Source of the DNA: Vibrio sp. MEBiC08052
GTDB lineage: Bacteria; Pseudomonadota; Gammaproteobacteria; Enterobacterales; Vibrionaceae
Reading direction: 5' to 3'
NCBI RefSeq assembly: GCF_001506075.1
Contig: NZ_KQ947475.1
Location: forward strand, 248,001 to 312,000
DNA length: 64,000 nucleotides
Shown here: positions 1 through 64,000 of the stretch, one piece after another
How the letters are laid out: each line of letters begins with the position of its first letter
Numbering within the stretch: position 1 is the first letter of the stretch
Made by a program: the position numbers and the translations under genes
The notes under the pieces: generated by a model
What the model saw: only the letters and a program-made list of their open reading frames with translations
Database searches by the model: none
Told to the model about the DNA's origin: nothing

Positions 1-84
1 TTAAGGTGTTATGTGCATTTTTTGTATATCTTTTGTATAACGTAAACATCGATAGAGCATGTTGAACTGAATGGACAGAATATT

Positions 85-1116
85 GTGACTTCACATACCG
101 ATTTGATTACCCGAAACTCAATCGCGATGACGGTCATTGGCGCGGGTTCTTACGGAACATCTCTTGCCATCTCTCTGGCTCGGAATGGCGCGAATATTTT
201 AATCTGGGGACACGACCCGCAGCATATGCAGCAATTGGAATCGGATCGGGAAAACCGAGCCTTTTTACCGGACATCCCTTTTCCTGAAACATTAATTGTG
301 ACTTCAGACTTAAAAGCTGCCGTTCAGGCATCCCGGGATTTATTAATCGTTGTTCCCAGCCATGTTTTTGGTGAGGTTTTACAACGAATACAGCCATATC
401 TCAGAGCAGATAGCCGCATCTGCTGGGCAACCAAAGGGCTAGAGCCTGAAACCGGACGTCTGCTACAAGATGTCGCGCATGATATTGTCGGTGATAAGCA
501 CGCTTTAGCCGTGATCTCTGGACCGACATTTGCCAAAGAGCTGGCGATGGGAATGCCGACGGCAATCTCAGTCGCTTCTACCGACAATCAGTTTGTCGCT
601 GATTTACAGGATCAGATTCACTGCAGTAAGACGTTTCGAGTATATGCAAATTCGGATTTCATCGGATTACAGCTCGGTGGCGCAGTGAAAAATGTGATTG
701 CAATTGGTGCCGGTATTTCTGACGGGATGGGATTCGGCGCCAATGCCAGAACCGCATTGATTACCCGAGGTCTGGCAGAAATGAGCCGATTAGGGGTGAC
801 GCTGGGAGCTGCCCCGGAGACGTTTATGGGCATGGCAGGATTAGGTGATTTAGTGTTAACCTGCACGGATAATCAGTCGAGAAATCGGCGCTTTGGTCTG
901 GCGCTTGGAGAGGGGCAATCGGTTGACACGGCACAGCGTGAGATTGGTCAGGTGGTTGAAGGTTATCGTAATACCAAAGAAGTCTGGCTGCTGGCTCAGC
1001 GTATGGGCGTCGAAATGCCGATTGTTGATCAGATTTATCAGGTACTTTATCAAGGTAAAGATGCCCGAATCGCAGCGAGAGATTTACTCTCGAGAGATAA
1101 GAAGGCTGAGCACTGA
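85..1116 (+). CDS. gpsA: Glycerol-3-phosphate dehydrogenase [NAD(P)+]
   Basis: Cytosolic enzyme that reduces dihydroxyacetone phosphate to sn-glycerol-3-phosphate for phospholipid synthesis. The dinucleotide-binding loop GAGSYGTSL is at residues 19-27, SGPTFAKE at 145-152, and the catalytic lysine is K202 in [13 protein letters not shown]. The length of 343 aa is normal for the family. The start is a GTG with only a weak upstream GGA; the next in-frame ATG (residue 15) would remove the tail just before the Rossmann fold, so the GTG or a nearby codon is likely. cysE follows 52 bp downstream on the same strand, as in many gammaproteobacteria, suggesting co-transcription. The upstream partner (secB in relatives) lies outside the window. 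Confidence 0.95.
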
Positions 1117-1168
1117 TCAGACTGGTGGTCGTGACGCTGAAATAAATATAGAACAGAGAACTCAGATA

Positions 1169-1993
1169 ATGAAGCAATGTGCAAAACATAAGGTTGTGTG
1201 GCAAACCATTGTTCAAGAAGCCCGGGAGATGACGGAACAAGAACCAATGCTGGCGAGTTTCTATCATGCGACGATAATTAAACATGAGAGCTTATCTGCC
1301 GCTCTGAGTTATATTCTGGCGAATAAACTGCATACGATCTCGATGCCGGCAATGGCTGTCAGAGAAGTTGTTGAAGAGGTCTTTCAGTCAGACCCGAGTA
1401 TTACCGAATCAGCGGCTTGTGATATTTGTGCCACTGTTACACGTGACCCTGCCGTGGATAAATATTCAATTCCTTTGTTATATCTGAAAGGGTTTCATGC
1501 TCTGCAAGGGTATCGGGTGGCCAACTGGCTATGGAAACAAGGGCGGACAACTCTGGCTGGTTATCTACAAAACCAAATTTCAGTCACCTGTCAGGTTGAT
1601 ATTCATCCAGCCGCTCAGATTGGACGGGCGATCATGTTGGACCATGCGACCGGCATCGTGATTGGTGAGACAGCCATAATTGAAAATGATGTCTCGATTT
1701 TGCAGGATGTTACTCTTGGCGGAACCGGGAAAGAGTGTGGCGATCGACATCCTAAAATTCGTGAAGGGGTGATGATCGGTGCCGGCGCCAAAATTTTAGG
1801 CAACATCGAAATCGGGAAAGGGGCCAAGATTGGTTCCGGTTCCGTGGTTTTACAGGCAGTGCCACCACATACCACCGTTGCCGGCGTCCCTGCTAAAATC
1901 GTCGGACGGCCACAAACTGACATGCCATCTCTGGATATGGATCAGCAGTTCAACGGTCATTCTCAGACGTTTGTTGGCGGAGATGGTATCTAG
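1169..1993 (+). CDS. cysE: Serine O-acetyltransferase
   Basis: Transfers acetyl from acetyl-CoA to L-serine, the first step of cysteine synthesis. The 274-residue length matches E. coli CysE (273 aa). The first half is the helical SATase N-terminal domain. The second half is a left-handed beta-helix of hexapeptide repeats (IGRAIM, VIGETA, IGAGAK, IGSGSV), with the catalytic-type His in MLDHATG and a second conserved His in GDRHPKI. The reading frame is open far upstream into gpsA, but the ATG at 1169 gives the family N-terminus (MKQCAKHKVVWQ). Cys-dependent feedback inhibition is a family property, not visible here. Confidence 0.95.
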   Translation: MKQCAKHKVVWQTIVQEAREMTEQEPMLASFYHATIIKHESLSAALSYILANKLHTISMPAMAVREVVEEVFQSDPSITESAACDICATVTRDPAVDKYSIPLLYLKGFHALQGYRVANWLWKQGRTTLAGYLQNQISVTCQVDIHPAAQIGRAIMLDHATGIVIGETAIIENDVSILQDVTLGGTGKECGDRHPKIREGVMIGAGAKILGNIEIGKGAKIGSGSVVLQAVPPHTTVAGVPAKIVGRPQTDMPSLDMDQQFNGHSQTFVGGDGI

Positions 1994-2100
1994 AAAGGTC
2001 ATACCGAAAAGATAAGACTGACAGTATAAAAGGGAGTGCATTGTACCCGAAGCCGTTGGTCGTCAATGTTGACGAGCACATCACATTGCAAATAAAACTA

Positions 2101-2127
2101 ACAAGGGATGCCATTGGCATCCCTTGT
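2101..2127 (-). terminator. Rho-independent terminator of aphA
   Basis: A perfect 12-bp inverted repeat (ACAAGGGATGCC / GGCATCCCTTGT) with a 3-nt loop lies 14 bp after the aphA stop. On the minus strand it is followed by a T-rich stretch (TTAGTTTTATTT). The stem is symmetric, so it could also stop gpsA-cysE transcripts, but the T tract favours the minus strand. Confidence 0.8.
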
Positions 2128-2140
2128 CACTGGTTACGAA

Positions 2141-2680
2141 TTAAGCAAGATCGTTTAATGTTTCCAGTGTTTCTTCTGCCCAATCAAGCCATGCCTGACG
2201 AGCCAGAAGATTACGGCGAAGTGTTAAGCGCTCCAGTTTTTGCTGTTTATCCAGAGAAGCTGGGTTCGCATAGTAAGCCGCTTCAACTTCCTGATAGTGA
2301 GCAACAAACTTCTTCGATTCCTCGATCAGTTCAACCAGCTGTTCACGATAAGGTTTCTCATCTTGTACAGAGCAAGCCATCAGCTTGGCACTGAACTCAT
2401 CGCGAACCGTCGGATGTGCTGTTGGTTGATCAAACCATTGGCTCAGGGCTTGACGTCCGGCATCCGTAATCGAATAAACTTTACGGTCTGGTTTTCCTTC
2501 CTGAGGTTCCAATACGCAAGTGACAAGTCCCTGCTGACCCATTTTATTTAGTTCGCGATAAACTTGTTGGTGACTTGCTTTCCAAAAGTAACCGATACTC
2601 GAAGAGAACTCTTTGGTAATATCGTATCCCGTCGCATCGCGTGTACTTAAAACAGTAAGAATAACGTGTGGTAATGACAT
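2141..2680 (-). CDS. aphA: PadR-family quorum-sensing regulator AphA
   Basis: Winged-helix DNA-binding protein, 179 aa, recognised as AphA. In vibrios it is the master regulator at low cell density and, in V. cholerae, activates tcpPH with AphB. The N-terminal PadR domain (MSLPHVILTVLSTRDATGYD, wing around KPDRKVYSITDAGR) is followed by a C-terminal antiparallel coiled-coil dimerisation region (about residues 95-179), the PadR-S4 layout. It is a single gene between convergent cysE and upstream ppc, with its own terminator. A 5'-UTR hairpin covering the likely Shine-Dalgarno is described separately. Targets in this species are unknown. Confidence 0.95.
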   Translation of the reverse strand: MSLPHVILTVLSTRDATGYDITKEFSSSIGYFWKASHQQVYRELNKMGQQGLVTCVLEPQEGKPDRKVYSITDAGRQALSQWFDQPTAHPTVRDEFSAKLMACSVQDEKPYREQLVELIEESKKFVAHYQEVEAAYYANPASLDKQQKLERLTLRRNLLARQAWLDWAEETLETLNDLA

Positions 2681-2687
2681 GTCTTCA

Positions 2688-2721
2688 ATCCAAATGGTTA
2701 ATTAACACAATGGGTTTGGAT
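2688..2721 (-). promoter_or_regulatory. 5'-UTR hairpin of aphA
   Basis: On the minus strand, just upstream of the aphA ATG, ATCCAAA (2715-2721) can pair with TTTGGAT (2688-2694), and the enclosed loop holds the self-complementary GTTAATTAAC. The 3' arm contains the only purine-rich GGA near the start codon, so the stem would hide the ribosome-binding site. In Vibrio, Qrr small RNAs are known to activate aphA translation. That this hairpin is the relevant structure is inference. Confidence 0.45.
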
Positions 2722-2990
2722 ATTGCTGAGCTTTCTATGGCTCAATCTTAAACTCATCCAAACAGTCACCGGCCTAAAAATTAGTTGCCGGATATGTCAC
2801 CTTAAAAGCCGTTCATCACCTAATTGTTAGTATAGTAAATTAATGTAACTTACTGACTGCAACGCCGTTATTTTATGAGAATGTTGCAGCGGTTGGATAG
2901 TATATCTAATAATAAGCAAAGAGTAGAATAAACGTGTGGAAAAATGCAAAAAAACTGATAAAACTCTCAATTGATGATTTTGTTAGAATA
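2722..2990. other. aphA-ppc intergenic region, no gene seen
   Basis: AT-rich stretch between the aphA leader and the ppc terminator. It must contain the aphA promoter. No open frame with a ribosome site was seen on either strand. LuxR/HapR and AphA auto-regulatory sites are expected here from other vibrios, but I could not place a convincing match by eye. Confidence 0.5.
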
Positions 2991-3015
2991 AAAGGCCGCA
3001 AATTTGCGACCTTTT
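2991..3015 (-). terminator. Rho-independent terminator of ppc
   Basis: Inverted repeat AAAGGCCGCAAA / TTTGCGACCTTT about 30 bp past the ppc stop. Read on the minus strand the single mismatch becomes a G-U pair and the stem is followed by TTTTATT. Confidence 0.75.
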
Positions 3016-3045
3016 GGTTATAAATCAGAATAATATTCTAATGCT

Positions 3046-5679
3046 TTAGCCCGTATTACGCATACCTGCTGCAATACCAGCGATGGTGACCATCAATGCT
3101 TCTTCGAGTTCAGCCGGTGGTGCATCATATTGGCGCGTCCTGTAGAGCAATTCAGCCTGAAGCATATTTAACGGTTCCACATAGATATTTCTCAGGCGAA
3201 TGGATTCTTGTCCCCACGGATCGCTTTGCATCAGGTTTTCATTGTTCTCGACATTCAGTACGGTTTGAATATCTTTTTGTAGCTGTGCTCGCAGCTTTTG
3301 TCCCAATTTTCTCAGGTGCTCATCGACAAGGCGTTCATCGTAATACTGGGCAATCTCCAGATTACATTTTGAATACACCATTTCCAGCATTCCCAGACGG
3401 GTTGAGAAAAATGGCCATTCACGACACATCTCTTCCAACAGTGCCTGATGTCCTTTATCAATCGAGTATTGGATGGCTTCTCCCGCACCGAGCCAAGCCG
3501 GTAATACCAGACGGTTTTGGCTCCAAGAGAAAATCCATGGAATGGCACGGAGACTTTCGACACCGCCATTTGGATTACGTTTGGCAGGGCGAGAGCCCAA
3601 TGGCAGTTTGCCCAATTCTAGCTCTGGCGTTGCTTGGCGGAAATAAGGGACGAAATCAGGTTCACCCCGAACCACCTTCCGGTAAGCTTCACACGAGATC
3701 TCTGATAAAACTTCCATCAAATCACGCCATTCCTGTTTTGGCTCCGGAGGCGGCAATAAGTTGGCTTCCAGAATCGCACTGGCATAGAGATTGAAGCTGT
3801 TGATTGCGACGTCCGGTAGCCCTAATTTGAAGCGAATCATTTCACCCTGTTCCGTGACGCGTAATCCACCTTTCAAACTTTTAGGCGGCTGTGACAGGAG
3901 TGCTGCATGGGCTGGCGCACCACCGCGTCCCAGCGTGCCGCCGCGACCATGGAACAAGGTCAGTTCGATACCTTCTTCTTCGCTGACCTTCACTAAGGAT
4001 TCCATGGCACTGTACTGTGCCCAGCCTGCGGCCATTACACCGGCATCTTTGGCGGAATCCGAATACCCGATCATCACCATCTGATGGTTCTGAATGAAGC
4101 CTCGATAGATATCGATACCCATCAACTGGCGGATGACCGACTCCGAACGATTGAGGTCGTCTAAGGTTTCGAACAGCGGACAAACATCCATACGATAAGG
4201 GCAGCCGGCTTCTTGAAGCAGCAAGTGAACCGCGAGGACATCAGAGGCGGTTCTGGCCATTGAAATCACGTAAGCACCGAATGCGTCTTTCGGGTTCGCT
4301 GCAATGATCCGGCAAGTATCGAGTACTTCCTGAACCGGTTCAGATGGTTTCCAGTCACGGGGAATCAACGGACGTTTAGAACTTAATTCATTGGTAAGAA
4401 AGGCAATTTTATCCGGTTCGCTCCACTGATCATAATCCCCCAAGCCTAAATAGCGAGTCAGTTCAGACAACACATCTGAATGGCGGGTGCTCTCCTGACG
4501 AATATCGAGACGGACAAGGTGGACACCAAATGCTTTGATCCGGCGCAGCGTATCTAACAGAGAACCATCGGCGATTGAACCCATGCCACATTCATGTAAC
4601 GACTGATAACAGGCATACAGCGGTTCCCACAGTTGACTGACATTTTTCAGGGGGGCTTTCACCAACAGTTGTTGACCTTGAATTTTTTCACCGAGAATAT
4701 CGATTGTTTCGGTCAACAACTGACGAATATTTTTCAGAATGGCGCGATAAGGTTCGTGTTCTTCTTCGCCTGCAAGGTTGCGCATCTGGTCGTTACATTT
4801 GGTCATCGACAGTTCGCTAATCAATTCATTGACATCTCGCAGATACAAATCAGCCGCTTTCCAACGGGAAAGCAGCAGCACTTCGCGGGTGATTTTGTGT
4901 GTAACGAATGGGTTACCGTCCCGGTCTCCGCCCATCCAAGAGGAGAAGTGGACGGGACGTGCGTCAATCGGTAGCCCTTCTCCGAGATAATCTTCCAGTC
5001 GTTCATCCAGTTCACGCAGAAATTCCGGCACGGCTTCCCAGAGCGAATTCTCAACGACCGCAAAGCCCCATTTAGCTTCATCCATCGGGGTCGGGCGTTG
5101 TTTACGAATCACATCGGAGTGCCAGAATTGAGCGATTAGCTGTTCGAGACGGCGTTCTGCTTTATGACGTTCTTTGGGGGCCAGTTCGCTGAGCTCCAGA
5201 CTCGACAGACACTGGTTAATTTTGACCAGCTTATTGATCATGGTGCGACGGGTAATTTCCGTCGGGTGAGCGGTGAGCACCAGCTCGATATTCAAATCGC
5301 GAATCGCTTGCGCGGTATCTAGTTTACTGACCTTTTTCTGGGTCAGTTTGTTAAAGAGTTCGTTGATCGCGTCAGGAGTACAAATATGAGCGTCGCAGTG
5401 GCGAGAGATCGTATGATATTGTTCGGCAATATTCGTTAAGTTCAAAAACTGGTTAAATGCCCGGGCGATCGGTGTAATCTGATCATCGGATAGATTTTTG
5501 ATCTCTTCGACCAAAGTGTCCCGATCGGATGGGTTACCATCTTTGAGTGATTTCGAGAGTTTCCGTATCGTCTCTACCTTTTCTAAAATAACGCTGCCAT
5601 CGGCATCAAGGATTGTCTTACCGAGCAATCTGCCAAGCATACTTACGTTACTTTTTAGCGCTGTATATTTTTCGTTCAT
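3046..5679 (-). CDS. ppc: Phosphoenolpyruvate carboxylase
   Basis: Anaplerotic enzyme converting phosphoenolpyruvate and bicarbonate to oxaloacetate. Hallmarks include the catalytic histidine motif VLTAHPTE, the glycine-rich loop [25 protein letters not shown] and the C-terminal GMRNTG that contributes to the effector site. The protein is 877 aa from the ATG at 5679. That start is preceded by AGGCAGGATGACA and gives the family N-terminus [16 protein letters not shown]; an ATG 33 bp upstream is open but lacks this agreement. It is monocistronic, reading away from argE, with a terminator at its 3' end. Confidence 0.97.
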
Positions 5680-5977
5680 TGTCATCCTGCCTTGAAAAAA
5701 AACTACATCCAATGTTCTTGTTAGATCTTGCTATATCGTGGATTTTCTCCAGTCAAACTCCATATAGAGTAACAATATTCTGTTTGTTGTCTATACGAAT
5801 AGATTAAATAATAAATGGAATTTAAGCGTTTTTTGTTGAAAGTTTCTTTCAGAATCGTCTGAATGGTTAATCCTGTTTCAGGCCATTTATGTGCTTCAAC
5901 ATGCGCTTTCCGCCAAACGATGTTGATAGCATCAATCGGGCCGATCTATGGCGATTAGCCCGCATCGCGATTTGTGA

Positions 5978-7114
5978 TTAAAAACAATATTTGTAAATCG
6001 ATTTGGTCAGTAGATCAATGGTCGGATCAATATACTCAAAAGCAAGAAATTCATCCGGCTGGTGAGCTTGATCGATTGAGCCCGGACCCATCACGAGCGT
6101 CGGACAGAGCTGTTGCAGATAAGGCGCTTCGGTACAGTAGTTGACTGTTTCCGCTTCTCGTCCGCTTAACTGATGAATTTGTTCGACGAATGGGTGATCT
6201 TTCTGGCACTCATACCCGGGGATTGAATCATGTAATGGTTGCATTTCGATACGACCGGGCCATTTGGCTTTCAACTCCTGAAGCGACTCGCGCAGCAGAT
6301 GATCAAGCCCTTCGAGACTCATTCCCGGCAGTGGTCTGACATCATAGTGCAGTTCACAACAGCCACAAATCCGGTTGGCACTGTCTCCGCCATGAATATG
6401 ACCCAGATTGAGGGTGGGGGTCGGCACTTCAAAACCCGGATGATGATAGGTTTTGATCAGTCGCTCTCGTACTTGCATCAGGGTAAATAGTACCTCATGC
6501 ATGATTTCAATTGCATTGACTCCCAATGCCGGATTCGATGAATGCCCTGATTTCCCCGTCACACGGATCGCATTGGCGACATGTCCTTTATGTGCATAGA
6601 CCGGCACAAGGCTGGTGGGTTCACCGATGATACAGTAGTCCGGCTTAAATGGTGCACTCTCGGTAAAGTGGCGCGCGCCCATCATCGTCGTCTCTTCATC
6701 ACAGGTTGCCAGAATATAAAGTGGCTTGGTTTGCTTCTGCCAGTCAATTTTTTGGACGGCTTCTATAATAAAGGCGAAGAAGCCTTTCATATCAGCGGTA
6801 CCCAGACCGTAGAAACGTTGATTCGACTCGGTCAGTACATGAGGATTGAAATTCCATTGACCTTCATCGAAAGGGACGGTATCGCTATGACCGGACAACA
6901 ACAATCCTCCTTCGCCATCGCCTTTTTTCGCGATGAGATTGTGCTTATGAGGCGCGACTGTGTCGATCTGTACGGAGAAGCCTAAAGTGCTCAGCCAGTC
7001 TGAAAGCTTCGCAATAACGGCTTCATTGCCTTCATCCCAGCTTGGATCTGTCGAGCTAATGGAAGAGGTTGAAATGAGGTCCTGATAAACCGCCTTGAAT
7101 TTAGGGAATTGCAT
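5978..7114 (-). CDS. argE: Acetylornithine deacetylase
   Basis: M20-family metallopeptidase fold enzyme that removes acetyl from N-acetylornithine to give ornithine. Visible metal-site motifs are [11 protein letters not shown] (His, Asp) with the second conserved segment [11 protein letters not shown], then [12 protein letters not shown] (catalytic and ligand Glu). A late conserved His lies near the C-terminus. The 378-aa length is normal. It is divergent from argC across a 247-bp region carrying ARG-box-like operators, the standard arrangement in Vibrio and E. coli. Confidence 0.96.
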
Positions 7115-7159
7115 AGAATCTTTGCTCCTGCTATTGACAGAGTTAGGCTGAGAGGGTAA

Positions 7160-7198
7160 AAAGCATATTAAATCATTTTTTTTGAATAAAAAACCATA
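7160..7198. promoter_or_regulatory. Tandem ARG-box-like operators between argE and argC
   Basis: Two 18-bp ARG-box-like sites, 7160-7177 and 7181-7198, are separated by 3 bp, the spacing typical of ArgR operators. The second has TGAAT-AAAA-AACCA (8 of 10 conserved half-site bases against TGAAT-N4-ATTCA). The first, on the minus strand, reads TGATT-TAAT-ATGCT (7 of 10). They lie between the divergent argE and argCBGH genes, so ArgR-arginine could repress both. Assignment is by eye. Confidence 0.55.
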
Positions 7199-7212
7199 AA
7201 TAAGCGAAAAAC

Positions 7213-7233
7213 AGCATATTAATAATCATTTTT
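7213..7233. repeat. Direct repeat of the first ARG-like box
   Basis: The segment AGCATATTAATAATCATTTTT repeats the sequence at 7162-7180 with a two-base insertion, 51 bp downstream and closer to argC. It may be a third, weaker ArgR contact or simply AT-rich similarity. Confidence 0.35.
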
Positions 7234-7361
7234 CGTTTAGTATTTAACCAAAATGTGCGTGTTTGAACTGATGTTCAAGTGTTGAATCAAACACCCAGCC
7301 GTTTCATTAAAAGATAACGCGTTTCACTCAAAGATACAGTCAAAAAATCGGATGCAGGGAT

Positions 7362-8366
7362 ATGTTAAAAACAACCATTATCGGAGCCAGTGGATACACA
7401 GGTGCAGAGCTTGCTCTGATGGTCCATCAACATCCTGAGCTAACGCTATCAGGTTTGTATGTTTCCGCCAACAGTGTGGATGCCGGAAAGCCGATTGCCC
7501 AATTGCATGGACAACTGGCCGGGCGCATTGATATGCCGGTTCAGGCATTGGTCGATCCGGAACAAGTCGCTCAGGAATCCGATGTGGTCTTTTTGGCAAC
7601 CGCCCATGAAGTCAGTCATGATCTCGCCCCTATTTTTCTCGCGCATCAGTGCCAAGTATTTGATCTGTCGGGCGCATACCGTGTCAATCACCCCGATTTT
7701 TACACTGACTTTTATGGATTTGAGCATCAGCATCAGACTCATTTGGAGCAGGCTGCGTATGGTCTGGCGGAATGGAATCAAGCTGCGATTCAGTCCAGTC
7801 AGCTTGTTGCTGTTGCCGGGTGTTATACAACTGCTGCGCAACTTGGCATTAAGCCTTTGCTGGTCTCTGAACTGATTGATACGCAGCAGTGGCCGGTGAT
7901 TAATGCGACCAGTGGTGTGTCCGGCGCAGGTCGTAAAGCGACCATGACCAATAGTTTTTGTGAAGTGAGTTTACAGGCTTACGGTGTATTTACGCATCGT
8001 CATCAGCCTGAAATCGTTGCTCATTTAGGATGTGATGTGATTTTCACGCCACATCTGGGTAACTTTAAACGCGGTATTCTGGCAACGATCACCATGAAAC
8101 TGAAACCGGGTGTCACGACATCGGACGTGACCGCAGCATTTACACAAGCTTATGCGCAAAAGCCAGCGGTACGTTTATGCGGTGAGACGCTGCCCCGGTT
8201 ACAACATGTCGTGAACACCCCATTTTGCGATATCGGCTGGAAAGTACAGGGGGAACACGTGATCGTGATTTCAGCCATTGATAACTTGTTGAAAGGTGCT
8301 TCGAGTCAGGCAATGCAGTGTCTGAATATTCACTATGGTTACCCTGAACTGACAGCATTAATTTGA
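7362..8366 (+). CDS. argC: N-acetyl-gamma-glutamyl-phosphate reductase
   Basis: NADPH-dependent reduction of N-acetylglutamyl phosphate to the semialdehyde, third step of arginine synthesis. The Rossmann motif [12 protein letters not shown] is at residues 6-17 and the catalytic cysteine C154 is in [12 protein letters not shown]. The [13 protein letters not shown] segment is also conserved. The length of 334 aa is normal. It is the first gene of argCBGH, with argB starting 7 bp after its stop. Confidence 0.97.
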
Positions 8367-8373
8367 GGAACGC

Positions 8374-9168
8374 ATGGAACAATTATCTCATCCGGTTGTA
8401 ATTAAGCTTGGCGGTGCCGTGCTGGGAAGTAGTGAAACACTGGCGAAGCTTTTTGAGACGGTGGCACAGTACCGGCAGAGTCGTCCGATCGTGATTGTTC
8501 ATGGTGGGGGATATCTTGTCGATGAACTGATGTCCAAGCTTCAGTTCGCAACCGTCAAAAAACATGGCCTGCGGGTCACGCCATACGACCAGATTCCGTT
8601 TATCACCGGTGCTTTAGCCGGTACAGCCAATAAAATGCTACAAGGCGAGGCGATCAAGAGTGGCTTGAAAGCCGTTGGTTTATGTCTGGGTGATGCCGGT
8701 TTGTGTCAGGTTGAAGAACTCGATCCGGAGCTGGGCGCTGTCGGTCGTCCGTCTGCCGGTGACCCTACGATTGTCAATGCGATCATGCAAGCTGGCGGCG
8801 TGCCGATTATCAGTTCGATCGGTCTGACTGCCGACGGACAAATGATGAATGTGAACGCTGATGATGCTGCGGTTGCCGTGGCCAAAACACTGGATGCTGA
8901 ATTGGTGCTGCTTTCCGATGTCAGCGGCGTGCTGGATGGGGACAAACAGTTGATCTCTCAACTGGATGTCGATCAGGCTAATCAACTCATCGCGGATGGC
9001 GTGATCACTGATGGCATGATTGTCAAAGTCAAAGCGGCACTTGCAGCAGCAGATGACTTAGGGCGAGCCATTACTGTTGCCGGCTGGCGGACACCAGAAT
9101 TGTTGGCTCATCTATTTTCCGGTGACAAGCACAGTGTCGGAACCCGTTTTTATCCCACAACAAAATAG
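8374..9168 (+). CDS. argB: Acetylglutamate kinase
   Basis: Amino acid kinase-family enzyme phosphorylating N-acetylglutamate. The N-terminal KLGGAVLG nucleotide motif and the glycine-rich [13 protein letters not shown] are clear, with [11 protein letters not shown] and a [10 protein letters not shown] lysine motif near the C-terminus. The 264-aa size resembles the short, arginine-insensitive enterobacterial type. It is 7 bp downstream of argC and 100 bp upstream of argG. Confidence 0.96.
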
Positions 9169-9268
9169 TTTCATTCAACCGACTGTTTTGTTTCAATAGA
9201 TTTTTTACAGAGTAGAGAAACGCTTGGCGCTGACCGCCGTGCAGAGCCGAGATATTGGAGAAAAGATT

Positions 9269-10486
9269 ATGAGTAAGGTTCAAGTAAACAAAGTTGTTGT
9301 TGCATACTCTGGCGGTCTGGATACGTCAGTGATTATCCCATGGTTAAAAGAAAACTATGGTTGTGAAGTCGTTGCATTTGTTGCCGATGTCGGCCAAGGC
9401 GCTGATGAGTTGGTCGGTATCGAAGAGAAAGCGATTGCCTCCGGCGCGTCTGAATGTCATGTGGTTGACCTGAAAGATGAATTTGTTGCGGAATATATCT
9501 ATCCGAGCCTGAAAACCGGTGCTTACTATGAAGGTAAGTATCTGCTCGGTACCTCAATGGCGCGTCCGGTAATTGCTAAAGCGCAGGTTGAAGTGGCGCG
9601 TAAAGTCGGTGCGGATGCTCTGGCTCACGGTTGTACCGGAAAAGGGAATGATCAGGTTCGTTTCGAAGGTGCCTTTTCTGCATTAGCACCGGATCTTCAT
9701 GTGATTGCACCATGGCGTGAATGGGATTTGGAAAGCCGTGAAGAGTGTCTGGATTATCTGGCTGAGCGGAATATTCCTTGCGCTGCATCGCTGACTAAAA
9801 TCTATTCGCGTGATGCCAACGCATGGCATATCTCGACTGAAGGTGGTGTTCTGGAAAGCACTTGGAATGCACCGAATGATGATTGTTGGGCATGGACCGT
9901 TGATCCGAAGAAAGCACCGGATGCCGCGGAAACAGTGACACTGAAAATTGAAAATGGTGAAGTTGTTGCCGTTGATGGTCAGGCCATGTCACCTTATGAA
10001 GTGCTGGTTTGCCTGAACGAGAAAGGTGCGAAGCATGGTGTCGGCCGGATCGATATCGTTGAAAACCGTCTGGTCGGGATGAAATCTCGCGGTTGTTATG
10101 AAACTCCGGGAGGCACCATCATGATGGAAGCACTGCGTGCCGTTGAGCAACTGGTGCTGGATAAAACGGCATTTGAGTTCCGTGAAGAGATCGGGATTAA
10201 AGCCTCACACCTGATTTATGATGGTCGCTGGTTTACGCCATTACGTGAGTCGGTGTTTGCTGCTGCAGAGTCACTGGCAAAAGATGTCAATGGTGAAGTT
10301 GTGATTGAACTTTACAAGGGTCATGCCACCGCGATTCAGAAACGTTCTCCAAATAGCCTCTATTCTGAAGAGTTTGCGACATTTGGTGCCGATGATGTGT
10401 ATGACCAGAGTCACGCAGGTGGATTTATCCGTCTATACTCTCTTTCAAGTCGCATCAGATCACTGAATGCAGCAAAACAAAAATAA
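9269..10486 (+). CDS. argG: Argininosuccinate synthase
   Basis: ATP-dependent ligation of citrulline and aspartate. The N-terminal PP-loop [10 protein letters not shown] and the [17 protein letters not shown] motif identify the family. The ATG at 9269 has GGAG eight bases upstream and gives the 405-aa protein of normal size; a longer in-frame upstream extension has no support. argF (ornithine carbamoyltransferase) does not lie between argB and argG, so it must be elsewhere. Confidence 0.97.
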
Positions 10487-10515
10487 CTAGCAACGTTGGC
10501 GCGCAATAAAAAGGT

Positions 10516-10539
10516 GGATCCGGACTTCGGTCCGGATCC
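10516..10539 (+). terminator. UUCG-loop hairpin between argG and argH
   Basis: A perfect 10-bp stem (GGATCCGGAC / GTCCGGATCC) capped by the stable TTCG tetraloop is followed by CTTTTCTCTTT. It has the form of an intrinsic terminator or a processing/stability hairpin inside the arginine operon. argH begins 50 bp later with its own ribosome site. Confidence 0.65.
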
Positions 10540-10589
10540 CTTTTCTCTTTAGTAAAGATGTAAAAGATGTAAATGGCAGGAGAGATATA

Positions 10590-11972
10590 ATGGCATTATG
10601 GGGTGGTCGGTTTACTCAGGCAGCAGATACAAGATTTAAAGACTTTAATGATTCTCTTCGTTTTGACTACCGTCTGGCCGAGCAGGATATTGTCGGTTCG
10701 GTGGCTTGGTCGAAAGCATTGCTATCCGTCAATGTGCTGACACAGGAAGAACAGCAGCAGTTAGAAGCGGCACTCAATGAGTTAAAAGCCTCTGTGATTG
10801 CTGATCCGGAACAGATTCTGCGTTCAGATGCTGAAGATATCCATTCATGGGTTGAACAGCAGTTAATTGATCGGGTCGGCGATCTGGGTAAAAAACTCCA
10901 TACCGGTCGTTCGAGAAACGATCAGGTCGCAACCGATTTGAAACTGTGGTGTCGTGCTCAGGGCGACGTGTTGCTGGATGCGTTACAGCGCTTACAAACT
11001 AAAATGGTTGAGGTGGCTCAAGCCAATCAAACTACCGTATTACCGGGATATACCCATTTGCAACGTGCCCAGCCGGTGACATTTGCACATTGGTGTCTGG
11101 CCTATCTGGAGATGTTCGAACGGGATAGTTCGCGTTTGCAAGACGCGCTGCAACGCCTGAATACTTGTCCGCTGGGCTCGGGGGCTTTAGCGGGGACAGC
11201 TTATGCGATTGATCGTGAGCAACTGGCTCAGTCACTGGATTTTCAACGGGCGACCCGTAACTCTTTAGATGCCGTATCTGATCGCGACCATGTCATGGAG
11301 CTGATGTCAGTTGCGTCGATCTCGATGCTGCATTTATCCCGTCTGGCAGAAGATCTGATTTTCTATAATTCGGGTGAAGCCGGATTTATTGAACTCGCTG
11401 ATACCGTCACATCGGGCTCTTCGCTGATGCCACAGAAGAAAAACCCGGATGCACTGGAGTTGATTCGTGGTAAAACAGGGCGTGTCTATGGTGCACTGGC
11501 TGGCATGATGATGACCGTGAAAGCATTGCCGTTAGCGTACAATAAAGACATGCAGGAAGACAAAGAAGGTCTGTTTGATGCGTTGGATACATGGTATGAC
11601 TGTATCGAGATGACTGCACTCTGCTTTGAAGGGATTCAAATCAATGGCGAACGGACGTTGGAAGCGGCCAAGCAAGGGTATGCGAACGCAACCGAACTAG
11701 CGGATTATCTCGTTGCGAAAGGGATTCCCTTCCGTGAAGCGCACCATATTGTCGGTGTTGCGGTTGTCGGTGCGATTGCGAAAGGCTGTGCGCTGGAAGA
11801 ACTGTCTCTGGCTGAACTCCGTGAATTCTCCTCAGTCATTGATGATGATGTCTACGGAACTTTGACGATTGATTCTTGCCTGAAACAGCGGTGTGCTTTA
11901 GGTGGCGTATCGCCAAATCAAGTGGCTTATGCCGTAGAACAGGCACAGCAACGCCTGAGTGATAAAGATTAA
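10590..11972 (+). CDS. argH: Argininosuccinate lyase
   Basis: Final step of arginine synthesis, splitting argininosuccinate into arginine and fumarate. The superfamily signature [15 protein letters not shown] contains the catalytic serine loop; [10 protein letters not shown] and [14 protein letters not shown] are also present. The protein is 460 aa, a stand-alone lyase: some vibrios carry an ArgH(A) fusion with a C-terminal N-acetylglutamate synthase domain, which is absent here. Transcription probably comes from argC, perhaps reduced at the argG-argH hairpin. Confidence 0.97.
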
Positions 11973-12149
11973 AATCAACGGTTCTTGACGGTCTGTTATT
12001 CGGGGTGATATCGGATATGAACGGCTCACCAAATCAATTTGGCAAGCCTCCGCAAACGAATGATCAAAAAAGATCGATTTTTTTGGAACCAATTCAGAAA
12101 GGCAGGGTCTACCTTTATACCACTGCTTTTTCTTAGATGAATCTAAGAG

Positions 12150-12184
12150 GCCCCGAGACTGAATTTGGTCTTGGGGCTTTTTCT
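12150..12184 (+). terminator. Intrinsic terminator downstream of argH
   Basis: Stem GCCCCGAGAC / GTCTTGGGGC (one G-U pair) followed by TTTTTCTTT. It lies about 180 bp after the argH stop and is immediately preceded by another small hairpin (CTTAGA-TGAA-TCTAAG, 12132-12147). This distance leaves room for a short independent transcript, discussed in the findings. Confidence 0.8.
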
Positions 12185-12227
12185 TTCTGGCTGATTTTGT
12201 GGTCAGGGTGCATTCATTCTGCTTGAC

Positions 12228-12476
12228 TTAATGAGGTTTTCTTTTCCGCCATGGCAGAATAATAAACTTCATCCATAAATGAAGGCTGAGTAGCAGATGA
12301 ACCGTAAGCCCGAAACCGATCAGCGCAATCCCTTCAACCGATTTGGTATGGTGTATTCCCCAAAGCAGCCAGCTTCCCCAGAATAAGAGACACAGGACGC
12401 TTAACTGATTCATGCAGCGCTGACAGCGACCTATCTTTTTCCAGAACCAGCTTGATTCACAATTGTTACAAGTCAT
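12228..12476 (-). CDS. DUF3624-like small membrane protein
   Basis: Small protein of 82 aa with an N-terminal zinc-ribbon-like pattern (CNNC at residues 3-6 and CQRC at 18-21) and two hydrophobic segments (about 25-40 and 50-70), ending in a basic tail (LPWRKRKPH). I recognise it as resembling the DUF3624 family found beside argH in vibrios; function unknown. It reads opposite to argH and ends near the argH terminator. It is probably an inner-membrane protein with a cysteine-rich face. Confidence 0.7.
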   Translation of the reverse strand: MTCNNCESSWFWKKIGRCQRCMNQLSVLCLLFWGSWLLWGIHHTKSVEGIALIGFGLTVHLLLSLHLWMKFIILPWRKRKPH

Positions 12477-12551
12477 CCGAAGCGTTTATTGAGTCAATAA
12501 AAGGCAAGCGTAGGTGAGGATATGAGGGGGATCAAGCAAAAAAATTACCCC

Positions 12552-12581
12552 GGTTCTCTTTCTTGGGGGAAGAAGAGAACC
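12552..12581 (-). terminator. Terminator-like hairpin, minus strand
   Basis: Stem GGTTCTCTT / AAGAGAACC with a C-rich loop. On the minus strand it is followed by GGGGTAATTTTTTTG. It lies about 200 bp beyond the peroxiredoxin gene, so it ends either a long 3'-UTR or a separate short transcript. Confidence 0.6.
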
Positions 12582-12752
12582 AGAGTCGAAATGAATTACC
12601 GTCTATTCAGAAGGCAGTAACACACCGAAACAGAGTCAACGTTATGGACATTAACACTGACTCAACTCCCGAGATTAAATCGAGTTAATGCAGGCAGTTT
12701 GAATTCTAAGTAAGTGGCAGACCAAGTTATTACTATGATTGGTTTTGAGCCA

Positions 12753-12775
12753 GACCTCCGGGTCACCCGGAGGTC
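12753..12775 (-). terminator. GC-rich hairpin after the peroxiredoxin gene
   Basis: Perfect 10-bp stem GACCTCCGGG / CCCGGAGGTC with a 3-nt loop, 10 bp past the stop codon. The minus strand lacks a T tract after it; the plus strand has TATATTTTT. It may protect the 3' end or be an inefficient terminator. Confidence 0.5.
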
Positions 12776-12784
12776 CGTATATTT

Positions 12785-13528
12785 TTAGTTTGTGGTTGAG
12801 TCGCGAAAGTAGATATCCAGATCTTCACTTCCACCGATATGTTTACCACCGATGTAAACTTGAGGAACTGTTGAGCGTCCGGTAATGGCACGCAGACTCA
12901 CGGTTGTCGCATCTTTGCCCAACACGACTTCTTCGTATTGCAGACCACGGTCAATTAAGGTCTGTTTTGCTTTCGCACAGAATGGGCAGCCCGGTTTGGT
13001 AAAGATCGTGATGGATTCCTGAAGCTGATGTCCCGGAGAAATATAGTTCAACATTGTATCGGCATCGGAAACTTTGAACGGGTCACCGGGTTCATTAGGT
13101 TCAATAAACATCTCTTCGACGATGCCATCTTTGACCAGCATACTGTAACGCCATGAACGTTGACCGAATCCGAGATCGTGTTTATTGACTAACATGCCCA
13201 TGCCGGCGGTAAATTCACCGTTACCGTCTGGGATGAAGGTAATGTTGTCGGCTTCCTGATCGTTTTTCCATGCGTTCATGACGAATGTATCGTTCACCGA
13301 CACACACAAGATTTCATCGACACCATGCTCTTTAAATACAGGAAACAGCTCGTTGTAGCGCGGTAAATGACTTGAAGAACATGTTGGTGTAAATGCTCCG
13401 GGAAGACTAAACACGATGACTGTTTTTCCTTTGAATAATTCATCAGTGGTGACATTGACCCACTGATCCCCCTGACGCGTTGGAAAGGTAACTTGTGGTA
13501 CGGGTTGGCCTTTTTTAGATGTCAACAT
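12785..13528 (-). CDS. Hybrid peroxiredoxin-glutaredoxin (Prx5 type)
   Basis: Glutathione-dependent peroxidase fusing a Prx5-like peroxiredoxin to a glutaredoxin, 247 aa, like the Haemophilus and Vibrio hybrids. The peroxidatic cysteine is C50 in PGAFTPTC. The glutaredoxin domain begins near residue 170, with the CPFC dithiol at 181-184, a TVPQ cis-proline segment and the GG of IGGSEDL. It reduces H2O2 and alkyl hydroperoxides using glutathione. It is divergent from oxyR with a 160-bp shared region, the arrangement expected for an OxyR-controlled gene; I did not identify the OxyR site. Confidence 0.95.
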
Positions 13529-13688
13529 ATTGGGTGTCCTTTTAAGTTCAAATGTTTTTTTTTTGAGGTTATATCAAGTGTCTGGCACTTGTTTTTGTTT
13601 TGATGTGTTCATTATTCAAAAAAATCTTTGATAGCTCTAATCGTTTGATGCTATGGTTTCGATAGATGTAATCTATTAGGGGGATAGA

Positions 13689-14582
13689 ATGAATATCCGA
13701 GATTTTGAATACTTGGTCTCTTTAGCTGAACACCGTCATTTTCGTAAAGCAGCTGAAGCGTGTTTTGTCAGTCAGCCGACACTCAGTGGTCAGATCCGTA
13801 AACTGGAAGATGAACTGGGAACCGTATTGTTAGAACGAAGCAGCCGCCGGGTGCTCTTTACTGACGCTGGCTTACAGTTAGTCGAACAGGCAAAAAATAT
13901 TCTTAAAGAGATTAAAACATTCAAAGATATGGCGAGCGGGCAAGGAGATGAGATGAGTGGTCCGATGCATATCGGCTTTATCCCGACAGTTGGTCCTTAT
14001 CTATTGCCCCGCATTGTCCCGTCACTGAAAACTCATTTTCCTGATTTAGAATTGTATTTGCATGAAGCGCAGACAAACCAGTTAGTCCGTCAATTGGAAG
14101 ATGGTAAATTGGACTGTCTTGTACTGGCATCCGTTGAAGAAACGAAGCCATTTAAAGAAATTGAGCTCTACAATGAGCCGATGAGTCTTGCTGTGCCTGC
14201 CGACCACCCGTGGGCGAAGAGCGAGCAATTGGATATGTCTCATCTCAAAGGACAAACCGTACTGATGCTGGGTGACGGGCATTGCTTACGTGATCAGGCG
14301 CTGGGATTCTGTTTTGCGGCCGGTGCAAAAGATGATGAACGATTTAAGGCAACCAGCTTAGAAACATTACGGAATATGGTCGCTGCCGGTGGCGGCATTA
14401 CATTACTGCCTGAACTCTCTTTGCCGGGGTGCCGAGAAAAAGATGGCGTCTGCTATCTGAAAGCATTCAATCCCGTGCCAAGCCGGACATTAGTGCTGGT
14501 CTATCGGCCCGGTTCACCGCTCAGACAACGGTTTGAGACATTGGCTGGTGTGATTCGTCAACGGCTCAATGAACTGACCTGA
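13689..14582 (+). CDS. oxyR: Hydrogen peroxide-sensing LysR regulator OxyR
   Basis: LysR-type activator of the peroxide stress response. The N-terminal winged helix-turn-helix (MNIRDFEYLVSLAEHRHFRK..SQPTLSGQIRKLE) is followed by an effector domain carrying the redox pair C199 and C208 in GDGHCLRDQALGFC, the same positions as in E. coli OxyR. The length of 297 aa is normal. It starts at ATG 13689, with GGGGG upstream, and is divergent from the peroxiredoxin gene. Confidence 0.96.
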   Translation: MNIRDFEYLVSLAEHRHFRKAAEACFVSQPTLSGQIRKLEDELGTVLLERSSRRVLFTDAGLQLVEQAKNILKEIKTFKDMASGQGDEMSGPMHIGFIPTVGPYLLPRIVPSLKTHFPDLELYLHEAQTNQLVRQLEDGKLDCLVLASVEETKPFKEIELYNEPMSLAVPADHPWAKSEQLDMSHLKGQTVLMLGDGHCLRDQALGFCFAAGAKDDERFKATSLETLRNMVAAGGGITLLPELSLPGCREKDGVCYLKAFNPVPSRTLVLVYRPGSPLRQRFETLAGVIRQRLNELT

Positions 14583-14598
14583 AGTAGAACACATATCA

Positions 14599-14622
14599 AA
14601 AAGCGGAGTGACCTCCGCTTTT
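14599..14622 (+). terminator. Terminator of oxyR (probably bidirectional)
   Basis: Stem AAAAGCGGAG / CTCCGCTTTT with loop TGAC, followed by TGGTGTTTTTG on the plus strand. The A/T-flanked symmetric stem could also serve mrcA, which ends 57 bp further on from the opposite strand. Confidence 0.8.
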
Positions 14623-14678
14623 GGTGTTTTTGTTCGCTTGAGAGAACCACTTTTCATTCAAAAGCAGTCCCTACAACA

Positions 14679-17279
14679 CTAAAACAGTTCTTCACCACCA
14701 TTGGGTGAGGTGTACAGACTATTCGTCACGGAATCCTGTACATATTCTTTCGGTTCGGTGCCCTGAATAAAGTATTCGAACATCGCACTACCATCCGTTT
14801 TTGTCGTTAACAATCCGCTCTCCCGATCGATTCTGACTTGAACAATATGTTTTGGGATGACCTTCTCATGTGTCGGGACATCATTGAGTGCATGGGCCAT
14901 AAAATCGATCCAAGCCGGTTCTGCTGTTTTGGCACCTGATTCGCCACCGCTAATTGGTACATCGTCGAGGTTCGGGTTTTGGGTTGTTTTGCCTAAATCC
15001 CGGTTATGGCTGTCAAACCCGACCCAGGCACTGGCAACGATACCCGGTGCAAACCCATTATACCAAGCATCTTTCGAATCGTTGGTTGTCCCGGTTTTCC
15101 CACCAATATCCCGGCGTTTGAGTTTTTGAGCACGCCATCCGGTGCCGTTCCATCCGGTTCCTTCACGCCAGTTTCCGCCACCCCAAATATTGCTATACAT
15201 CATTTCCCGAACCAAAAATGCATTCTGTTCCGAGATAACGCGTGGAGCATATTGGACATCTGCCGAATGTTCATTAAAGCGAGGTGATCCGGCATTGACA
15301 TAAGCGCTATCTTGATGAATATCGGGGGCACTGATCCCTTGTTCATTCTCTCCTTGCTGGACGCTATCGTACTGATCTTGATTTTGTAGCTCATCGCTGT
15401 CCTGATCAGGGCATTGGTCATGGCAGACGATTTTCGGTGTGGAGCGATAGACCAGTGTCCCGAAAGGATCTTCAACATGATCAATGTAATAGGCATCAAC
15501 ACTGTAACCGCCGTTGGCAAATACCGAGTATCCCTGTACCAGTTTCAGAGGGCTCAGGCTACCGGCACCCAGCGCGATGGTTTCTGAATGAGGCAGATTG
15601 TCCAGATCGAAGCCAAAACGGGTCAGATAGTGTCGCACACGTTCCAGACCAACCGCTCTGAGCACGCGGATTGCCATGACGTTTTTCGATTGTGCCAAGC
15701 CAATCCGTAGCCGCGTCGGCCCTCGGTAAGTCGGAGGTGAATTTTTAGGACGCCATGCTGTTCCCTGACTCTGATCCCATTTGTTGATCGGTGCATCATT
15801 GACCAGCGTTGCCAGCGTCAAACCATCATCAATGGCGGATGAATAGATGAAGGGTTTAATCCCCGAACCAACCTGACGGATGGATTGTGTCACGCGGTTA
15901 AACTTACTATGAATGAAATTAAAACCGCCGACCAGCGCAAGAACGGCACCATCTTCAGGATTCATCGCAACAAAAGCGGTGTTGGCATTCGGCACCTGAC
16001 TGAGATGCCAGATCGGTTGATTTTCATCCGAAGTATCATCACGTTTTCTCACCCAGATTTGTTCACCGGCTGCCATGATTTGATGGGCGTCCGTCGGCGC
16101 GTCTCCTTGCCGATCATCGGTAATAAAACGCCGGGCCCATTTCATCCCATCCCAGGGAATGGTTTGCGAACCGTGATTCTTGACCCAGACCGTCGCTGAT
16201 TGTTGGGTAACATCCGTCACAATGGCTGGGTACATATCATCGTAGATAGGTTGTTCGGTGAGGTATTCTTCCATCTGCTCTTGGGTGTACGCCGATTGAC
16301 CCGTTTTCCACAACACTTTTTCTGCACCACGATAACCATGGCGTTGATCGTAGTCGATCAAGTTATTAATGGCTGATTTATGCGCGGCATCTTGCAGATC
16401 AGACTGGATGGTGGTGGTGACTCTCATCCCTGATGTATAGGCGTCTTCACCATAATGCTCAACCATCCAGGCACGTGCGAGCTCAGCCACATAAGGTGCA
16501 TTGACTTCAATTTCAGCCACATGATATCGCGCGATCAATGGCTCAGCTTTTGCCGAGTCATACTGCTTCTGCGTAATGTAATGTTCGTCAAGCATTCGCA
16601 TCAGGACGACATTACGACGGTGGGTTGCCCGGGTCAGTGAGTAGATCGGGTTCATGGTCGACGGGGCTTTCGGCAATCCGGCAATCATGGCTATTTCACC
16701 CAGTGTGAGGTCTTTGACGTTTTTACCGAAATAGACTTGTGCTGCGGCACCAACCCCATAAGAGCGATAGCCCAGATAGATTTTGTTCAGATACAGTTCA
16801 AGGATTTCGTCTTTTGTGAGCAACTGTTCAATGTGAACGGCGATAAAAATCTCTTTTATCTTGCGCATGATTTTCTTCTCATTGCTCAGGAAGAAGTTAC
16901 GGGCAAGTTGCTGAGTAATGGTACTCGCGCCTTGAGAGGCACTACCGGAGAGTATGACGGCAAATGCCGCGCGGGTAATCCCGATGGGGTCAAATCCGTA
17001 GTGCTCATAAAAGCGATTATCTTCCGTTGCCAGAAATGCATGGATCAAATCCGGCGGGATGTCACTCAGTTTGAGTGGAATTCGGCGTTTTTCTCCAAAC
17101 TGGGCAATCAGTTTTCCATCTTTACTGAAAACCTGCATCGGTGTTTGAAGTTGAACATCTTTTAAGGTGGCGACATCAGGTAATTCCGGTTTTACATAGT
17201 AGTAAAACCCAAAAATTGTACTCACCCCTAAAACCATGCAAATCAATGAAAATAAAAATAATCGCTTTATGAACTTCAC
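14679..17279 (-). CDS. mrcA: Penicillin-binding protein 1A
   Basis: Bifunctional class A penicillin-binding protein that polymerises and cross-links peptidoglycan at the inner membrane. A single N-terminal membrane anchor (about residues 6-28) is followed by the glycosyltransferase domain with catalytic E86 in ATEDNRFYEH, and QGASTITQQLARN. The transpeptidase domain has SGIK, SKN and KTGTT motifs. I chose the GTG at 17279 because AGGGA lies seven bases before it and it yields the family N-terminus KFIKRLF; an ATG 33 bp upstream (17312) is the alternative. The 866-aa protein has an acidic, Q/D-rich insert around residues 640-685. It is divergent from pilM, as in other vibrios. Confidence 0.95.
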   Translation of the reverse strand: MKFIKRLFLFSLICMVLGVSTIFGFYYYVKPELPDVATLKDVQLQTPMQVFSKDGKLIAQFGEKRRIPLKLSDIPPDLIHAFLATEDNRFYEHYGFDPIGITRAAFAVILSGSASQGASTITQQLARNFFLSNEKKIMRKIKEIFIAVHIEQLLTKDEILELYLNKIYLGYRSYGVGAAAQVYFGKNVKDLTLGEIAMIAGLPKAPSTMNPIYSLTRATHRRNVVLMRMLDEHYITQKQYDSAKAEPLIARYHVAEIEVNAPYVAELARAWMVEHYGEDAYTSGMRVTTTIQSDLQDAAHKSAINNLIDYDQRHGYRGAEKVLWKTGQSAYTQEQMEEYLTEQPIYDDMYPAIVTDVTQQSATVWVKNHGSQTIPWDGMKWARRFITDDRQGDAPTDAHQIMAAGEQIWVRKRDDTSDENQPIWHLSQVPNANTAFVAMNPEDGAVLALVGGFNFIHSKFNRVTQSIRQVGSGIKPFIYSSAIDDGLTLATLVNDAPINKWDQSQGTAWRPKNSPPTYRGPTRLRIGLAQSKNVMAIRVLRAVGLERVRHYLTRFGFDLDNLPHSETIALGAGSLSPLKLVQGYSVFANGGYSVDAYYIDHVEDPFGTLVYRSTPKIVCHDQCPDQDSDELQNQDQYDSVQQGENEQGISAPDIHQDSAYVNAGSPRFNEHSADVQYAPRVISEQNAFLVREMMYSNIWGGGNWREGTGWNGTGWRAQKLKRRDIGGKTGTTNDSKDAWYNGFAPGIVASAWVGFDSHNRDLGKTTQNPNLDDVPISGGESGAKTAEPAWIDFMAHALNDVPTHEKVIPKHIVQVRIDRESGLLTTKTDGSAMFEYFIQGTEPKEYVQDSVTNSLYTSPNGGEELF

Positions 17280-17550
17280 CGGATAATCCCTGTTTGGTCG
17301 GATTGAACGCATGTCATCCGATCTAATTTTCGCTATTTTCTCTAAGAAACTGATCGCTTAACGTTTCATTTCAAGATAGACCCGTTGAAAAGAGTCTACA
17401 CGACTAAAAATATCGGTTGTTAAAAATATAATTGCGGCAAACCTGTCGTTTTATCTTTTTACCATCCCGTCATTTTGGTGCTATCTCAAAATGAACGCTT
17501 ATTGTACTACCAATCAGCGATTTGAACAGTGCTGAACGACTGGAGTCTGT

Positions 17551-18462
17551 ATGAGAAAACGTATCGTAACGGGAATCGATATCCGCCGTCACCGTATTAC
17601 TACCGTTACTTTAAAGCGCCAACATAACATCGTGTCATTACTTGACTGTGAAACGCTGTCTGTTCCCGATGACATTTTCTCTGAGAATGAGGTCATCGAT
17701 TATCAGAGCATTGTCAATAAACTTGCCGAAGTAAGAAAGAGATTACCTTTTTGGCAACATCGGGTTGCGATTTCGATGCCTGACCTGACGGTGATGGCCA
17801 AAACACTTCAGCTCTCTATAAGTGATTATGATCAAAGTTTGGAGCCGTGGTTGATTGCTCAGGCTTTTGCTGAAAAAACCGGCCTCTCCGGTGATTCCGT
17901 CTATTTAGATTATGTCCCGCTTCAAACTGGCTATCAGGTCTATGCTGCGAAAAAGGAAGTGGTAGAAAGCCGTCTGCAAGCGCTTTGTCTGGCCGGATTA
18001 AGACCCGTATTGATCGATACGGAAAAGCAGGCCTTTCTTCAGTTTCTGCTGCAATCCATGTGTCGTACTCAGCGTCAGGGGTGGCTACTGATTGACATCG
18101 GTGAAGATATTATCGCGATGGGATTTATCACCGATGAACTGAGTTTTTATCGTCAGTTTCCTTTTTCTGTACAGGCGTTCGATGTAGCGCTCACGCTAGT
18201 GTTACAAGAGGTGCAGCGGTTTATATCATTACATCCTGCCGCTTTGCTGAACGGGATATGGGTCAATAGTTCGCCGGGCATATATCAGACGGTAGCACAG
18301 GGGTTGCGTCAGCAATTCTGTGGGCAGGTAGAACACTTGGTGGCCGCATCGGTTTTCGAGACATCAGCTTCGATACCTGCTCATTACTGGCCTTTCATTC
18401 CATTGGCTGCCGGCAGTGCGTTGCGTGGCCTGATGGCATTGGAGTCCGGTTATGCTGCATGA
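17551..18462 (+). CDS. pilM: Type IV pilus assembly protein PilM
   Basis: Actin-like cytoplasmic protein of the type IV pilus / competence machinery, which binds the N-terminus of PilN and couples the alignment subcomplex to the motor. The 303-aa sequence has the N-terminal GIDIRRHRI phosphate-1-like segment and the LLIDIGEDIIAMGF second phosphate segment typical of the FtsA-like fold. It is the first gene of the operon and overlaps pilN by 11 bp. A possible -10 (TATAAT, 17427-17432) lies upstream. It diverges from the C-terminus of canonical PilM and resembles the competence (ComA/HofM) subgroup. Confidence 0.85.
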   Translation: MRKRIVTGIDIRRHRITTVTLKRQHNIVSLLDCETLSVPDDIFSENEVIDYQSIVNKLAEVRKRLPFWQHRVAISMPDLTVMAKTLQLSISDYDQSLEPWLIAQAFAEKTGLSGDSVYLDYVPLQTGYQVYAAKKEVVESRLQALCLAGLRPVLIDTEKQAFLQFLLQSMCRTQRQGWLLIDIGEDIIAMGFITDELSFYRQFPFSVQAFDVALTLVLQEVQRFISLHPAALLNGIWVNSSPGIYQTVAQGLRQQFCGQVEHLVAASVFETSASIPAHYWPFIPLAAGSALRGLMALESGYAA

Positions 18463-19117
18463 ACTGAATTTAATGGATTGGCGACATCGTCAATTATACC
18501 GACGGAAGCGGTTTTTATATGGATTGTGGCTCTTCGGCGGGTGTTTGTGGCTAGTTGTACAGAGTATTTTCTATTTTGAATGGCACAAGCAACAAACCTT
18601 CTGGCAACAGTCTGAGCAGCGGTTCAATTTACAACTGGATGAGCAGCAAAAGCGTCTGCATCAGTGGGAAGTGCGACAGCAACATGCGCTGCAGAATCAG
18701 CGAGAACTGGCTGACACAGAGCAGTGGATCGTACACAGCCAATTGCCGCAGAAACTTATGTCCGTGTTGGCCTCGGCTGTTCCCGACGGCATCTATCTGG
18801 AAGAAATCCGTTTGACGGAACAACTGGTTGTCATCCAAGGATTAAGTCGTCATCCGACAGTGATGAGCCGTTTTATTCAGCGGCTCAGGCAAGCCTCATC
18901 GATTAGGCAGCTGGATATTCTGTCAGTGACGGATCAGACCTCCCATTGGGGCAGCAAATTCAATACGTTTCAGCTGCGTTTGGTGATAACAGCAAACACT
19001 GGTGTCGGTTCGGTCTCAGCGATTAAGTCTGAAGTTGCAATGGAACCTGTTGCTGTCATTCATGCTGTTGAGAAACAGAACGCGATTGAGAAAAAGGACC
19101 GCGCAGATGTTCACTGA
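18452..19117 (+). CDS. pilN: Type IV pilus assembly protein PilN
   Basis: Bitopic inner-membrane protein of the pilus alignment complex. A short cytoplasmic N-terminus (LHELNLMDWRHRQ, related to the INLLPWR PilM-binding motif) precedes one membrane helix (about residues 21-42). A coiled coil (45-85) and a periplasmic ferredoxin-like domain follow. The C-terminus has about 40 extra residues rich in A, V, K and E that look poorly conserved. It overlaps pilM (11 bp) and pilO (11 bp), indicating translational coupling. Confidence 0.85.
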   Translation: MLHELNLMDWRHRQLYRRKRFLYGLWLFGGCLWLVVQSIFYFEWHKQQTFWQQSEQRFNLQLDEQQKRLHQWEVRQQHALQNQRELADTEQWIVHSQLPQKLMSVLASAVPDGIYLEEIRLTEQLVVIQGLSRHPTVMSRFIQRLRQASSIRQLDILSVTDQTSHWGSKFNTFQLRLVITANTGVGSVSAIKSEVAMEPVAVIHAVEKQNAIEKKDRADVH

Positions 19118-19724
19118 TTTTCTCCAACGTCGGATGTTGAATGCTTCGATACTGCAACAAGTGGGGATGGTGGCAGGTCTGTTTGTGGTACTCACTGGTG
19201 TCAGCTATCCACTTTTCTGGCAAAGCCGATATGACATGTTATTGCAATATCAATCCCATCTGAATGCACTGTCTCAGCAACAGGAGATGAACCGGCAACA
19301 ATTGCATGACTTTCGCCGACAGCAAGCGGATTGGGAGGCGATTCAGTACCAACTGGTGCAAACCATGGCGCAGGTAACCAAAGTGCGTGATTCTTCTGCG
19401 TGGGTCAAACAAGTCGAGCAGGTTGCAGAGCAACAGCATATTCGCATTCGACATATTGTATGGAAAACACCGCAACAACTTTATGGCCATGATGCGGATA
19501 CTTTCGAGATCAGGTTGAGCGGTCTGTTCCCTGACATCCTGAATTTCATGCGGACAATTGCGCATCAGTCTGTTGGTGTAGTGTTTCAACCGATTCGCTG
19601 GAAAAGAGTGTCACCACAGCAGCGTCGTATTGAGGTCGTCGCAACTGGTTTTCTTTATCAACTGAAAACAGATCACAGCAAAGATCATCATATAAAAGGA
19701 CATGATCAACATGAGTCAAAATAA
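19107..19724 (+). CDS. pilO: Type IV pilus assembly protein PilO
   Basis: Second bitopic alignment protein, partner of PilN, 205 aa. A short N-terminus precedes a membrane helix (about residues 19-38), then a coiled coil (SHLNALSQQQEMNRQQLHDF and onward) and a ferredoxin-like fold. The start at 19107 is the ATG overlapping the pilN stop. The frame is open upstream, but only this start gives the usual short cytoplasmic tail. The C-terminal 20 residues are H/K/D-rich and overlap the next gene by 14 bp. No pilP follows. Confidence 0.8.
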   Translation: MFTDFLQRRMLNASILQQVGMVAGLFVVLTGVSYPLFWQSRYDMLLQYQSHLNALSQQQEMNRQQLHDFRRQQADWEAIQYQLVQTMAQVTKVRDSSAWVKQVEQVAEQQHIRIRHIVWKTPQQLYGHDADTFEIRLSGLFPDILNFMRTIAHQSVGVVFQPIRWKRVSPQQRRIEVVATGFLYQLKTDHSKDHHIKGHDQHESK

Positions 19725-20844
19725 CTATCGGGGAGTGTTGTCTGACATCTGGGTGATAGGGGGGATTTTATGGGGAGTCTGTACTCAAGTACTTGCCCAA
19801 CCGACTATTGATCCGTTTGATGTGCCGATCATGACACAATCCAGTACGGTGTCCGGAGAGGCACCCGGTTCATCGCAACCGATACTGGAAACGGTGTTCA
19901 TTCCTGTCCAGTATGCGAAAACTGCAGACTTACTGCCACTACTTAAAGGAGGAGAGCAACCGGGGCTGCTTTCCGAATATGGATTGGTACGCGTTGCCCC
20001 CCGAACCAACTCGCTGATTATTCGCGATACGCCACATCATTTAGCATCGATCCGGAGCATGATCCAAGCGCTCGATATTCCCGTGAAACAGGTCAGAATT
20101 GAAGCGCGAATTGTGATTGTCAGTGAAGGGGCACTTGATGAGCTTGGTGTACGCTGGGGTGTCGGCTTGGAACAAGGGCACCTTGCCGTTGGTAGTCACA
20201 TTCAACAGCACCATACGGCAGATGACGGAGCAGACGAATCATCACAAGTGACCGATTTTATGAATATTAATTTGCCGAGTACATCCGGTAATGCTTCATC
20301 GATTGCTTTTCGATTAGCTAAGTTGGGCTCCGGCACATTACTGGATTTGGAGTTATCGGCATTACAGAGTGAATCCCGTGCTGAAATTATTTCCAGCCCG
20401 AGCCTGTTAACCACAAACCATCAGTCAGCGTTTATCGAACAAGGGACTGAGATCCCATATCAGGAGTCGAGTTCCGATGATAAGACCACCATTGCTTTTA
20501 AAAAAGCGGTGTTGAGTCTGGAAGTGACCCCGAATATCACACCGGATCATCACATGTTGCTGGATTTACGCGTAACACAAGATCGTCCCGGAGAGGTGGT
20601 TAAAACCGGTTCCGGAGAAGCTGTTGCCATTACGACGCAAAGAATCGGCACTCAAGTATTAGTCAATGACGGAGAGACAGTTGTTCTCGGGGGAATTTAT
20701 CAGAAAACTCAAATGCATCGAGTTGATAAAGTGCCAGTGTTAGGGGAATTACCGTTATTAGGCAAACTGTTTCGGCGTAATTATCAAAAGACGGATAAGA
20801 ATGAGTTGCTTATTTTTGTCACACCTCGGGTTGTGATTCAATAA
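19711..20844 (+). CDS. pilQ: Short PilQ/HofQ-type pilus secretin
   Basis: Outer-membrane secretin pore for type IV pilus / DNA uptake, 377 aa. A signal peptide (hydrophobic about residues 13-29, likely cut after VLA) is followed by one secretin N-domain (VQYAKTADLLPLLKGG...RTNSLIIRDTP) and the complete secretin domain (VKQVRIEARIVIV, ELGVRWGV, SRAEIISSPSLLTTNHQ, VPVLGELPLLGKLFR, LLIFVTPRVV). Canonical PilQ is about 550-700 aa with AMIN domains and an N0 domain; both are missing. The start ATG at 19711 has AGGA ten bases upstream; 19702 is possible but its spacing is too short. It follows pilO directly, with no pilP. Confidence 0.85.
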   Translation: MSQNNYRGVLSDIWVIGGILWGVCTQVLAQPTIDPFDVPIMTQSSTVSGEAPGSSQPILETVFIPVQYAKTADLLPLLKGGEQPGLLSEYGLVRVAPRTNSLIIRDTPHHLASIRSMIQALDIPVKQVRIEARIVIVSEGALDELGVRWGVGLEQGHLAVGSHIQQHHTADDGADESSQVTDFMNINLPSTSGNASSIAFRLAKLGSGTLLDLELSALQSESRAEIISSPSLLTTNHQSAFIEQGTEIPYQESSSDDKTTIAFKKAVLSLEVTPNITPDHHMLLDLRVTQDRPGEVVKTGSGEAVAITTQRIGTQVLVNDGETVVLGGIYQKTQMHRVDKVPVLGELPLLGKLFRRNYQKTDKNELLIFVTPRVVIQ

Positions 20845-21031
20845 GTTAGTCCGCTTTTTGCAGATCGTCTAAAAATAAGGTTGCATTCGGGCACTCAGAT
20901 CTAGATAATTTCGGGTCTTATCACGAAATGTCTGTGAGGAATTGGTGCCACGAAGCTGATTCATCCCTTGTTATACCTTGAATTCACTTGTGGCGATGTC
21001 ATTGAATTAATGTTGTTAATTACTGCTAAAC

Positions 21032-21550
21032 ATGGCTGAAAAACGTAATATTATCCTTGTTGGTCCTATGGGGGCCGGCAAAAGTACTATCGGTAGATAT
21101 CTGGCACAGCAACTTCATATGGAATTTGTCGATTCTGACTCCGTTATTGAAGAACGGACGGGGGCAGATATTGCTTGGGTATTTGATGTTGAAGGAGAAG
21201 ATGGTTTCCGGAAACGTGAAGAAACTGTCATCCATGATCTGACTGAACAACAGGGCATCGTTCTGGCAACAGGCGGTGGATCAGTCAAAAGCAAAGAAAA
21301 TCGTAATCGTCTTTCTGCCCGGGGAGTTGTCGTTTATCTGGAAACGACAATTGAGAAACAGTTAGCTCGTACCAGCCGTGATAAAAAGCGTCCGCTCCTG
21401 CAAACGGAACAGCCACGCGAAGTTTTAGAAGCTTTGGCTGAGGAACGTAATCCGCTTTATGAAGAAATTGCGGATATTACTGTGAAAACTGATGATCAAA
21501 GTGCAAAAGTGGTAGCCAATCAGATCGTAAAAATGTTAGAAGAACAATAG
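21032..21550 (+). CDS. aroK: Shikimate kinase I
   Basis: Phosphorylates shikimate at the 3-hydroxyl in chorismate synthesis. The 172-aa protein has the Walker A loop GPMGAGKST (residues 10-18), the shikimate-binding [15 protein letters not shown], and GGGSV of the Walker B-like region. The KRPLLQ lid arginine segment is also present. It lies between pilQ and aroB as in other gammaproteobacteria, with 187 bp upstream probably holding a promoter. Confidence 0.96.
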
Positions 21551-21577
21551 GTTTTTTTATTTTTGCGGAGTGCAACC

Positions 21578-22666
21578 ATGGCGCAGATTACGGTCAGTCT
21601 AGGTGAGCGTAGTTACCCCATTTCAATCGGAGCCGGATTATTTCAAAATCCGGCGCTTCTTTCTTTTCTTCCCCCTCAGCAAAAGGTGGTCATAGTCAGT
21701 AACGTCACTGTTGCGCCACTTTATGCTGATAAAATCACGCAGTTATTGAACGATATCGGCTGTCAGACCTATCTGCTGACGCTACCCGATGGTGAGCAGT
21801 ACAAGAATCTGAATACTTTTGATACGGTCATGACATTTCTGCTTGAGCATAATCTTGGGCGAGATATTGTGATCGTTGCTCTCGGTGGTGGTGTGATCGG
21901 TGATCTGGTTGGTTTTGCGGCGTCATGCTATCAACGAGGCGTTGATTTTATTCAAATACCAACAACGCTATTGTCTCAGGTTGATTCTTCGGTGGGCGGA
22001 AAAACAGCGGTAAATCATCCGTTGGGTAAGAATATGATCGGTGCATTCTATCAACCGCGTTCAGTGATTATTGATATCGATTGCCTGTCAACGCTGCCCG
22101 AACGAGAATTTGCTGCCGGAATGGCAGAAGTTATCAAATACGGCATTATTTATGATGCTGAGTTCTTCGACTGGCTGGAAACCAATCTTGAGACGCTGTA
22201 TGCACTGGATCAGTCTGCGCTAACTTATGCCATCGCACGGTGTTGCGAGATTAAAGCTGAAGTTGTGGCGCAGGATGAAAAAGAAGCCGGGATTCGGGCA
22301 TTACTGAATTTAGGTCATACGTTTGGTCATGCCATTGAAGCGCATCTGGGATACGGACAATGGCTGCATGGTGAAGCGGTTGCATCAGGAACCGTGATGG
22401 CTGCGAAGACTGCACAATTACACGGTTTAATTTCTGAAGCGCAGTTCTCACGAATTGTGGCACTCCTCAAATCAGCAAAGCTACCGGTGCAAACCCCGAA
22501 CGGCATGTCTTTCTCTGATTTCATGACCCATATGATGCGGGATAAAAAGGTTCTGGCCGGTACATTGCGGCTCGTTCTCCCAACTGGAATCGGTACTGCA
22601 CAAGTGTTGAAGGGCATTCCAGAATCAACGATTGAGCATGCGATCGATTTCTGTCGTACAGTATAA
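21578..22666 (+). CDS. aroB: 3-Dehydroquinate synthase
   Basis: NAD- and metal-dependent cyclisation of DAHP to 3-dehydroquinate, second step of the shikimate pathway. Motifs include DGEQYKN, the glycine-rich [35 protein letters not shown] and the zinc-ligand regions [12 protein letters not shown] and LHGEAVA. The start at ATG 21578 has GGAG 8 bases upstream and gives a 362-aa protein; codons a few triplets upstream are disfavoured. It is 27 bp after aroK, in one operon with damX. Confidence 0.96.
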
Positions 22667-22703
22667 TTCAACAGTCTTTCATGCTTCTGGGTAGGATGAT
22701 TTC

Positions 22704-24257
22704 ATGAGTGCAGCACACGGTCGAGTGTTGGAATTACAGTCTCAGGTCGATCTGTTAGAACGGCTGAGGTTACTGACGCATTTCGGTTCAAATCTGGTGA
22801 CTGTCTCCGGTGAACCCGGAGCCGGTAAAACTTGGCTCGCACAACGTTATCTGGAAGCATGGGCAGAGGATAAGAATCAGTCGCTATTGTTGTGCTATCC
22901 CAATCAGGATGATCGCCAGCATCGTATGACGATTCTGACGCAGATCGATTCTCACGCACGTTTTAGTCCCGATGATGCCTTGGTCGATAATCTGACGGCT
23001 GTGTTTGATGACGAACCTTGTAATATCGTTATCGTGGTCGATAATGCACAGCGTCTGTCTGAGAATCTGGTTTCGGAGCTATGGATGCTTGTGCTTGAGG
23101 CGCAGGATAAGCCACAATGGTCGATCAATGTGATCCTCTTTGCTCTGCCTCGGGTACTTGACCCTTTAATTACTCGAATTGGGTATGGTCAAGAGCATAA
23201 ACCGGTTGATCTGGAGATTGATCGACTTTCTCAAGATGACGCTGATCGTCTTTTCGAATATCTGGTGATCCGTTTTATCGACGATAAAATGGAGAAGCGA
23301 GTTCGCCATGCGTATAGTAAAGTGAATAAAACACCGGGTGATATCATAGCATTAGGAGAGAAGAAGATGGAAAAGCGGATAGTGATTCGCTCAATAGTCG
23401 GGTCTCCGGTCAAGATCGCGGCACTGATACTGTTACTCGCTGTAATTCTCGGTGGGGGTTATTGGTGGATGTTATCTGAAGAGCAGGCACCTGAGCGTGT
23501 GCTGGATGATATGGTTGCCAATGATACCGCGACAAAAGAACAGACGGTGATACCAGCCTTAACTGGTAATACCAAAGAGCAGACGAAAGCAGCTGACATA
23601 TCCGATTCGTCCGGTGTAAATTCCACTGAGCCACTACCGGATGGTGTGAAGGATGATTCTAATGCGCTTCCCCCGGCGGTGACTTCTGATTCTGACCGGG
23701 TTGGTGAGGATGATCAGGGACAACGGGTTGTGATTTCTTCTGAAGTGGTTGATGCATTGATGGATGGTAAAGCTGAATCGGTGGATACCAAACAACTCGC
23801 GGATGTTGCCCGTCAGGTTGCACCGGTGTCGGATGATTCTGCAGCGGTGGACGAGCGGCAGCAAACGGCATCGACAGAGCAGAGCGCATCATCTTCAACC
23901 CCAACCACTGGGCAATCCAAACCAGACCGTTCGCAATCCTTGTCCGGTTACTCATTTTCCTATGCCACTGCTGAATTAAAGGGTATGTCTGATCGCAGCT
24001 ATACCTTGCAGCTCGCTGCATTTAACTCGCTCCGGGAAGTTGAAGATTTTATTCAACGTCATCGCTTACAGAATCAGGTTTATGTCTATCCGACGATTCG
24101 GGATCAGGTGAACTGGTATATTGTAACGTACCAAAACTATCCAACGATTCAGATGGCTCGAGATGCGGTCACGACGCTCCCTCGCCCGATTCAGGTGCTC
24201 GGACCATGGGCAAAATCTATCAGACAGGTACACCGAGAAATTGAACGAGTGAAATAG
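22704..24257 (+). CDS. damX: Cell division protein DamX (AAA plus SPOR domain)
   Basis: Inner-membrane septal-ring protein, 517 aa. The N-terminal AAA-like domain has a Walker A loop GEPGAGKT at residues 36-43 and a Walker B-like IVIVVDNA. One membrane helix lies at about 237-255, followed by a long low-complexity periplasmic linker rich in D, S, T and Q. A C-terminal SPOR domain (about 431-510: YTLQLAAFNSLREVEDF) binds denuded glycan at the septum. It lies between aroB and dam as in E. coli. Confidence 0.9.
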   Translation: MSAAHGRVLELQSQVDLLERLRLLTHFGSNLVTVSGEPGAGKTWLAQRYLEAWAEDKNQSLLLCYPNQDDRQHRMTILTQIDSHARFSPDDALVDNLTAVFDDEPCNIVIVVDNAQRLSENLVSELWMLVLEAQDKPQWSINVILFALPRVLDPLITRIGYGQEHKPVDLEIDRLSQDDADRLFEYLVIRFIDDKMEKRVRHAYSKVNKTPGDIIALGEKKMEKRIVIRSIVGSPVKIAALILLLAVILGGGYWWMLSEEQAPERVLDDMVANDTATKEQTVIPALTGNTKEQTKAADISDSSGVNSTEPLPDGVKDDSNALPPAVTSDSDRVGEDDQGQRVVISSEVVDALMDGKAESVDTKQLADVARQVAPVSDDSAAVDERQQTASTEQSASSSTPTTGQSKPDRSQSLSGYSFSYATAELKGMSDRSYTLQLAAFNSLREVEDFIQRHRLQNQVYVYPTIRDQVNWYIVTYQNYPTIQMARDAVTTLPRPIQVLGPWAKSIRQVHREIERVK

Positions 24258-24337
24258 TACGGGTTCACTTGGGGATAAAGTGAAAATATGTTAGATTTCG
24301 CAGCCTTGTTAATTGTGGTGGATAGATAGAGCAGTAG

Positions 24338-25177
24338 ATGAAGAAGAATCGCGCCTTTCTGAAGTGGGCTGGCGGAAAATATGGATTGGTTGATGATATC
24401 CGACGCCATTTACCGGCTGCTCAAACTTTAGTTGAACCTTTTGTCGGTGCTGGTTCTATTTTTCTCAATACCGATTATGAGCATTATGTTCTGGCCGATA
24501 TCAATCCAGATCTAATCAATTTATACAACCTGTTGAAAGAGCGGCCCGAACATTATATTACAGAAGCCAAACGGTGGTTTATTGCTGAGAATAATCGTAG
24601 AGAAGTCTATCTATCGGTTCGGCAGCAGTTTAATCAGACCGATGAAGTGATGTATCGCTCGTTGGCATTTTTGTATATGAACCGTTTTGGTTTTAACGGG
24701 TTATGCCGTTATAACAAAAAAGGCGGTTTCAATGTTCCTTTTGGTTCTTACAAAAAACCCTATTTCCCTGAAGCCGAGCTCGAGTTTTTCGCCGAGAAAG
24801 CGAAGAAAGCAACGTTTATCTGTACCAATTATCGGGATAGTTTTGAACAAGCGGACCATGTCAGTGTGATTTATTGCGATCCACCGTATGCTCCGTTGTC
24901 TCATACCGCGAATTTTACCTCTTACACTGGTGGTGGCTTTTCACTTGATGATCAGGCTGCGTTGGCTGATATTGCCGAGAAAACTGCGAATGATCGGGGC
25001 ATATCGGTGTTAATCTCAAATCATGATACGATTCTGACCCGACGGTTGTACCATGGTGCAAAACTCAATGTCGTGAAGGTAAAGCGAACCATCAGCCGTA
25101 ATGGGGCGGGGCGAAATAAAGTGGATGAATTGCTCGCACTATTTGAAGGCAATCCGGCATCTCGGGTAGCTCAATAA
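24338..25177 (+). CDS. dam: DNA adenine methylase Dam
   Basis: Methylates adenine N6 in GATC, used for mismatch-repair strand marking, replication timing and gene regulation. It is essential in V. cholerae. The class alpha N6-MTase motifs are FLKWAGGKYGL with PFVGAGSIF (SAM binding) and the catalytic DPPY in YCDPPYAPLSHTANFT. The protein is 279 aa. It follows damX by 80 bp and precedes rpe. Confidence 0.96.
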   Translation: MKKNRAFLKWAGGKYGLVDDIRRHLPAAQTLVEPFVGAGSIFLNTDYEHYVLADINPDLINLYNLLKERPEHYITEAKRWFIAENNRREVYLSVRQQFNQTDEVMYRSLAFLYMNRFGFNGLCRYNKKGGFNVPFGSYKKPYFPEAELEFFAEKAKKATFICTNYRDSFEQADHVSVIYCDPPYAPLSHTANFTSYTGGGFSLDDQAALADIAEKTANDRGISVLISNHDTILTRRLYHGAKLNVVKVKRTISRNGAGRNKVDELLALFEGNPASRVAQ

Positions 25178-25333
25178 TCAGGGCTTGGCGTGTTGCGGTT
25201 GAGCGAACCATCTTCGACACGCCGCAAAAATGGTATCAAAGCGCAACACAGGCTAGGATCCGAGCAATGGCTTCTGTAGAATGGTCTATCTTGGCAACTA
25301 TTCCTAATCTTCATGCTCACAGAGGCCTGCTTT

Positions 25334-26008
25334 ATGAAAGACTTTTTGATTGCCCCTTCCATCCTTTCTGCTGATTTAGCCCGTTTAGGTGAGGATGTTG
25401 TTGATGTCCTGAACGCCGGTGCGGATGTGATTCATTTTGATGTTATGGATAACCATTATGTGCCGAATTTGACCTTTGGCGCACCGGTTTGCAAAGCATT
25501 ACGTGACTATGGTGTGACGGCACCGATTGATGTCCATCTGATGGTTAAACCGGTTGATCGTCTCATCCCGGATTTTGCTAAAGCAGGTGCATCAATGATT
25601 ACTTTTCATGTTGAAGCTTCCGAGCATGTTGATCGCACGTTGCAACTCATCAAAGATCATGGTTGCCAAGCCGGTGTCGTGCTGAATCCGGCGACTCCAC
25701 TGATTCATCTGGATTATCTGATGGATAAAGTGGATCTGATCCTGCTGATGTCTGTAAACCCCGGATTTGGCGGTCAGTCTTTCATTCCGCATACACTGGA
25801 TAAACTCAGTGCCGTTCGTGAACGCATCAATGCTTCCGGTCGTCAGATTCGTCTGGAAATCGACGGTGGCGTCAAAATTGATAACATCCGTGAAATTGCC
25901 GAAGCCGGTGCTGATATGTTTGTGGCGGGTTCCGCGATCTTTGGTCAGCCCGATTACCAACAAGTGATTGACGCGATGCGTGCTGAGTTGGCACAGATCA
26001 AGCGATAA
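25334..26008 (+). CDS. rpe: Ribulose-phosphate 3-epimerase
   Basis: Interconverts ribulose-5-phosphate and xylulose-5-phosphate in the pentose phosphate pathway. It is a TIM-barrel protein of 224 aa with [14 protein letters not shown] at the N-terminus, the metal/catalytic [30 protein letters not shown] and EIDGGV. The ATG at 25334 has AGAGG upstream and gives the family N-terminus [11 protein letters not shown]. It belongs to the dam-rpe-gph cluster. Confidence 0.96.
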
Positions 26009-26095
26009 TCTGTCGTTGTGTTCAATCCGAAGGGATCCATTTGGGGTGTGAGTATGCTGAGCCACCCATATAAAAACAGATAGAGAGTAGATGTA

Positions 26096-26782
26096 ATGTC
26101 TTTTGAACCGATTCAATTGATTGTTTTTGATCTGGACGGCACGTTGTTAGACAGTGTTCCCGATCTTGCTGTGGCAGCCGATCAGGCTGTCCGTGCGTTG
26201 GGTTATCCGGGTGTTTCTGAAGCACAGGTTCGTGATTATGTCGGCAATGGCGCTGATGTCTTAATTGGCCGGGCTTTGAGTCAGAGTCTGACCGTTGACC
26301 CGTCGTTGAGTCCTGAGCTGATGCAAGATGCCAGAAAACGTTTTGACGGATATTATGAAGCGACGGGACATCGTCTTAGTCACTTGTATCCGGGGGTTAA
26401 AGAGACACTGGAACAGTTATATCAGGCAGGGTTTACTCTGGCCATTGCAACCAATAAACCGTCGCGGTTCGTGCCCGATATTCTGCAACAGCATGGTATC
26501 TCCCACTATTTTAAAGAAGTGATTGGCGGTGACCGTTTTGAGAAAAAGAAACCGGATCCGATGGCGCTTGAATGGTTGCTCACCACCTATAATTGCCAGC
26601 CTCAACAGATGCTGATGGTCGGTGACTCAAAGAATGATATTCTGGCGGCACAGCGTGCCGGATGCCGTTCATTCGGGCTGACATACGGCTACAATCATGG
26701 TGAGCCTATTGCTGACTCAAATCCCGATTATGTGGCAGATCAAATCAATCAATTACTAGATATTGTTCTTGTCTCGGCATGA
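26096..26782 (+). CDS. gph: Phosphoglycolate phosphatase
   Basis: HAD-superfamily phosphatase (228 aa) that removes phosphate from 2-phosphoglycolate, a product of DNA 3'-phosphoglycolate repair. The HAD motifs are FDLDGTLLDSV (I), IATNKP (II), KKPDP (III) and GDSKNDILAA (IV), with a helical cap between I and II. It lies between rpe and trpS and is followed by a terminator. Confidence 0.94.
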   Translation: MSFEPIQLIVFDLDGTLLDSVPDLAVAADQAVRALGYPGVSEAQVRDYVGNGADVLIGRALSQSLTVDPSLSPELMQDARKRFDGYYEATGHRLSHLYPGVKETLEQLYQAGFTLAIATNKPSRFVPDILQQHGISHYFKEVIGGDRFEKKKPDPMALEWLLTTYNCQPQQMLMVGDSKNDILAAQRAGCRSFGLTYGYNHGEPIADSNPDYVADQINQLLDIVLVSA

Positions 26783-26829
26783 ATGCGATAAATATCTAGA
26801 AAAATACTTCCTGATGAGTACACTGAGTA

Positions 26830-26867
26830 AACCGTGTGACTGTTTGCAGAACGATCACACGGTTTTT
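26830..26867 (+). terminator. Terminator after gph
   Basis: Stem AACCGTGTGA / TCACACGGTT with a 15-nt loop, followed by TTTCTC. It lies 47 bp past the gph stop and 33 bp before trpS, so trpS probably has its own promoter or depends on readthrough. Confidence 0.7.
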
Positions 26868-26900
26868 CTCTAATTTTGATGAAGTCAAAGGAATCTTTTC

Positions 26901-27935
26901 ATGAGCAACTCCCTCGTCTCGGACAAACCGATCGTCTTTAGTGGTGTTCAACCCTCCGGTGAACTCAGTATTGGTAACTACTTGGGTGCGCTTCGTCAAT
27001 GGCATCAGATGCAAGATGAATACAACTGTCAGTATTGTATCGTTGATCTCCATGCGATCACCGTGCGTCAGGATCCAAAAGCGTTACAGGCAGCAACACT
27101 AGACGCACTGGCGATTTGTCTTGCAGTCGGTATTGATCCGCGCAAGAGCACCTTATTTGTTCAGTCTCATGTCCCTGCTCATGCACAACTCAGTTGGCTT
27201 CTCAATTGTTATACCCAGATGGGTGAGTTGAGTCGGATGACCCAGTTCAAGGATAAATCCGCACGTTATGCAAATGATGTCAATGTCGGACTGTTTGATT
27301 ACCCGGTCTTGATGGCTGCCGATATCCTTCTTTACGGCACCCATCAGGTACCCGTTGGGAATGACCAGAAGCAGCATCTTGAACTGGCTCGCGATATTGC
27401 CATTCGTTTTAATAATATTTACAGCCCTGAGCAACCGATCTTCACTGTGCCTGAGCCGTACATTCCTAAAGTGAATGCACGGGTGATGAGTCTTCAGGAT
27501 GCAACCAAGAAGATGTCCAAGTCGGATGATAACCGCAAGAATGTCATCACGCTGCTTGAAGATCCGAAATCGATTCTCAAGAAGATCAATAAAGCTCAAA
27601 CGGACACTGAAACTCCACCACGGATTCGTCACGATGTTGAAAACAAAGCCGGGATCTCCAACCTGATGGGATTGTACTCGGCAGCAACCGGGATGACTTT
27701 TGCTGAAATCGAAGCAAAATATGCAGGGGTGGAAATGTATGGCCCGTTCAAGAAAGACGTCGGTGAAGCGATTGTCGCCATGCTGGAACCCGTTCAGAGT
27801 GAATACCACCGGATTCGTGCTGATTTGGGCTATCTCAATGAAGTGATGAAATCTGGCGCTGAAGCCGCGTCGGCAAAAGCAGCGCCAATCCTGAAAAAAG
27901 CCTATCAAGCGGTTGGTTTTGTGACACCATTTTAA
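26901..27935 (+). CDS. trpS: Tryptophanyl-tRNA synthetase
   Basis: Class I aminoacyl-tRNA synthetase, 344 aa. The HIGH-like motif is in [17 protein letters not shown] and the KMSKS loop is in [25 protein letters not shown] is the ATP/Trp site signature. It is the last gene of this core block, convergent with the flavoprotein gene downstream. Confidence 0.97.
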
Positions 27936-27967
27936 GTATCACCAACCAAGGTTACATCAATATCAAG

Positions 27968-27988
27968 GCTGCCTATCGGCAGCTTTTT
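27968..27988 (+). terminator. Terminator of trpS
   Basis: Short stem GCTGCC / GGCAGC with loop TATC followed by TTTTTA, 32 bp after the trpS stop and abutting the stop of the convergent gene. Confidence 0.7.
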
Positions 27989-29258
27989 ACTGAATCCGTT
28001 TGATCCCCGCCGCCTTCATAATATATTTTTCATAAATCGGTTCACTGGTGCCTTTCTTCACTTTATAGAGGAAATATTTCTCGAAAGCGATTTTAGCGAT
28101 GTGAACCCATTGCCCCATCGAGGTCCAGTTGGTATTTCGTGGCGGGTTTTGTGGCAGGGCAATAAATGCCGCCCCTTTATCCCCCATGTCAGCCAGACAG
28201 ACTGCATTCATCGACGGCTTGGTTTTCACCGCTTCACCACGCTCAATGCTGAGAATATTTTCTACAATCGCACTGGTCATGGATTCAATCATAAAACCGG
28301 TTTTCGGTGCTCCGACAGGAACCGGTGTTTCTTCAAGTGGCGGAATTGCAACGCAAACACCGGCAGCAAAGATTTCCGGGTAAGTCGGGCTACGCTGATA
28401 TTCATCAGTCAGCACAAAGCCTTTGGGGTTGCATAAGTCAGGAACATTGGCCACCGCAGGTGAACCTTTAAATGGTGGCAAGAACATCGCCATATTGAAA
28501 GGTAAGTGATGTTCGAAATCGACTTCGCCTTTGCGGTTGAGCTCTTCAATATGGGCCATATTGGGTTCAAAATGCGTGGTGCGTGCATTACAAATCCATT
28601 GAATACCCCGCTCCCGGAATTCGTGCTCCATTAATGCTTTTGAATCCCCGACGCCGCCGAGTCCCATGTGGCCGATGTAAGGTTCGCTGGTAACAAAAGT
28701 CATCGGTACCTGAGCGCGGATTTTCAGTTTACGCAACTGGCTTTCAAGCGACAGGATATATTCATAGGCAGGACCGAAACAACTGGCTCCCTGAAGCGCC
28801 CCGACAATGACCGGTCCCGGGTTTTTGATGAGCTGCTGATAGGCTTCGTGAGAATGTACCGCGTGGTCAACCGTACAGATTGACTGGGTATAACCATTCT
28901 CCGGCCCGGCTCCGGGGACGGTTTCAAATGCCAGTTTCGGGCCAGTACAGATAGCCAGATAGTCATACTCGTATTCGGTTCCGTCTTCAGTTTGCAGACA
29001 TTTATTCTGAGCGTGGATCTGAGCAACGCCGGAAGTATTGAAGGGAATCCGGAATTTCTTCGTGTAGGGTGTTAAATCCAATACCACCTGATCTCTGGTT
29101 CGCTCTCCAAGGGCGACCCAAGGGTTTGAAGGAATAAAATGAAATTCAGCGCCTTCATTGATCAGCAGTATTTCATGATCTTTCGGTAGTTTCTGCCTTA
29201 ATTCATAGGCGACGGAGATGCCACCCAACCCTGCACCAATTACGATCGTTCTTTTCAT
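27987..29258 (-). CDS. Sulfide:quinone oxidoreductase-like flavoprotein
   Basis: FAD-dependent pyridine nucleotide-disulfide oxidoreductase family, 423 aa. The N-terminal GAGLGGISVAYEL binds FAD (residues 8-20), and a second nucleotide-like motif and the FAAGVCVAIPP segment are present. Cysteines C128, C160 (QGASCFGPAYEY) and C354 (AVCLADMGD) fit the three redox cysteines of sulfide:quinone oxidoreductases, which oxidise sulfide to polysulfide or persulfide and reduce quinone. The C-terminus is basic and amphipathic, consistent with peripheral membrane binding. Some relatives are annotated only as NAD(P)/FAD oxidoreductase. A palindrome in its promoter is described separately. Confidence 0.8.
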   Translation of the reverse strand: MKRTIVIGAGLGGISVAYELRQKLPKDHEILLINEGAEFHFIPSNPWVALGERTRDQVVLDLTPYTKKFRIPFNTSGVAQIHAQNKCLQTEDGTEYEYDYLAICTGPKLAFETVPGAGPENGYTQSICTVDHAVHSHEAYQQLIKNPGPVIVGALQGASCFGPAYEYILSLESQLRKLKIRAQVPMTFVTSEPYIGHMGLGGVGDSKALMEHEFRERGIQWICNARTTHFEPNMAHIEELNRKGEVDFEHHLPFNMAMFLPPFKGSPAVANVPDLCNPKGFVLTDEYQRSPTYPEIFAAGVCVAIPPLEETPVPVGAPKTGFMIESMTSAIVENILSIERGEAVKTKPSMNAVCLADMGDKGAAFIALPQNPPRNTNWTSMGQWVHIAKIAFEKYFLYKVKKGTSEPIYEKYIMKAAGIKRIQ

Positions 29259-29281
29259 CTTTACTTTCTCTCTCTTTTATA

Positions 29282-29295
29282 TTAGTAATTACTAA
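29282..29295. promoter_or_regulatory. 14-bp palindrome upstream of the SQR-like gene
   Basis: TTAGTAATTACTAA is a perfect inverted repeat starting 24 bp upstream of the start codon, in an AT-rich promoter region. Sulfide-responsive ArsR-type repressors (BigR/SqrR/YgaV) bind comparable AT-rich palindromes at sqr promoters; which regulator would bind here is unknown. Confidence 0.4.
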
Positions 29296-29355
29296 ATTAA
29301 TAATAACTTATATTCAAGATTGTGCGCCCGATCTGCATCACAGAAAGAAGATCAG

Positions 29356-30738
29356 ATGAGGGGGACGTTGACGGGAACGTGTTTAACAGCCAAAACGATC
29401 ACGCGTAATGGTAATACGGTGACCTTTAAATATGATGCTGAACATAACCGCTATCTGAAGACGACCAGTGACGGTAAGGAGACATTCTACTTCGGCAAAT
29501 ACTATGAGCGGGTGACTGATACCAAGACCGGTGAAGTACAGCATAAACCACTTTATTTATGCCGATGGCAAGCTGATCGCGCTGAATACGCAGGTCAAAG
29601 ATGCCGATGATAAGTTGAAAGATAAGCAGATACGCTATCTGCACTATGACGCGCTGGAATCGGTCGATATGATCACCGACGGTTATGGCGTGGTGGTAGA
29701 ACGGCGCAGTTATGATACCTGGGGTAAACAGCGCAAAGTGAGTTGGCGTGAAGACGGCCCCCGCTGGATGTTGTACAGGCAGCCATCACCAACCGGGGTT
29801 ACACCGGCCATGAAGAGATCACCGAAGTCGGGCTGATTCATATGAATGGCCGGGTTTATGATCAGGAACTGGGGCGGTTTATCAGCCCGGATCCGGTAAT
29901 ACAAGCTCCGTTTGTGACCAATAGTTTTAACCGCTACTCTTATGTCTGGGATAACCCATTAAAATACATAGATAATACTGGGTTCTATACTTTTGAGAAT
30001 AGTCCATCGGATCCTCCTGCTTCTCATAATGCAGTATCGACACCACATAGCAGTAGTAATACAAATGACGACAATGGTCATACAAACGATAATCATGGAA
30101 AAACTGAGCAAAAAAATATAGAAAATCGAGGGTTTGGTTTTGGCTTTTCTTATATGACCAGAGCTATTGGAGAATTGTTTGGTGGCCTCGGAAATACACC
30201 TGAAGATAAAGCCGAGATGGCAGCAAGAAATGCAGCGCAGATTGCCAGAACTCAGGGTTATATGGCAGGATATAGCTACTGGACTCGTACCGCTCTAGAC
30301 ATTGGAACAGAAGTTCTAAGTAGCATGTATAGTGAGTTATCGAAAGAGATAAAAGGTTTTAAAGAGAAAATAACAGTAAAGCTGGGTGTTGGTATTGGAG
30401 GTAATATAAAATTTGGTATTAAAGGTGTTGCTGATATTGATATTGGTTTTTCGCTTAGCAGTGCAGCAGTGTTGAGTGATGATAAATTTAAGCAAGGATA
30501 TGATACAGAATTTAATTACCCTCATATCTCTGTTACAACTCCTGGATTTAAAGGAGAGTTAAGTTTAGGAAAAGAAGTTTATCATTTTTCACCTACTAGA
30601 TTAGATGAAAACTATAAAAAATTAGAAAGCCCTAGTGCGAAGTTTAATGTTAACTATAAGGGCGTTAATATTAATGAAAGTAAGGTAAATGTTAAAGTTG
30701 GAGTTGCAGCTTTTGGTGAAGTGGAGTATGTTTTTTAA
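29356..30738 (+). pseudogene. Truncated, frameshifted Rhs/YD-repeat protein with C-terminal tip
   Basis: Remnant of a large Rhs-family polymorphic toxin. YD-repeat text appears in three successive frames: NGNTVTFKYDAEHNRYLKTT (to about 29550), then FIYADGKLIALNTQ and RYLHYDALESVDMITDG (to about 29760), then GYTGHEEITEVGLIHMNGRVYDQELGRFISPDP to the end. The frames join near 29550 and 29760, implying two frameshifts. The protein also lacks more than a thousand residues of the usual Rhs shell. The Rhs core ends at about 29980 (DNPLKYIDNTG). The remaining ~250 residues are an intact AT-rich tip with an acidic N/H/S-rich linker and glycine-rich beta-alternating segments. I do not recognise the tip fold. 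Confidence 0.8.
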
Positions 30739-31040
30739 TGAAACTATACAATGTGTTATTTTTTTCATATGTTTTTCTATTTTTTATGATTTTTATGTCA
30801 TTGATGTCTTCCATATATGACATCGGTTTTTTTAAAGAAGAACCATTCTCAATTATTAATGGAGTTTTATTATTTTTACTCTTAATGATTATTTGGGTTG
30901 TTCCTATAGTTATGTCAGTTCTCTATCAGAATATTCCTTATCGAGTTATTTTTGTTATTGCTTCCATGATGTTCCCAGTTTTACTGGGAGGAATATTATT
31001 GTATGTGATAAGAAAGAAAAACAGAGACACATTAGGATAA
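30738..31040 (+). CDS. Small three-helix membrane protein, candidate immunity protein
   Basis: Unrecognised protein of 100 aa with three hydrophobic helices (about residues 8-28, 42-63, 71-92) and a short basic tail (RKKNRDTLG). Its ATG overlaps the stop of the Rhs tip by one base (TAATG), and it shares the low G+C of the tip. Genes directly after Rhs tips usually encode the cognate immunity protein; a membrane immunity protein suggests a membrane-acting tip. That role is inference from position only. Confidence 0.6.
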   Translation: MKLYNVLFFSYVFLFFMIFMSLMSSIYDIGFFKEEPFSIINGVLLFLLLMIIWVVPIVMSVLYQNIPYRVIFVIASMMFPVLLGGILLYVIRKKNRDTLG

Positions 31041-31101
31041 AAATAAAGAGTACACAAAAATAAGCAAAATCCCCCAATAATAGCAGATAAATACCGGGTC
31101 A

Positions 31102-31125
31102 CAGGGATTGCCTTAACAATCCCTG
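31102..31125. terminator. Hairpin between the membrane gene and the CCxxC gene
   Basis: Stem CAGGGATTG / CAATCCCTG with a 6-nt loop, between two convergent genes. No clear T tract on either side, so activity as a terminator is uncertain. Confidence 0.4.
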
Positions 31126-31136
31126 CCATTCTATCG

Positions 31137-31322
31137 TCACCTTTCCCCACAGCCGTCACAGCACAGACTCATTTCATCAAACGTAATCAGATTATTGAGG
31201 AACAGAATGACTTCGCGTAATTCGTGTTGATCGATGTGAGGTTCGGTGCGGGTGATGAGTAAGTCGATCAGATATCCGCGGGCGGTCAGGTGCAGACCGA
31301 GGTTGGCTGGGTGTTTGGGCAT
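31137..31322 (-). CDS. Small cysteine-tailed protein of unknown function
   Basis: A 61-aa protein starting at the ATG at 31322, which is preceded by a strong GGAGG (spacing 5). The middle is amphipathic (ARGYLIDLLITRTEPHIDQHELREVILFLNNLITFDEM) and the C-terminus is SLCCDGCGER, a CCxxC cluster that might bind metal. I do not recognise the family. Base composition is closer to the core genome than to the neighbouring Rhs tip. It sits between the Rhs module and another accessory pair. Confidence 0.55.
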   Translation of the reverse strand: MPKHPANLGLHLTARGYLIDLLITRTEPHIDQHELREVILFLNNLITFDEMSLCCDGCGER

Positions 31323-31870
31323 AGTCGCCTCCGGTAGTTGTGATGATGAATCACTACTCAAAGTTCCTACTCTGTGAGTGGTGAACTGAACAGGGGTAGG
31401 AATTACCGCAACTACCGTAACGGCCAGCCGAAGCTGCCCTATTCAGCTCACCATAATTGATATGTTGAGATGGTTACGAAAAAGCCGTTATACCAGCTTA
31501 ATCGTGTATCGGTAGATTAATACAGGTTCCTACGCCTGTCACTGGGTTTGCCAGTGATCTATCATCGTATTTATGGTGTGTGACTAGCTCAAATGATTGT
31601 TTTTATAGGATGTAATTCATCGAGGTAATTCATACCTGAGTGACATTTCAGTTGCTACTTTCTGCGATTCAATTCACGTTCAGGAATCAATTTTCATCAT
31701 CGTAAGAGATGCTGGTCAGAAGTACTTTAACCAACGAATTCATGATTATATTGCGATAAAGCTAGAATCAAGATCTCAACGTCAGAGCCTACAAGTCTTC
31801 ATATCACTCATATAATCAATCGTATGATAGTATCTGCATCTATTATCACAGTCATAAGGAGAGGTTTTTC
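31323..31870. other. Gene-free accessory region
   Basis: About 550 bp without a supportable gene. It contains two adjacent short hairpins (ACAGG/CCTGT at 31522-31539 and TCACTGG/CCAGTGA at 31539-31557) and then AT-rich DNA that probably holds the promoter of the gene at 31871. A GC-richer patch at 31400-31440 differs from its surroundings and may be a remnant of an older gene; it has no recognisable product. Confidence 0.5.
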
Positions 31871-32233
31871 ATGGCTAATCACAAACTAGCCGGTTTTATG
31901 TTTGTTTTCGTTGTGTTGTCTATAGCAGTGGCAACGGCATTTGACTATATCGGGACAACAATCGAGCAGGCAATTCAGTTTGTTACTCAAATCATGACAT
32001 TCTATGTGGTCATCGCACTATTTGGGATATGGAAAAAAGTGGATTTGTTTACACACAAATCAATGAAAATGATTGCATTATTATATCCCACACTTGTCGT
32101 AATTCGGACAATATACCCTCTCTTTGAGTATGCAGAGCAAACAATACCTCGGACTTACATTTTTGCTCAATCAGTAGAGATTATTATATCCCTCCTGATT
32201 GCAGGAATTTTTCTGGCGGAGGTGAAAAAGTGA
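31871..32233 (+). CDS. Four-helix membrane protein, unknown function
   Basis: Protein of 120 aa with four predicted membrane helices (about residues 7-28, 37-54, 67-85, 100-118) and a short lysine tail. Good ribosome site (AAGGAGAGG) before the ATG. I do not recognise the family. Its stop overlaps the GTG start of the next gene (GTGA), so the two are translationally coupled. The A+T-rich composition suggests recent acquisition. Confidence 0.55.
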   Translation: MANHKLAGFMFVFVVLSIAVATAFDYIGTTIEQAIQFVTQIMTFYVVIALFGIWKKVDLFTHKSMKMIALLYPTLVVIRTIYPLFEYAEQTIPRTYIFAQSVEIIISLLIAGIFLAEVKK

Positions 32234-32550
32234 ATACTTTTGAGACCGCAAGTAAATTGAAATCAAGCCCTTTGGGTAGTGTTTTCGTTTCGATGTTGGA
32301 AAGAATAAAAAACTTGTATGATGTAAATGATCAATATAAAGAGTTAGTTGTATCATTAAATGGCTTGCTCGACGCAGGATATCATTTTAATTCTCCAGAG
32401 ATTCAAGGGATAGTGAATGTATTACGTGAGTTACCATCATATGGAACAAGACAGCGGAATTTTGAAAGAATGTATCTTCAGGATGAATATACTTTAAGAA
32501 AACTTCCAAGCGATCCTAATAAAATTCCCTTCGGATATTGGGCAAGATAA
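32230..32550 (+). CDS. Small soluble protein coupled to the membrane gene, unknown function
   Basis: Protein of 106 aa beginning with GTG at 32230 that overlaps the preceding stop codon. No signal peptide or membrane helix; it appears mostly helical, with a basic, proline-containing C-terminus (RKLPSDPNKIPFGYWAR). Family not recognised. The tight coupling implies a joint role with the upstream membrane protein. Confidence 0.5.
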   Translation: MNTFETASKLKSSPLGSVFVSMLERIKNLYDVNDQYKELVVSLNGLLDAGYHFNSPEIQGIVNVLRELPSYGTRQRNFERMYLQDEYTLRKLPSDPNKIPFGYWAR

Positions 32551-32575
32551 TATGGTGCTAATTATTGGAAAAAAT

Positions 32576-32606
32576 AACGCCAGCCTAACCTGACTGGCGT
32601 TTGTTT
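32576..32606. terminator. Bidirectional terminator between convergent accessory genes
   Basis: Stem AACGCCAG / CTGGCGTT with a 10-nt loop, followed by TGTTTTT on the plus strand and TATTTTTT on the minus strand. It lies between the stop codons at 32550 and 32628. Confidence 0.75.
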
Positions 32607-32627
32607 TTGGACAAATCAATAAACCGA

Positions 32628-33668
32628 TTATTCTTTCTTATCTGACGGAGATAGAGTCTGAAGTTTATTCGGGTTAATCACATCGTTGTCTTTAAGCTCA
32701 CTCGATTTGAGCATTTGCATGCCGGGAGTGACCGGTAATTGTGGGTCAACGAAGTTTTGGTTATCTTTGTCGGTTCTGCTCAAATAGGTTATTGAACCAC
32801 TGGTATTGGCTGACTGCTCATTTTCTGGTGCAATACTTTGTCCGCCGACAGCACTGTCAATCACGGTAATTCTGCCCATCGCGACGTTATTGTTTTCATT
32901 GGTTTCAGCAACCACATCATTTCTGTCAACCACTAACACCAAGTAATAAGTGCCCGCCGTCAAGCCTGAAGGAATCGGAACAGTGATGGTGTGTCTTGAG
33001 CCATATGGCAAGAGAACCGATGTTTCTCCGTAGAAATACATAAGCTGCTTATTTGCATTGGCCAAATATATCGCCAGTGTTGGAGCTGTACCGCTTTTTT
33101 GTGCGCAATTGGCTGAGGATACCTCGGCATTAATCACAACCTGGCCACCCGCAGTCACTTGGTTCGGAGAAAAACTACCGGAAGAAACCAGCCAGTCCGG
33201 TGCTCCTTGCCCCCCGATCTTGACGGTATTCATACTCAGTGCACTCGAAATACTGTAACTCGCCTTCACCTGAAATTCATACGGGACACATGAATTGGCC
33301 AATACTTTTTTGTTTTGTTCACTCAACACACTATCCAAATTGACTCGGTATGTTTGTTTTGAGTTACTCGGGACGCAGCGCATTGTACCGCCTAAACCGC
33401 TACTCCCACATGAAATATCAGCAAAATCACGGCCGATATCAATGAATGTTTTTCCACCATCTTGTGTCAGTGCAAAATTAACGGTTCTACCGGTATTAAA
33501 AATCTCAGAGCCGAACATACGGTAGTCCACCTCAAGTGTTTTTTGATTCGGGTATGGGAGTTCCGTGTTAACGATATCGACATTGCCCGGATAAATCGAG
33601 GCGAGAGCCGCTTGACTACAAAGGGCTGTGGTTGTGATTAGGCCAACGACTATTTTTTCTAGTTTCAT
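32628..33668 (-). CDS. Secreted protein with CARDB domain
   Basis: Exported protein of 346 aa with a signal peptide (hydrophobic residues 7-23, likely cleaved after ALA). An N-terminal module of about 130 residues contains paired cysteines. A CARDB-type Ig-like adhesion domain follows (about residues 157-270: PDWLVSSGSFSPNQVTAGG to VVAETNENNNVAMGRITV), then a polar N/Q/D-rich tail. CARDB domains occur in bacterial surface and extracellular proteins and mediate adhesion or carbohydrate contacts. It is next to the mannanase and GH44 genes, but a link is inferred only from position. Confidence 0.7.
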   Translation of the reverse strand: MKLEKIVVGLITTTALCSQAALASIYPGNVDIVNTELPYPNQKTLEVDYRMFGSEIFNTGRTVNFALTQDGGKTFIDIGRDFADISCGSSGLGGTMRCVPSNSKQTYRVNLDSVLSEQNKKVLANSCVPYEFQVKASYSISSALSMNTVKIGGQGAPDWLVSSGSFSPNQVTAGGQVVINAEVSSANCAQKSGTAPTLAIYLANANKQLMYFYGETSVLLPYGSRHTITVPIPSGLTAGTYYLVLVVDRNDVVAETNENNNVAMGRITVIDSAVGGQSIAPENEQSANTSGSITYLSRTDKDNQNFVDPQLPVTPGMQMLKSSELKDNDVINPNKLQTLSPSDKKE

Positions 33669-34078
33669 ACTTAGTTCCTATATGTTCATGATGATTCCGT
33701 CAGTGAGGTATGACGCTACCCTTGTAACAGATGAAACAAGACGCATATTTATTTTTTGCCATTATGAAACTAATTTTTTATGAGTCAATGTTATGTATTC
33801 TTTTTTCTCAACACTGTGATCAATAGAAAGAAATGACTGAAGCAGTTGCTGTGGAGACGACATTTTAGGCGGCTGGTGGATTGATGAAACCAAGTCAGAT
33901 ATCACCAACGAAATCCGATAGGGGATTTCTGTACTCGTGTCGGAGCATTGAATTCGATGCTCAGTGTTACTATCGACATAACTTGAATTTATATGAGATC
34001 AAGACCATATTTTACAGTTTAAATAGCACTGGTGAAACCATCTATCACGGTGCTTTCATTGTTGGTAAGGATAGGAAT
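33669..34078. other. Intergenic region upstream of the mannanase
   Basis: Divergent promoter region between the CARDB gene and the mannanase. The mannanase frame stays open across its last 200 bases, but the extra N-terminal residues are polar, precede a perfect signal peptide and have no homology that I recognise, so I treat them as non-coding. No clear operator seen. Confidence 0.5.
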
Positions 34079-35062
34079 ATGAAATTAATAAAAATATTAA
34101 TCGCAACGTTGGGTTGTCTGTTCGCTTTGTCTGCCCAGGCTGGGTTCTATATCGCGAATGGTGTGTTATATGAGGGCAATGGGCATCCTTTCAAAATCCG
34201 TGGCATCAACCATGCCCACACTTGGTATGTTGATCGGCTGAATCATGCTTTAGACGGGATTGCCGCGACGGGGGCAAACACGGTTCGGATTGTTTTGAGT
34301 AATGGGCAGCGCTGGAATAAGAATCGTGCCGCTGATGTGGCGAATGTGATTCGGCAGGCCAAAGCAAGACATTTAATCACGGTGCTTGAAGTCCATGATA
34401 CGACCGGGTTTGGTGAGCAGGCACAAGCCGCAAGCTTAGATTCTGCAGCCGACTATTGGATTGAACTCAAAGAGCAGCTCATCGGTCAGGAAGATTATGT
34501 CATCATTAATCTGGGCAACGAGCCGATGGGAAATGGCGTGAATACCAATGTGTGGAGCAATGATCATATCCATGCCATTCAGCGCTTAAGAAAGGCTGGG
34601 TTGACCCATACCCTGATGGTTGATGCGCCAAACTGGGGGCAGGACTGGCAACAAATTATGCTGAACCATGCTCACTCTGTATTTGATGCGGACCCGCTGC
34701 GCAATACGATTTTTAGTGTCCACATGTATCAGGTTTATAGGGACTATCCGACTGTGAATAATTACATCACTACTTTTCTTAACCAAGGTCTGGCGCTGGT
34801 TGTCGGTGAGTTCGGTGCGAGTCATCAAGGTGCAGATGTTGCTGAAGATGCGATTATGGAGCGGGCAGAAACGTTGAATATCGGCTATATCGGCTGGTCA
34901 TGGTCGGGCAATAATCAAGATGTTGCGGATCTGGATATTGTCAATCACTGGGATAACAACTCATATAGCGAATGGGGTAATATTCTGATCAATGGCGTCA
35001 ATGGTATTCGATCAACCTCGACACCTGCCACAATATTCACCTGTGGTGCATCTTGTCAGTAA
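34079..35062 (+). CDS. Secreted beta-mannanase, GH5 subfamily 8
   Basis: Extracellular endo-1,4-beta-mannanase of 327 aa, single GH5 catalytic domain. Signal peptide at residues 1-21 (cleavage SAQA-G). The mature start GFYIANGVLYEGNGHPFKIRG, with RGINHAHTWY and GANTVRIVLSNG, matches the Bacillus-type GH5_8 mannanases. Acid/base is E148 in INLGNEP and the nucleophile E244 in VVGEFGAS. A lone C-terminal pair of cysteines (CGASC) may form a disulfide. There is no carbohydrate-binding module. ATG at 34079 has AGGA upstream. It probably attacks mannan or galactomannan from plants and algae. Confidence 0.92.
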   Translation: MKLIKILIATLGCLFALSAQAGFYIANGVLYEGNGHPFKIRGINHAHTWYVDRLNHALDGIAATGANTVRIVLSNGQRWNKNRAADVANVIRQAKARHLITVLEVHDTTGFGEQAQAASLDSAADYWIELKEQLIGQEDYVIINLGNEPMGNGVNTNVWSNDHIHAIQRLRKAGLTHTLMVDAPNWGQDWQQIMLNHAHSVFDADPLRNTIFSVHMYQVYRDYPTVNNYITTFLNQGLALVVGEFGASHQGADVAEDAIMERAETLNIGYIGWSWSGNNQDVADLDIVNHWDNNSYSEWGNILINGVNGIRSTSTPATIFTCGASCQ

Positions 35063-35626
35063 CTTTTTATGAGTGTTTATCTGCTCAATCACTAATCGGA
35101 CGGAGATGATGTTATCTCTGTCCGGACTCTCACCAATGTACCTCGTTATTTATCACTTAGATGAAGGTGAATTGGGAGCAACCATACAGATTGGAAATAA
35201 TTACAGGATTCAATATATCCCAGCTCGATTATAAGCAATTTGTTGTACTAATATGCTAATTGTTCCATTTGTCTCAGAGGTCAAAGTGTTGGCGCGTGAC
35301 AAGACACTGTTTTTATCGTGAAAAAAGAAAACAGTGTGTATGAGCTTGTATGAGTTTTCGCGTCCCGCATAGAAATTGCCAGACTAAAAGAGAGGCAGAT
35401 TAGGGAGAGAATGAATGTTGGCGGATAAAACTCTTTCGTGATTAATCCTGAATCTTCATCAATGCCATGCCCGAATATGAAGATGTTTGACGAGCTGGTC
35501 TGGTACGTTTTTGCCACTGTCGGTATACCTGATGTTTGATGAACTTTTTGTTTGTAGAGCTTTGCTCTGATCGAGTTTTGTTGCGGCAGCATCACTTATA
35601 GCAAAAGTAGCAAAGGAGAATATCTT
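35063..35626. other. Gene-free region between mannanase and GH44 gene
   Basis: Over 550 bp. A 10-bp inverted repeat (ACACTGTTTT at 35304-35313, AAAACAGTGT at 35328-35337) lies in the middle and could be an operator or the end of the mannanase transcript. A 104-codon minus-strand open frame here lacks a ribosome site and a plausible product. The last bases hold the GH44 ribosome-binding site. Confidence 0.5.
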
Positions 35627-37579
35627 GTGATGAATGTATCAAGTCATCGACACGGACTGGCCAGACCTAAAGTTCTATCTGTACTGATTTTTGCCGCATT
35701 AGCCAGCAGCGCAGTATCTGCTCAGGTGAGTATCGATTATTCAATTTCACCTGACGAACAAAATCATAAAATCAGTGATTTAATTTATGGGACCAATCAT
35801 AGAATGAACATGACTGGTCATGAAAATTTTGGTTTCTATCGTCTCGGTGGTAACCGGACAACCGGATATAACTGGGAGAATAACTACTCCAATGCTGGAT
35901 CAGATTGGCAGCATTCCAGTGATACCTACATGGTACCGGATGGTGTAGATGAAACCATTCCGGGGATTACGCTGACCGATTTTGTTGATAATGACGCGAT
36001 TCCCGGCGCGAAAACAATGCTGACTGTGCCGTTAGCCGGCTACGTTGCCGCGGATAAAAACGGTACGGTACAGGAAGGGGAAGTTGCACCCTCATCTCGT
36101 TGGATTCCGGCGATAGCGAAAAAGAATGCACCGTTCTCATTAACCCCTGATCTTACCGATAATGCTGTGTATACCGATGAAATGGTCAACTTTTTAGTTG
36201 AGCGCTACGGCAAAGCGGCCGACGGTGGCGTATTTGCTTACTCATTAGATAATGAACCCAGTTTATGGTCTCACACTCACTCTCGAATTCATCCTGACAA
36301 ACTGGGTGCCAAAGAGCTGGTTGACCGTTCAATTGAAGCAGCTCAGGCCGTCAAAGGCGTTGATCCGACTGCCACGATCTTTGGCCCTGCGTTATATGGT
36401 TTCGGTGCTTTTACCGGATTGAGTGATGCACCGGACTGGTCGAACTATTCGGCTCAATATCACTGGTTTATTGATTATTATCTGGCCCAGATGAAAGCGG
36501 CAGGTCAATCATCAGGGATGCGATTATTGGATGTGCTTGATTTACACTGGTATTCCGAAGCGCGCGGAGATCAACGTGTTACGGATGGTAATGCCGATTC
36601 AGCGAAAGATAAAAATGCCCGGATGCAGGCTCCCCGGACGTTATGGGATCCTGAATATCAAGAGGATAGCTGGATTGCACAATGGAATATGGCGGAGCTA
36701 CCGTTGATTCCACATATTCAAGATTCAATCGATGCCCATTATCCGGGAACGAAGATCGCCTTCACCGAATATGGTTATGGTGGTGGTGATGATATTACCG
36801 GTGCGATTACTGAAGCCGATGTGCTGGGTATCTTCGGTAAATATGGTGTGTATGCCGCAAACAGCTGGATTTTAAATGACGAAGAGAAATATTTAGCCAG
36901 TGCATATCGTCTCTATCGAAACTATAACGGAGAGAATGGGACGTTTGGTGATACCAGCGTCACAGCAACAATGAGCGATAAAGAAAACAGCTCTATTTAT
37001 GCATCGGTTGATTCAGAGACCGGGTTACTCCATGTCATCGTACTGAATAAGAATATGAATGAGTCGATCAATGGTGTGTTCAATATCGATTCAACCACGA
37101 TTTATAAGTCAGGCAAGACTTATGTGCTCAATTCTGATTCGGTTGAAATTCAGGATAAAGGAGAGGTTGAGGTCACGAATAATCAGCTCAATTATGATAT
37201 TCCGGCCTTGTCTGCTTATCATTTTGTCTTTAGTACCTCTGATGCCACCGATCCGACTGACCCCACAGATCCAACCGATCCGACTGATCCGACAGACCCT
37301 ACTGACCCAACGGATCCCGGAACTGACGGGGTAACGGTGTCCGTCAATATTCCACAAGATGGTAGCGCATCATACTGCTCTGACATTGTGGTCACCAACA
37401 ATGGTTCTGAAGCCGTTGAATGGCATACTGCTTTTGACGTCGAAGGCAGTGTGTATGCATTATGGAATGCAAACTGGGAACAGGCCGGCAGCAAAGTAAC
37501 CATTCGTGGTGTTGAATGGAATAAAGTGTTGCAGCCCGGTGCAAGTACAAGTTCGATCGGGTTCTGTGCCAATCGTTAA
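35627..37579 (+). CDS. Secreted GH44 endoglucanase/xyloglucanase with PTD linker and CBM2-like domain
   Basis: Modular extracellular enzyme of 650 aa. It has a signal peptide (residues 14-32, cut near SAQ-V) and a GH44 catalytic domain to about 535 with acid/base E210 (SLDNEPSLW) and nucleophile E381 (FTEYGYGG). A threonine-aspartate-proline linker spans residues 540-563 (seven TDP units). A C-terminal domain (565-650) has two cysteines (SYCSD, GFCANR), W residues and the pattern of a short family 2 cellulose-binding module. GH44 enzymes cut beta-1,4-glucans, often xyloglucan. GTG at 35627 is 8 bases after GGAG; the adjacent ATG is the alternative. Confidence 0.9.
   Translation: MMNVSSHRHGLARPKVLSVLIFAALASSAVSAQVSIDYSISPDEQNHKISDLIYGTNHRMNMTGHENFGFYRLGGNRTTGYNWENNYSNAGSDWQHSSDTYMVPDGVDETIPGITLTDFVDNDAIPGAKTMLTVPLAGYVAADKNGTVQEGEVAPSSRWIPAIAKKNAPFSLTPDLTDNAVYTDEMVNFLVERYGKAADGGVFAYSLDNEPSLWSHTHSRIHPDKLGAKELVDRSIEAAQAVKGVDPTATIFGPALYGFGAFTGLSDAPDWSNYSAQYHWFIDYYLAQMKAAGQSSGMRLLDVLDLHWYSEARGDQRVTDGNADSAKDKNARMQAPRTLWDPEYQEDSWIAQWNMAELPLIPHIQDSIDAHYPGTKIAFTEYGYGGGDDITGAITEADVLGIFGKYGVYAANSWILNDEEKYLASAYRLYRNYNGENGTFGDTSVTATMSDKENSSIYASVDSETGLLHVIVLNKNMNESINGVFNIDSTTIYKSGKTYVLNSDSVEIQDKGEVEVTNNQLNYDIPALSAYHFVFSTSDATDPTDPTDPTDPTDPTDPTDPTDPGTDGVTVSVNIPQDGSASYCSDIVVTNNGSEAVEWHTAFDVEGSVYALWNANWEQAGSKVTIRGVEWNKVLQPGASTSSIGFCANR
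37247..37322 (+). repeat. Tandem 9-bp repeat coding for the TDP linker
   Basis: About eight 9-bp units of the form ACNGAYCCN encoding Thr-Asp-Pro. Codon choice differs among units, so the protein repeat is more regular than the DNA. Confidence 0.8.
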
Positions 37580-37616
37580 TTGATTGTTTTTAACTGATTG
37601 AGTCAGAAATAAAACT

Positions 37617-37648
37617 AAAATCCCCTGTGAAATACACAGGGGATTTTT
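37617..37648. terminator. Bidirectional terminator after GH44 gene
   Basis: Stem AAAATCCCCTGTG / CACAGGGGATTTT with a 5-nt loop. The symmetric A/T flanks can stop both the GH44 transcript and the convergent secreted-protein gene. Confidence 0.85.
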
Positions 37649-37674
37649 ACAATATCTACAATACACTGAGACAC

Positions 37675-38061
37675 TTACCGACCATCTGAATCCGCTGAGC
37701 TGCTTTGTGCTTGTTTACTTGCCACTGTGCTTGATTTCAGCATATAGAAGCAGCCGTCTAGGCCATTTTGTGATCTTTGTACCCCGACGACCGCCTTACT
37801 GGTATGGTAACCGGTATAATAGGTTCCTGTGCTATAAGTGAGCGTCAGTGTTTGATTGTTTTCTACCCAGTTTCCGCTGTAACTACCGGTATTAAAAGTG
37901 CCGTCAGAGCTGAGAGTTACTGTTGTTGAAGAGTAACTTCCGTCGCAACCCCAATCAAAGTTAAGTGTGTAGGTACCCGTTGTTGCTACAGCTGCTGATG
38001 CGATACCAGTAAAGCCAATGGAACAGAGTAATGCAATTGATGGAATGAGTGGCGATTTCAT
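37675..38061 (-). CDS. Small secreted beta-rich protein, unknown function
   Basis: Protein of 128 aa with a signal peptide (cleavage near ASA-AV). The mature ~100 residues are T/S/Y/G-rich with alternating hydrophobic residues (TYTLNFDWGC, TVTLSSDGTF, GNWVENNQTLTLTYS), typical of a small beta-barrel or lipocalin-like sandwich. Two cysteines (DWGCDG, LDGCFY) may form a disulfide. Family not recognised. It is convergent with the GH44 gene. Confidence 0.65.
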   Translation of the reverse strand: MKSPLIPSIALLCSIGFTGIASAAVATTGTYTLNFDWGCDGSYSSTTVTLSSDGTFNTGSYSGNWVENNQTLTLTYSTGTYYTGYHTSKAVVGVQRSQNGLDGCFYMLKSSTVASKQAQSSSADSDGR

Positions 38062-38425
38062 GACAATTTCCTTTATGTTATGAGTGTGTGTTCATACATC
38101 AATAAAAACTATAGCTCCGAACAGAAACATATGCTCAAAAATATGAGCTTATTATCATAATTGGATGCCGTCATACTTGTTCACTCAACCTCTTTGAGGT
38201 TTTATTCTATTTGGAATTATGTGCTTATATTTATGTGATAACATCACGGTTTCAGCACGGACTCGGAATACGGAATAAAGCGTAAGAATTGCCACGGGTG
38301 TGTTCGTCTGAGATGGATTTAGATTGAAAGTATTCTTTATCAATGAACAACGGATATTATTTCCTTGAGATATAAATGCCTTAAGGGGGAGCCGTAAACA
38401 TATGTTTTATCAACTGGGAATTAAC
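38062..38425. other. Divergent promoter region of two small secreted-protein genes
   Basis: AT-rich, no gene seen. It must contain promoters for the flanking divergent genes. No strong repeat or operator identified. Confidence 0.4.
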
Positions 38426-38746
38426 ATGAAAAAGAGATTATCTGCATTGTTATTTTTATGTGCTACAAGTGTATTTTCTGTGAATGCAAGTGAGACATTA
38501 ATTACCGGGAAAGTGACAACTGTTGAGGCGACTTACATGCCGGGGAGCGTTACGTTCCAAATGAATGTTGGGACGTCACTCTGCCCGGCAGGGAAATGGT
38601 TGCAATGGAATAAAAATGAGGAAAATAATAAAGTGGTTTATTCGACATTGATGGCTGCACTTGTGAGTGGCAAAAACATCAACTTCTATCTGGTTGATGG
38701 TGATTCAGGCTGCCATGGAAAATTTATCCATCTCTTATCCAGCTAG
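38426..38746 (+). CDS. Small secreted protein with one cysteine pair, unknown function
   Basis: Protein of 106 aa from the ATG at 38426; an ATG 24 bp upstream adds residues before the signal peptide and is less likely. Signal peptide MKKRLSALLFLCATSVFSVNA. The mature domain of ~85 aa has the pattern TSLCPAGKWLQW...YSTLMAALVSGKNINFYLVDGDSGCHGKFIHLL, which I have seen as a conserved hypothetical in other proteobacteria. The two cysteines probably form a disulfide. Function unknown. Confidence 0.7.
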   Translation: MKKRLSALLFLCATSVFSVNASETLITGKVTTVEATYMPGSVTFQMNVGTSLCPAGKWLQWNKNEENNKVVYSTLMAALVSGKNINFYLVDGDSGCHGKFIHLLSS

Positions 38747-38864
38747 TTTAGTCGTTAGACAGAGATGAATTTCTTTCATGTTTTACGTGAGTAAATCTCT
38801 CTTTTCTCATGTGAAGAACCGAGTACGCTATGAATATGATTCAATAGCAACTTGAGAAAATATC

Positions 38865-40034
38865 ATGTCTTTGTCTATCCCCCCATTTCGTGCCGATGTG
38901 GTCGGCAGTTATCTTCGACCAAACTATCTTCATGACGCTCGCCGGCAGTTTGCTGCCGGTCAACTGACTCAGCAACAATTGACTGACGTTGAAGATCAAG
39001 CCATTACTGAGCTCGTTGCCCGTCAGAAAGCGGTAGGTCTTCAAGTCATCACTGACGGTGAATTCCGGCGGAGCTGGTGGCATCTCGATTTCATGTGGGG
39101 AATCCATGGGGTCGAAAAGTCTGAGATTGAGCAAGGTTATCTTTTCGCTCAGATTGAAACGCGTCCGGAGAGTATCCGTCTGACCGGGAAAATTAGCGGC
39201 GAGCACCACCCTTTTCTTGAGCATTTCCGGTTTCTGATGCAATTTGTAGAAGAGGGGGTTGTGCCTCGTCTGACGATTCCGGCCCCTGCTCAGTTTCTGA
39301 AAGAGCTACAGCGTCCGTGTAATCTGGAGCAGACCCAAGCGATATATCCGAATGAAAGCGATTTGCTTGATGATATTGTTCTGGTTTATCAAACCTTTAT
39401 TCGGGAGTTGTATGCGGTAGGTTGTCGCAACTTACAGATTGATGACTGTACCTGGGGGATGTTAACTGATCCAAAAATTGCGGCGATTGCAGCAAAAGCG
39501 TCCACACCGAGAGAAGCAACTTGCGGATGTGGGGATTCTCACGAATTTGATCATACCCAAAGTATTGCGGGGTTAACGGAAAAGTTATTGTTGGTCAATA
39601 ACCGGGCGTTAGCCAATGCGCCAGTTGATCTGATTTTGACAACACATGTTTGCCGCGGTAATTATCGTTCGACCTGGGCAGCATCTGGTGGGTATGCTCC
39701 GATTGCTGATGTCCTGTTCGCCAAAGAAAATGTCTCTGCATTTTATCTGGAATTTGATACAGACCGGTCCGGTGATTTTTCACCTCTCGCCAAAGTACCT
39801 CAAGACAAGCAAGTTGTTCTTGGCCTTGTTTCTTCGAAAACGGGTGAATTGGAAGATAAAGATGAAGTGATTACTCGCATTCATGAGGCGGCACAATATG
39901 TACCTCTGGAAAATCTGTGTCTGAGCACGCAGTGCGGTTTTGCTTCAACCGAAGAAGGGAATGAGCTGAGCGAAGAGCAACAATGGCAGAAAATTACACT
40001 TGTGAAAGAGATAGCCAAGCAAGTCTGGGGATAA
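38865..40034 (+). CDS. MetE-like cobalamin-independent methyltransferase (YxjG/YxjH type)
   Basis: Protein of 389 aa resembling the C-terminal catalytic half of MetE. Start MSLSIPPFRADVVGSYLRP and the DGEFRRSWWHLDFMWG segment identify the YxjG/YxjH family. Zinc ligands are inferred as the His and Cys of TTHVCRG, the Glu of YLEFDTD and the Cys of STQCGFAS. It lacks the N-terminal half of MetE that binds polyglutamylated folate, so a different methyl donor, such as S-methylmethionine or a free folate, is possible. The substrate is not established. Confidence 0.85.
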   Translation: MSLSIPPFRADVVGSYLRPNYLHDARRQFAAGQLTQQQLTDVEDQAITELVARQKAVGLQVITDGEFRRSWWHLDFMWGIHGVEKSEIEQGYLFAQIETRPESIRLTGKISGEHHPFLEHFRFLMQFVEEGVVPRLTIPAPAQFLKELQRPCNLEQTQAIYPNESDLLDDIVLVYQTFIRELYAVGCRNLQIDDCTWGMLTDPKIAAIAAKASTPREATCGCGDSHEFDHTQSIAGLTEKLLLVNNRALANAPVDLILTTHVCRGNYRSTWAASGGYAPIADVLFAKENVSAFYLEFDTDRSGDFSPLAKVPQDKQVVLGLVSSKTGELEDKDEVITRIHEAAQYVPLENLCLSTQCGFASTEEGNELSEEQQWQKITLVKEIAKQVWG

Positions 40035-40120
40035 GCTAACATGGCATGATGTATCCGCCCTGTCAGTTGCTTACAGCGTAAGTACACGGATAAATTTAGT
40101 GTACTTCCATTTCAATCTCA

Positions 40121-40153
40121 AAAAGAAGTAGCCGGTGACTGGTTACTTCTTTT
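40121..40153 (+). terminator. Terminator of the MetE-like gene
   Basis: Stem AAAAGAAGTAGCC / GGTTACTTCTTTT followed by TATTG. It ends about 90 bp past the stop and 85 bp before pabA. Confidence 0.7.
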
Positions 40154-40237
40154 TATTGATTGACTATTCTTGATTTCTTACATCTATCCTGCACAATAGC
40201 GGCCTGACTTTCGGCAGTCGTTTGGCGTAGGATCTGC

Positions 40238-40816
40238 ATGTTACTCATTATTGATAATTATGACTCGTTTACTTACAACCTGTATCAGTATTTCTGTGAA
40301 CTGGGGGCTGAAGTCAACGTCGTCCGTAATGACCAGATTGATATTGCCGGAATTACTTCACTCAATCCTTCCCATCTGGTGATTTCTCCGGGGCCATGTA
40401 CGCCGAATGAAGCGGGGATCTCTCTCGATGTCGTCAAACATTTCGCCGGCCAGCTTCCTTTGCTTGGGGTTTGTCTCGGCCATCAGGCCATTGCACAGGC
40501 TTTTGGAGCAAAGGTTGTCCGCGCAAAGCAAGTGATGCATGGTAAAGTTTCGTCAATTTGTCACAGTGGTCAGGGGTTATTTCATGGTTTAAATCATCCG
40601 TTAACGGTCACTCGTTACCATTCTCTAGTTGTGGAACGACAGAGCTTGCCGGATTGTTTCGATATTACGGCCTGGACTGAAACTGTCGATGGTGATGTTG
40701 ATGAGATCATGGGATATCAGCACCGAACCCTACCCATTGATGCCGTTCAGTTTCATCCGGAATCGATAAAAACCGCACAAGGCCATGCGTTGTTGGCGAA
40801 TTTTTTACGTCGTTGA
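40238..40816 (+). CDS. pabA: Aminodeoxychorismate synthase, glutamine amidotransferase subunit
   Basis: Class I glutamine amidotransferase, 192 aa, which supplies ammonia to PabB for p-aminobenzoate and folate synthesis. The catalytic triad is C79 (GVCLGHQA) with His and Glu in VQFHPESI near residue 172. [11 protein letters not shown] is the family N-terminus and the [12 protein letters not shown] oxyanion loop is also clear. The trpG product has nearly the same motifs; the location before argD favours pabA, as in related vibrios. Confidence 0.88.
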
Positions 40817-41062
40817 ATTGGTATTGCAATTCATCACTACTGCGATGTGATTAAATAAAAAGTCATTTTTATTGCATAATTATACAATTGGGGTAACTTG
40901 TGACAGAATCATCTGACAAGCGTTAGTGTGGATGATATTGTCTATAGGCATTGAGTGAATTGTATCTCAACTACCGAAACACGGTCAGAATGAACAGATC
41001 ATCTATACTGGTGAATATTTGGATGAGGCGGTTGTAAGCTCACGAGCGAAGAGGGAGTGTGA

Positions 41063-42274
<1,212 letters not shown>

Positions 42275-42284
42275 TTTAAATTTT

Positions 42285-42311
42285 AGCTCAGGTTCGCAAC
42301 GATCCTGAGCT
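42285..42311 (+). other. Hairpin between argD and astA
   Basis: Stem AGCTCAGG / CCTGAGCT with an 11-nt loop in the 93-bp intergenic gap. There is no T tract, so it may be an mRNA-stability or attenuation element rather than a terminator. Confidence 0.4.
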
Positions 42312-42367
42312 ATGCTTATAGTCAGACTGATTTCATTTCGGACTCAGGTTTTCAGGGGGAGACACCC

Positions 42368-43390
42368 ATGCTTGTTGTTCGTCCCATTACAATGACTGAC
42401 TATAATGCGCTCTATCATTGTGCGATAGAATCTGGTTATGGTTTTACATCACTGCCTGTCAATGATGCACTATTGTCTCATCGTATTGAGCATTCAGAAG
42501 CAAGTTTTGCCAAGACGGATATTCAGTCACCGACTGATGAGAGTTACCTGATGGTTGGGGTGGATAGCGAAAGTGGCCGGGTTGTCGGTACGACGGCAAT
42601 TGAAGCCTACGTCGGTTGGGATACGCCGTCTTATTCTTATCATATTAGTACCATGCTTCATTCTTCCCGTCGCTTAGGCGTCAATAAAATCGTGAAATTA
42701 CTGACACTTGGTAATAACTATACCGGGTGTTCTGAACTGTGCACTCTGTTTCTCTTACCCGAGTTTCGTGCTGGCCTGAATGGACGTCTGATGTCTAAAT
42801 GTCGCTTTCTAATGCTGGCGGAGCACCGAGAGCGCTTTTCTCAGACCATTATTGCTGAAATGAGAGGCGTCTCTGATGAACAGGGAAACTCCCCGTTCTG
42901 GCAATGGTTGCAGGAGCATTTTTTCTCCATTGATTTTTCTCTGGCGGATTATTTGACGGGGTCGGGTCATAAAGGATTCATTGCTGAACTGATGCCAAAA
43001 TTACCGATCTATATCAATCTGCTCAGCCCTGAAGCCCAAGCCGTGATCGGGAAAGTCCATGATAAGACCAGACCCGCTTTAAAATTATTGGAAGAAGAAG
43101 GTTTCGCTTGCCGTAATTATGTCGATATTTTTGATGCGGGTCCGACGGTTGAATGTGATTTACGCCATATTGAGTCGGTGAGACATTCTCTGTCTGCTAC
43201 GGTTAAAGTGGCGCAACATCACAGCCAACAAAAAGTCATACTCAGTAATACTTCATTTGAATTTTTTCGGGCCACGATTGCTGAGGTCGATTTTTACCCG
43301 GAATCTGAGACTGTGATCATCACGCCTGAAGTCGCTCAGGCTTTGTTGATTCAGTCTGGTGATCGGGTTCGTTTTCTGATGATTCGTTAA
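42368..43390 (+). CDS. astA: Arginine N-succinyltransferase
   Basis: First step of the AST arginine degradation pathway: succinyl-CoA plus arginine gives N2-succinylarginine. The protein is 340 aa, normal for AstA. Family signatures LVVRPITMTDYNALY at the N-terminus, TLFLLPEFRAGLNGRLMSK and PIYINLLSPEAQAVIGKVH are present. In other vibrios astD follows; here the DUF1338 gene follows after 64 bp. Confidence 0.93.
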   Translation: MLVVRPITMTDYNALYHCAIESGYGFTSLPVNDALLSHRIEHSEASFAKTDIQSPTDESYLMVGVDSESGRVVGTTAIEAYVGWDTPSYSYHISTMLHSSRRLGVNKIVKLLTLGNNYTGCSELCTLFLLPEFRAGLNGRLMSKCRFLMLAEHRERFSQTIIAEMRGVSDEQGNSPFWQWLQEHFFSIDFSLADYLTGSGHKGFIAELMPKLPIYINLLSPEAQAVIGKVHDKTRPALKLLEEEGFACRNYVDIFDAGPTVECDLRHIESVRHSLSATVKVAQHHSQQKVILSNTSFEFFRATIAEVDFYPESETVIITPEVAQALLIQSGDRVRFLMIR

Positions 43391-43454
43391 TTTCCTGAAT
43401 CTGAAAACAGGAACGCGATGATAGTCCAAGATGATTAATAAAGAAGGAGGCGCT

Positions 43455-44249
43455 ATGACGCCGGATTCATTATTTACCGCATTATGGCAAGATTATACAG
43501 CCAGACTTTGCCCATCAGCGCAGCGGATTCACAAACTCCTTCAGGAAGATGAACCGCTCAACAATGATCATATTGCGTTGCGGACGTTTAATTTGTCACC
43601 AGTAAACCTTGACGTGATGGCTGCACCCTTTGTTCGGTTGGGATATGTGTCGAAAGGGCACTATCAGTTTGAACAAAAAAAGTTAGCTGCGCAGCACTTT
43701 GAACACCCGAACCCCAAGTTACCTAAAGTCTTCATCAGTGAGTTGGAAGTTGAACGCTGTTCCGGATCTGTGCAAAAGATCGTGAGAAGTCTGGTCTCTC
43801 ATGTCAGGTCCGACATGGTTGCTGATACTGACTTTCTTTATGGTGGGCGCTTATGGCCGGTTTCACTCGAGCAGTATTATCTGTTAGCTGAAGAAAGTGA
43901 GTATGCCGCCTGGGTCGCTGCTCATGGTTATGGCGCAAACCACTTTACAGTGAGTGTCAACCAGTTGGCCCGATTTAATCAGGTTGCGGAGATCAATGCT
44001 TATCTGGACGAGCATGGCTTTGTGATCAATTCATCTGGTGGTGAAGTGAAGGGATCACCTGAGTTATTTTTGGAGCAATCATCGACAATGGCTGATCGGG
44101 TCGTGGTTGAATTTGATGAAGCGGAGTTGTTGGTTCCCGGAGGTTTCTATGAATTTGCCAAACGTTATCCGATGGCAAATGGCATATTATATCCGGGATT
44201 TGTCGAAGCCTCGGCTGACAAAATTTTTGAAAGTACCAATGATCAGTGA
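43455..44249 (+). CDS. DUF1338 / 2-oxoadipate dioxygenase-like protein
   Basis: VOC-fold metalloenzyme family (264 aa) whose characterised member HglS converts 2-oxoadipate to 2-hydroxyglutarate. Candidate iron ligands are the His in NDHIALRTF, the His in GANHFTVSVN and the Glu in GGFYEFAKRYP. ATG at 43455 is preceded by GGAGG; another ATG is 24 bp upstream. It lies between astA and crp, the same slot as in other vibrios. Whether it acts on 2-oxoadipate or on an arginine-pathway metabolite is unknown. Confidence 0.8.
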   Translation: MTPDSLFTALWQDYTARLCPSAQRIHKLLQEDEPLNNDHIALRTFNLSPVNLDVMAAPFVRLGYVSKGHYQFEQKKLAAQHFEHPNPKLPKVFISELEVERCSGSVQKIVRSLVSHVRSDMVADTDFLYGGRLWPVSLEQYYLLAEESEYAAWVAAHGYGANHFTVSVNQLARFNQVAEINAYLDEHGFVINSSGGEVKGSPELFLEQSSTMADRVVVEFDEAELLVPGGFYEFAKRYPMANGILYPGFVEASADKIFESTNDQ

Positions 44250-44275
44250 TGCATCATTCTCAATCGTCGTAAATA

Positions 44276-44304
44276 AAAGAGCCATCGAGAAGATGGCTCT
44301 TTTG
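44276..44304. terminator. Bidirectional terminator between DUF1338 gene and crp
   Basis: Perfect 12-bp stem AAAAGAGCCATC / GATGGCTCTTTT with loop GAGAA, followed by GTTGG on plus and by TTTATTTAC on minus. It separates the two convergent genes. Confidence 0.85.
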
Positions 44305-44323
44305 TTGGTTCAAGCAGAAAAAA

Positions 44324-44956
44324 TTATCTTGTACCGTAAACAACAATTGTTTTTCCGTGGGCTGAAATAAGGTTCTGCTCTTCGAGCATTTTCAAAATGC
44401 GGCCAACGGTTTCACGAGAACAGCCGACGATCTGGCCGATCTCCTGACGGGTAATCTTGATTTGCATTCCGTCTGGGTGCGTCATTGCATCGGGTTGTTT
44501 TGCCAGATTTAACAGCGTCTGTGCAATACGACCAGTCACATCCAGAAAAGCCAGATCACCGACTTTCTGGCTGGTAACTTGAAGGCGGCTTGCCATCTGT
44601 CCTGCCAAACGCATCAAAATATCTGGGTTGACCTGAATTAACTGACGGAATTTTTTGAAGGAAATTTCTGCAACTTCGCAGGGAGATTTCGCTCTGACCC
44701 AAGCTGTTCGTTCTTGACCTTCTTCGAATAAACCAAGTTCACCGATGAAGTCACCCTGATTGAGATAGGAAAGGATCATCTCTTTCCCTTCTTCATCCTT
44801 GATCAGAACAGCAACAGATCCCTTCACGATGTAATAAAGCGTTTCCGCTTTTTCGCCTGCATGAATCAGCGTACTCTTTGAAGGGTATTTATGTATGTGA
44901 CAATGTGAAAGAAACCACTCTAATGTTGGATCGGTTTGAGGTTTACCTAGAACCAT
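44324..44956 (-). CDS. crp: cAMP receptor protein
   Basis: Global cAMP-dependent regulator, 210 aa, as in E. coli. The cyclic-nucleotide-binding domain contains [18 protein letters not shown] (cAMP pocket), a long dimer helix follows, and the C-terminal helix-turn-helix is [21 protein letters not shown] at about 169-189. The start at 44956 gives [14 protein letters not shown], the vibrio N-terminus; an upstream in-frame ATG is not supported. CRP controls carbon use, competence and virulence in vibrios. Confidence 0.97.
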
Positions 44957-45240
44957 AATATCTCTCTTCCTCTGCAGGGTATGCTTGCTGCTTTCCATGT
45001 TTTCGCGAAGCTTTTGAACTGAACATGTTTAAACTGAACATATTCCTGAACTAAATACTTAGCATAAGAGCACTTGAGAAAGCCTGCAAGTTGTCTTCTG
45101 TTTCGGTATCAAATAGTATCCTTTTTCTTACACAATTTCTTGACTTTAATCGTGTCATGACCGTGATTTAGTACGCAAAAACGTGCGCCTGGTCACGGTA
45201 TAGGAACTAAAAGAGCCCAATTTGTGTCAGTGAATCGTGA

Positions 45241-46110
45241 TTAGCCAATTTTTCCGGTTTCTATCAACTGCTGAAGAATAGGACGGACAATCAACTCCAT
45301 GGCAAAACTCATTTTTCCACCGGGCACGACAATGGTGTTATGACATGACATAAATGAGCCATCAATCATTGCCAACAGGTAAGGGAAATCGACTTTTTTG
45401 ATGCCTAGCAAGCGGATGACCACAAAACTTTCATCCAAACTCGGAATCCCTTTTGCACTCAGTGGATTGGATGTATCCACTGTCGGAACCCGCTGAAAGT
45501 TAATATGTGTCCGAGAAAATTGGGGCGTAATGTAATTTAAGTAATCATCCATGGAGCGAACGATCGAATCCATCACGGCTTCTCGGGAATGTCCTCTGTC
45601 CCGGGTGTCCCGGACATACTTTTGAATCCACTCCAGATTGACGATCGGCACCATGCCAATGAGAAAATCAACATGTTGGGAGACATTGGTTTCGCCATCG
45701 ACCACCCCCCCATGAAGCCCTTCATAAAAAAGCACATTGGTATCATTGGGGAGATCTTGCCATGGCGTAAATGTTCCCGGCATCTGGTTATAGGGAACTG
45801 CTTCATCAAATGTATGCAGATAACGGCGAATTTTCCCTGTGCCGGTACGGCCATATTCCCGGAAAAATTCTTCCAAAGCGGAAAAATCATTCGCTTGTGG
45901 GCCAAAATAACTGATATGACGGCCCTGTTCTCTGGCCTTACGGATTTCGACATCCATCTCCGGTCTGGTGAAACGGTGGAAACTGTCCCCTTCAACCCAA
46001 GCCGGCTTAATTCGCATCATATTAAACATTTTGCGAAACGCTTCGGAAGTCGTTGTTGTTCCGGCACCTGAAGAGCCGGTTACTGCGATAATCGGATGTT
46101 TTGCTGACAT
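45241..46110 (-). CDS. prkB: Phosphoribulokinase-like protein PrkB
   Basis: P-loop kinase of the phosphoribulokinase/uridine kinase family, 289 aa, same length as E. coli PrkB. Walker A GSSGAGTTTTS lies at residues 10-20 and the catalytic-region FYEGLHGGV is present. The ATG at 46110 gives MSAKHPIIAVTG; a 37-residue longer frame upstream lacks family similarity. It lies between crp and yheU, a conserved gammaproteobacterial order. There is no Calvin cycle here, so its in vivo substrate is uncertain. Confidence 0.92.
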   Translation of the reverse strand: MSAKHPIIAVTGSSGAGTTTTSEAFRKMFNMMRIKPAWVEGDSFHRFTRPEMDVEIRKAREQGRHISYFGPQANDFSALEEFFREYGRTGTGKIRRYLHTFDEAVPYNQMPGTFTPWQDLPNDTNVLFYEGLHGGVVDGETNVSQHVDFLIGMVPIVNLEWIQKYVRDTRDRGHSREAVMDSIVRSMDDYLNYITPQFSRTHINFQRVPTVDTSNPLSAKGIPSLDESFVVIRLLGIKKVDFPYLLAMIDGSFMSCHNTIVVPGGKMSFAMELIVRPILQQLIETGKIG

Positions 46111-46229
46111 GACATACCTTGTCTTATCATTCCTTGTCGTGCACTCAATCAACCGATTCCCCGGAGAAAACCGAGAAATCGATTTCACTATATCATGGAA
46201 ATTGGTGCTGTCATCGGACAATTCATGAA

Positions 46230-46442
46230 TTAACGATATCTGTTTTGTTGAATATCTACAGATTCGTGAAGCTCGGAATACACGATAACTGCTTCTCCGG
46301 ATTGAATCTGTTGTTTGACCTGAGCGACCTTCTCTTCAAGAGAAATTTCTTGCTCACCGTAGTCGGTTCCTTCCCGGAGGATAAATTCTCGGATCAGGTT
46401 ATCGAGTGTATCCGGTTCGAGCGTTTGCCAAGGAATAATCAT
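46230..46442 (-). CDS. yheU: YheU family (UPF0270) protein
   Basis: Small acidic cytoplasmic protein of 70 aa with the family start [20 protein letters not shown] and [21 protein letters not shown]. Function unknown. It lies between prkB and yheT, as in E. coli. Confidence 0.9.
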
Positions 46443-46581
46443 AATGATGACCTTCTATACGATCACTCTGGGATGAATGAATTGCGTGTATATTAGCGGA
46501 TTTTGCACGATGTTGCTCAATAATCATGACTTGTCACGCAAACATAGAGCATGCTTGAGGTGTGATTATAGTGACGAGATG

Positions 46582-46606
46582 AACACTCATCCGCTCGATG
46601 AGTGTT
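46582..46606 (-). terminator. Hairpin after yheT
   Basis: Perfect 10-bp stem AACACTCATC / GATGAGTGTT with loop CGCTC, 23 bp beyond the yheT stop. The T tract on the minus strand is weak. Confidence 0.5.
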
Positions 46607-46628
46607 CTCAATCGTTGTTGGGTCAGGT

Positions 46629-47654
46629 TTAATTGTTGGGTGACGAGTTGGGTGACTGTGCCCGATAATAGTGGGGTAGAGCCTCTTCTAGCCAGAAACG
46701 TGGTTTGGAGATGGTGCCACTCAAAAAGCCGACATGCCCGCCGTGTTGCAGTAATTGATAATCTATCGTTTTTGGTAATGGCTGGGTCGGAATGACAGCA
46801 TCGGTCATGAATGGATCGTCTTGTGCGTGTAAAATCAGCGTTGGCAGACGGATTTGCCCGAGTTTATATATTGCTGAACAGCGTTGATAGTAGTCTTGGG
46901 CGTTGTTAAATCCGTGCAGGGGAGCCGTAATCAGATCATCGAATTGCTGCAATGTTTTCAACTGCCTGATCGAAGGTTGTGAAAGAGGAATCGCTTGTTG
47001 CAGCGTTTCGAATTTACGATAAGCATTTTGCTTGAGCGAACGGAGCAGATAAGCCTGATAGATACGTGAGAAGCCGCGATTAATTCGGCGTGAACTGTCA
47101 CTCAAATCGAAGGGAGCAGAGATAATAGTGGCACTATCGATAAGTGGCTGATCTGCAAATTCTGCCAAATAGTTTGCCAACATATTGCCACCGAGTGAGA
47201 TACCGGTAGCCATCTTGTAATTGGACGGGAAACGTTGCTGAATGTGCGTCAGAAAATAGCGTGGATCGCTGGTTTCTCCCGAATGGTAGGCGCGGGCTTG
47301 TCGGTTTGGCTGGCCGTTACACCCACGAAAGTGCATCATGACAGATAACCAGCCTTGTTGCGCGAAAGCGTGCATCAAACCGTTGGCATAAGGGCTATGA
47401 AAGCTTCCCTCGAGACCATGAAAGAGAATAAACAAAGGTTTTGTCTGCACATCAGGTTGATTTGGGTCTTCACTCCAAGCCAGGCTCAAAATATCATCAT
47501 CCGGTGTCGTCAGCGTTTCCCAATGCGGTGAAAATAAAGGAGTGCGTCGAACCCATCTGGGCAGCAGTGTCTGAATGTGTGGCGCTGTACCACCTAAAGC
47601 CGGCTTGAATGTCAGCAACCTATTTTGGCTCACGTTTTGTATCGAACTGCTCAC
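46629..47654 (-). CDS. yheT: YheT-type alpha/beta hydrolase
   Basis: UPF0017-family hydrolase, 341 aa. The N-terminal ALGGTAPHIQTLLP signature is followed by an alpha/beta-hydrolase core with LFHGLEGS, the nucleophile elbow GISLGGNM (Ser), the acid in LHAQDDPFM and the late His in QHGGHVGF. The ester substrate is unknown. The start is probably the GTG at 47654, with GAGG eight bases upstream, 15 bp after the preceding stop. It is the last gene of yheS-TIGR02444-yheT. Confidence 0.88.
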   Translation of the reverse strand: MSSSIQNVSQNRLLTFKPALGGTAPHIQTLLPRWVRRTPLFSPHWETLTTPDDDILSLAWSEDPNQPDVQTKPLFILFHGLEGSFHSPYANGLMHAFAQQGWLSVMMHFRGCNGQPNRQARAYHSGETSDPRYFLTHIQQRFPSNYKMATGISLGGNMLANYLAEFADQPLIDSATIISAPFDLSDSSRRINRGFSRIYQAYLLRSLKQNAYRKFETLQQAIPLSQPSIRQLKTLQQFDDLITAPLHGFNNAQDYYQRCSAIYKLGQIRLPTLILHAQDDPFMTDAVIPTQPLPKTIDYQLLQHGGHVGFLSGTISKPRFWLEEALPHYYRAQSPNSSPNN

Positions 47655-47668
47655 CGCGATTCTTTCCT

Positions 47669-48157
47669 CTATTTTTTGTGCTTGGCATGTGTTGATGAAA
47701 ATGATGCGGGTTTTGCAAAGATCTGAGCCAGATGATCGGCTGCCAGTTCTTTGCAATAGCGTTGGGTCATCAATTGTGTGTCGCCGGGCTGCAACTTGAG
47801 CTGATTAATACCATCCACCAGATCGGATTGTTGCTGTTTTTCCAGTTGTAGCTCAAATTGAAGAGCTTCACGATAGAGCGTATCCGGCAGATGTGTTTTG
47901 AGTTTTCTGCGTAACTCTCGATAGCTATTGAGCAGTCCTTCAGTGGCACTGATACAAGTCATCACACGATGCCAGTCTTGTTGCCCGATGCTGAGCTGCT
48001 GTTCATCGAGCCATTTCAGAAGTAAGAGTAAATTGACGTTACCGTGGTAGTTGTTTTGGAGGCTGAGACAGGCTTCTTTGACTTCCCGGACACTGTAATA
48101 TTGCAAACTAAATTGCCAAAGTCGCTCCAGTGTCAGGGAAATCGGTGTCTGAATCAT
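47669..48157 (-). CDS. TIGR02444 family protein
   Basis: Helical cytoplasmic protein of 162 aa; matches by recognition the TIGR02444 family found beside yheS. MIQTPISLTLERLWQFSLQYYSVREVKEACLSLQ is the conserved beginning. Its ATG overlaps the yheS stop (ATGA), so it is translationally coupled. Function unknown. Confidence 0.8.
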   Translation of the reverse strand: MIQTPISLTLERLWQFSLQYYSVREVKEACLSLQNNYHGNVNLLLLLKWLDEQQLSIGQQDWHRVMTCISATEGLLNSYRELRRKLKTHLPDTLYREALQFELQLEKQQQSDLVDGINQLKLQPGDTQLMTQRYCKELAADHLAQIFAKPASFSSTHAKHKK

Positions 48158-50076
48158 AAAGTGTTGAACTCCTGTTCCATCTGTTCTAGGCGCTCTTGAT
48201 GCTCCATCCATTGAGACTCAAGTTCCTCAAGGTCAGATTTACTTTGAGCCTGAAGCGCAAGCACCTGAGTAAGTTTAGCTTTATTCTCCGCATCATACAG
48301 GGATGAATCGCTTAATTGCTGCTCTGCATCGCTGAGCGTTGATTGTAATTTATCGATTTGCTGCTCTAATTGTGTCAGTTTCTTGCGAATTGGTGCGGTT
48401 TGCTGACGGAGTTCTGCTTCTTTACGTTTTTGTTCTTTTTTCGCCGCGGCACTGAATTGACTGTCTTTCGTTGTGGTTTGTTCTTTCTTGTCTTGCTTTT
48501 GTTGTTTTTGCTGCTCGGTGAGCCAGCGGTAATAATCATTCAGATCGCCATCGAATGCGACCACTTTGGCATCATGAACCAGATAAAAATCATCAGTGGT
48601 TGCCCGAAGCAGATAGCGATCGTGGCTGACAATGACCATTGCTCCTTCGTAAGTCTGCAAGGCGAGTGTCAGTGCCTGACGCATATCGAGATCAAGGTGG
48701 TTGGTCGGTTCGTCCAGTAACAGCAGGTTCGGTTTCTGCCAGACGATCAATGCCAATACGAGTCGCGCTTTTTCGCCACCGGAGAAAGGCGCGACTTTTT
48801 CGAGTGCTTTATCACCTTGAAAACCGAAGCTACCGAGATAATCTCTTAGTTGTTGTTCGGTATGATGCGGTGCGATTTGCATTAAATGTTGTAACGGGTT
48901 TTCTTCCGGATGAAGCGTTTCCAACTGATGCTGGGCAAAATAACCGATTTTGACGCCTTGAGAATAGGTGAGCGCACCGCTTTGAGGTTGTAACTCCCCA
49001 GAGAGTAGTTTGATGAGCGTTGATTTCCCTGCCCCATTACGACCCAGCAAACCGATCCGACTACCGGGTACCAGATTCAATTTGATCTGGTTGAGGATCG
49101 CGACGTGATCATATCCGGCAGCAACTTCATCCATCATCAGAATCGGGTTCGGCAGAGCCGCCGGCTCTCTGAATTCAAAACTAAACGGATTATCCAGTTG
49201 CGCGGGCAGCACCTTTTCCATCCGTTCCAGTGCTTTAATCCGACTCTGTGCCTGACGAGCTTTGGATGCCTTGTAACGAAAACGGTCGATATAGCTTTGC
49301 ATATGAGAAATTTGCTTTTGCTGTTTCTGATACATCGCCTGCTGAAGAACCAGTTTTTCGGCTCTCTGATTTTCGAATGATGAATAATTACCGGTGTACT
49401 CGTTGAGTTGCTGATTCTCGATATGGATAATCCGGCCGACAATCGGATCAAGAAAATCCCGGTCATGTGAAATTAGGATCAGTGTGCCGGGATAATTCTG
49501 TAGCCAGCGTTCCAGCCACATAACTGCATCTAGATCCAAGTGGTTGGTTGGTTCATCGAGTAACAGGAGGTCTGAGCGACAGAGCAATGCCTGAGCCAGA
49601 TTCAGGCGCATCCGCCAGCCACCGGAAAATTGTGTCAAATGCCATTGCATCTGTTCTTGACTGAACCCCAGACCGTCCAGTAATTCAGACGCACGGGCCC
49701 GGATACTGTAACCACCGATCGTCTCAATATGACCGTGCAGTTCTGCTACCCGTGTCCCTTCTTCACGTTGTTCTGCTTGCTGCAACTGTTTTTCCAGTAA
49801 GCGGTATTCCCGATCACCATCAATCACATATTCTATTGCACTACGTTCGAGTGCCGGTGTCTCTTGCGCGACCCAAGCTAACTCCCATTGGGCCGGCATA
49901 TTGAATGAACCGGCATCGACACTGAGTTCATCTTTGAGTAATGCAAATAATGTTGACTTACCACAGCCGTTTTTACCGACCAGACCCACTTTATCGCCCG
50001 GATGGATCGTCGCTGAGGTTTGTTCTAAAAGCGGTTTTCCGCCACGCAATAACTGAATATCAGAAAAGGTAATCAT
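48154..50076 (-). CDS. yheS: ABC-F ATPase YheS
   Basis: Soluble ABC-F protein with two ATPase domains that acts on translating ribosomes (translational GTPase-like regulator family). The two Walker A loops are GKNGCGKST and GRNGAGKST; the signature motifs FSGGWRMR and FSGGEKAR are present, with LLLDEPTNHLD in both halves. The C-terminal coiled coil (about 535-640) is rich in K, E and Q. The start at 50076 gives MITFSDIQLL, the E. coli YheS-like N-terminus, 640 aa. Confidence 0.94.
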   Translation of the reverse strand: MITFSDIQLLRGGKPLLEQTSATIHPGDKVGLVGKNGCGKSTLFALLKDELSVDAGSFNMPAQWELAWVAQETPALERSAIEYVIDGDREYRLLEKQLQQAEQREEGTRVAELHGHIETIGGYSIRARASELLDGLGFSQEQMQWHLTQFSGGWRMRLNLAQALLCRSDLLLLDEPTNHLDLDAVMWLERWLQNYPGTLILISHDRDFLDPIVGRIIHIENQQLNEYTGNYSSFENQRAEKLVLQQAMYQKQQKQISHMQSYIDRFRYKASKARQAQSRIKALERMEKVLPAQLDNPFSFEFREPAALPNPILMMDEVAAGYDHVAILNQIKLNLVPGSRIGLLGRNGAGKSTLIKLLSGELQPQSGALTYSQGVKIGYFAQHQLETLHPEENPLQHLMQIAPHHTEQQLRDYLGSFGFQGDKALEKVAPFSGGEKARLVLALIVWQKPNLLLLDEPTNHLDLDMRQALTLALQTYEGAMVIVSHDRYLLRATTDDFYLVHDAKVVAFDGDLNDYYRWLTEQQKQQKQDKKEQTTTKDSQFSAAAKKEQKRKEAELRQQTAPIRKKLTQLEQQIDKLQSTLSDAEQQLSDSSLYDAENKAKLTQVLALQAQSKSDLEELESQWMEHQERLEQMEQEFNTL

Positions 50077-50348
50077 AAAAATGTATCTGGTTGAAAACAA
50101 ACTGCCCGAAATAGTAGGTGGATTGATGACAAATGTCGATGATTAGCGGAGCGCGATGGTTGGATCTTGCGGTGGTTCGGCTTCATTGATGATTCGTGTT
50201 GGTGTTAGCGACGTCTCGCTCGTCTATGATTTGAGATGATCGGTTCCGGAAGCGAAAATAATTATTACAGAAATCTCAGGGAAGATTGGTACGGACTGAT
50301 TACAATACGTTATGATTCAGTTAAATAGACAGAGGAGTGAAGTTAGTC

Positions 50349-50933
50349 ATGGCTGATACGGTTTCGTGTACCACCGAATGCCCCAAGGTGTTGGTGATCT
50401 TTGCTCATCCGGAGCCACAGAGCTCCGTTGTGAATCAGATATTAATTGAAGCGATCAAGCCGCTTGAAAATGTCACCATCCATGATCTTTATGCAACCTA
50501 TCCTGACTTTTTTATTGATGTCGATGCTGAACAAAGTCTGTTGATGGCGCATGATGTGATCGTTTTTCAACATCCTCTTTATATGTATTCTTGTCCCGCA
50601 TTGCTAAAAGAGTGGTTGGATCGGGTCTTATGCAAAGACTTTGCATTTGGCTCTCAATGTGCACTGGCAGGTAAAATCTGGCGCAGTGTGATTACCACCG
50701 GGGGCAAGAAAACGGCTTTTGGTCATAAGGGGTATAACAAATATCCGTTGGACGAGATTCTACAACCGTTTGAACTGGTTGCCTCTCTTTGCCGCATGGC
50801 ATGGTGTGATCCATTGATCCTATACTGGTCTCGTAATGTTACTGAAACTGAAAGATATCAACATGCCGAGTCTTACCGTCAGTGGCTGAGTGCACCCGAG
50901 ATGATAGATACTCACGGTTCAGAGGAGCAATAA
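50349..50933 (+). CDS. kefG: KefG, ancillary subunit of the KefB potassium efflux system
   Basis: Flavodoxin-like NAD(P)H oxidoreductase family, 194 aa. VIFAHPEPQSS, FQHPLYMYSCPALLKEWLDRVL and the GKIWRSVITTGG segment match KefG/KefF. It is required for full KefB activity in glutathione-gated K+ efflux during electrophile stress. The ATG at 50349 is preceded by GAGGAG; a GTG within that motif is an unlikely start. kefB starts directly after its stop. Confidence 0.92.
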   Translation: MADTVSCTTECPKVLVIFAHPEPQSSVVNQILIEAIKPLENVTIHDLYATYPDFFIDVDAEQSLLMAHDVIVFQHPLYMYSCPALLKEWLDRVLCKDFAFGSQCALAGKIWRSVITTGGKKTAFGHKGYNKYPLDEILQPFELVASLCRMAWCDPLILYWSRNVTETERYQHAESYRQWLSAPEMIDTHGSEEQ

Positions 50934-52739
50934 ATGGCAGCATTGACGAATGATTTCTTACAAAGTAGTGCTGTATTTCTGACAGCGGCAGCCATTGCTG
51001 TGCCTGTGGCCCAGCGTGCCGGGCTTGGTTCGGTGTTGGGATATCTGTTAGCCGGGGGAGCGATTGGTCCTTGGGGACTGGGATTAATTAGTGATGTAGA
51101 CGCGATTCTGCATTTTGCAGAATTCGGTGTGGTTTTATTGCTGTTTGTGATCGGGCTTGAACTGAATCCGCGTAAGCTTTGGCAAATGAAATCACCGATT
51201 CTCGGGCTTGGCGGTGCTCAGGTTGTGGTGACCAGTGCCGTGTTAGCCAGCCTCATCCATTTTTTTGTCAACAGTTGGCAGGTTAGTTTGGTGATGGGGA
51301 TGGGATTAGCGCTTTCTTCTACAGCAATTGCTTTGCGGGTGATTGAAGAGCAAGAACTGGAGCGCAGTGAAACCGGGCAGTCAGGCTTTGCGGTATTGTT
51401 ATTTCAGGATATTGCCGTGATCCCCATGTTGGCGTTGTTACCTGTATTAGCCGGGAATTCTGCCGGGGATTGGATTGATGCACTGTGGATGCTCTGTGGC
51501 ATTGTCGGATTGCTGGTCGGCGGTCATTTTCTATTAAGCCCGTTGTTTCGCTATATCGTGATGAGCGGTGTCCGGGAGTTGTTCACTGTTGCGGCATTAT
51601 TGTTGGTCATTAGTATTGCGTTGCTGATGCAATTTTTAGGGCTGTCCATGGCGTTGGGGACGTTCCTTGCCGGTGTGTTGTTGGCAGAAAGTGAATTTCG
51701 CCATGAGCTGGAAGTGTCTATTGAGCCGTTTAAAGGGCTATTGCTCGGGCTCTTCTTTATTGCGATCGGTATGGCCGTTGATTTAGGACTATTGTTCAAC
51801 AATCCATTACAGATTCTCGCGGCGGTAACTGTACTGGTGGTAATTAAAGGTGGGATTCTCTACTTACTGGCCCGATTGTTCGGAACTCGCGCGAAAGCGC
51901 GTAGCAGTATGGCCGCCATTCTGAGTCAGGGAGGCGAGTTTGCTTTTGTCATCTTTACCGCTGCGCAGTCCGAAGGTTTACTGCAAGCAGAGCAAACGTC
52001 ATTTTTGCTGGTGGTCGTCAGTTTATCGATGGTCACTACACCACTGTTGCTCAGTATTCAGAAACGTTGGTTTGCCCGAGAGTTCAACTCGGCAGATGAT
52101 TTAGCGGTTGATGTCGAAAATAATGACCCGAGAGTGATTATTGCCGGGTTTGGGCGGTTTGGGCAGATCGTGGGTCGTTTGATGTTTGCCAATAAAATCA
52201 AAGTGACTGTTCTTGAAAGTGATGCGAGTCAGATCAAACTACTGCGTAAGTATGGTTATCAGGTTTTTTATGGGGATGCGACCAATCTGGAGTTACTGCG
52301 CTCAGCGGGCGCAGAAGATGCGGAAGCGATTGTGGTATGTACCGATGATCCGGATGAAGTGATGGCGATTGTTGCGTTATGTCAGCATCATTTCCCGAAA
52401 TTGAAAATTTTAGCGCGGGCGCGCAGTCGGGTTGAAGCTTATCAACTGCTTAATCATGGTGTACCGCACTTCTCGCGAGAAACATTCTTGGGAGCGCTGG
52501 ATTTAGGGAGACAAACATTGGTTGAATTAGGGATGCATCCCTATCAGGCAAAACGAGCTGAATCACATTTTTGTCGTTTAGATAATGCGATGCTGGAAGA
52601 GCTGTTGCCGATGCATAATGAAGGCAAGCAACTCTCGTTGCGTGCCAAAGAGACTCGGCAAGAACTGGAAGAAATATTTGGGCGCGAGATGGAGAAAGAC
52701 CATCAGGCTCGAGACTTTTGGGAAAGAGATCAGGATTAA
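50934..52739 (+). CDS. kefB: Glutathione-regulated potassium/proton antiporter KefB
   Basis: Inner-membrane CPA2 antiporter, 601 aa. About twelve membrane helices (residues 1-380), including HFAEFGVVLLLFVIGLELNP and the FLAGVLLAESEFRHELE segment, are followed by a C-terminal RCK/TrkA-N domain with GFGRFGQIVGR (nucleotide/glutathione site) near residue 402. The start codon immediately follows the kefG stop (TAAATG). It protects against electrophiles by acidifying the cytoplasm. Confidence 0.93.
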   Translation: MAALTNDFLQSSAVFLTAAAIAVPVAQRAGLGSVLGYLLAGGAIGPWGLGLISDVDAILHFAEFGVVLLLFVIGLELNPRKLWQMKSPILGLGGAQVVVTSAVLASLIHFFVNSWQVSLVMGMGLALSSTAIALRVIEEQELERSETGQSGFAVLLFQDIAVIPMLALLPVLAGNSAGDWIDALWMLCGIVGLLVGGHFLLSPLFRYIVMSGVRELFTVAALLLVISIALLMQFLGLSMALGTFLAGVLLAESEFRHELEVSIEPFKGLLLGLFFIAIGMAVDLGLLFNNPLQILAAVTVLVVIKGGILYLLARLFGTRAKARSSMAAILSQGGEFAFVIFTAAQSEGLLQAEQTSFLLVVVSLSMVTTPLLLSIQKRWFAREFNSADDLAVDVENNDPRVIIAGFGRFGQIVGRLMFANKIKVTVLESDASQIKLLRKYGYQVFYGDATNLELLRSAGAEDAEAIVVCTDDPDEVMAIVALCQHHFPKLKILARARSRVEAYQLLNHGVPHFSRETFLGALDLGRQTLVELGMHPYQAKRAESHFCRLDNAMLEELLPMHNEGKQLSLRAKETRQELEEIFGREMEKDHQARDFWERDQD

Positions 52740-52742
52740 TTT

Positions 52743-52943
52743 GTGCAAATTAAGAAACGTTTTATAGCCGGAGCATGTTGTCCGCAGTGTCACACTGCCG
52801 ATTCACTTTGCTGGTGGGAAGTGAATCATGTTGAGCATGTCGAATGCGTGGAATGTGATTATACCGAACAGCGAACACCACGTTCCGTTGAGCAAAGTAC
52901 ACATGCGGAAGAAGCGATGATTGGTATTTTTAAACCGGACTAA
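52743..52943 (+). CDS. yheV: YheV family zinc-ribbon protein
   Basis: Small protein of 66 aa with CCPQC (residues 12-16) and CVEC (35-38), a zinc-ribbon pattern. It starts with GTG at 52743, three bases after the kefB stop, suggesting coupling. YheV genes sit beside kefB and slyD in E. coli too. Function unknown. Confidence 0.85.
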   Translation: MQIKKRFIAGACCPQCHTADSLCWWEVNHVEHVECVECDYTEQRTPRSVEQSTHAEEAMIGIFKPD

Positions 52944-53062
52944 TTGAGGTTTACGAGAGACTTCTTCATAATATCGCTCAGTTCTCCAAGGATTTCGAAT
53001 CACTTGGACATGCAATACGGTCACAATCGGTGACAAAATACACTCGATGCCTTGGAGCGTTT

Positions 53063-53605
53063 ATGAAAATTGAAAAGAATGTTGTGGTGAGTTTAGCGTA
53101 CCAACTCAAACTGGAAGACGGAGTTGTCGCTGATCAGTCAACTGCTGATGCCCCGCTTGATTACCTGCATGGTCATCACAACCTGATCGTCGGCTTAGAG
53201 CGTGAACTTGAAGGTAAAGTTGCTGGCGATAAATTTACTGCAACCATTACACCTGAAGACGCATACGGTGAATACAATGATGACTTGGTTCAGCGTGTTC
53301 CGGCCGATGTTTTTCATGGTGTCGATCAACTTGAAGCGGGTATGCGTTTTCTGGCAGAAACTGATCAGGGTCAGATTCCGGTCGAAATCACAGAAGTTGA
53401 CGGTGATGAAGTCGTCGTCGACGGTAACCACATGCTGGCCGGTCAGACACTGACGTTTGACGTTGAGGTTGTCGCGGTTCGTGCAGCAACAGATGAAGAG
53501 GTTGCTCATGGGCATATTCATCAAGGTGGCGGTAGCTGTGGACATGATCACGACCATGGTGAAGAAGGCTGCTGTGGTGGAAATGGCGGGTGTGGTTGCC
53601 ATTAA
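53063..53605 (+). CDS. slyD: FKBP-type prolyl isomerase and metallochaperone SlyD
   Basis: Cytoplasmic peptidyl-prolyl isomerase/chaperone, 180 aa, with the FKBP core split by an insert-in-flap domain (about residues 70-125). The C-terminal His/Cys tail (GHDHDHGEEGCC...GCGCH) binds nickel and zinc, used in hydrogenase maturation and metal storage in other bacteria. ATG at 53063 has GGAG upstream. It is followed by a terminator. Confidence 0.95.
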   Translation: MKIEKNVVVSLAYQLKLEDGVVADQSTADAPLDYLHGHHNLIVGLERELEGKVAGDKFTATITPEDAYGEYNDDLVQRVPADVFHGVDQLEAGMRFLAETDQGQIPVEITEVDGDEVVVDGNHMLAGQTLTFDVEVVAVRAATDEEVAHGHIHQGGGSCGHDHDHGEEGCCGGNGGCGCH

Positions 53606-53640
53606 TTGTCCTGATTCGTTTCACTGAATCTACTAAATGG

Positions 53641-53673
53641 AAACACCTGCCGATTTGTGCAGGTGTTTTTTTA
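53641..53673 (+). terminator. Terminator of slyD
   Basis: Stem AAACACCTGC / GCAGGTGTTT with an 8-nt loop followed by TTTTTAT, 36 bp after the stop. Confidence 0.9.
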
Positions 53674-53692
53674 TGGTCTTACGAGGATATAT

Positions 53693-54637
53693 ATGAAGAA
53701 ACGTTTTGCGATTGCAATTCATGGCGGTGCCGGCACAATTCTGCGTTCTCAAATGACGGATGAAATTCAGCGGGATGTGGAACAGGTTTTGGATCTAGCT
53801 GTCTCTCAAGGCCATCAGTTACTCGCGCAAGGCGGCAGCGCTGTCGATGCGGTTGTCTGCGCTGTCAGAATTCTTGAAGACTCTCCACACTTTAATGCAG
53901 GGAAAGGCTCTGTCCTGACGGCGAAAGAGATGGTCGAAATGGATGCGGCGGTAATGTGTGGTGAACATCGCCAGGCAGGGGCGGTTGCCGGGGTTCGTCA
54001 TATCAAAAACCCAGTGCAACTGGCTAAAGATGTGATGCAGCAGAGTGCTCATGTGATGCTCATTGGTGAAGGGGCGGAAGAGTTTGCAGCAAAGCTTGGT
54101 TATGACTATACCGAACAGGATTATTTTTTTACCGACAGACGTTACGAACAACTGTTAGCTATGAAAGCTGCAGGGAGCTTTGCGTTGTCTGAGTCAAGTT
54201 ATCCCGATGAGCATAAATTCGGCACTGTCGGTGCCGTTGCATTGGATCAGAATGGTAACCTTGCTGCTGCAACCAGTACCGGAGGAATCACCAATAAACA
54301 GTTTGGGCGAGTCGGTGATTCTCCGATTATCGGTGCCGGAACTTATGCAGAAAATCATAATGTTGCTATATCTGCAACCGGCATGGGTGAAGTCTTTATG
54401 CGTTGTTGTGTTGCCGGTGATATTGCCGCGCGAATGCGTTACTTACGGGAAGATGTACATACAGCTTGCACCGAGGTCATTCAAGGTGAGGTGAAAGACT
54501 TGGGTGGAGAAGGCGGGGTGATTGCAATTGACCAATTCGGGGAGATTCATTTTGGTATGAACTGTACCGGTATGTATCGGAGTTGCATCGATATTCATGG
54601 CAAAAAACAGATCAAAATCTACGCAGACGAGATGTAA
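53693..54637 (+). CDS. iaaA: Isoaspartyl peptidase / L-asparaginase
   Basis: Plant-type (Ntn-hydrolase) asparaginase, 314 aa, hydrolysing isoaspartyl dipeptides and asparagine. The precursor self-cleaves before catalytic T178 in HKFGTVGAVALD, giving alpha and beta subunits. Signatures include AIHGGAGTI at the N-terminus and TGGITNKQFGRVGDSPIIGAGTYA. ATG at 53693 has GAGG upstream; codons further upstream in frame are not supported. It is close behind slyD but after a terminator. Confidence 0.9.
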   Translation: MKKRFAIAIHGGAGTILRSQMTDEIQRDVEQVLDLAVSQGHQLLAQGGSAVDAVVCAVRILEDSPHFNAGKGSVLTAKEMVEMDAAVMCGEHRQAGAVAGVRHIKNPVQLAKDVMQQSAHVMLIGEGAEEFAAKLGYDYTEQDYFFTDRRYEQLLAMKAAGSFALSESSYPDEHKFGTVGAVALDQNGNLAAATSTGGITNKQFGRVGDSPIIGAGTYAENHNVAISATGMGEVFMRCCVAGDIAARMRYLREDVHTACTEVIQGEVKDLGGEGGVIAIDQFGEIHFGMNCTGMYRSCIDIHGKKQIKIYADEM

Positions 54638-54763
54638 ACCGGCATTTTACGCAAACGATTTCTTCTTGATTCTAAAATCGAACAAAAAGCGTTTTTTTAT
54701 GAATTTTTTATGCTTAAAAAATGACTGCATCATCCAACATTCGGTGGTAGAATCCATTTTTAA

Positions 54764-56086
<1,323 letters not shown>

Positions 56087-56110
56087 CCCCCAATACGACT
56101 TGATTGTCAG

Positions 56111-56140
56111 AGCCGGTCTTTAACGACCGGCTTTTTGCTT
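56111..56140 (+). terminator. Terminator of purA
   Basis: Stem AGCCGGTC / GACCGGCT with a 6-nt loop, followed by TTTTGCTTTTTT. Confidence 0.85.
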
Positions 56141-56288
56141 TTTTAGGGATTGTTATGTACAGTTGTGTTGTGCAAAAAATCGACAACAACTTTCTCCTAA
56201 AGTCATTTGTTCGTCTGCCGATACGGTATTTAAGCCCCGGTCAAAGTGGGTGATATTGTAAAGCGATCGTTCAAAAAAGAGTATGTAT

Positions 56289-56924
56289 ATGAGGCTACTA
56301 AGCGTAGCAGCTTCGTTGTTAATGATGACGTTGAGCGTTTCAGTCAATGCCACTGTCGCTGATGTCGGGCCGCCAGTCCAAATTTATTCCGAAGCTGAGT
56401 TAATTCAACTGATCGAACAGAATAAGCATCTGGAGCGAGTGAAAGCTGATAAATGTCAGCTGGTTGAAGATATCGTTGCCCGGGCTACGCGGATCAATTT
56501 ACCATCATATGAATTCTTGTATGGCGATATGTTGGCATGGGGCGTGTGTGTCGATCAGGATGCTGAACTGGGCTTATATTATATGGAAGCCGCAGCCAGT
56601 CAGGGATTGCCGGCAGCGCTTGAGCAGCTAGGTCGCTATTACGCTGAAGGTGTGCTTGTTCAGCAAGACCGTGAACGCGCTATTGTGTATCTGAGAGAAG
56701 CCTCCGCAATGGGCAATCTGAAAGCGCGTGTGAAATTGGCTGAATTATTACTCCGAGATTATGGCAGTCCACTTGATTATGAAGACGCTTATCGATGGCT
56801 ATATCATTCTGTTACGGCTGATACGCGTATGCACAAACGTATTGCGATGTTGCGTCAGGGGCTTGAACAGCGGATGCCTGAGAATATTATCGCTCGTGCG
56901 AAAATGAGAGAAACGCTTTGGTAG
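56289..56924 (+). CDS. motX: Sodium-driven flagellar motor protein MotX
   Basis: Periplasmic T-ring protein of the polar flagellum, needed to place the PomA/PomB stator. The 211-aa length equals that of V. alginolyticus MotX. Signal peptide (cleavage near VNA-T), then Sel1-like repeats (YGDMLAWGVCVDQDAELGLYYMEAAASQGLPAALEQLGRYYAEG and GNLKARVKLAELL). The ATG at 56289 is better spaced from AAGAG than the one at 56283. It lies between purA and rnr, the usual vibrio position. Confidence 0.93.
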   Translation: MRLLSVAASLLMMTLSVSVNATVADVGPPVQIYSEAELIQLIEQNKHLERVKADKCQLVEDIVARATRINLPSYEFLYGDMLAWGVCVDQDAELGLYYMEAAASQGLPAALEQLGRYYAEGVLVQQDRERAIVYLREASAMGNLKARVKLAELLLRDYGSPLDYEDAYRWLYHSVTADTRMHKRIAMLRQGLEQRMPENIIARAKMRETLW

Positions 56925-57122
56925 CACACTGTATCGTGATGCGTCCGTTTCTGTTACAATTTATTGAAAACTTCCTTAGTTTAACCACCTGATTTTTGAA
57001 GAAATCACAACTTCCCGCTAATATATCTTCAATAAGCTATATTCATGCTCTCTGGATCATTATTTAAAAATGGTTGATTCAGAAGGTATTTTAAGAGATT
57101 ACCTTCTTCCTTAGGACGACTT

Positions 57123-59564
57123 ATGTCTGACACTACTCAAAACGATCCGTTTGCTGATCGTGAAGCAAATAACTATGACAACCCGATTCCCAGCCGCGAG
57201 TTTATTTTAGAATTTCTCGCTCAGGCGAATGTTCCGATGAATCGCAATGACCTGTTCGAAGTGCTACACCTTTCAGGTGAAGAGCAATACGAAGGATTAC
57301 GAAGACGTCTGAGAGCCATGGAAAGAGATGGGCAACTGGTCTTCACGCGCCGTCAATGTTATGCACTGCCGGAAAAACTGGAAATGATTAAAGGATATGT
57401 CATCGGTCATAAAGATGGATACGGTTGGGTCAGACCTGAGGGAACCCGAGGCAAAGATGATGATATCGTACTGCCACATCATCAGATGAGAACACTGATT
57501 CATGGGGATTATGTGCTGATTCAACCGAATGGCACGGATAAGAGAGGTCGGAAAGAAGGTCGTCTGGTCAGGATTTTAGAGGAAAGAAACAGCCAAATTG
57601 TGGGCCGGTTTTTCTTTGAACATGGATATTCTTACGTCGTACCTGATGACTCCCGGATTAGTCATGACATTTTGATTCCGGATGAAGCTCGTGCCGGAGC
57701 CCGCATGGGAAATGTCGTTGTCATCGAGATTACCGACCGAGGCAGCCGTTCTCGTGGGATGATGGGCAAGGTGAGTGATGTGCTTGGTGAAAATATGGCA
57801 CCTGGTATGGAGACCCAAATTGCGATTCGGACCCATCAGATTCCGCATGAATGGCCGGAAGCTGTCGAACAACAAGTGAAACAGTTTAGTGAACACGTTC
57901 CGGAAGAAGCGAAACAGGGACGGGTAGATTTGAGAACTCTGCCACTGGTTACGATTGATGGTGAAGATGCCCGAGACTTTGATGATGCGGTCTATTGTGA
58001 AGCGAAAAAAGGCGGAGGCTGGCGTCTTTGGGTTGCGATTGCCGATGTAAGCTATTATGTCAGAACTGATTCTGCGCTTGATAAAGAAGCGATTAATCGA
58101 GGTAATTCTGTCTACTTCCCGTCTCAGGTTGTGCCGATGTTACCGGAGGTATTGTCAAACGGCCTCTGCTCTCTAAACCCACAAGTTGATCGACTATGTA
58201 TGGTCTGTGAGATGACCATTTCAGCGACAGGGAAACTTTCAAGCTATAAACATTATGAAGCGGTTATGAATTCCCATGCGCGGCTGACCTATAACAAAGT
58301 GGCCGCGATTTTAGCGGGTGATGAGGAACTTAGTCAGCGTTATGAACCGTTAGTCCCCCATTTGGAAGAGTTACACCAGATGTATCAGGTTCTGAAAGGA
58401 GAGAGAGAAAACCGAGGTGCGATCGAATTTGAAACGGTCGAAACGAAATTTATTTTTAATGCTCAGCGGAAAATCGAGCGGATTGAGCCGTTAGTCCGTA
58501 ATGATGCTCATAAAATCATCGAAGAGTGCATGATTCTGGCGAATATTGCATCGGCTTCTTTAGTTGAAAAAATGAAAGAACCCGCCTTATTCCGAATTCA
58601 TGAAACACCGGGAGAAGAACGCTTAATGGGATTCCGGGATTTTCTCGGAGAATTGGGACTAAATTTGACCGGTGGATTAGAACCGACTCCGACAGATTAT
58701 GCCACTCTAATGAAACAAGTGGTGAATCGTCCTGATCATGAGTTGATCCAAACGATGTTACTCCGCTCGATGAAGCAAGCGGTATACAACGCTGATAACT
58801 GCGGACACTTCGGGTTGGCTTTAAAACGATATGCACACTTTACTTCTCCGATTCGACGCTATCCGGATCTTCTGTTACACCGGGCAATCAAATATTTGAT
58901 CGCCAAACAGCAAGGAACAAATCAAGATCGTTGGACACCGACAGGGGGCTATCATTACTCATTCGATGATATGAATTATTATGGTGAACAGTGTTCAATG
59001 ACTGAGCGCCGTGCAGATGATGCAACACGGGAAGTATCTGACTGGCTGAAATGTGAATATATGCAGGATCATGTCGGTGAAGTGTTGGATGGTGTGATTG
59101 CCAATGTTACTGGATTTGGATTTTTTGTGCGTTTGACTGAGTTGCATATAGATGGCTTGGTGCATATTTCCAGCTTGGCCAATGATTACTATCAGTATGA
59201 TCCGATCGGTCAACGTTTGATTGGTGAAAGCTTCGGACTGATTTACCGTTTAGGCGATGCGGTCAAAGTTAAAGTCCAGGCCGTGAACTTGGACGAACGT
59301 CATATTGACTTTGAATTAGTCGAGACAAGTCGTAAGCTACGCGGTGAAGGAAAAACAGCGAAGAAACGCGAAGCGGAAGCAAAACAGGGAAAAAGAGGGA
59401 TGCCCCGTCGTCGAGGAAAAGCAATACCGAATATTGAACCGGCGAAAAATCCTAATGGTGGCGATGATCGGAATAATACGGTTAAAAAGAAAAGCAAGGC
59501 TGAGAAAGTCCGTAAGAAAAAATCGCGCCTTCGTAAATCAAAATCAGCCAAGACTGACAAATAA
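57123..59564 (+). CDS. rnr: Ribonuclease R
   Basis: Processive 3'-5' exoribonuclease of the RNB family that degrades structured RNA, 813 aa. An N-terminal helix-turn-helix region, cold-shock domains, the RNB domain with the catalytic aspartates [12 protein letters not shown] (around residue 280) and the [10 protein letters not shown] motif precede a C-terminal S1 domain ([20 protein letters not shown]). A lysine/arginine-rich tail of about 80 residues follows. rlmB is 10 bp downstream, so they form an operon. Confidence 0.96.
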
Positions 59565-59574
59565 TAGGTAACAA

Positions 59575-60315
59575 ATGAGTAATGAATTTATATATGGTAT
59601 TCATGCTGTGAGTGCTGTGTTGGAGAAAAACCCAGATCGATTGATCGAAGTCTTTGTTTTGAAAGAGCGGCAAGATGGTCGTCTGCTTCCTATGCTAGAT
59701 GAGTTGCATCGGCTTGGTATTTCAATTCAACAGATGAGTCGCCAAGCACTAGATAAAAAATCCCAAGGGGCAAGCCACCAAGGGATGATGGCAAAAGTGA
59801 AACCGGCCAAAACCTTGAATGAACATGATCTGGATACGCTTTTAAACGCGGCTGAACAACCCCTATTACTTGTTTTGGATGGCGTAACCGATCCACATAA
59901 TCTTGGGGCGTGCCTTAGAAATGCAGACGCTGCAGGTGTTACGGCTGTGATTGTTCCCAAAGATAAATCTGCGCCATTGAATGCAACTGTGAGTAAAGTT
60001 GCCTGTGGTGCTGCTGAAACGGTACCTTTAGTCCGAGTAACCAATCTGGCCAGAACGATGAAGGCCTTACAGGAGCAAGGGATCTGGTTTGTCGGGACTG
60101 CAGGAGAAGCAACGCAGGATATCTTCCAGTCTAAACTGACTGGTCCGTTGGCGATTGTCATGGGAGCGGAAGGTGATGGGATGCGTCGCCTGACCAGAGA
60201 AACCTGTGATGCACTGGTTAAAATTCCGATGTCGGGGAGCGTTTCTAGTTTGAACGTCTCAGTCGCAACTGGCATTTGCCTTTTTGAAGCAGTAAGACAA
60301 CGTTTATCACGCTAA
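59575..60315 (+). CDS. rlmB: 23S rRNA (guanosine-2251-2'-O)-methyltransferase RlmB
   Basis: SPOUT-class methyltransferase of 246 aa. The N-terminal L30-like substrate domain ([21 protein letters not shown]) is followed by the trefoil-knot core with [36 protein letters not shown] and [17 protein letters not shown]. It methylates the ribosomal P-loop. Immediately downstream of rnr, as in E. coli. Confidence 0.95.
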
Positions 60316-60333
60316 GCCTCCATCGAATGAAAA

Positions 60334-60369
60334 CTGGCTCTGAATAAGATAACGGAGCCAGAATTTTCC
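60334..60369 (+). terminator. Terminator of rnr-rlmB
   Basis: Stem CTGGCTC / GAGCCAG with a 14-nt loop, followed by AATTTTCCTTTT. It precedes the S10 operon promoter. Confidence 0.55.
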
Positions 60370-60404
60370 TTTTGATGTTATTTCGATTATTTTTCCATCT
60401 AACC

Positions 60405-60432
60405 TTGCATGTGGTCATTCTATCTGTATAAT
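60405..60432 (+). promoter_or_regulatory. S10 operon promoter
   Basis: A -35-like TTGCAT (60405-60410), 16-bp spacer and a perfect -10 TATAAT (60427-60432). Initiation near 60439 would give a leader of about 255 nt before rpsJ. Confidence 0.75.
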
Positions 60433-60438
60433 ACCCGT

Positions 60439-61005
<567 letters not shown>

Positions 61006-61020
61006 GGGGAGATTAGAAGA

Positions 61021-61650
61021 ATGATTGGTCTAGTCGGACGTAAAGTGGGTATGACCCGCGTGTTTACCGAAGAAGGCGTTTCGATTCCAGTGACAGTTGT
61101 TGAGGTTGAAGCGAACCGTGTTGCTCAAGTTAAAACACTTGAGACCGATGGTTACACTGCAATCCAAGTAACTTCTGGTGCGAAAAAAGCCAACCGTGTA
61201 TCTAAGCCAGAAGCTGGTCACTTCGCGAAAGCGGGTGTTGACGCTGGCCGCGGTCTTTGGGAATTCCGTTTAGAAAACGGAGAAGAGTTTTCAGTCGGTT
61301 CAGAATTGACTGTTGAACTTTTCAATGAAGTAAAAAAAGTAGACGTTACTGGTACATCTAAGGGTAAAGGTTTCCAAGGTGCTGTGAAGCGCTGGAACTT
61401 CCGTACTCAAGATATGACTCACGGTAACTCATTGTCGCATCGTGCTCCTGGTTCTATCGGTCAATGTCAGACTCCAGGTCGTGTATTCAAGGGCAAGAAA
61501 ATGGCAGGTCACATGGGTGCTGAGCGTGTAACGACTCAAAACCTAGAGATCGTACGTGTCGATGCTGAGCGCAACCTGCTTCTGATTAAAGGTGCAGTCC
61601 CTGGTGCTATCGGTGGTGATGTGATCGTTAAACCAGCTGTTAAAGCATAA
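61021..61650 (+). CDS. rplC: 50S ribosomal protein L3
   Basis: 209-aa early-assembly protein binding 23S rRNA near the peptidyl transferase centre. [17 protein letters not shown] and the [20 protein letters not shown] loop (with the Gln that is methylated in E. coli) are clear. It follows rpsJ by 15 bp. Confidence 0.98.
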
Positions 61651-61666
61651 CGTCTAGGAGTAAGTA

Positions 61667-62269
61667 ATGGAATTGATGGTTAAAGGTGCTGACGCACTAA
61701 CTGTTTCCGAAACTACTTTCGGACGTGAGTTCAACGAAGCTCTTGTACATCAGGTGGTTGTTGCGTATGCAGCAGGTGCTCGTCAAGGTACTCGTGCTCA
61801 AAAAACACGTTCAGAAGTTTCTGGCGGCGGCGCTAAACCATGGCGTCAAAAAGGTACTGGCCGTGCTCGTGCTGGTACAATCCGTAGCCCAATCTGGCGT
61901 ACAGGTGGTGTTACTTTTGCTGCGAAACCACAAGATCACAGCCAAAAAGTAAACAAAAAAATGTACCGTGGCGCTATGAAGAGCATTCTTTCTGAGCTGG
62001 TTCGTCAAGAGCGTCTGATCGTTGTTGATGATTTCTCAGTTGAAGCTCCAAAAACTAAAGAACTGGTAGCTAAGCTTAAAGAACTTGAGCTTAACGATGT
62101 ACTTATCGTTACTGGTGAAGTAGACGAGAATCTGTTCTTAGCTGCTCGTAACCTTTATAAAGTTGACGTACGTGACGCTGCGGGAATCGATCCTGTTAGC
62201 TTGATCGCGTTTGACAAGGTTCTTATGACTGCTTCTGCAGTTAAGCAAGTTGAGGAGATGCTGGCATGA
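61667..62269 (+). CDS. rplD: 50S ribosomal protein L4
   Basis: 200-aa protein lining the exit tunnel; in E. coli it also represses its own operon through the S10 leader. The basic loop [21 protein letters not shown] is intact. It overlaps rplW by four bases (ATGA). Confidence 0.97.
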
Positions 62270-62568
62270 TTAGCGAAGAGCGTCTACTAAAAGTTCTGCG
62301 TGCTCCGCACATCTCTGAAAAAGCAACAATGGTTGCAGAGAAAACAAACAGTGTTGTTTTCAAAGTAGCGAAAGATGCAACGAAAAAAGAGATTAAAGCA
62401 GCCGTAGAAAAGCTATTTGAAGTTGAAGTTGAATCTGTAAATACCCTGATTACTAAGGGTAAGACTAAGCGTCAAGGTATGCGCCAAGGTCGTCGTAGCG
62501 ACGTGAAAAAAGCGTATGTAACTTTGAAAGAAGGTCAGGATCTTGACTTTGTTGGCGGCGCGGAATAA
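62266..62568 (+). CDS. rplW: 50S ribosomal protein L23
   Basis: 100-aa protein at the tunnel exit, docking site for trigger factor and [17 protein letters not shown] and the [24 protein letters not shown] segment identify it. Translationally coupled to rplD. Confidence 0.97.
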
Positions 62569-62584
62569 CAGGAGTAGTTGAAAA

Positions 62585-63409
62585 ATGGCTATTGTTAAAT
62601 GTAAGCCGACTTCGGCTGGTCGCCGTCACGTCGTTAAAGTTGTGAACAATGACCTGCATAAAGGTAAACCTTATGCGCCGCTTTTAGAAAAAAATTCTAA
62701 AAACGGTGGTCGTAACAACAACGGTCGTATCACAGTACGTCATATCGGTGGTGGACATAAGCAACACTATCGTTTGATTGATTTTAAACGTACTAAAGAT
62801 GGCATTCCGGCAAAAGTTGAGCGTCTGGAATATGATCCAAACCGTAGTGCAAATATCGCTTTGGTTCTTTATACAGATGGTGAACGTCGTTACATCATTG
62901 CACCGAAAGGTCTGCAAGCTGGTGATGTAATTCAGTCTGGCGTTGATGCACCGATTAAAGCAGGTAACACTCTGCCGATGCGCAACATTCCAGTAGGTTC
63001 AACAGTTCACTGTGTTGAATTGAAACCAGGCAAGGGTGCACAACTTGCACGTTCTGCTGGTGCTTATGCACAACTCGTTGCTCGTGACGGTGCATACGCA
63101 ACAATTCGTCTACGTTCTGGTGAGATGCGTCGAGTTCCTTCTGAAGGTCGTGCAACGATTGGCGAAGTCGGTAACTCTGAGCACATGCTTCGTGAACTTG
63201 GTAAAGCAGGTGCTACACGCTGGCGTGGTGTTCGTCCTACCGTTCGTGGTGTTGTGATGAACCCGGTTGATCACCCACATGGTGGTGGTGAAGGTCGCAC
63301 ATCTGGTGGTCGTCACCCTGTATCTCCTTGGGGTATGCCTACTAAGGGCTTCAAAACCCGTAAAAATAAACGCACCGACAAGTACATTGTACGTCGTCGT
63401 AATAAGTAA
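62585..63409 (+). CDS. rplB: 50S ribosomal protein L2
   Basis: 274-aa protein essential for peptidyl transferase centre formation and subunit joining. The conserved [15 protein letters not shown] with its key histidine and the basic C-terminus ([16 protein letters not shown]) are present. Confidence 0.98.
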
Positions 63410-63426
63410 TCTATTAAAGAGGATAA

Positions 63427-63708
<282 letters not shown>

Positions 63709-63718
63709 GGAGTAGATG

Positions 63719-64000
63719 ATGGAAGCTGTTGCTAAACATAACTTTGCTCGTATTTCTCCACAGAAAGCTCGCTTAGTTGCAGATTTGATCCGTGGTAAGT
63801 CTGTCGATCAGGCTCTGGAAATTCTGACTTTCAGCAACAAAAAAGCTGCTGACTTAGTTAAGAAAGTTCTTGAGTCAGCTATCGCAAACGCGGAGCATAA
63901 CGAAGGTGCAGATATCGACGATCTAAGCGTCGCAAAAATCTTCGTAGATGAGGGCCCTGTCATGAAGCGTATTATGCCTCGTGCCAAAGGCCGTGCGGAC
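63719..64000 (+). CDS. rplV: 50S ribosomal protein L22 (partial, cut by window end)
   Basis: First 94 codons of L22, reading [26 protein letters not shown] to [13 protein letters not shown]. The ATG at 63719 has AAGGAG six bases upstream, 10 bp after rpsS; another ATG lies directly before it. The C-terminal tail lies beyond the window. Confidence 0.97.

Follow-up and report, generated by a model that had tools for sequence, protein, structure and literature searches.

The type IVa pilus operon of canonical vibrios has the order pilMNOPQ and, as described, lies between mrcA and aroK-aroB (PMC7545093). Two contacts are attributed to the inner-membrane lipoprotein PilP: its unstructured N terminus binds PilNO, and its HR domain binds the N0 domain of the secretin PilQ (PMC5285504, PMC5805733). 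In V. cholerae PilQ, N0 spans residues 160 to 227, and the next folded domain, named N3 in that description, is called N1 here; the AMIN domain is variable among the PilQ family and is reported to be absent in 27 of 197 cases (PMC7545093).

Other machines are built differently. Thermus PilQ operates with PilW in a machine that, as described, also has no recognisable PilP, and a shortened PilW places the platform about 7 nm nearer (PMC13039148). In the Campylobacter flagellar motor, PflD consists, according to a preprint, of a PilP-like loop and then a PilQ-N1-like domain, and it interacts with PilN and PilO homologues (PMC11870540). The HofQ proteins are also short relatives of PilQ.

The locus analyzed here lies in a 64,000-nucleotide stretch of the Vibrio sp. 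MEBiC08052 genome (the window). It has the mrcA/pilMNOPQ/aroK-aroB neighbourhood apart from pilP, and its operon order is pilM-N-O-secretin (Table 1). We propose, with a probability of about 0.7, that the short secretin gene encodes a PilP-PilQ hybrid, in which the docking tail of PilP, fused by deletion to the N1-secretin part of PilQ, tethers the secretin to PilNO.

Layout of the operon and domains of the short secretin

The gene coordinates bore out the earlier note, which had described an operon without pilP in which pilO overlaps the start of the secretin gene, and Pfam agreed with its account of a 377-aa secretin that has one N-domain and a secretin core but neither AMIN nor N0. No open frame in the window's ORF list fits between pilO and the secretin. 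Fusion of pilP onto the end of pilO was ruled out in the window, since its PilO has only 205 aa; the canonical PilO of locus L064 has 197 aa.

Table 1. Features of the pil locus and its neighbours in the window
Feature	Position	Strand	Size and evidence
mrcA (PBP1A), which canonically precedes the pil operon	14679..17312	-	ORF; N-terminal part matched in 81 tree rows
pilM	17551..18462	+	303 aa; PF11104 E 1.2e-14; TIGR01175 101.7 bits, under the 133-bit cut-off
pilN	18452..19117	+	221 aa; PF05137 E 4.3e-10
pilO	19107..19724	+	205 aa, without PilP-like extension; PF04350 E 5.5e-6
Short secretin, likely PilP-tail/PilQ hybrid	19711..20844	+	377 aa; further in-frame ATG at 19702
pilO stop/secretin start overlap	19711..19724	+	14 nt; same at some canonical pilO/pilP junctions
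Secretin signal-peptide region, residues 1-29	19711..19797	+	Hydrophobic leader with VLA-Q end (by eye)
PilP-like motif block QPTIDPFDVP, residues 30-39	19798..19827	+	dN/dS and leader motif counts
N1 (Secretin_N) domain	19897..20091	+	PF03958
Secretin core	20359..20835	+	PF00263 E 6.3e-49; Foldseek best match 6w6m
aroK, canonical downstream neighbour, then aroB	21032..21550	+	ORF; matched in 81 tree rows

The start at 19711 is likelier than that at 19702, because an AAGGA at 19696-19700 lies 10 nt ahead of the former and 1 nt ahead of the latter. When the 380-aa form was searched, Pfam matched Secretin_N at residues 66-130 and Secretin at residues 220-378 and nothing else, with no match to STN/N0 or AMIN; the model for the type IVa pilus secretin PilQ (TIGR02515) scored 361.9 bits, above its cut-off of 284.35. 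Residues 59-377 align with residues 252-571 of V. cholerae PilQ (6W6M), so that N1 and the secretin core correspond over 320 residues. The locus shares gene order and neighbours with this canonical system; however, the short secretin lacks AMIN, N0 and the coil helix, there is no pilP, and the leader bears a PilP-type motif. HofQ models also matched the short secretin (310 and 235 bits, both under cut-offs), but the match to the solved HofQ fragment 2y3m was confined to residues 100-173 of its 175, which indicates that this fragment includes a segment preceding N1 that the short secretin is missing.

With PilP, the short secretin shares the start overlap on the pilO stop and a D/N-P-F leader. 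Unlike PilP, it has no HR domain (no PilP HMM match to the C-terminal beta-domain) and no fitting lipobox, the leader cysteine, judged by eye, standing in an unsuitable GVC context and being missing in G305 and G255; the remainder of the protein is secretin. A structure model of mediocre quality (mean pLDDT, 64.5; TM, about 0.35 against known secretins) was used solely for the disordered leader and the folded N1. It placed a helix at residues 6-27, in the signal-peptide region, and gave N1 a compact fold (pLDDT about 78-93 in blocks of ten).

Recurrence of the short PilQ in the genus

Intact PilQ without N0 and without a recognisable PilP was found in 25 of the 227 genus genomes searched. Annotation covered 81 full operons (78 from the genus and 3 from other genera) and 22 partial loci; genomes outside these loci were classed by open-frame length alone, and four of the 227 were not classifiable (G158 and G168, both about 1 Mb, and G145 and G315). 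G145 and G315 gave no PilQ match near the scores of other genomes; G145 nonetheless has PilP.

The two losses are paired. In the 25 intact short-PilQ loci there was no PilP HMM match, and no N0-encoding DNA was detected in any frame (best E, 2.9). Among the intact N0-bearing loci, 65 of 68 had a PilP HMM match, several of them weak (16-20 bits), and the remaining three (G266, G299 and G011) have extended PilO frames that appear PilP-like by eye; longer PilO frames with a PilP HMM match were seen in G296, G199 and G149. Two duplicate loci (G012 and G138) were left out of the counts, as were eight loci whose pilQ frames are interrupted or start late (G226, G317, G176, G320, G240, G300, G250 and G254); these eight all retain N0 DNA and a PilP match. 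A short frame with an internal stop was also observed in a genome of another genus (G072), outside the annotated set.

On a tree of the flanking genes mrcA and aroK (81 rows), the short-PilQ state needs four changes, which hold after removal of seven long-branch rows, and the AU test rejects one clade of all 25 short-PilQ loci. Four events are too few for the phylogenetic sign test (p 0.125). The state without PilP and N0 is old, conserved and recurrent.

The secretin leader and its PilP-like motif

The window's leader contains IDPFDVP, which corresponds to the N-terminal P-F motif of PilP. P-F shows at least 90% conservation across an alignment of 41 PilP rows and is present somewhere in 82 of 87 PilP matches; Myxococcus xanthus PilP has it as KRDPFRSP, whereas Neisseria PilP reads GPNAF at the motif column, a point against the hybrid model. 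The pattern [D/N]PF, picked after the leaders had been inspected, occurs in the leaders of 14 of the 25 short PilQs, which trace to three of the four events, compared with none of the 68 N0-bearing PilQs. Eleven genomes (labelled B) have a leader without D/N-P-F and with a [QEK]WF motif. Among six genomes of the window's clade, dN/dS was 0.07 over the ten motif codons and 0.40 over the following linker, the motif forming a conserved island ahead of a fast linker; values for N1, the secretin domain and pilQ overall were 0.10, 0.06 and 0.10, indicative of purifying selection.

The leader of G116, SPHTFEQLRDPF, aligns with EPHSFEQLRDPF from PilP of the sister genome G261 and is PilP-like over 41 residues; the score of 67 was reached by 0 of 60 shuffles, the only such case among the leaders tested against PilP. 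Comparisons were modest for G295, G277 and G155 (3, 1 and 6 of 60), weak in the window's clade (best score reached by 1 to 10 of 60; window, 9), and not distinct for G251, G150, G259 and G303 (14, 39, 59 and 48 of 60). The nucleotide sequences of G116 and G261 can be aligned through pilO and from N1 onward, but not across the intervening leader. Furthermore, the frame offset from pilO to the short pilQ equals the usual pilO-to-pilP offset in 24 of 25 loci; that offset is found at 30 of 42 pilO-to-pilP and 9 of 42 pilP-to-pilQ junctions.

The earlier note had postulated one deletion spanning pilP and the 5' half of pilQ. A deletion with an intact frame is supported; however, the retained 5' end is probably that of pilP and not of pilQ, because it has the same pilO overlap, a PilP-type P-F motif and, in G116, a direct match to PilP. 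The recurrence of the state likewise revises that account. We postulate that an in-frame deletion joined the 5' end of pilP (start codon, signal peptide and D/N-P-F motif) to pilQ just ahead of N1, which would have removed the C-terminal HR domain of PilP together with the AMIN, N0 and coil regions of PilQ. The N-terminal tail of the secretin would then dock on the inner-membrane PilN/PilO heterodimer, and N1 and the barrel would constitute the outer-membrane gate; since the secretin would carry its own tether, the PilP(HR)-PilQ(N0) contact would no longer be needed. A PilP-tail start on the secretin suggests a route by which the alignment complex could still reach it. The sequences themselves show the domain losses and their pairing across genomes, the recurrence, the motif, the junction and the purifying selection; we infer that in the clade of the window the leader stems from pilP, that this leader binds PilNO, with the motif as the candidate contact, and that the pilus works. 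Counting against the hybrid model, P. aeruginosa PilQ without AMIN is reported to form oligomers that are stable but non-functional (PMC5285504).

Joining of a PilP loop to N1, which is likely in the short secretin, is paralleled by PflD as that protein is described. PflD differs in its transmembrane start, its role in the flagellar cage and, by the same account, the absence of a secretin barrel; its two-hybrid binding to PilN and PilO homologues needed the transmembrane parts, with the periplasmic regions alone negative, and this is evidence against a loop-based main contact in PflD (PMC11870540).

Plain truncation could also account for a short secretin: pilP and the PilQ N terminus would simply be gone, the secretin would function with no fixed link to the inner-membrane platform, and D-P-F would stand in the leader by chance. 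The motif is only two or three residues long, within the window's clade the leader aligns weakly with PilP, and pili are reported to form without some Pil proteins once retraction is abolished, although PilP is counted among the assembly-required proteins of Neisseria meningitidis (PMC10191384). Chance would nevertheless have to explain the motif in three of four events, its conservation next to a fast linker and the 41-residue likeness in G116, and we consider truncation unlikely.

Whole-genome searches and other explanations

Neither a pilP nor a second PilQ, whose joint discovery elsewhere would by the earlier note's own terms have refuted it, was found in the window's own genome (4.76 Mb, 3 contigs). 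A PF04351 (PilP) search with E up to 10 returned nothing, and neither did a 41-sequence Vibrionaceae PilP profile with E up to 1; the secretin search yielded one further secretin, a 681-aa frame adjoining GspE- and GspC-type matches. The PilP profile (A1) recovered PilP in 12 of 15 control genomes and missed it in 3, a figure that is no independent test because A1 was built partly from the same genomes. In 17 of the 25 short-PilQ genomes, A1 matched weakly (best E, 0.0013), in nearly every case at the signal-peptide part of longer frames.

It can be envisioned that an unrecognised protein encoded elsewhere has taken the place of PilP and holds on to N1 or the linker. Thermus PilW substitutes for PilP without sequence likeness to known type IV pilus proteins (PMC13039148), so such a replacement could escape profile searches, and the three control failures are in keeping with this. 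PilW, however, is a stand-alone protein that contains an HR-like domain and occupies the pilP position (PMC13039148), whereas no frame fits that position in the window, and an HR-type substitute would require N0, which is likewise lost. GspC was ruled out as a substitute for this last reason, and the sole GspC-family match in the genome adjoins type II secretion genes. We regard replacement as quite improbable.

A decaying pilus machine, with the short secretin as a stage toward loss, appears very improbable. No PilU was detected in the genome of the window, which points to a possible loss of function and also counts against the hybrid model; G251 and G150 yielded no recognised PilT- or PilU-type match, and pilQ frames are interrupted in other genomes of the genus. 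Against this, the frames are intact in 25 genomes, pilQ evolves under the constraint noted above, and the window's genome has profile matches to PilB, PilT and ComEC and frames identified by reading as PilA, PilC and PilD. The junction of pilO and pilQ is no artefact of assembly or annotation, the former of which the earlier note had listed as a refuting outcome: no point was found in favour of an artefact, and five other genomes with PilQ 86-90% identical, V. ruber among them, have the same arrangement and the same junction.

Implications for the pilus machine

A literature search in which subscription papers were sparsely covered turned up neither a described PilP-PilQ fusion nor a vibrio lacking PilP. 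PilP is taken to be a bridge that links the platform of the pilus motor to the gate in the outer membrane. Lineages that are missing both the bridge and its socket, yet seemingly retain the docking tail on the gate, constitute a natural experiment, and they suggest that the contact that matters is that of the tail with PilNO. Probably, their pilus machine is wired together in a shorter, simpler way. We hold at even odds the broader view that the PilP-N0 contact was dropped about four times in one genus, at least partly via welds of a PilP tail to the secretin that would yield a self-tethered, shorter machine, and that the same join of PilP loop and N1 arose separately in the Campylobacter flagellar cage. 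The hybrid model predicts a shorter pilus machine, the short PilQ offers a minimal secretin for structural work, and the need for AMIN and N0 in piliation or DNA uptake becomes testable outside P. aeruginosa.

The Short Secretin and the Rest of the Machine

In the window, mrcA lies on the minus strand and is followed by pilM, pilN, pilO, the secretin gene, aroK and aroB; the last 14 nt of pilO also form the start of the secretin gene. The only domains that Pfam recognized in the product are Secretin_N and Secretin, and residues 59 to 377 correspond to residues 252 to 571 of V. cholerae PilQ; the alignment covers no more of PilQ than this, so the short protein has no AMIN, N0, or coil. The open reading frames, Pfam, and this alignment thus confirm the earlier note's description of a pilP-less operon with a short secretin that lacks AMIN and N0. 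The concern that a deletion had arisen during assembly is ruled out, since the identical pilMNO-short secretin arrangement is found in five close relatives, V. ruber (G255) among them, with PilQ proteins 86 to 90% identical. Across the six genomes of this clade, the secretin gene as a whole had a dN/dS of 0.10, and its secretin core had one of 0.06.

The possibility that pilP and a second PilQ are encoded elsewhere was also checked. No PilP match was obtained in this genome by Pfam search or with a profile of 41 Vibrionaceae PilP sequences. Applied to 15 control genomes, several of which are themselves rows of the profile, the profile detected PilP clearly in 11 and weakly in G149 (E, 8.2e-5); the three genomes that it missed were G011, G299, and G266. 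Of the 25 short-PilQ genomes, 8 had no match and 17 had weak ones (best E, 0.0013), almost all of them on the signal-peptide part of longer frames. The sole other secretin, a 681-aa frame, adjoins GspE- and GspC-type matches; because the genome yields two secretins only, MSHA appears to be absent.

PilB and PilT match PF00437, ComEC matches PF03772 (759-aa frame), and PilA, PilC, and PilD frames, recognized by reading translations, adjoin pilB. All 18 genomes searched for ComEC have it; the G155 frame is short (428 aa). Judged by frame length and score, a PilU-type match was not seen in this genome (E, 1e-30), nor in G196, G255, G259, or G303, and neither PilT- nor PilU-type matches were recognized in G251 and G150. 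One 383-aa frame in G150 has a score like that of longer ATPases.

Coordinates of features in Vibrio sp. MEBiC08052 (G000)
Feature	Position	Remark
Secretin gene, start	19711 (window)	377 aa
Secretin gene, other in-frame ATG	19702 (window)	
GspE-, GspD-, and GspC-type matches	G000:C2 226244-230600	on the 544-kb contig, not the 4.07-Mb one
PilT (L127)	G000:C3 5395-6186	single recognized retraction ATPase

Distribution and Number of Losses

PilP scored above the Pfam cutoff in 131 of 150 family genomes, and any match was seen in 140. PilQ open frames were listed in 227 genus genomes, and 81 full operons and 22 partial loci, picked for the short and intermediate PilQ frames seen in the genus, were annotated. 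In 25 genomes, PilQ is intact, 360 to 416 aa long, and devoid of N0, and no PilP match was obtained; searching these loci in all six frames revealed no N0 DNA (best E, 2.9). The same search gave clear N0 DNA in all eight loci set aside because the pilQ frame is interrupted or starts late, yet pilP is kept (L063, L070, L076, L077, L113, L115, L124, and L125); these frames may stem from true mutations, from the choice of start codon, or from sequencing errors. N0 was kept in the remaining 68 intact loci, 65 of which had a PilP HMM match, several of them weak (16 to 20 bits); in the other three (G011, G299, and G266), a PilO frame of 314 to 413 aa has an end that is PilP-like by eye. AMIN, judged with a single-sequence model, was absent while N0 was kept in 38 loci (36 of them 436 to 498 aa). 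These counts indicate that PilP and N0 are lost or kept jointly and that AMIN can go alone; as judged from domain matches, AMIN loss is separate from PilP/N0 loss.

PilO frames of 307 to 413 aa that seemingly end in PilP were seen at L100, L099, and L108 (G296, G199, and G149), with PilP HMM matches, and at L110, L111, and L112 (G011, G299, and G266), by eye only; they seem to represent a rewiring of the opposite kind. G145 has PilP, and no PilQ match better than 1e-40 was found there.

A tree built from the DNA of the flanking genes mrcA and aroK (81 rows, 73 of them counted for changes of state) called for four changes to account for the PilP-less, N0-less state. This number was the same under a quick and a careful search and when seven long-branch rows (two of them short-PilQ rows) were removed; G303 and G259 lie on long branches, and the true number could differ from four. 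Group 1 comprises the window's clade plus G251, G150, G259, and G303; group 2, eleven "B" genomes; group 3, G155, G295, and G277; and group 4, G116. An AU test rejected a single clade of all 25 short-PilQ genomes, a set chosen by the trait ahead of tree building. A sign test on the four events gave a P value of 0.125, four being too few for such a test.

Origin of the Leader

The frame offset from the pilO stop to the short-pilQ start is the usual pilO-pilP offset in 24 of 25 loci; that offset occurs in 30 of 42 pilO-to-pilP junctions and 9 of 42 pilP-to-pilQ junctions, these loci not being independent of each other. The 14-nt overlap in the window equals the pilO/pilP overlap in L064, a locus with a canonical PilO, and the pilO tails are HESK and DESR. 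Based on the offset, the overlap, and the tails, the short gene most likely starts at the former pilP start.

The start of the G116 short PilQ resembles the PilP start of its sister G261 (SPHTFEQLRDPF versus EPHSFEQLRDPF; score, 67; equaled by 0 of 60 shuffles). The DNA alignment of these genomes runs to the end of pilO and resumes at the N1 start, and the G116 leader itself does not align at the DNA level. The window's whole leader showed a weak likeness to PilP, its best score being reached by 9 of 60 shuffles, and the leaders of G251, G150, G259, and G303 were not distinguishable from shuffles.

The motif [D/N]PF, picked after inspection of the leaders, is present in 14 of 14 leaders of groups 1, 3, and 4 and in 0 of 68 N0-bearing PilQ leaders, two of which carry an unrelated PF. 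Among PilP proteins, P-F shows 90% or higher conservation in the alignment of 41 rows, and 82 of 87 PilP matches (duplicates counted) contain it at some point in the sequence; M. xanthus PilP carries it as KRDPFRSP, and Neisseria PilP differs at this position. In the 17-row group that contains the window's clade, PilPs carry RNPF (G318, G247, and G233), HSPF (G237), SNPF (G300), RQPF (G325), or REPF (G224). Within the window's clade, dN/dS was 0.07 for the ten residues that include the motif, 0.20 for the signal peptide before them, and 0.40 for the linker after them. [D/N]PF is missing from group 2, all 11 genomes of which instead carry [QEK]WF after the signal peptide (L088 to L096, L102, and L105). 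The genomes closest to group 2 on the tree, G132 and G276, have PilP-like frames with SPFRLPN.

Implications for the Alignment Complex

The single deletion of pilP and the 5' half of pilQ proposed in the earlier note is supported and is refined here as old and recurrent; to judge from the leaders and junctions, it probably left a PilP-PilQ hybrid. P. aeruginosa PilQ without AMIN is reported to form stable oligomers that are nonfunctional (PMC5285504), which is a warning against function of the short secretin. Campylobacter PflD, as described in a preprint (PMC11870540), has a loop resembling that of PilP and then a domain resembling PilQ N1, and it interacts with PilN/PilO homologues, binding being reported there solely with the transmembrane parts included; on that description, PflD parallels the proposed joining of a PilP tail to N1 in the short secretin. 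If the leader is a PilP tail, the secretin would bring its own tether to the PilN/PilO heterodimer, and both the PilP C-terminal HR domain and the N0 domain that receives PilP would be dispensable.
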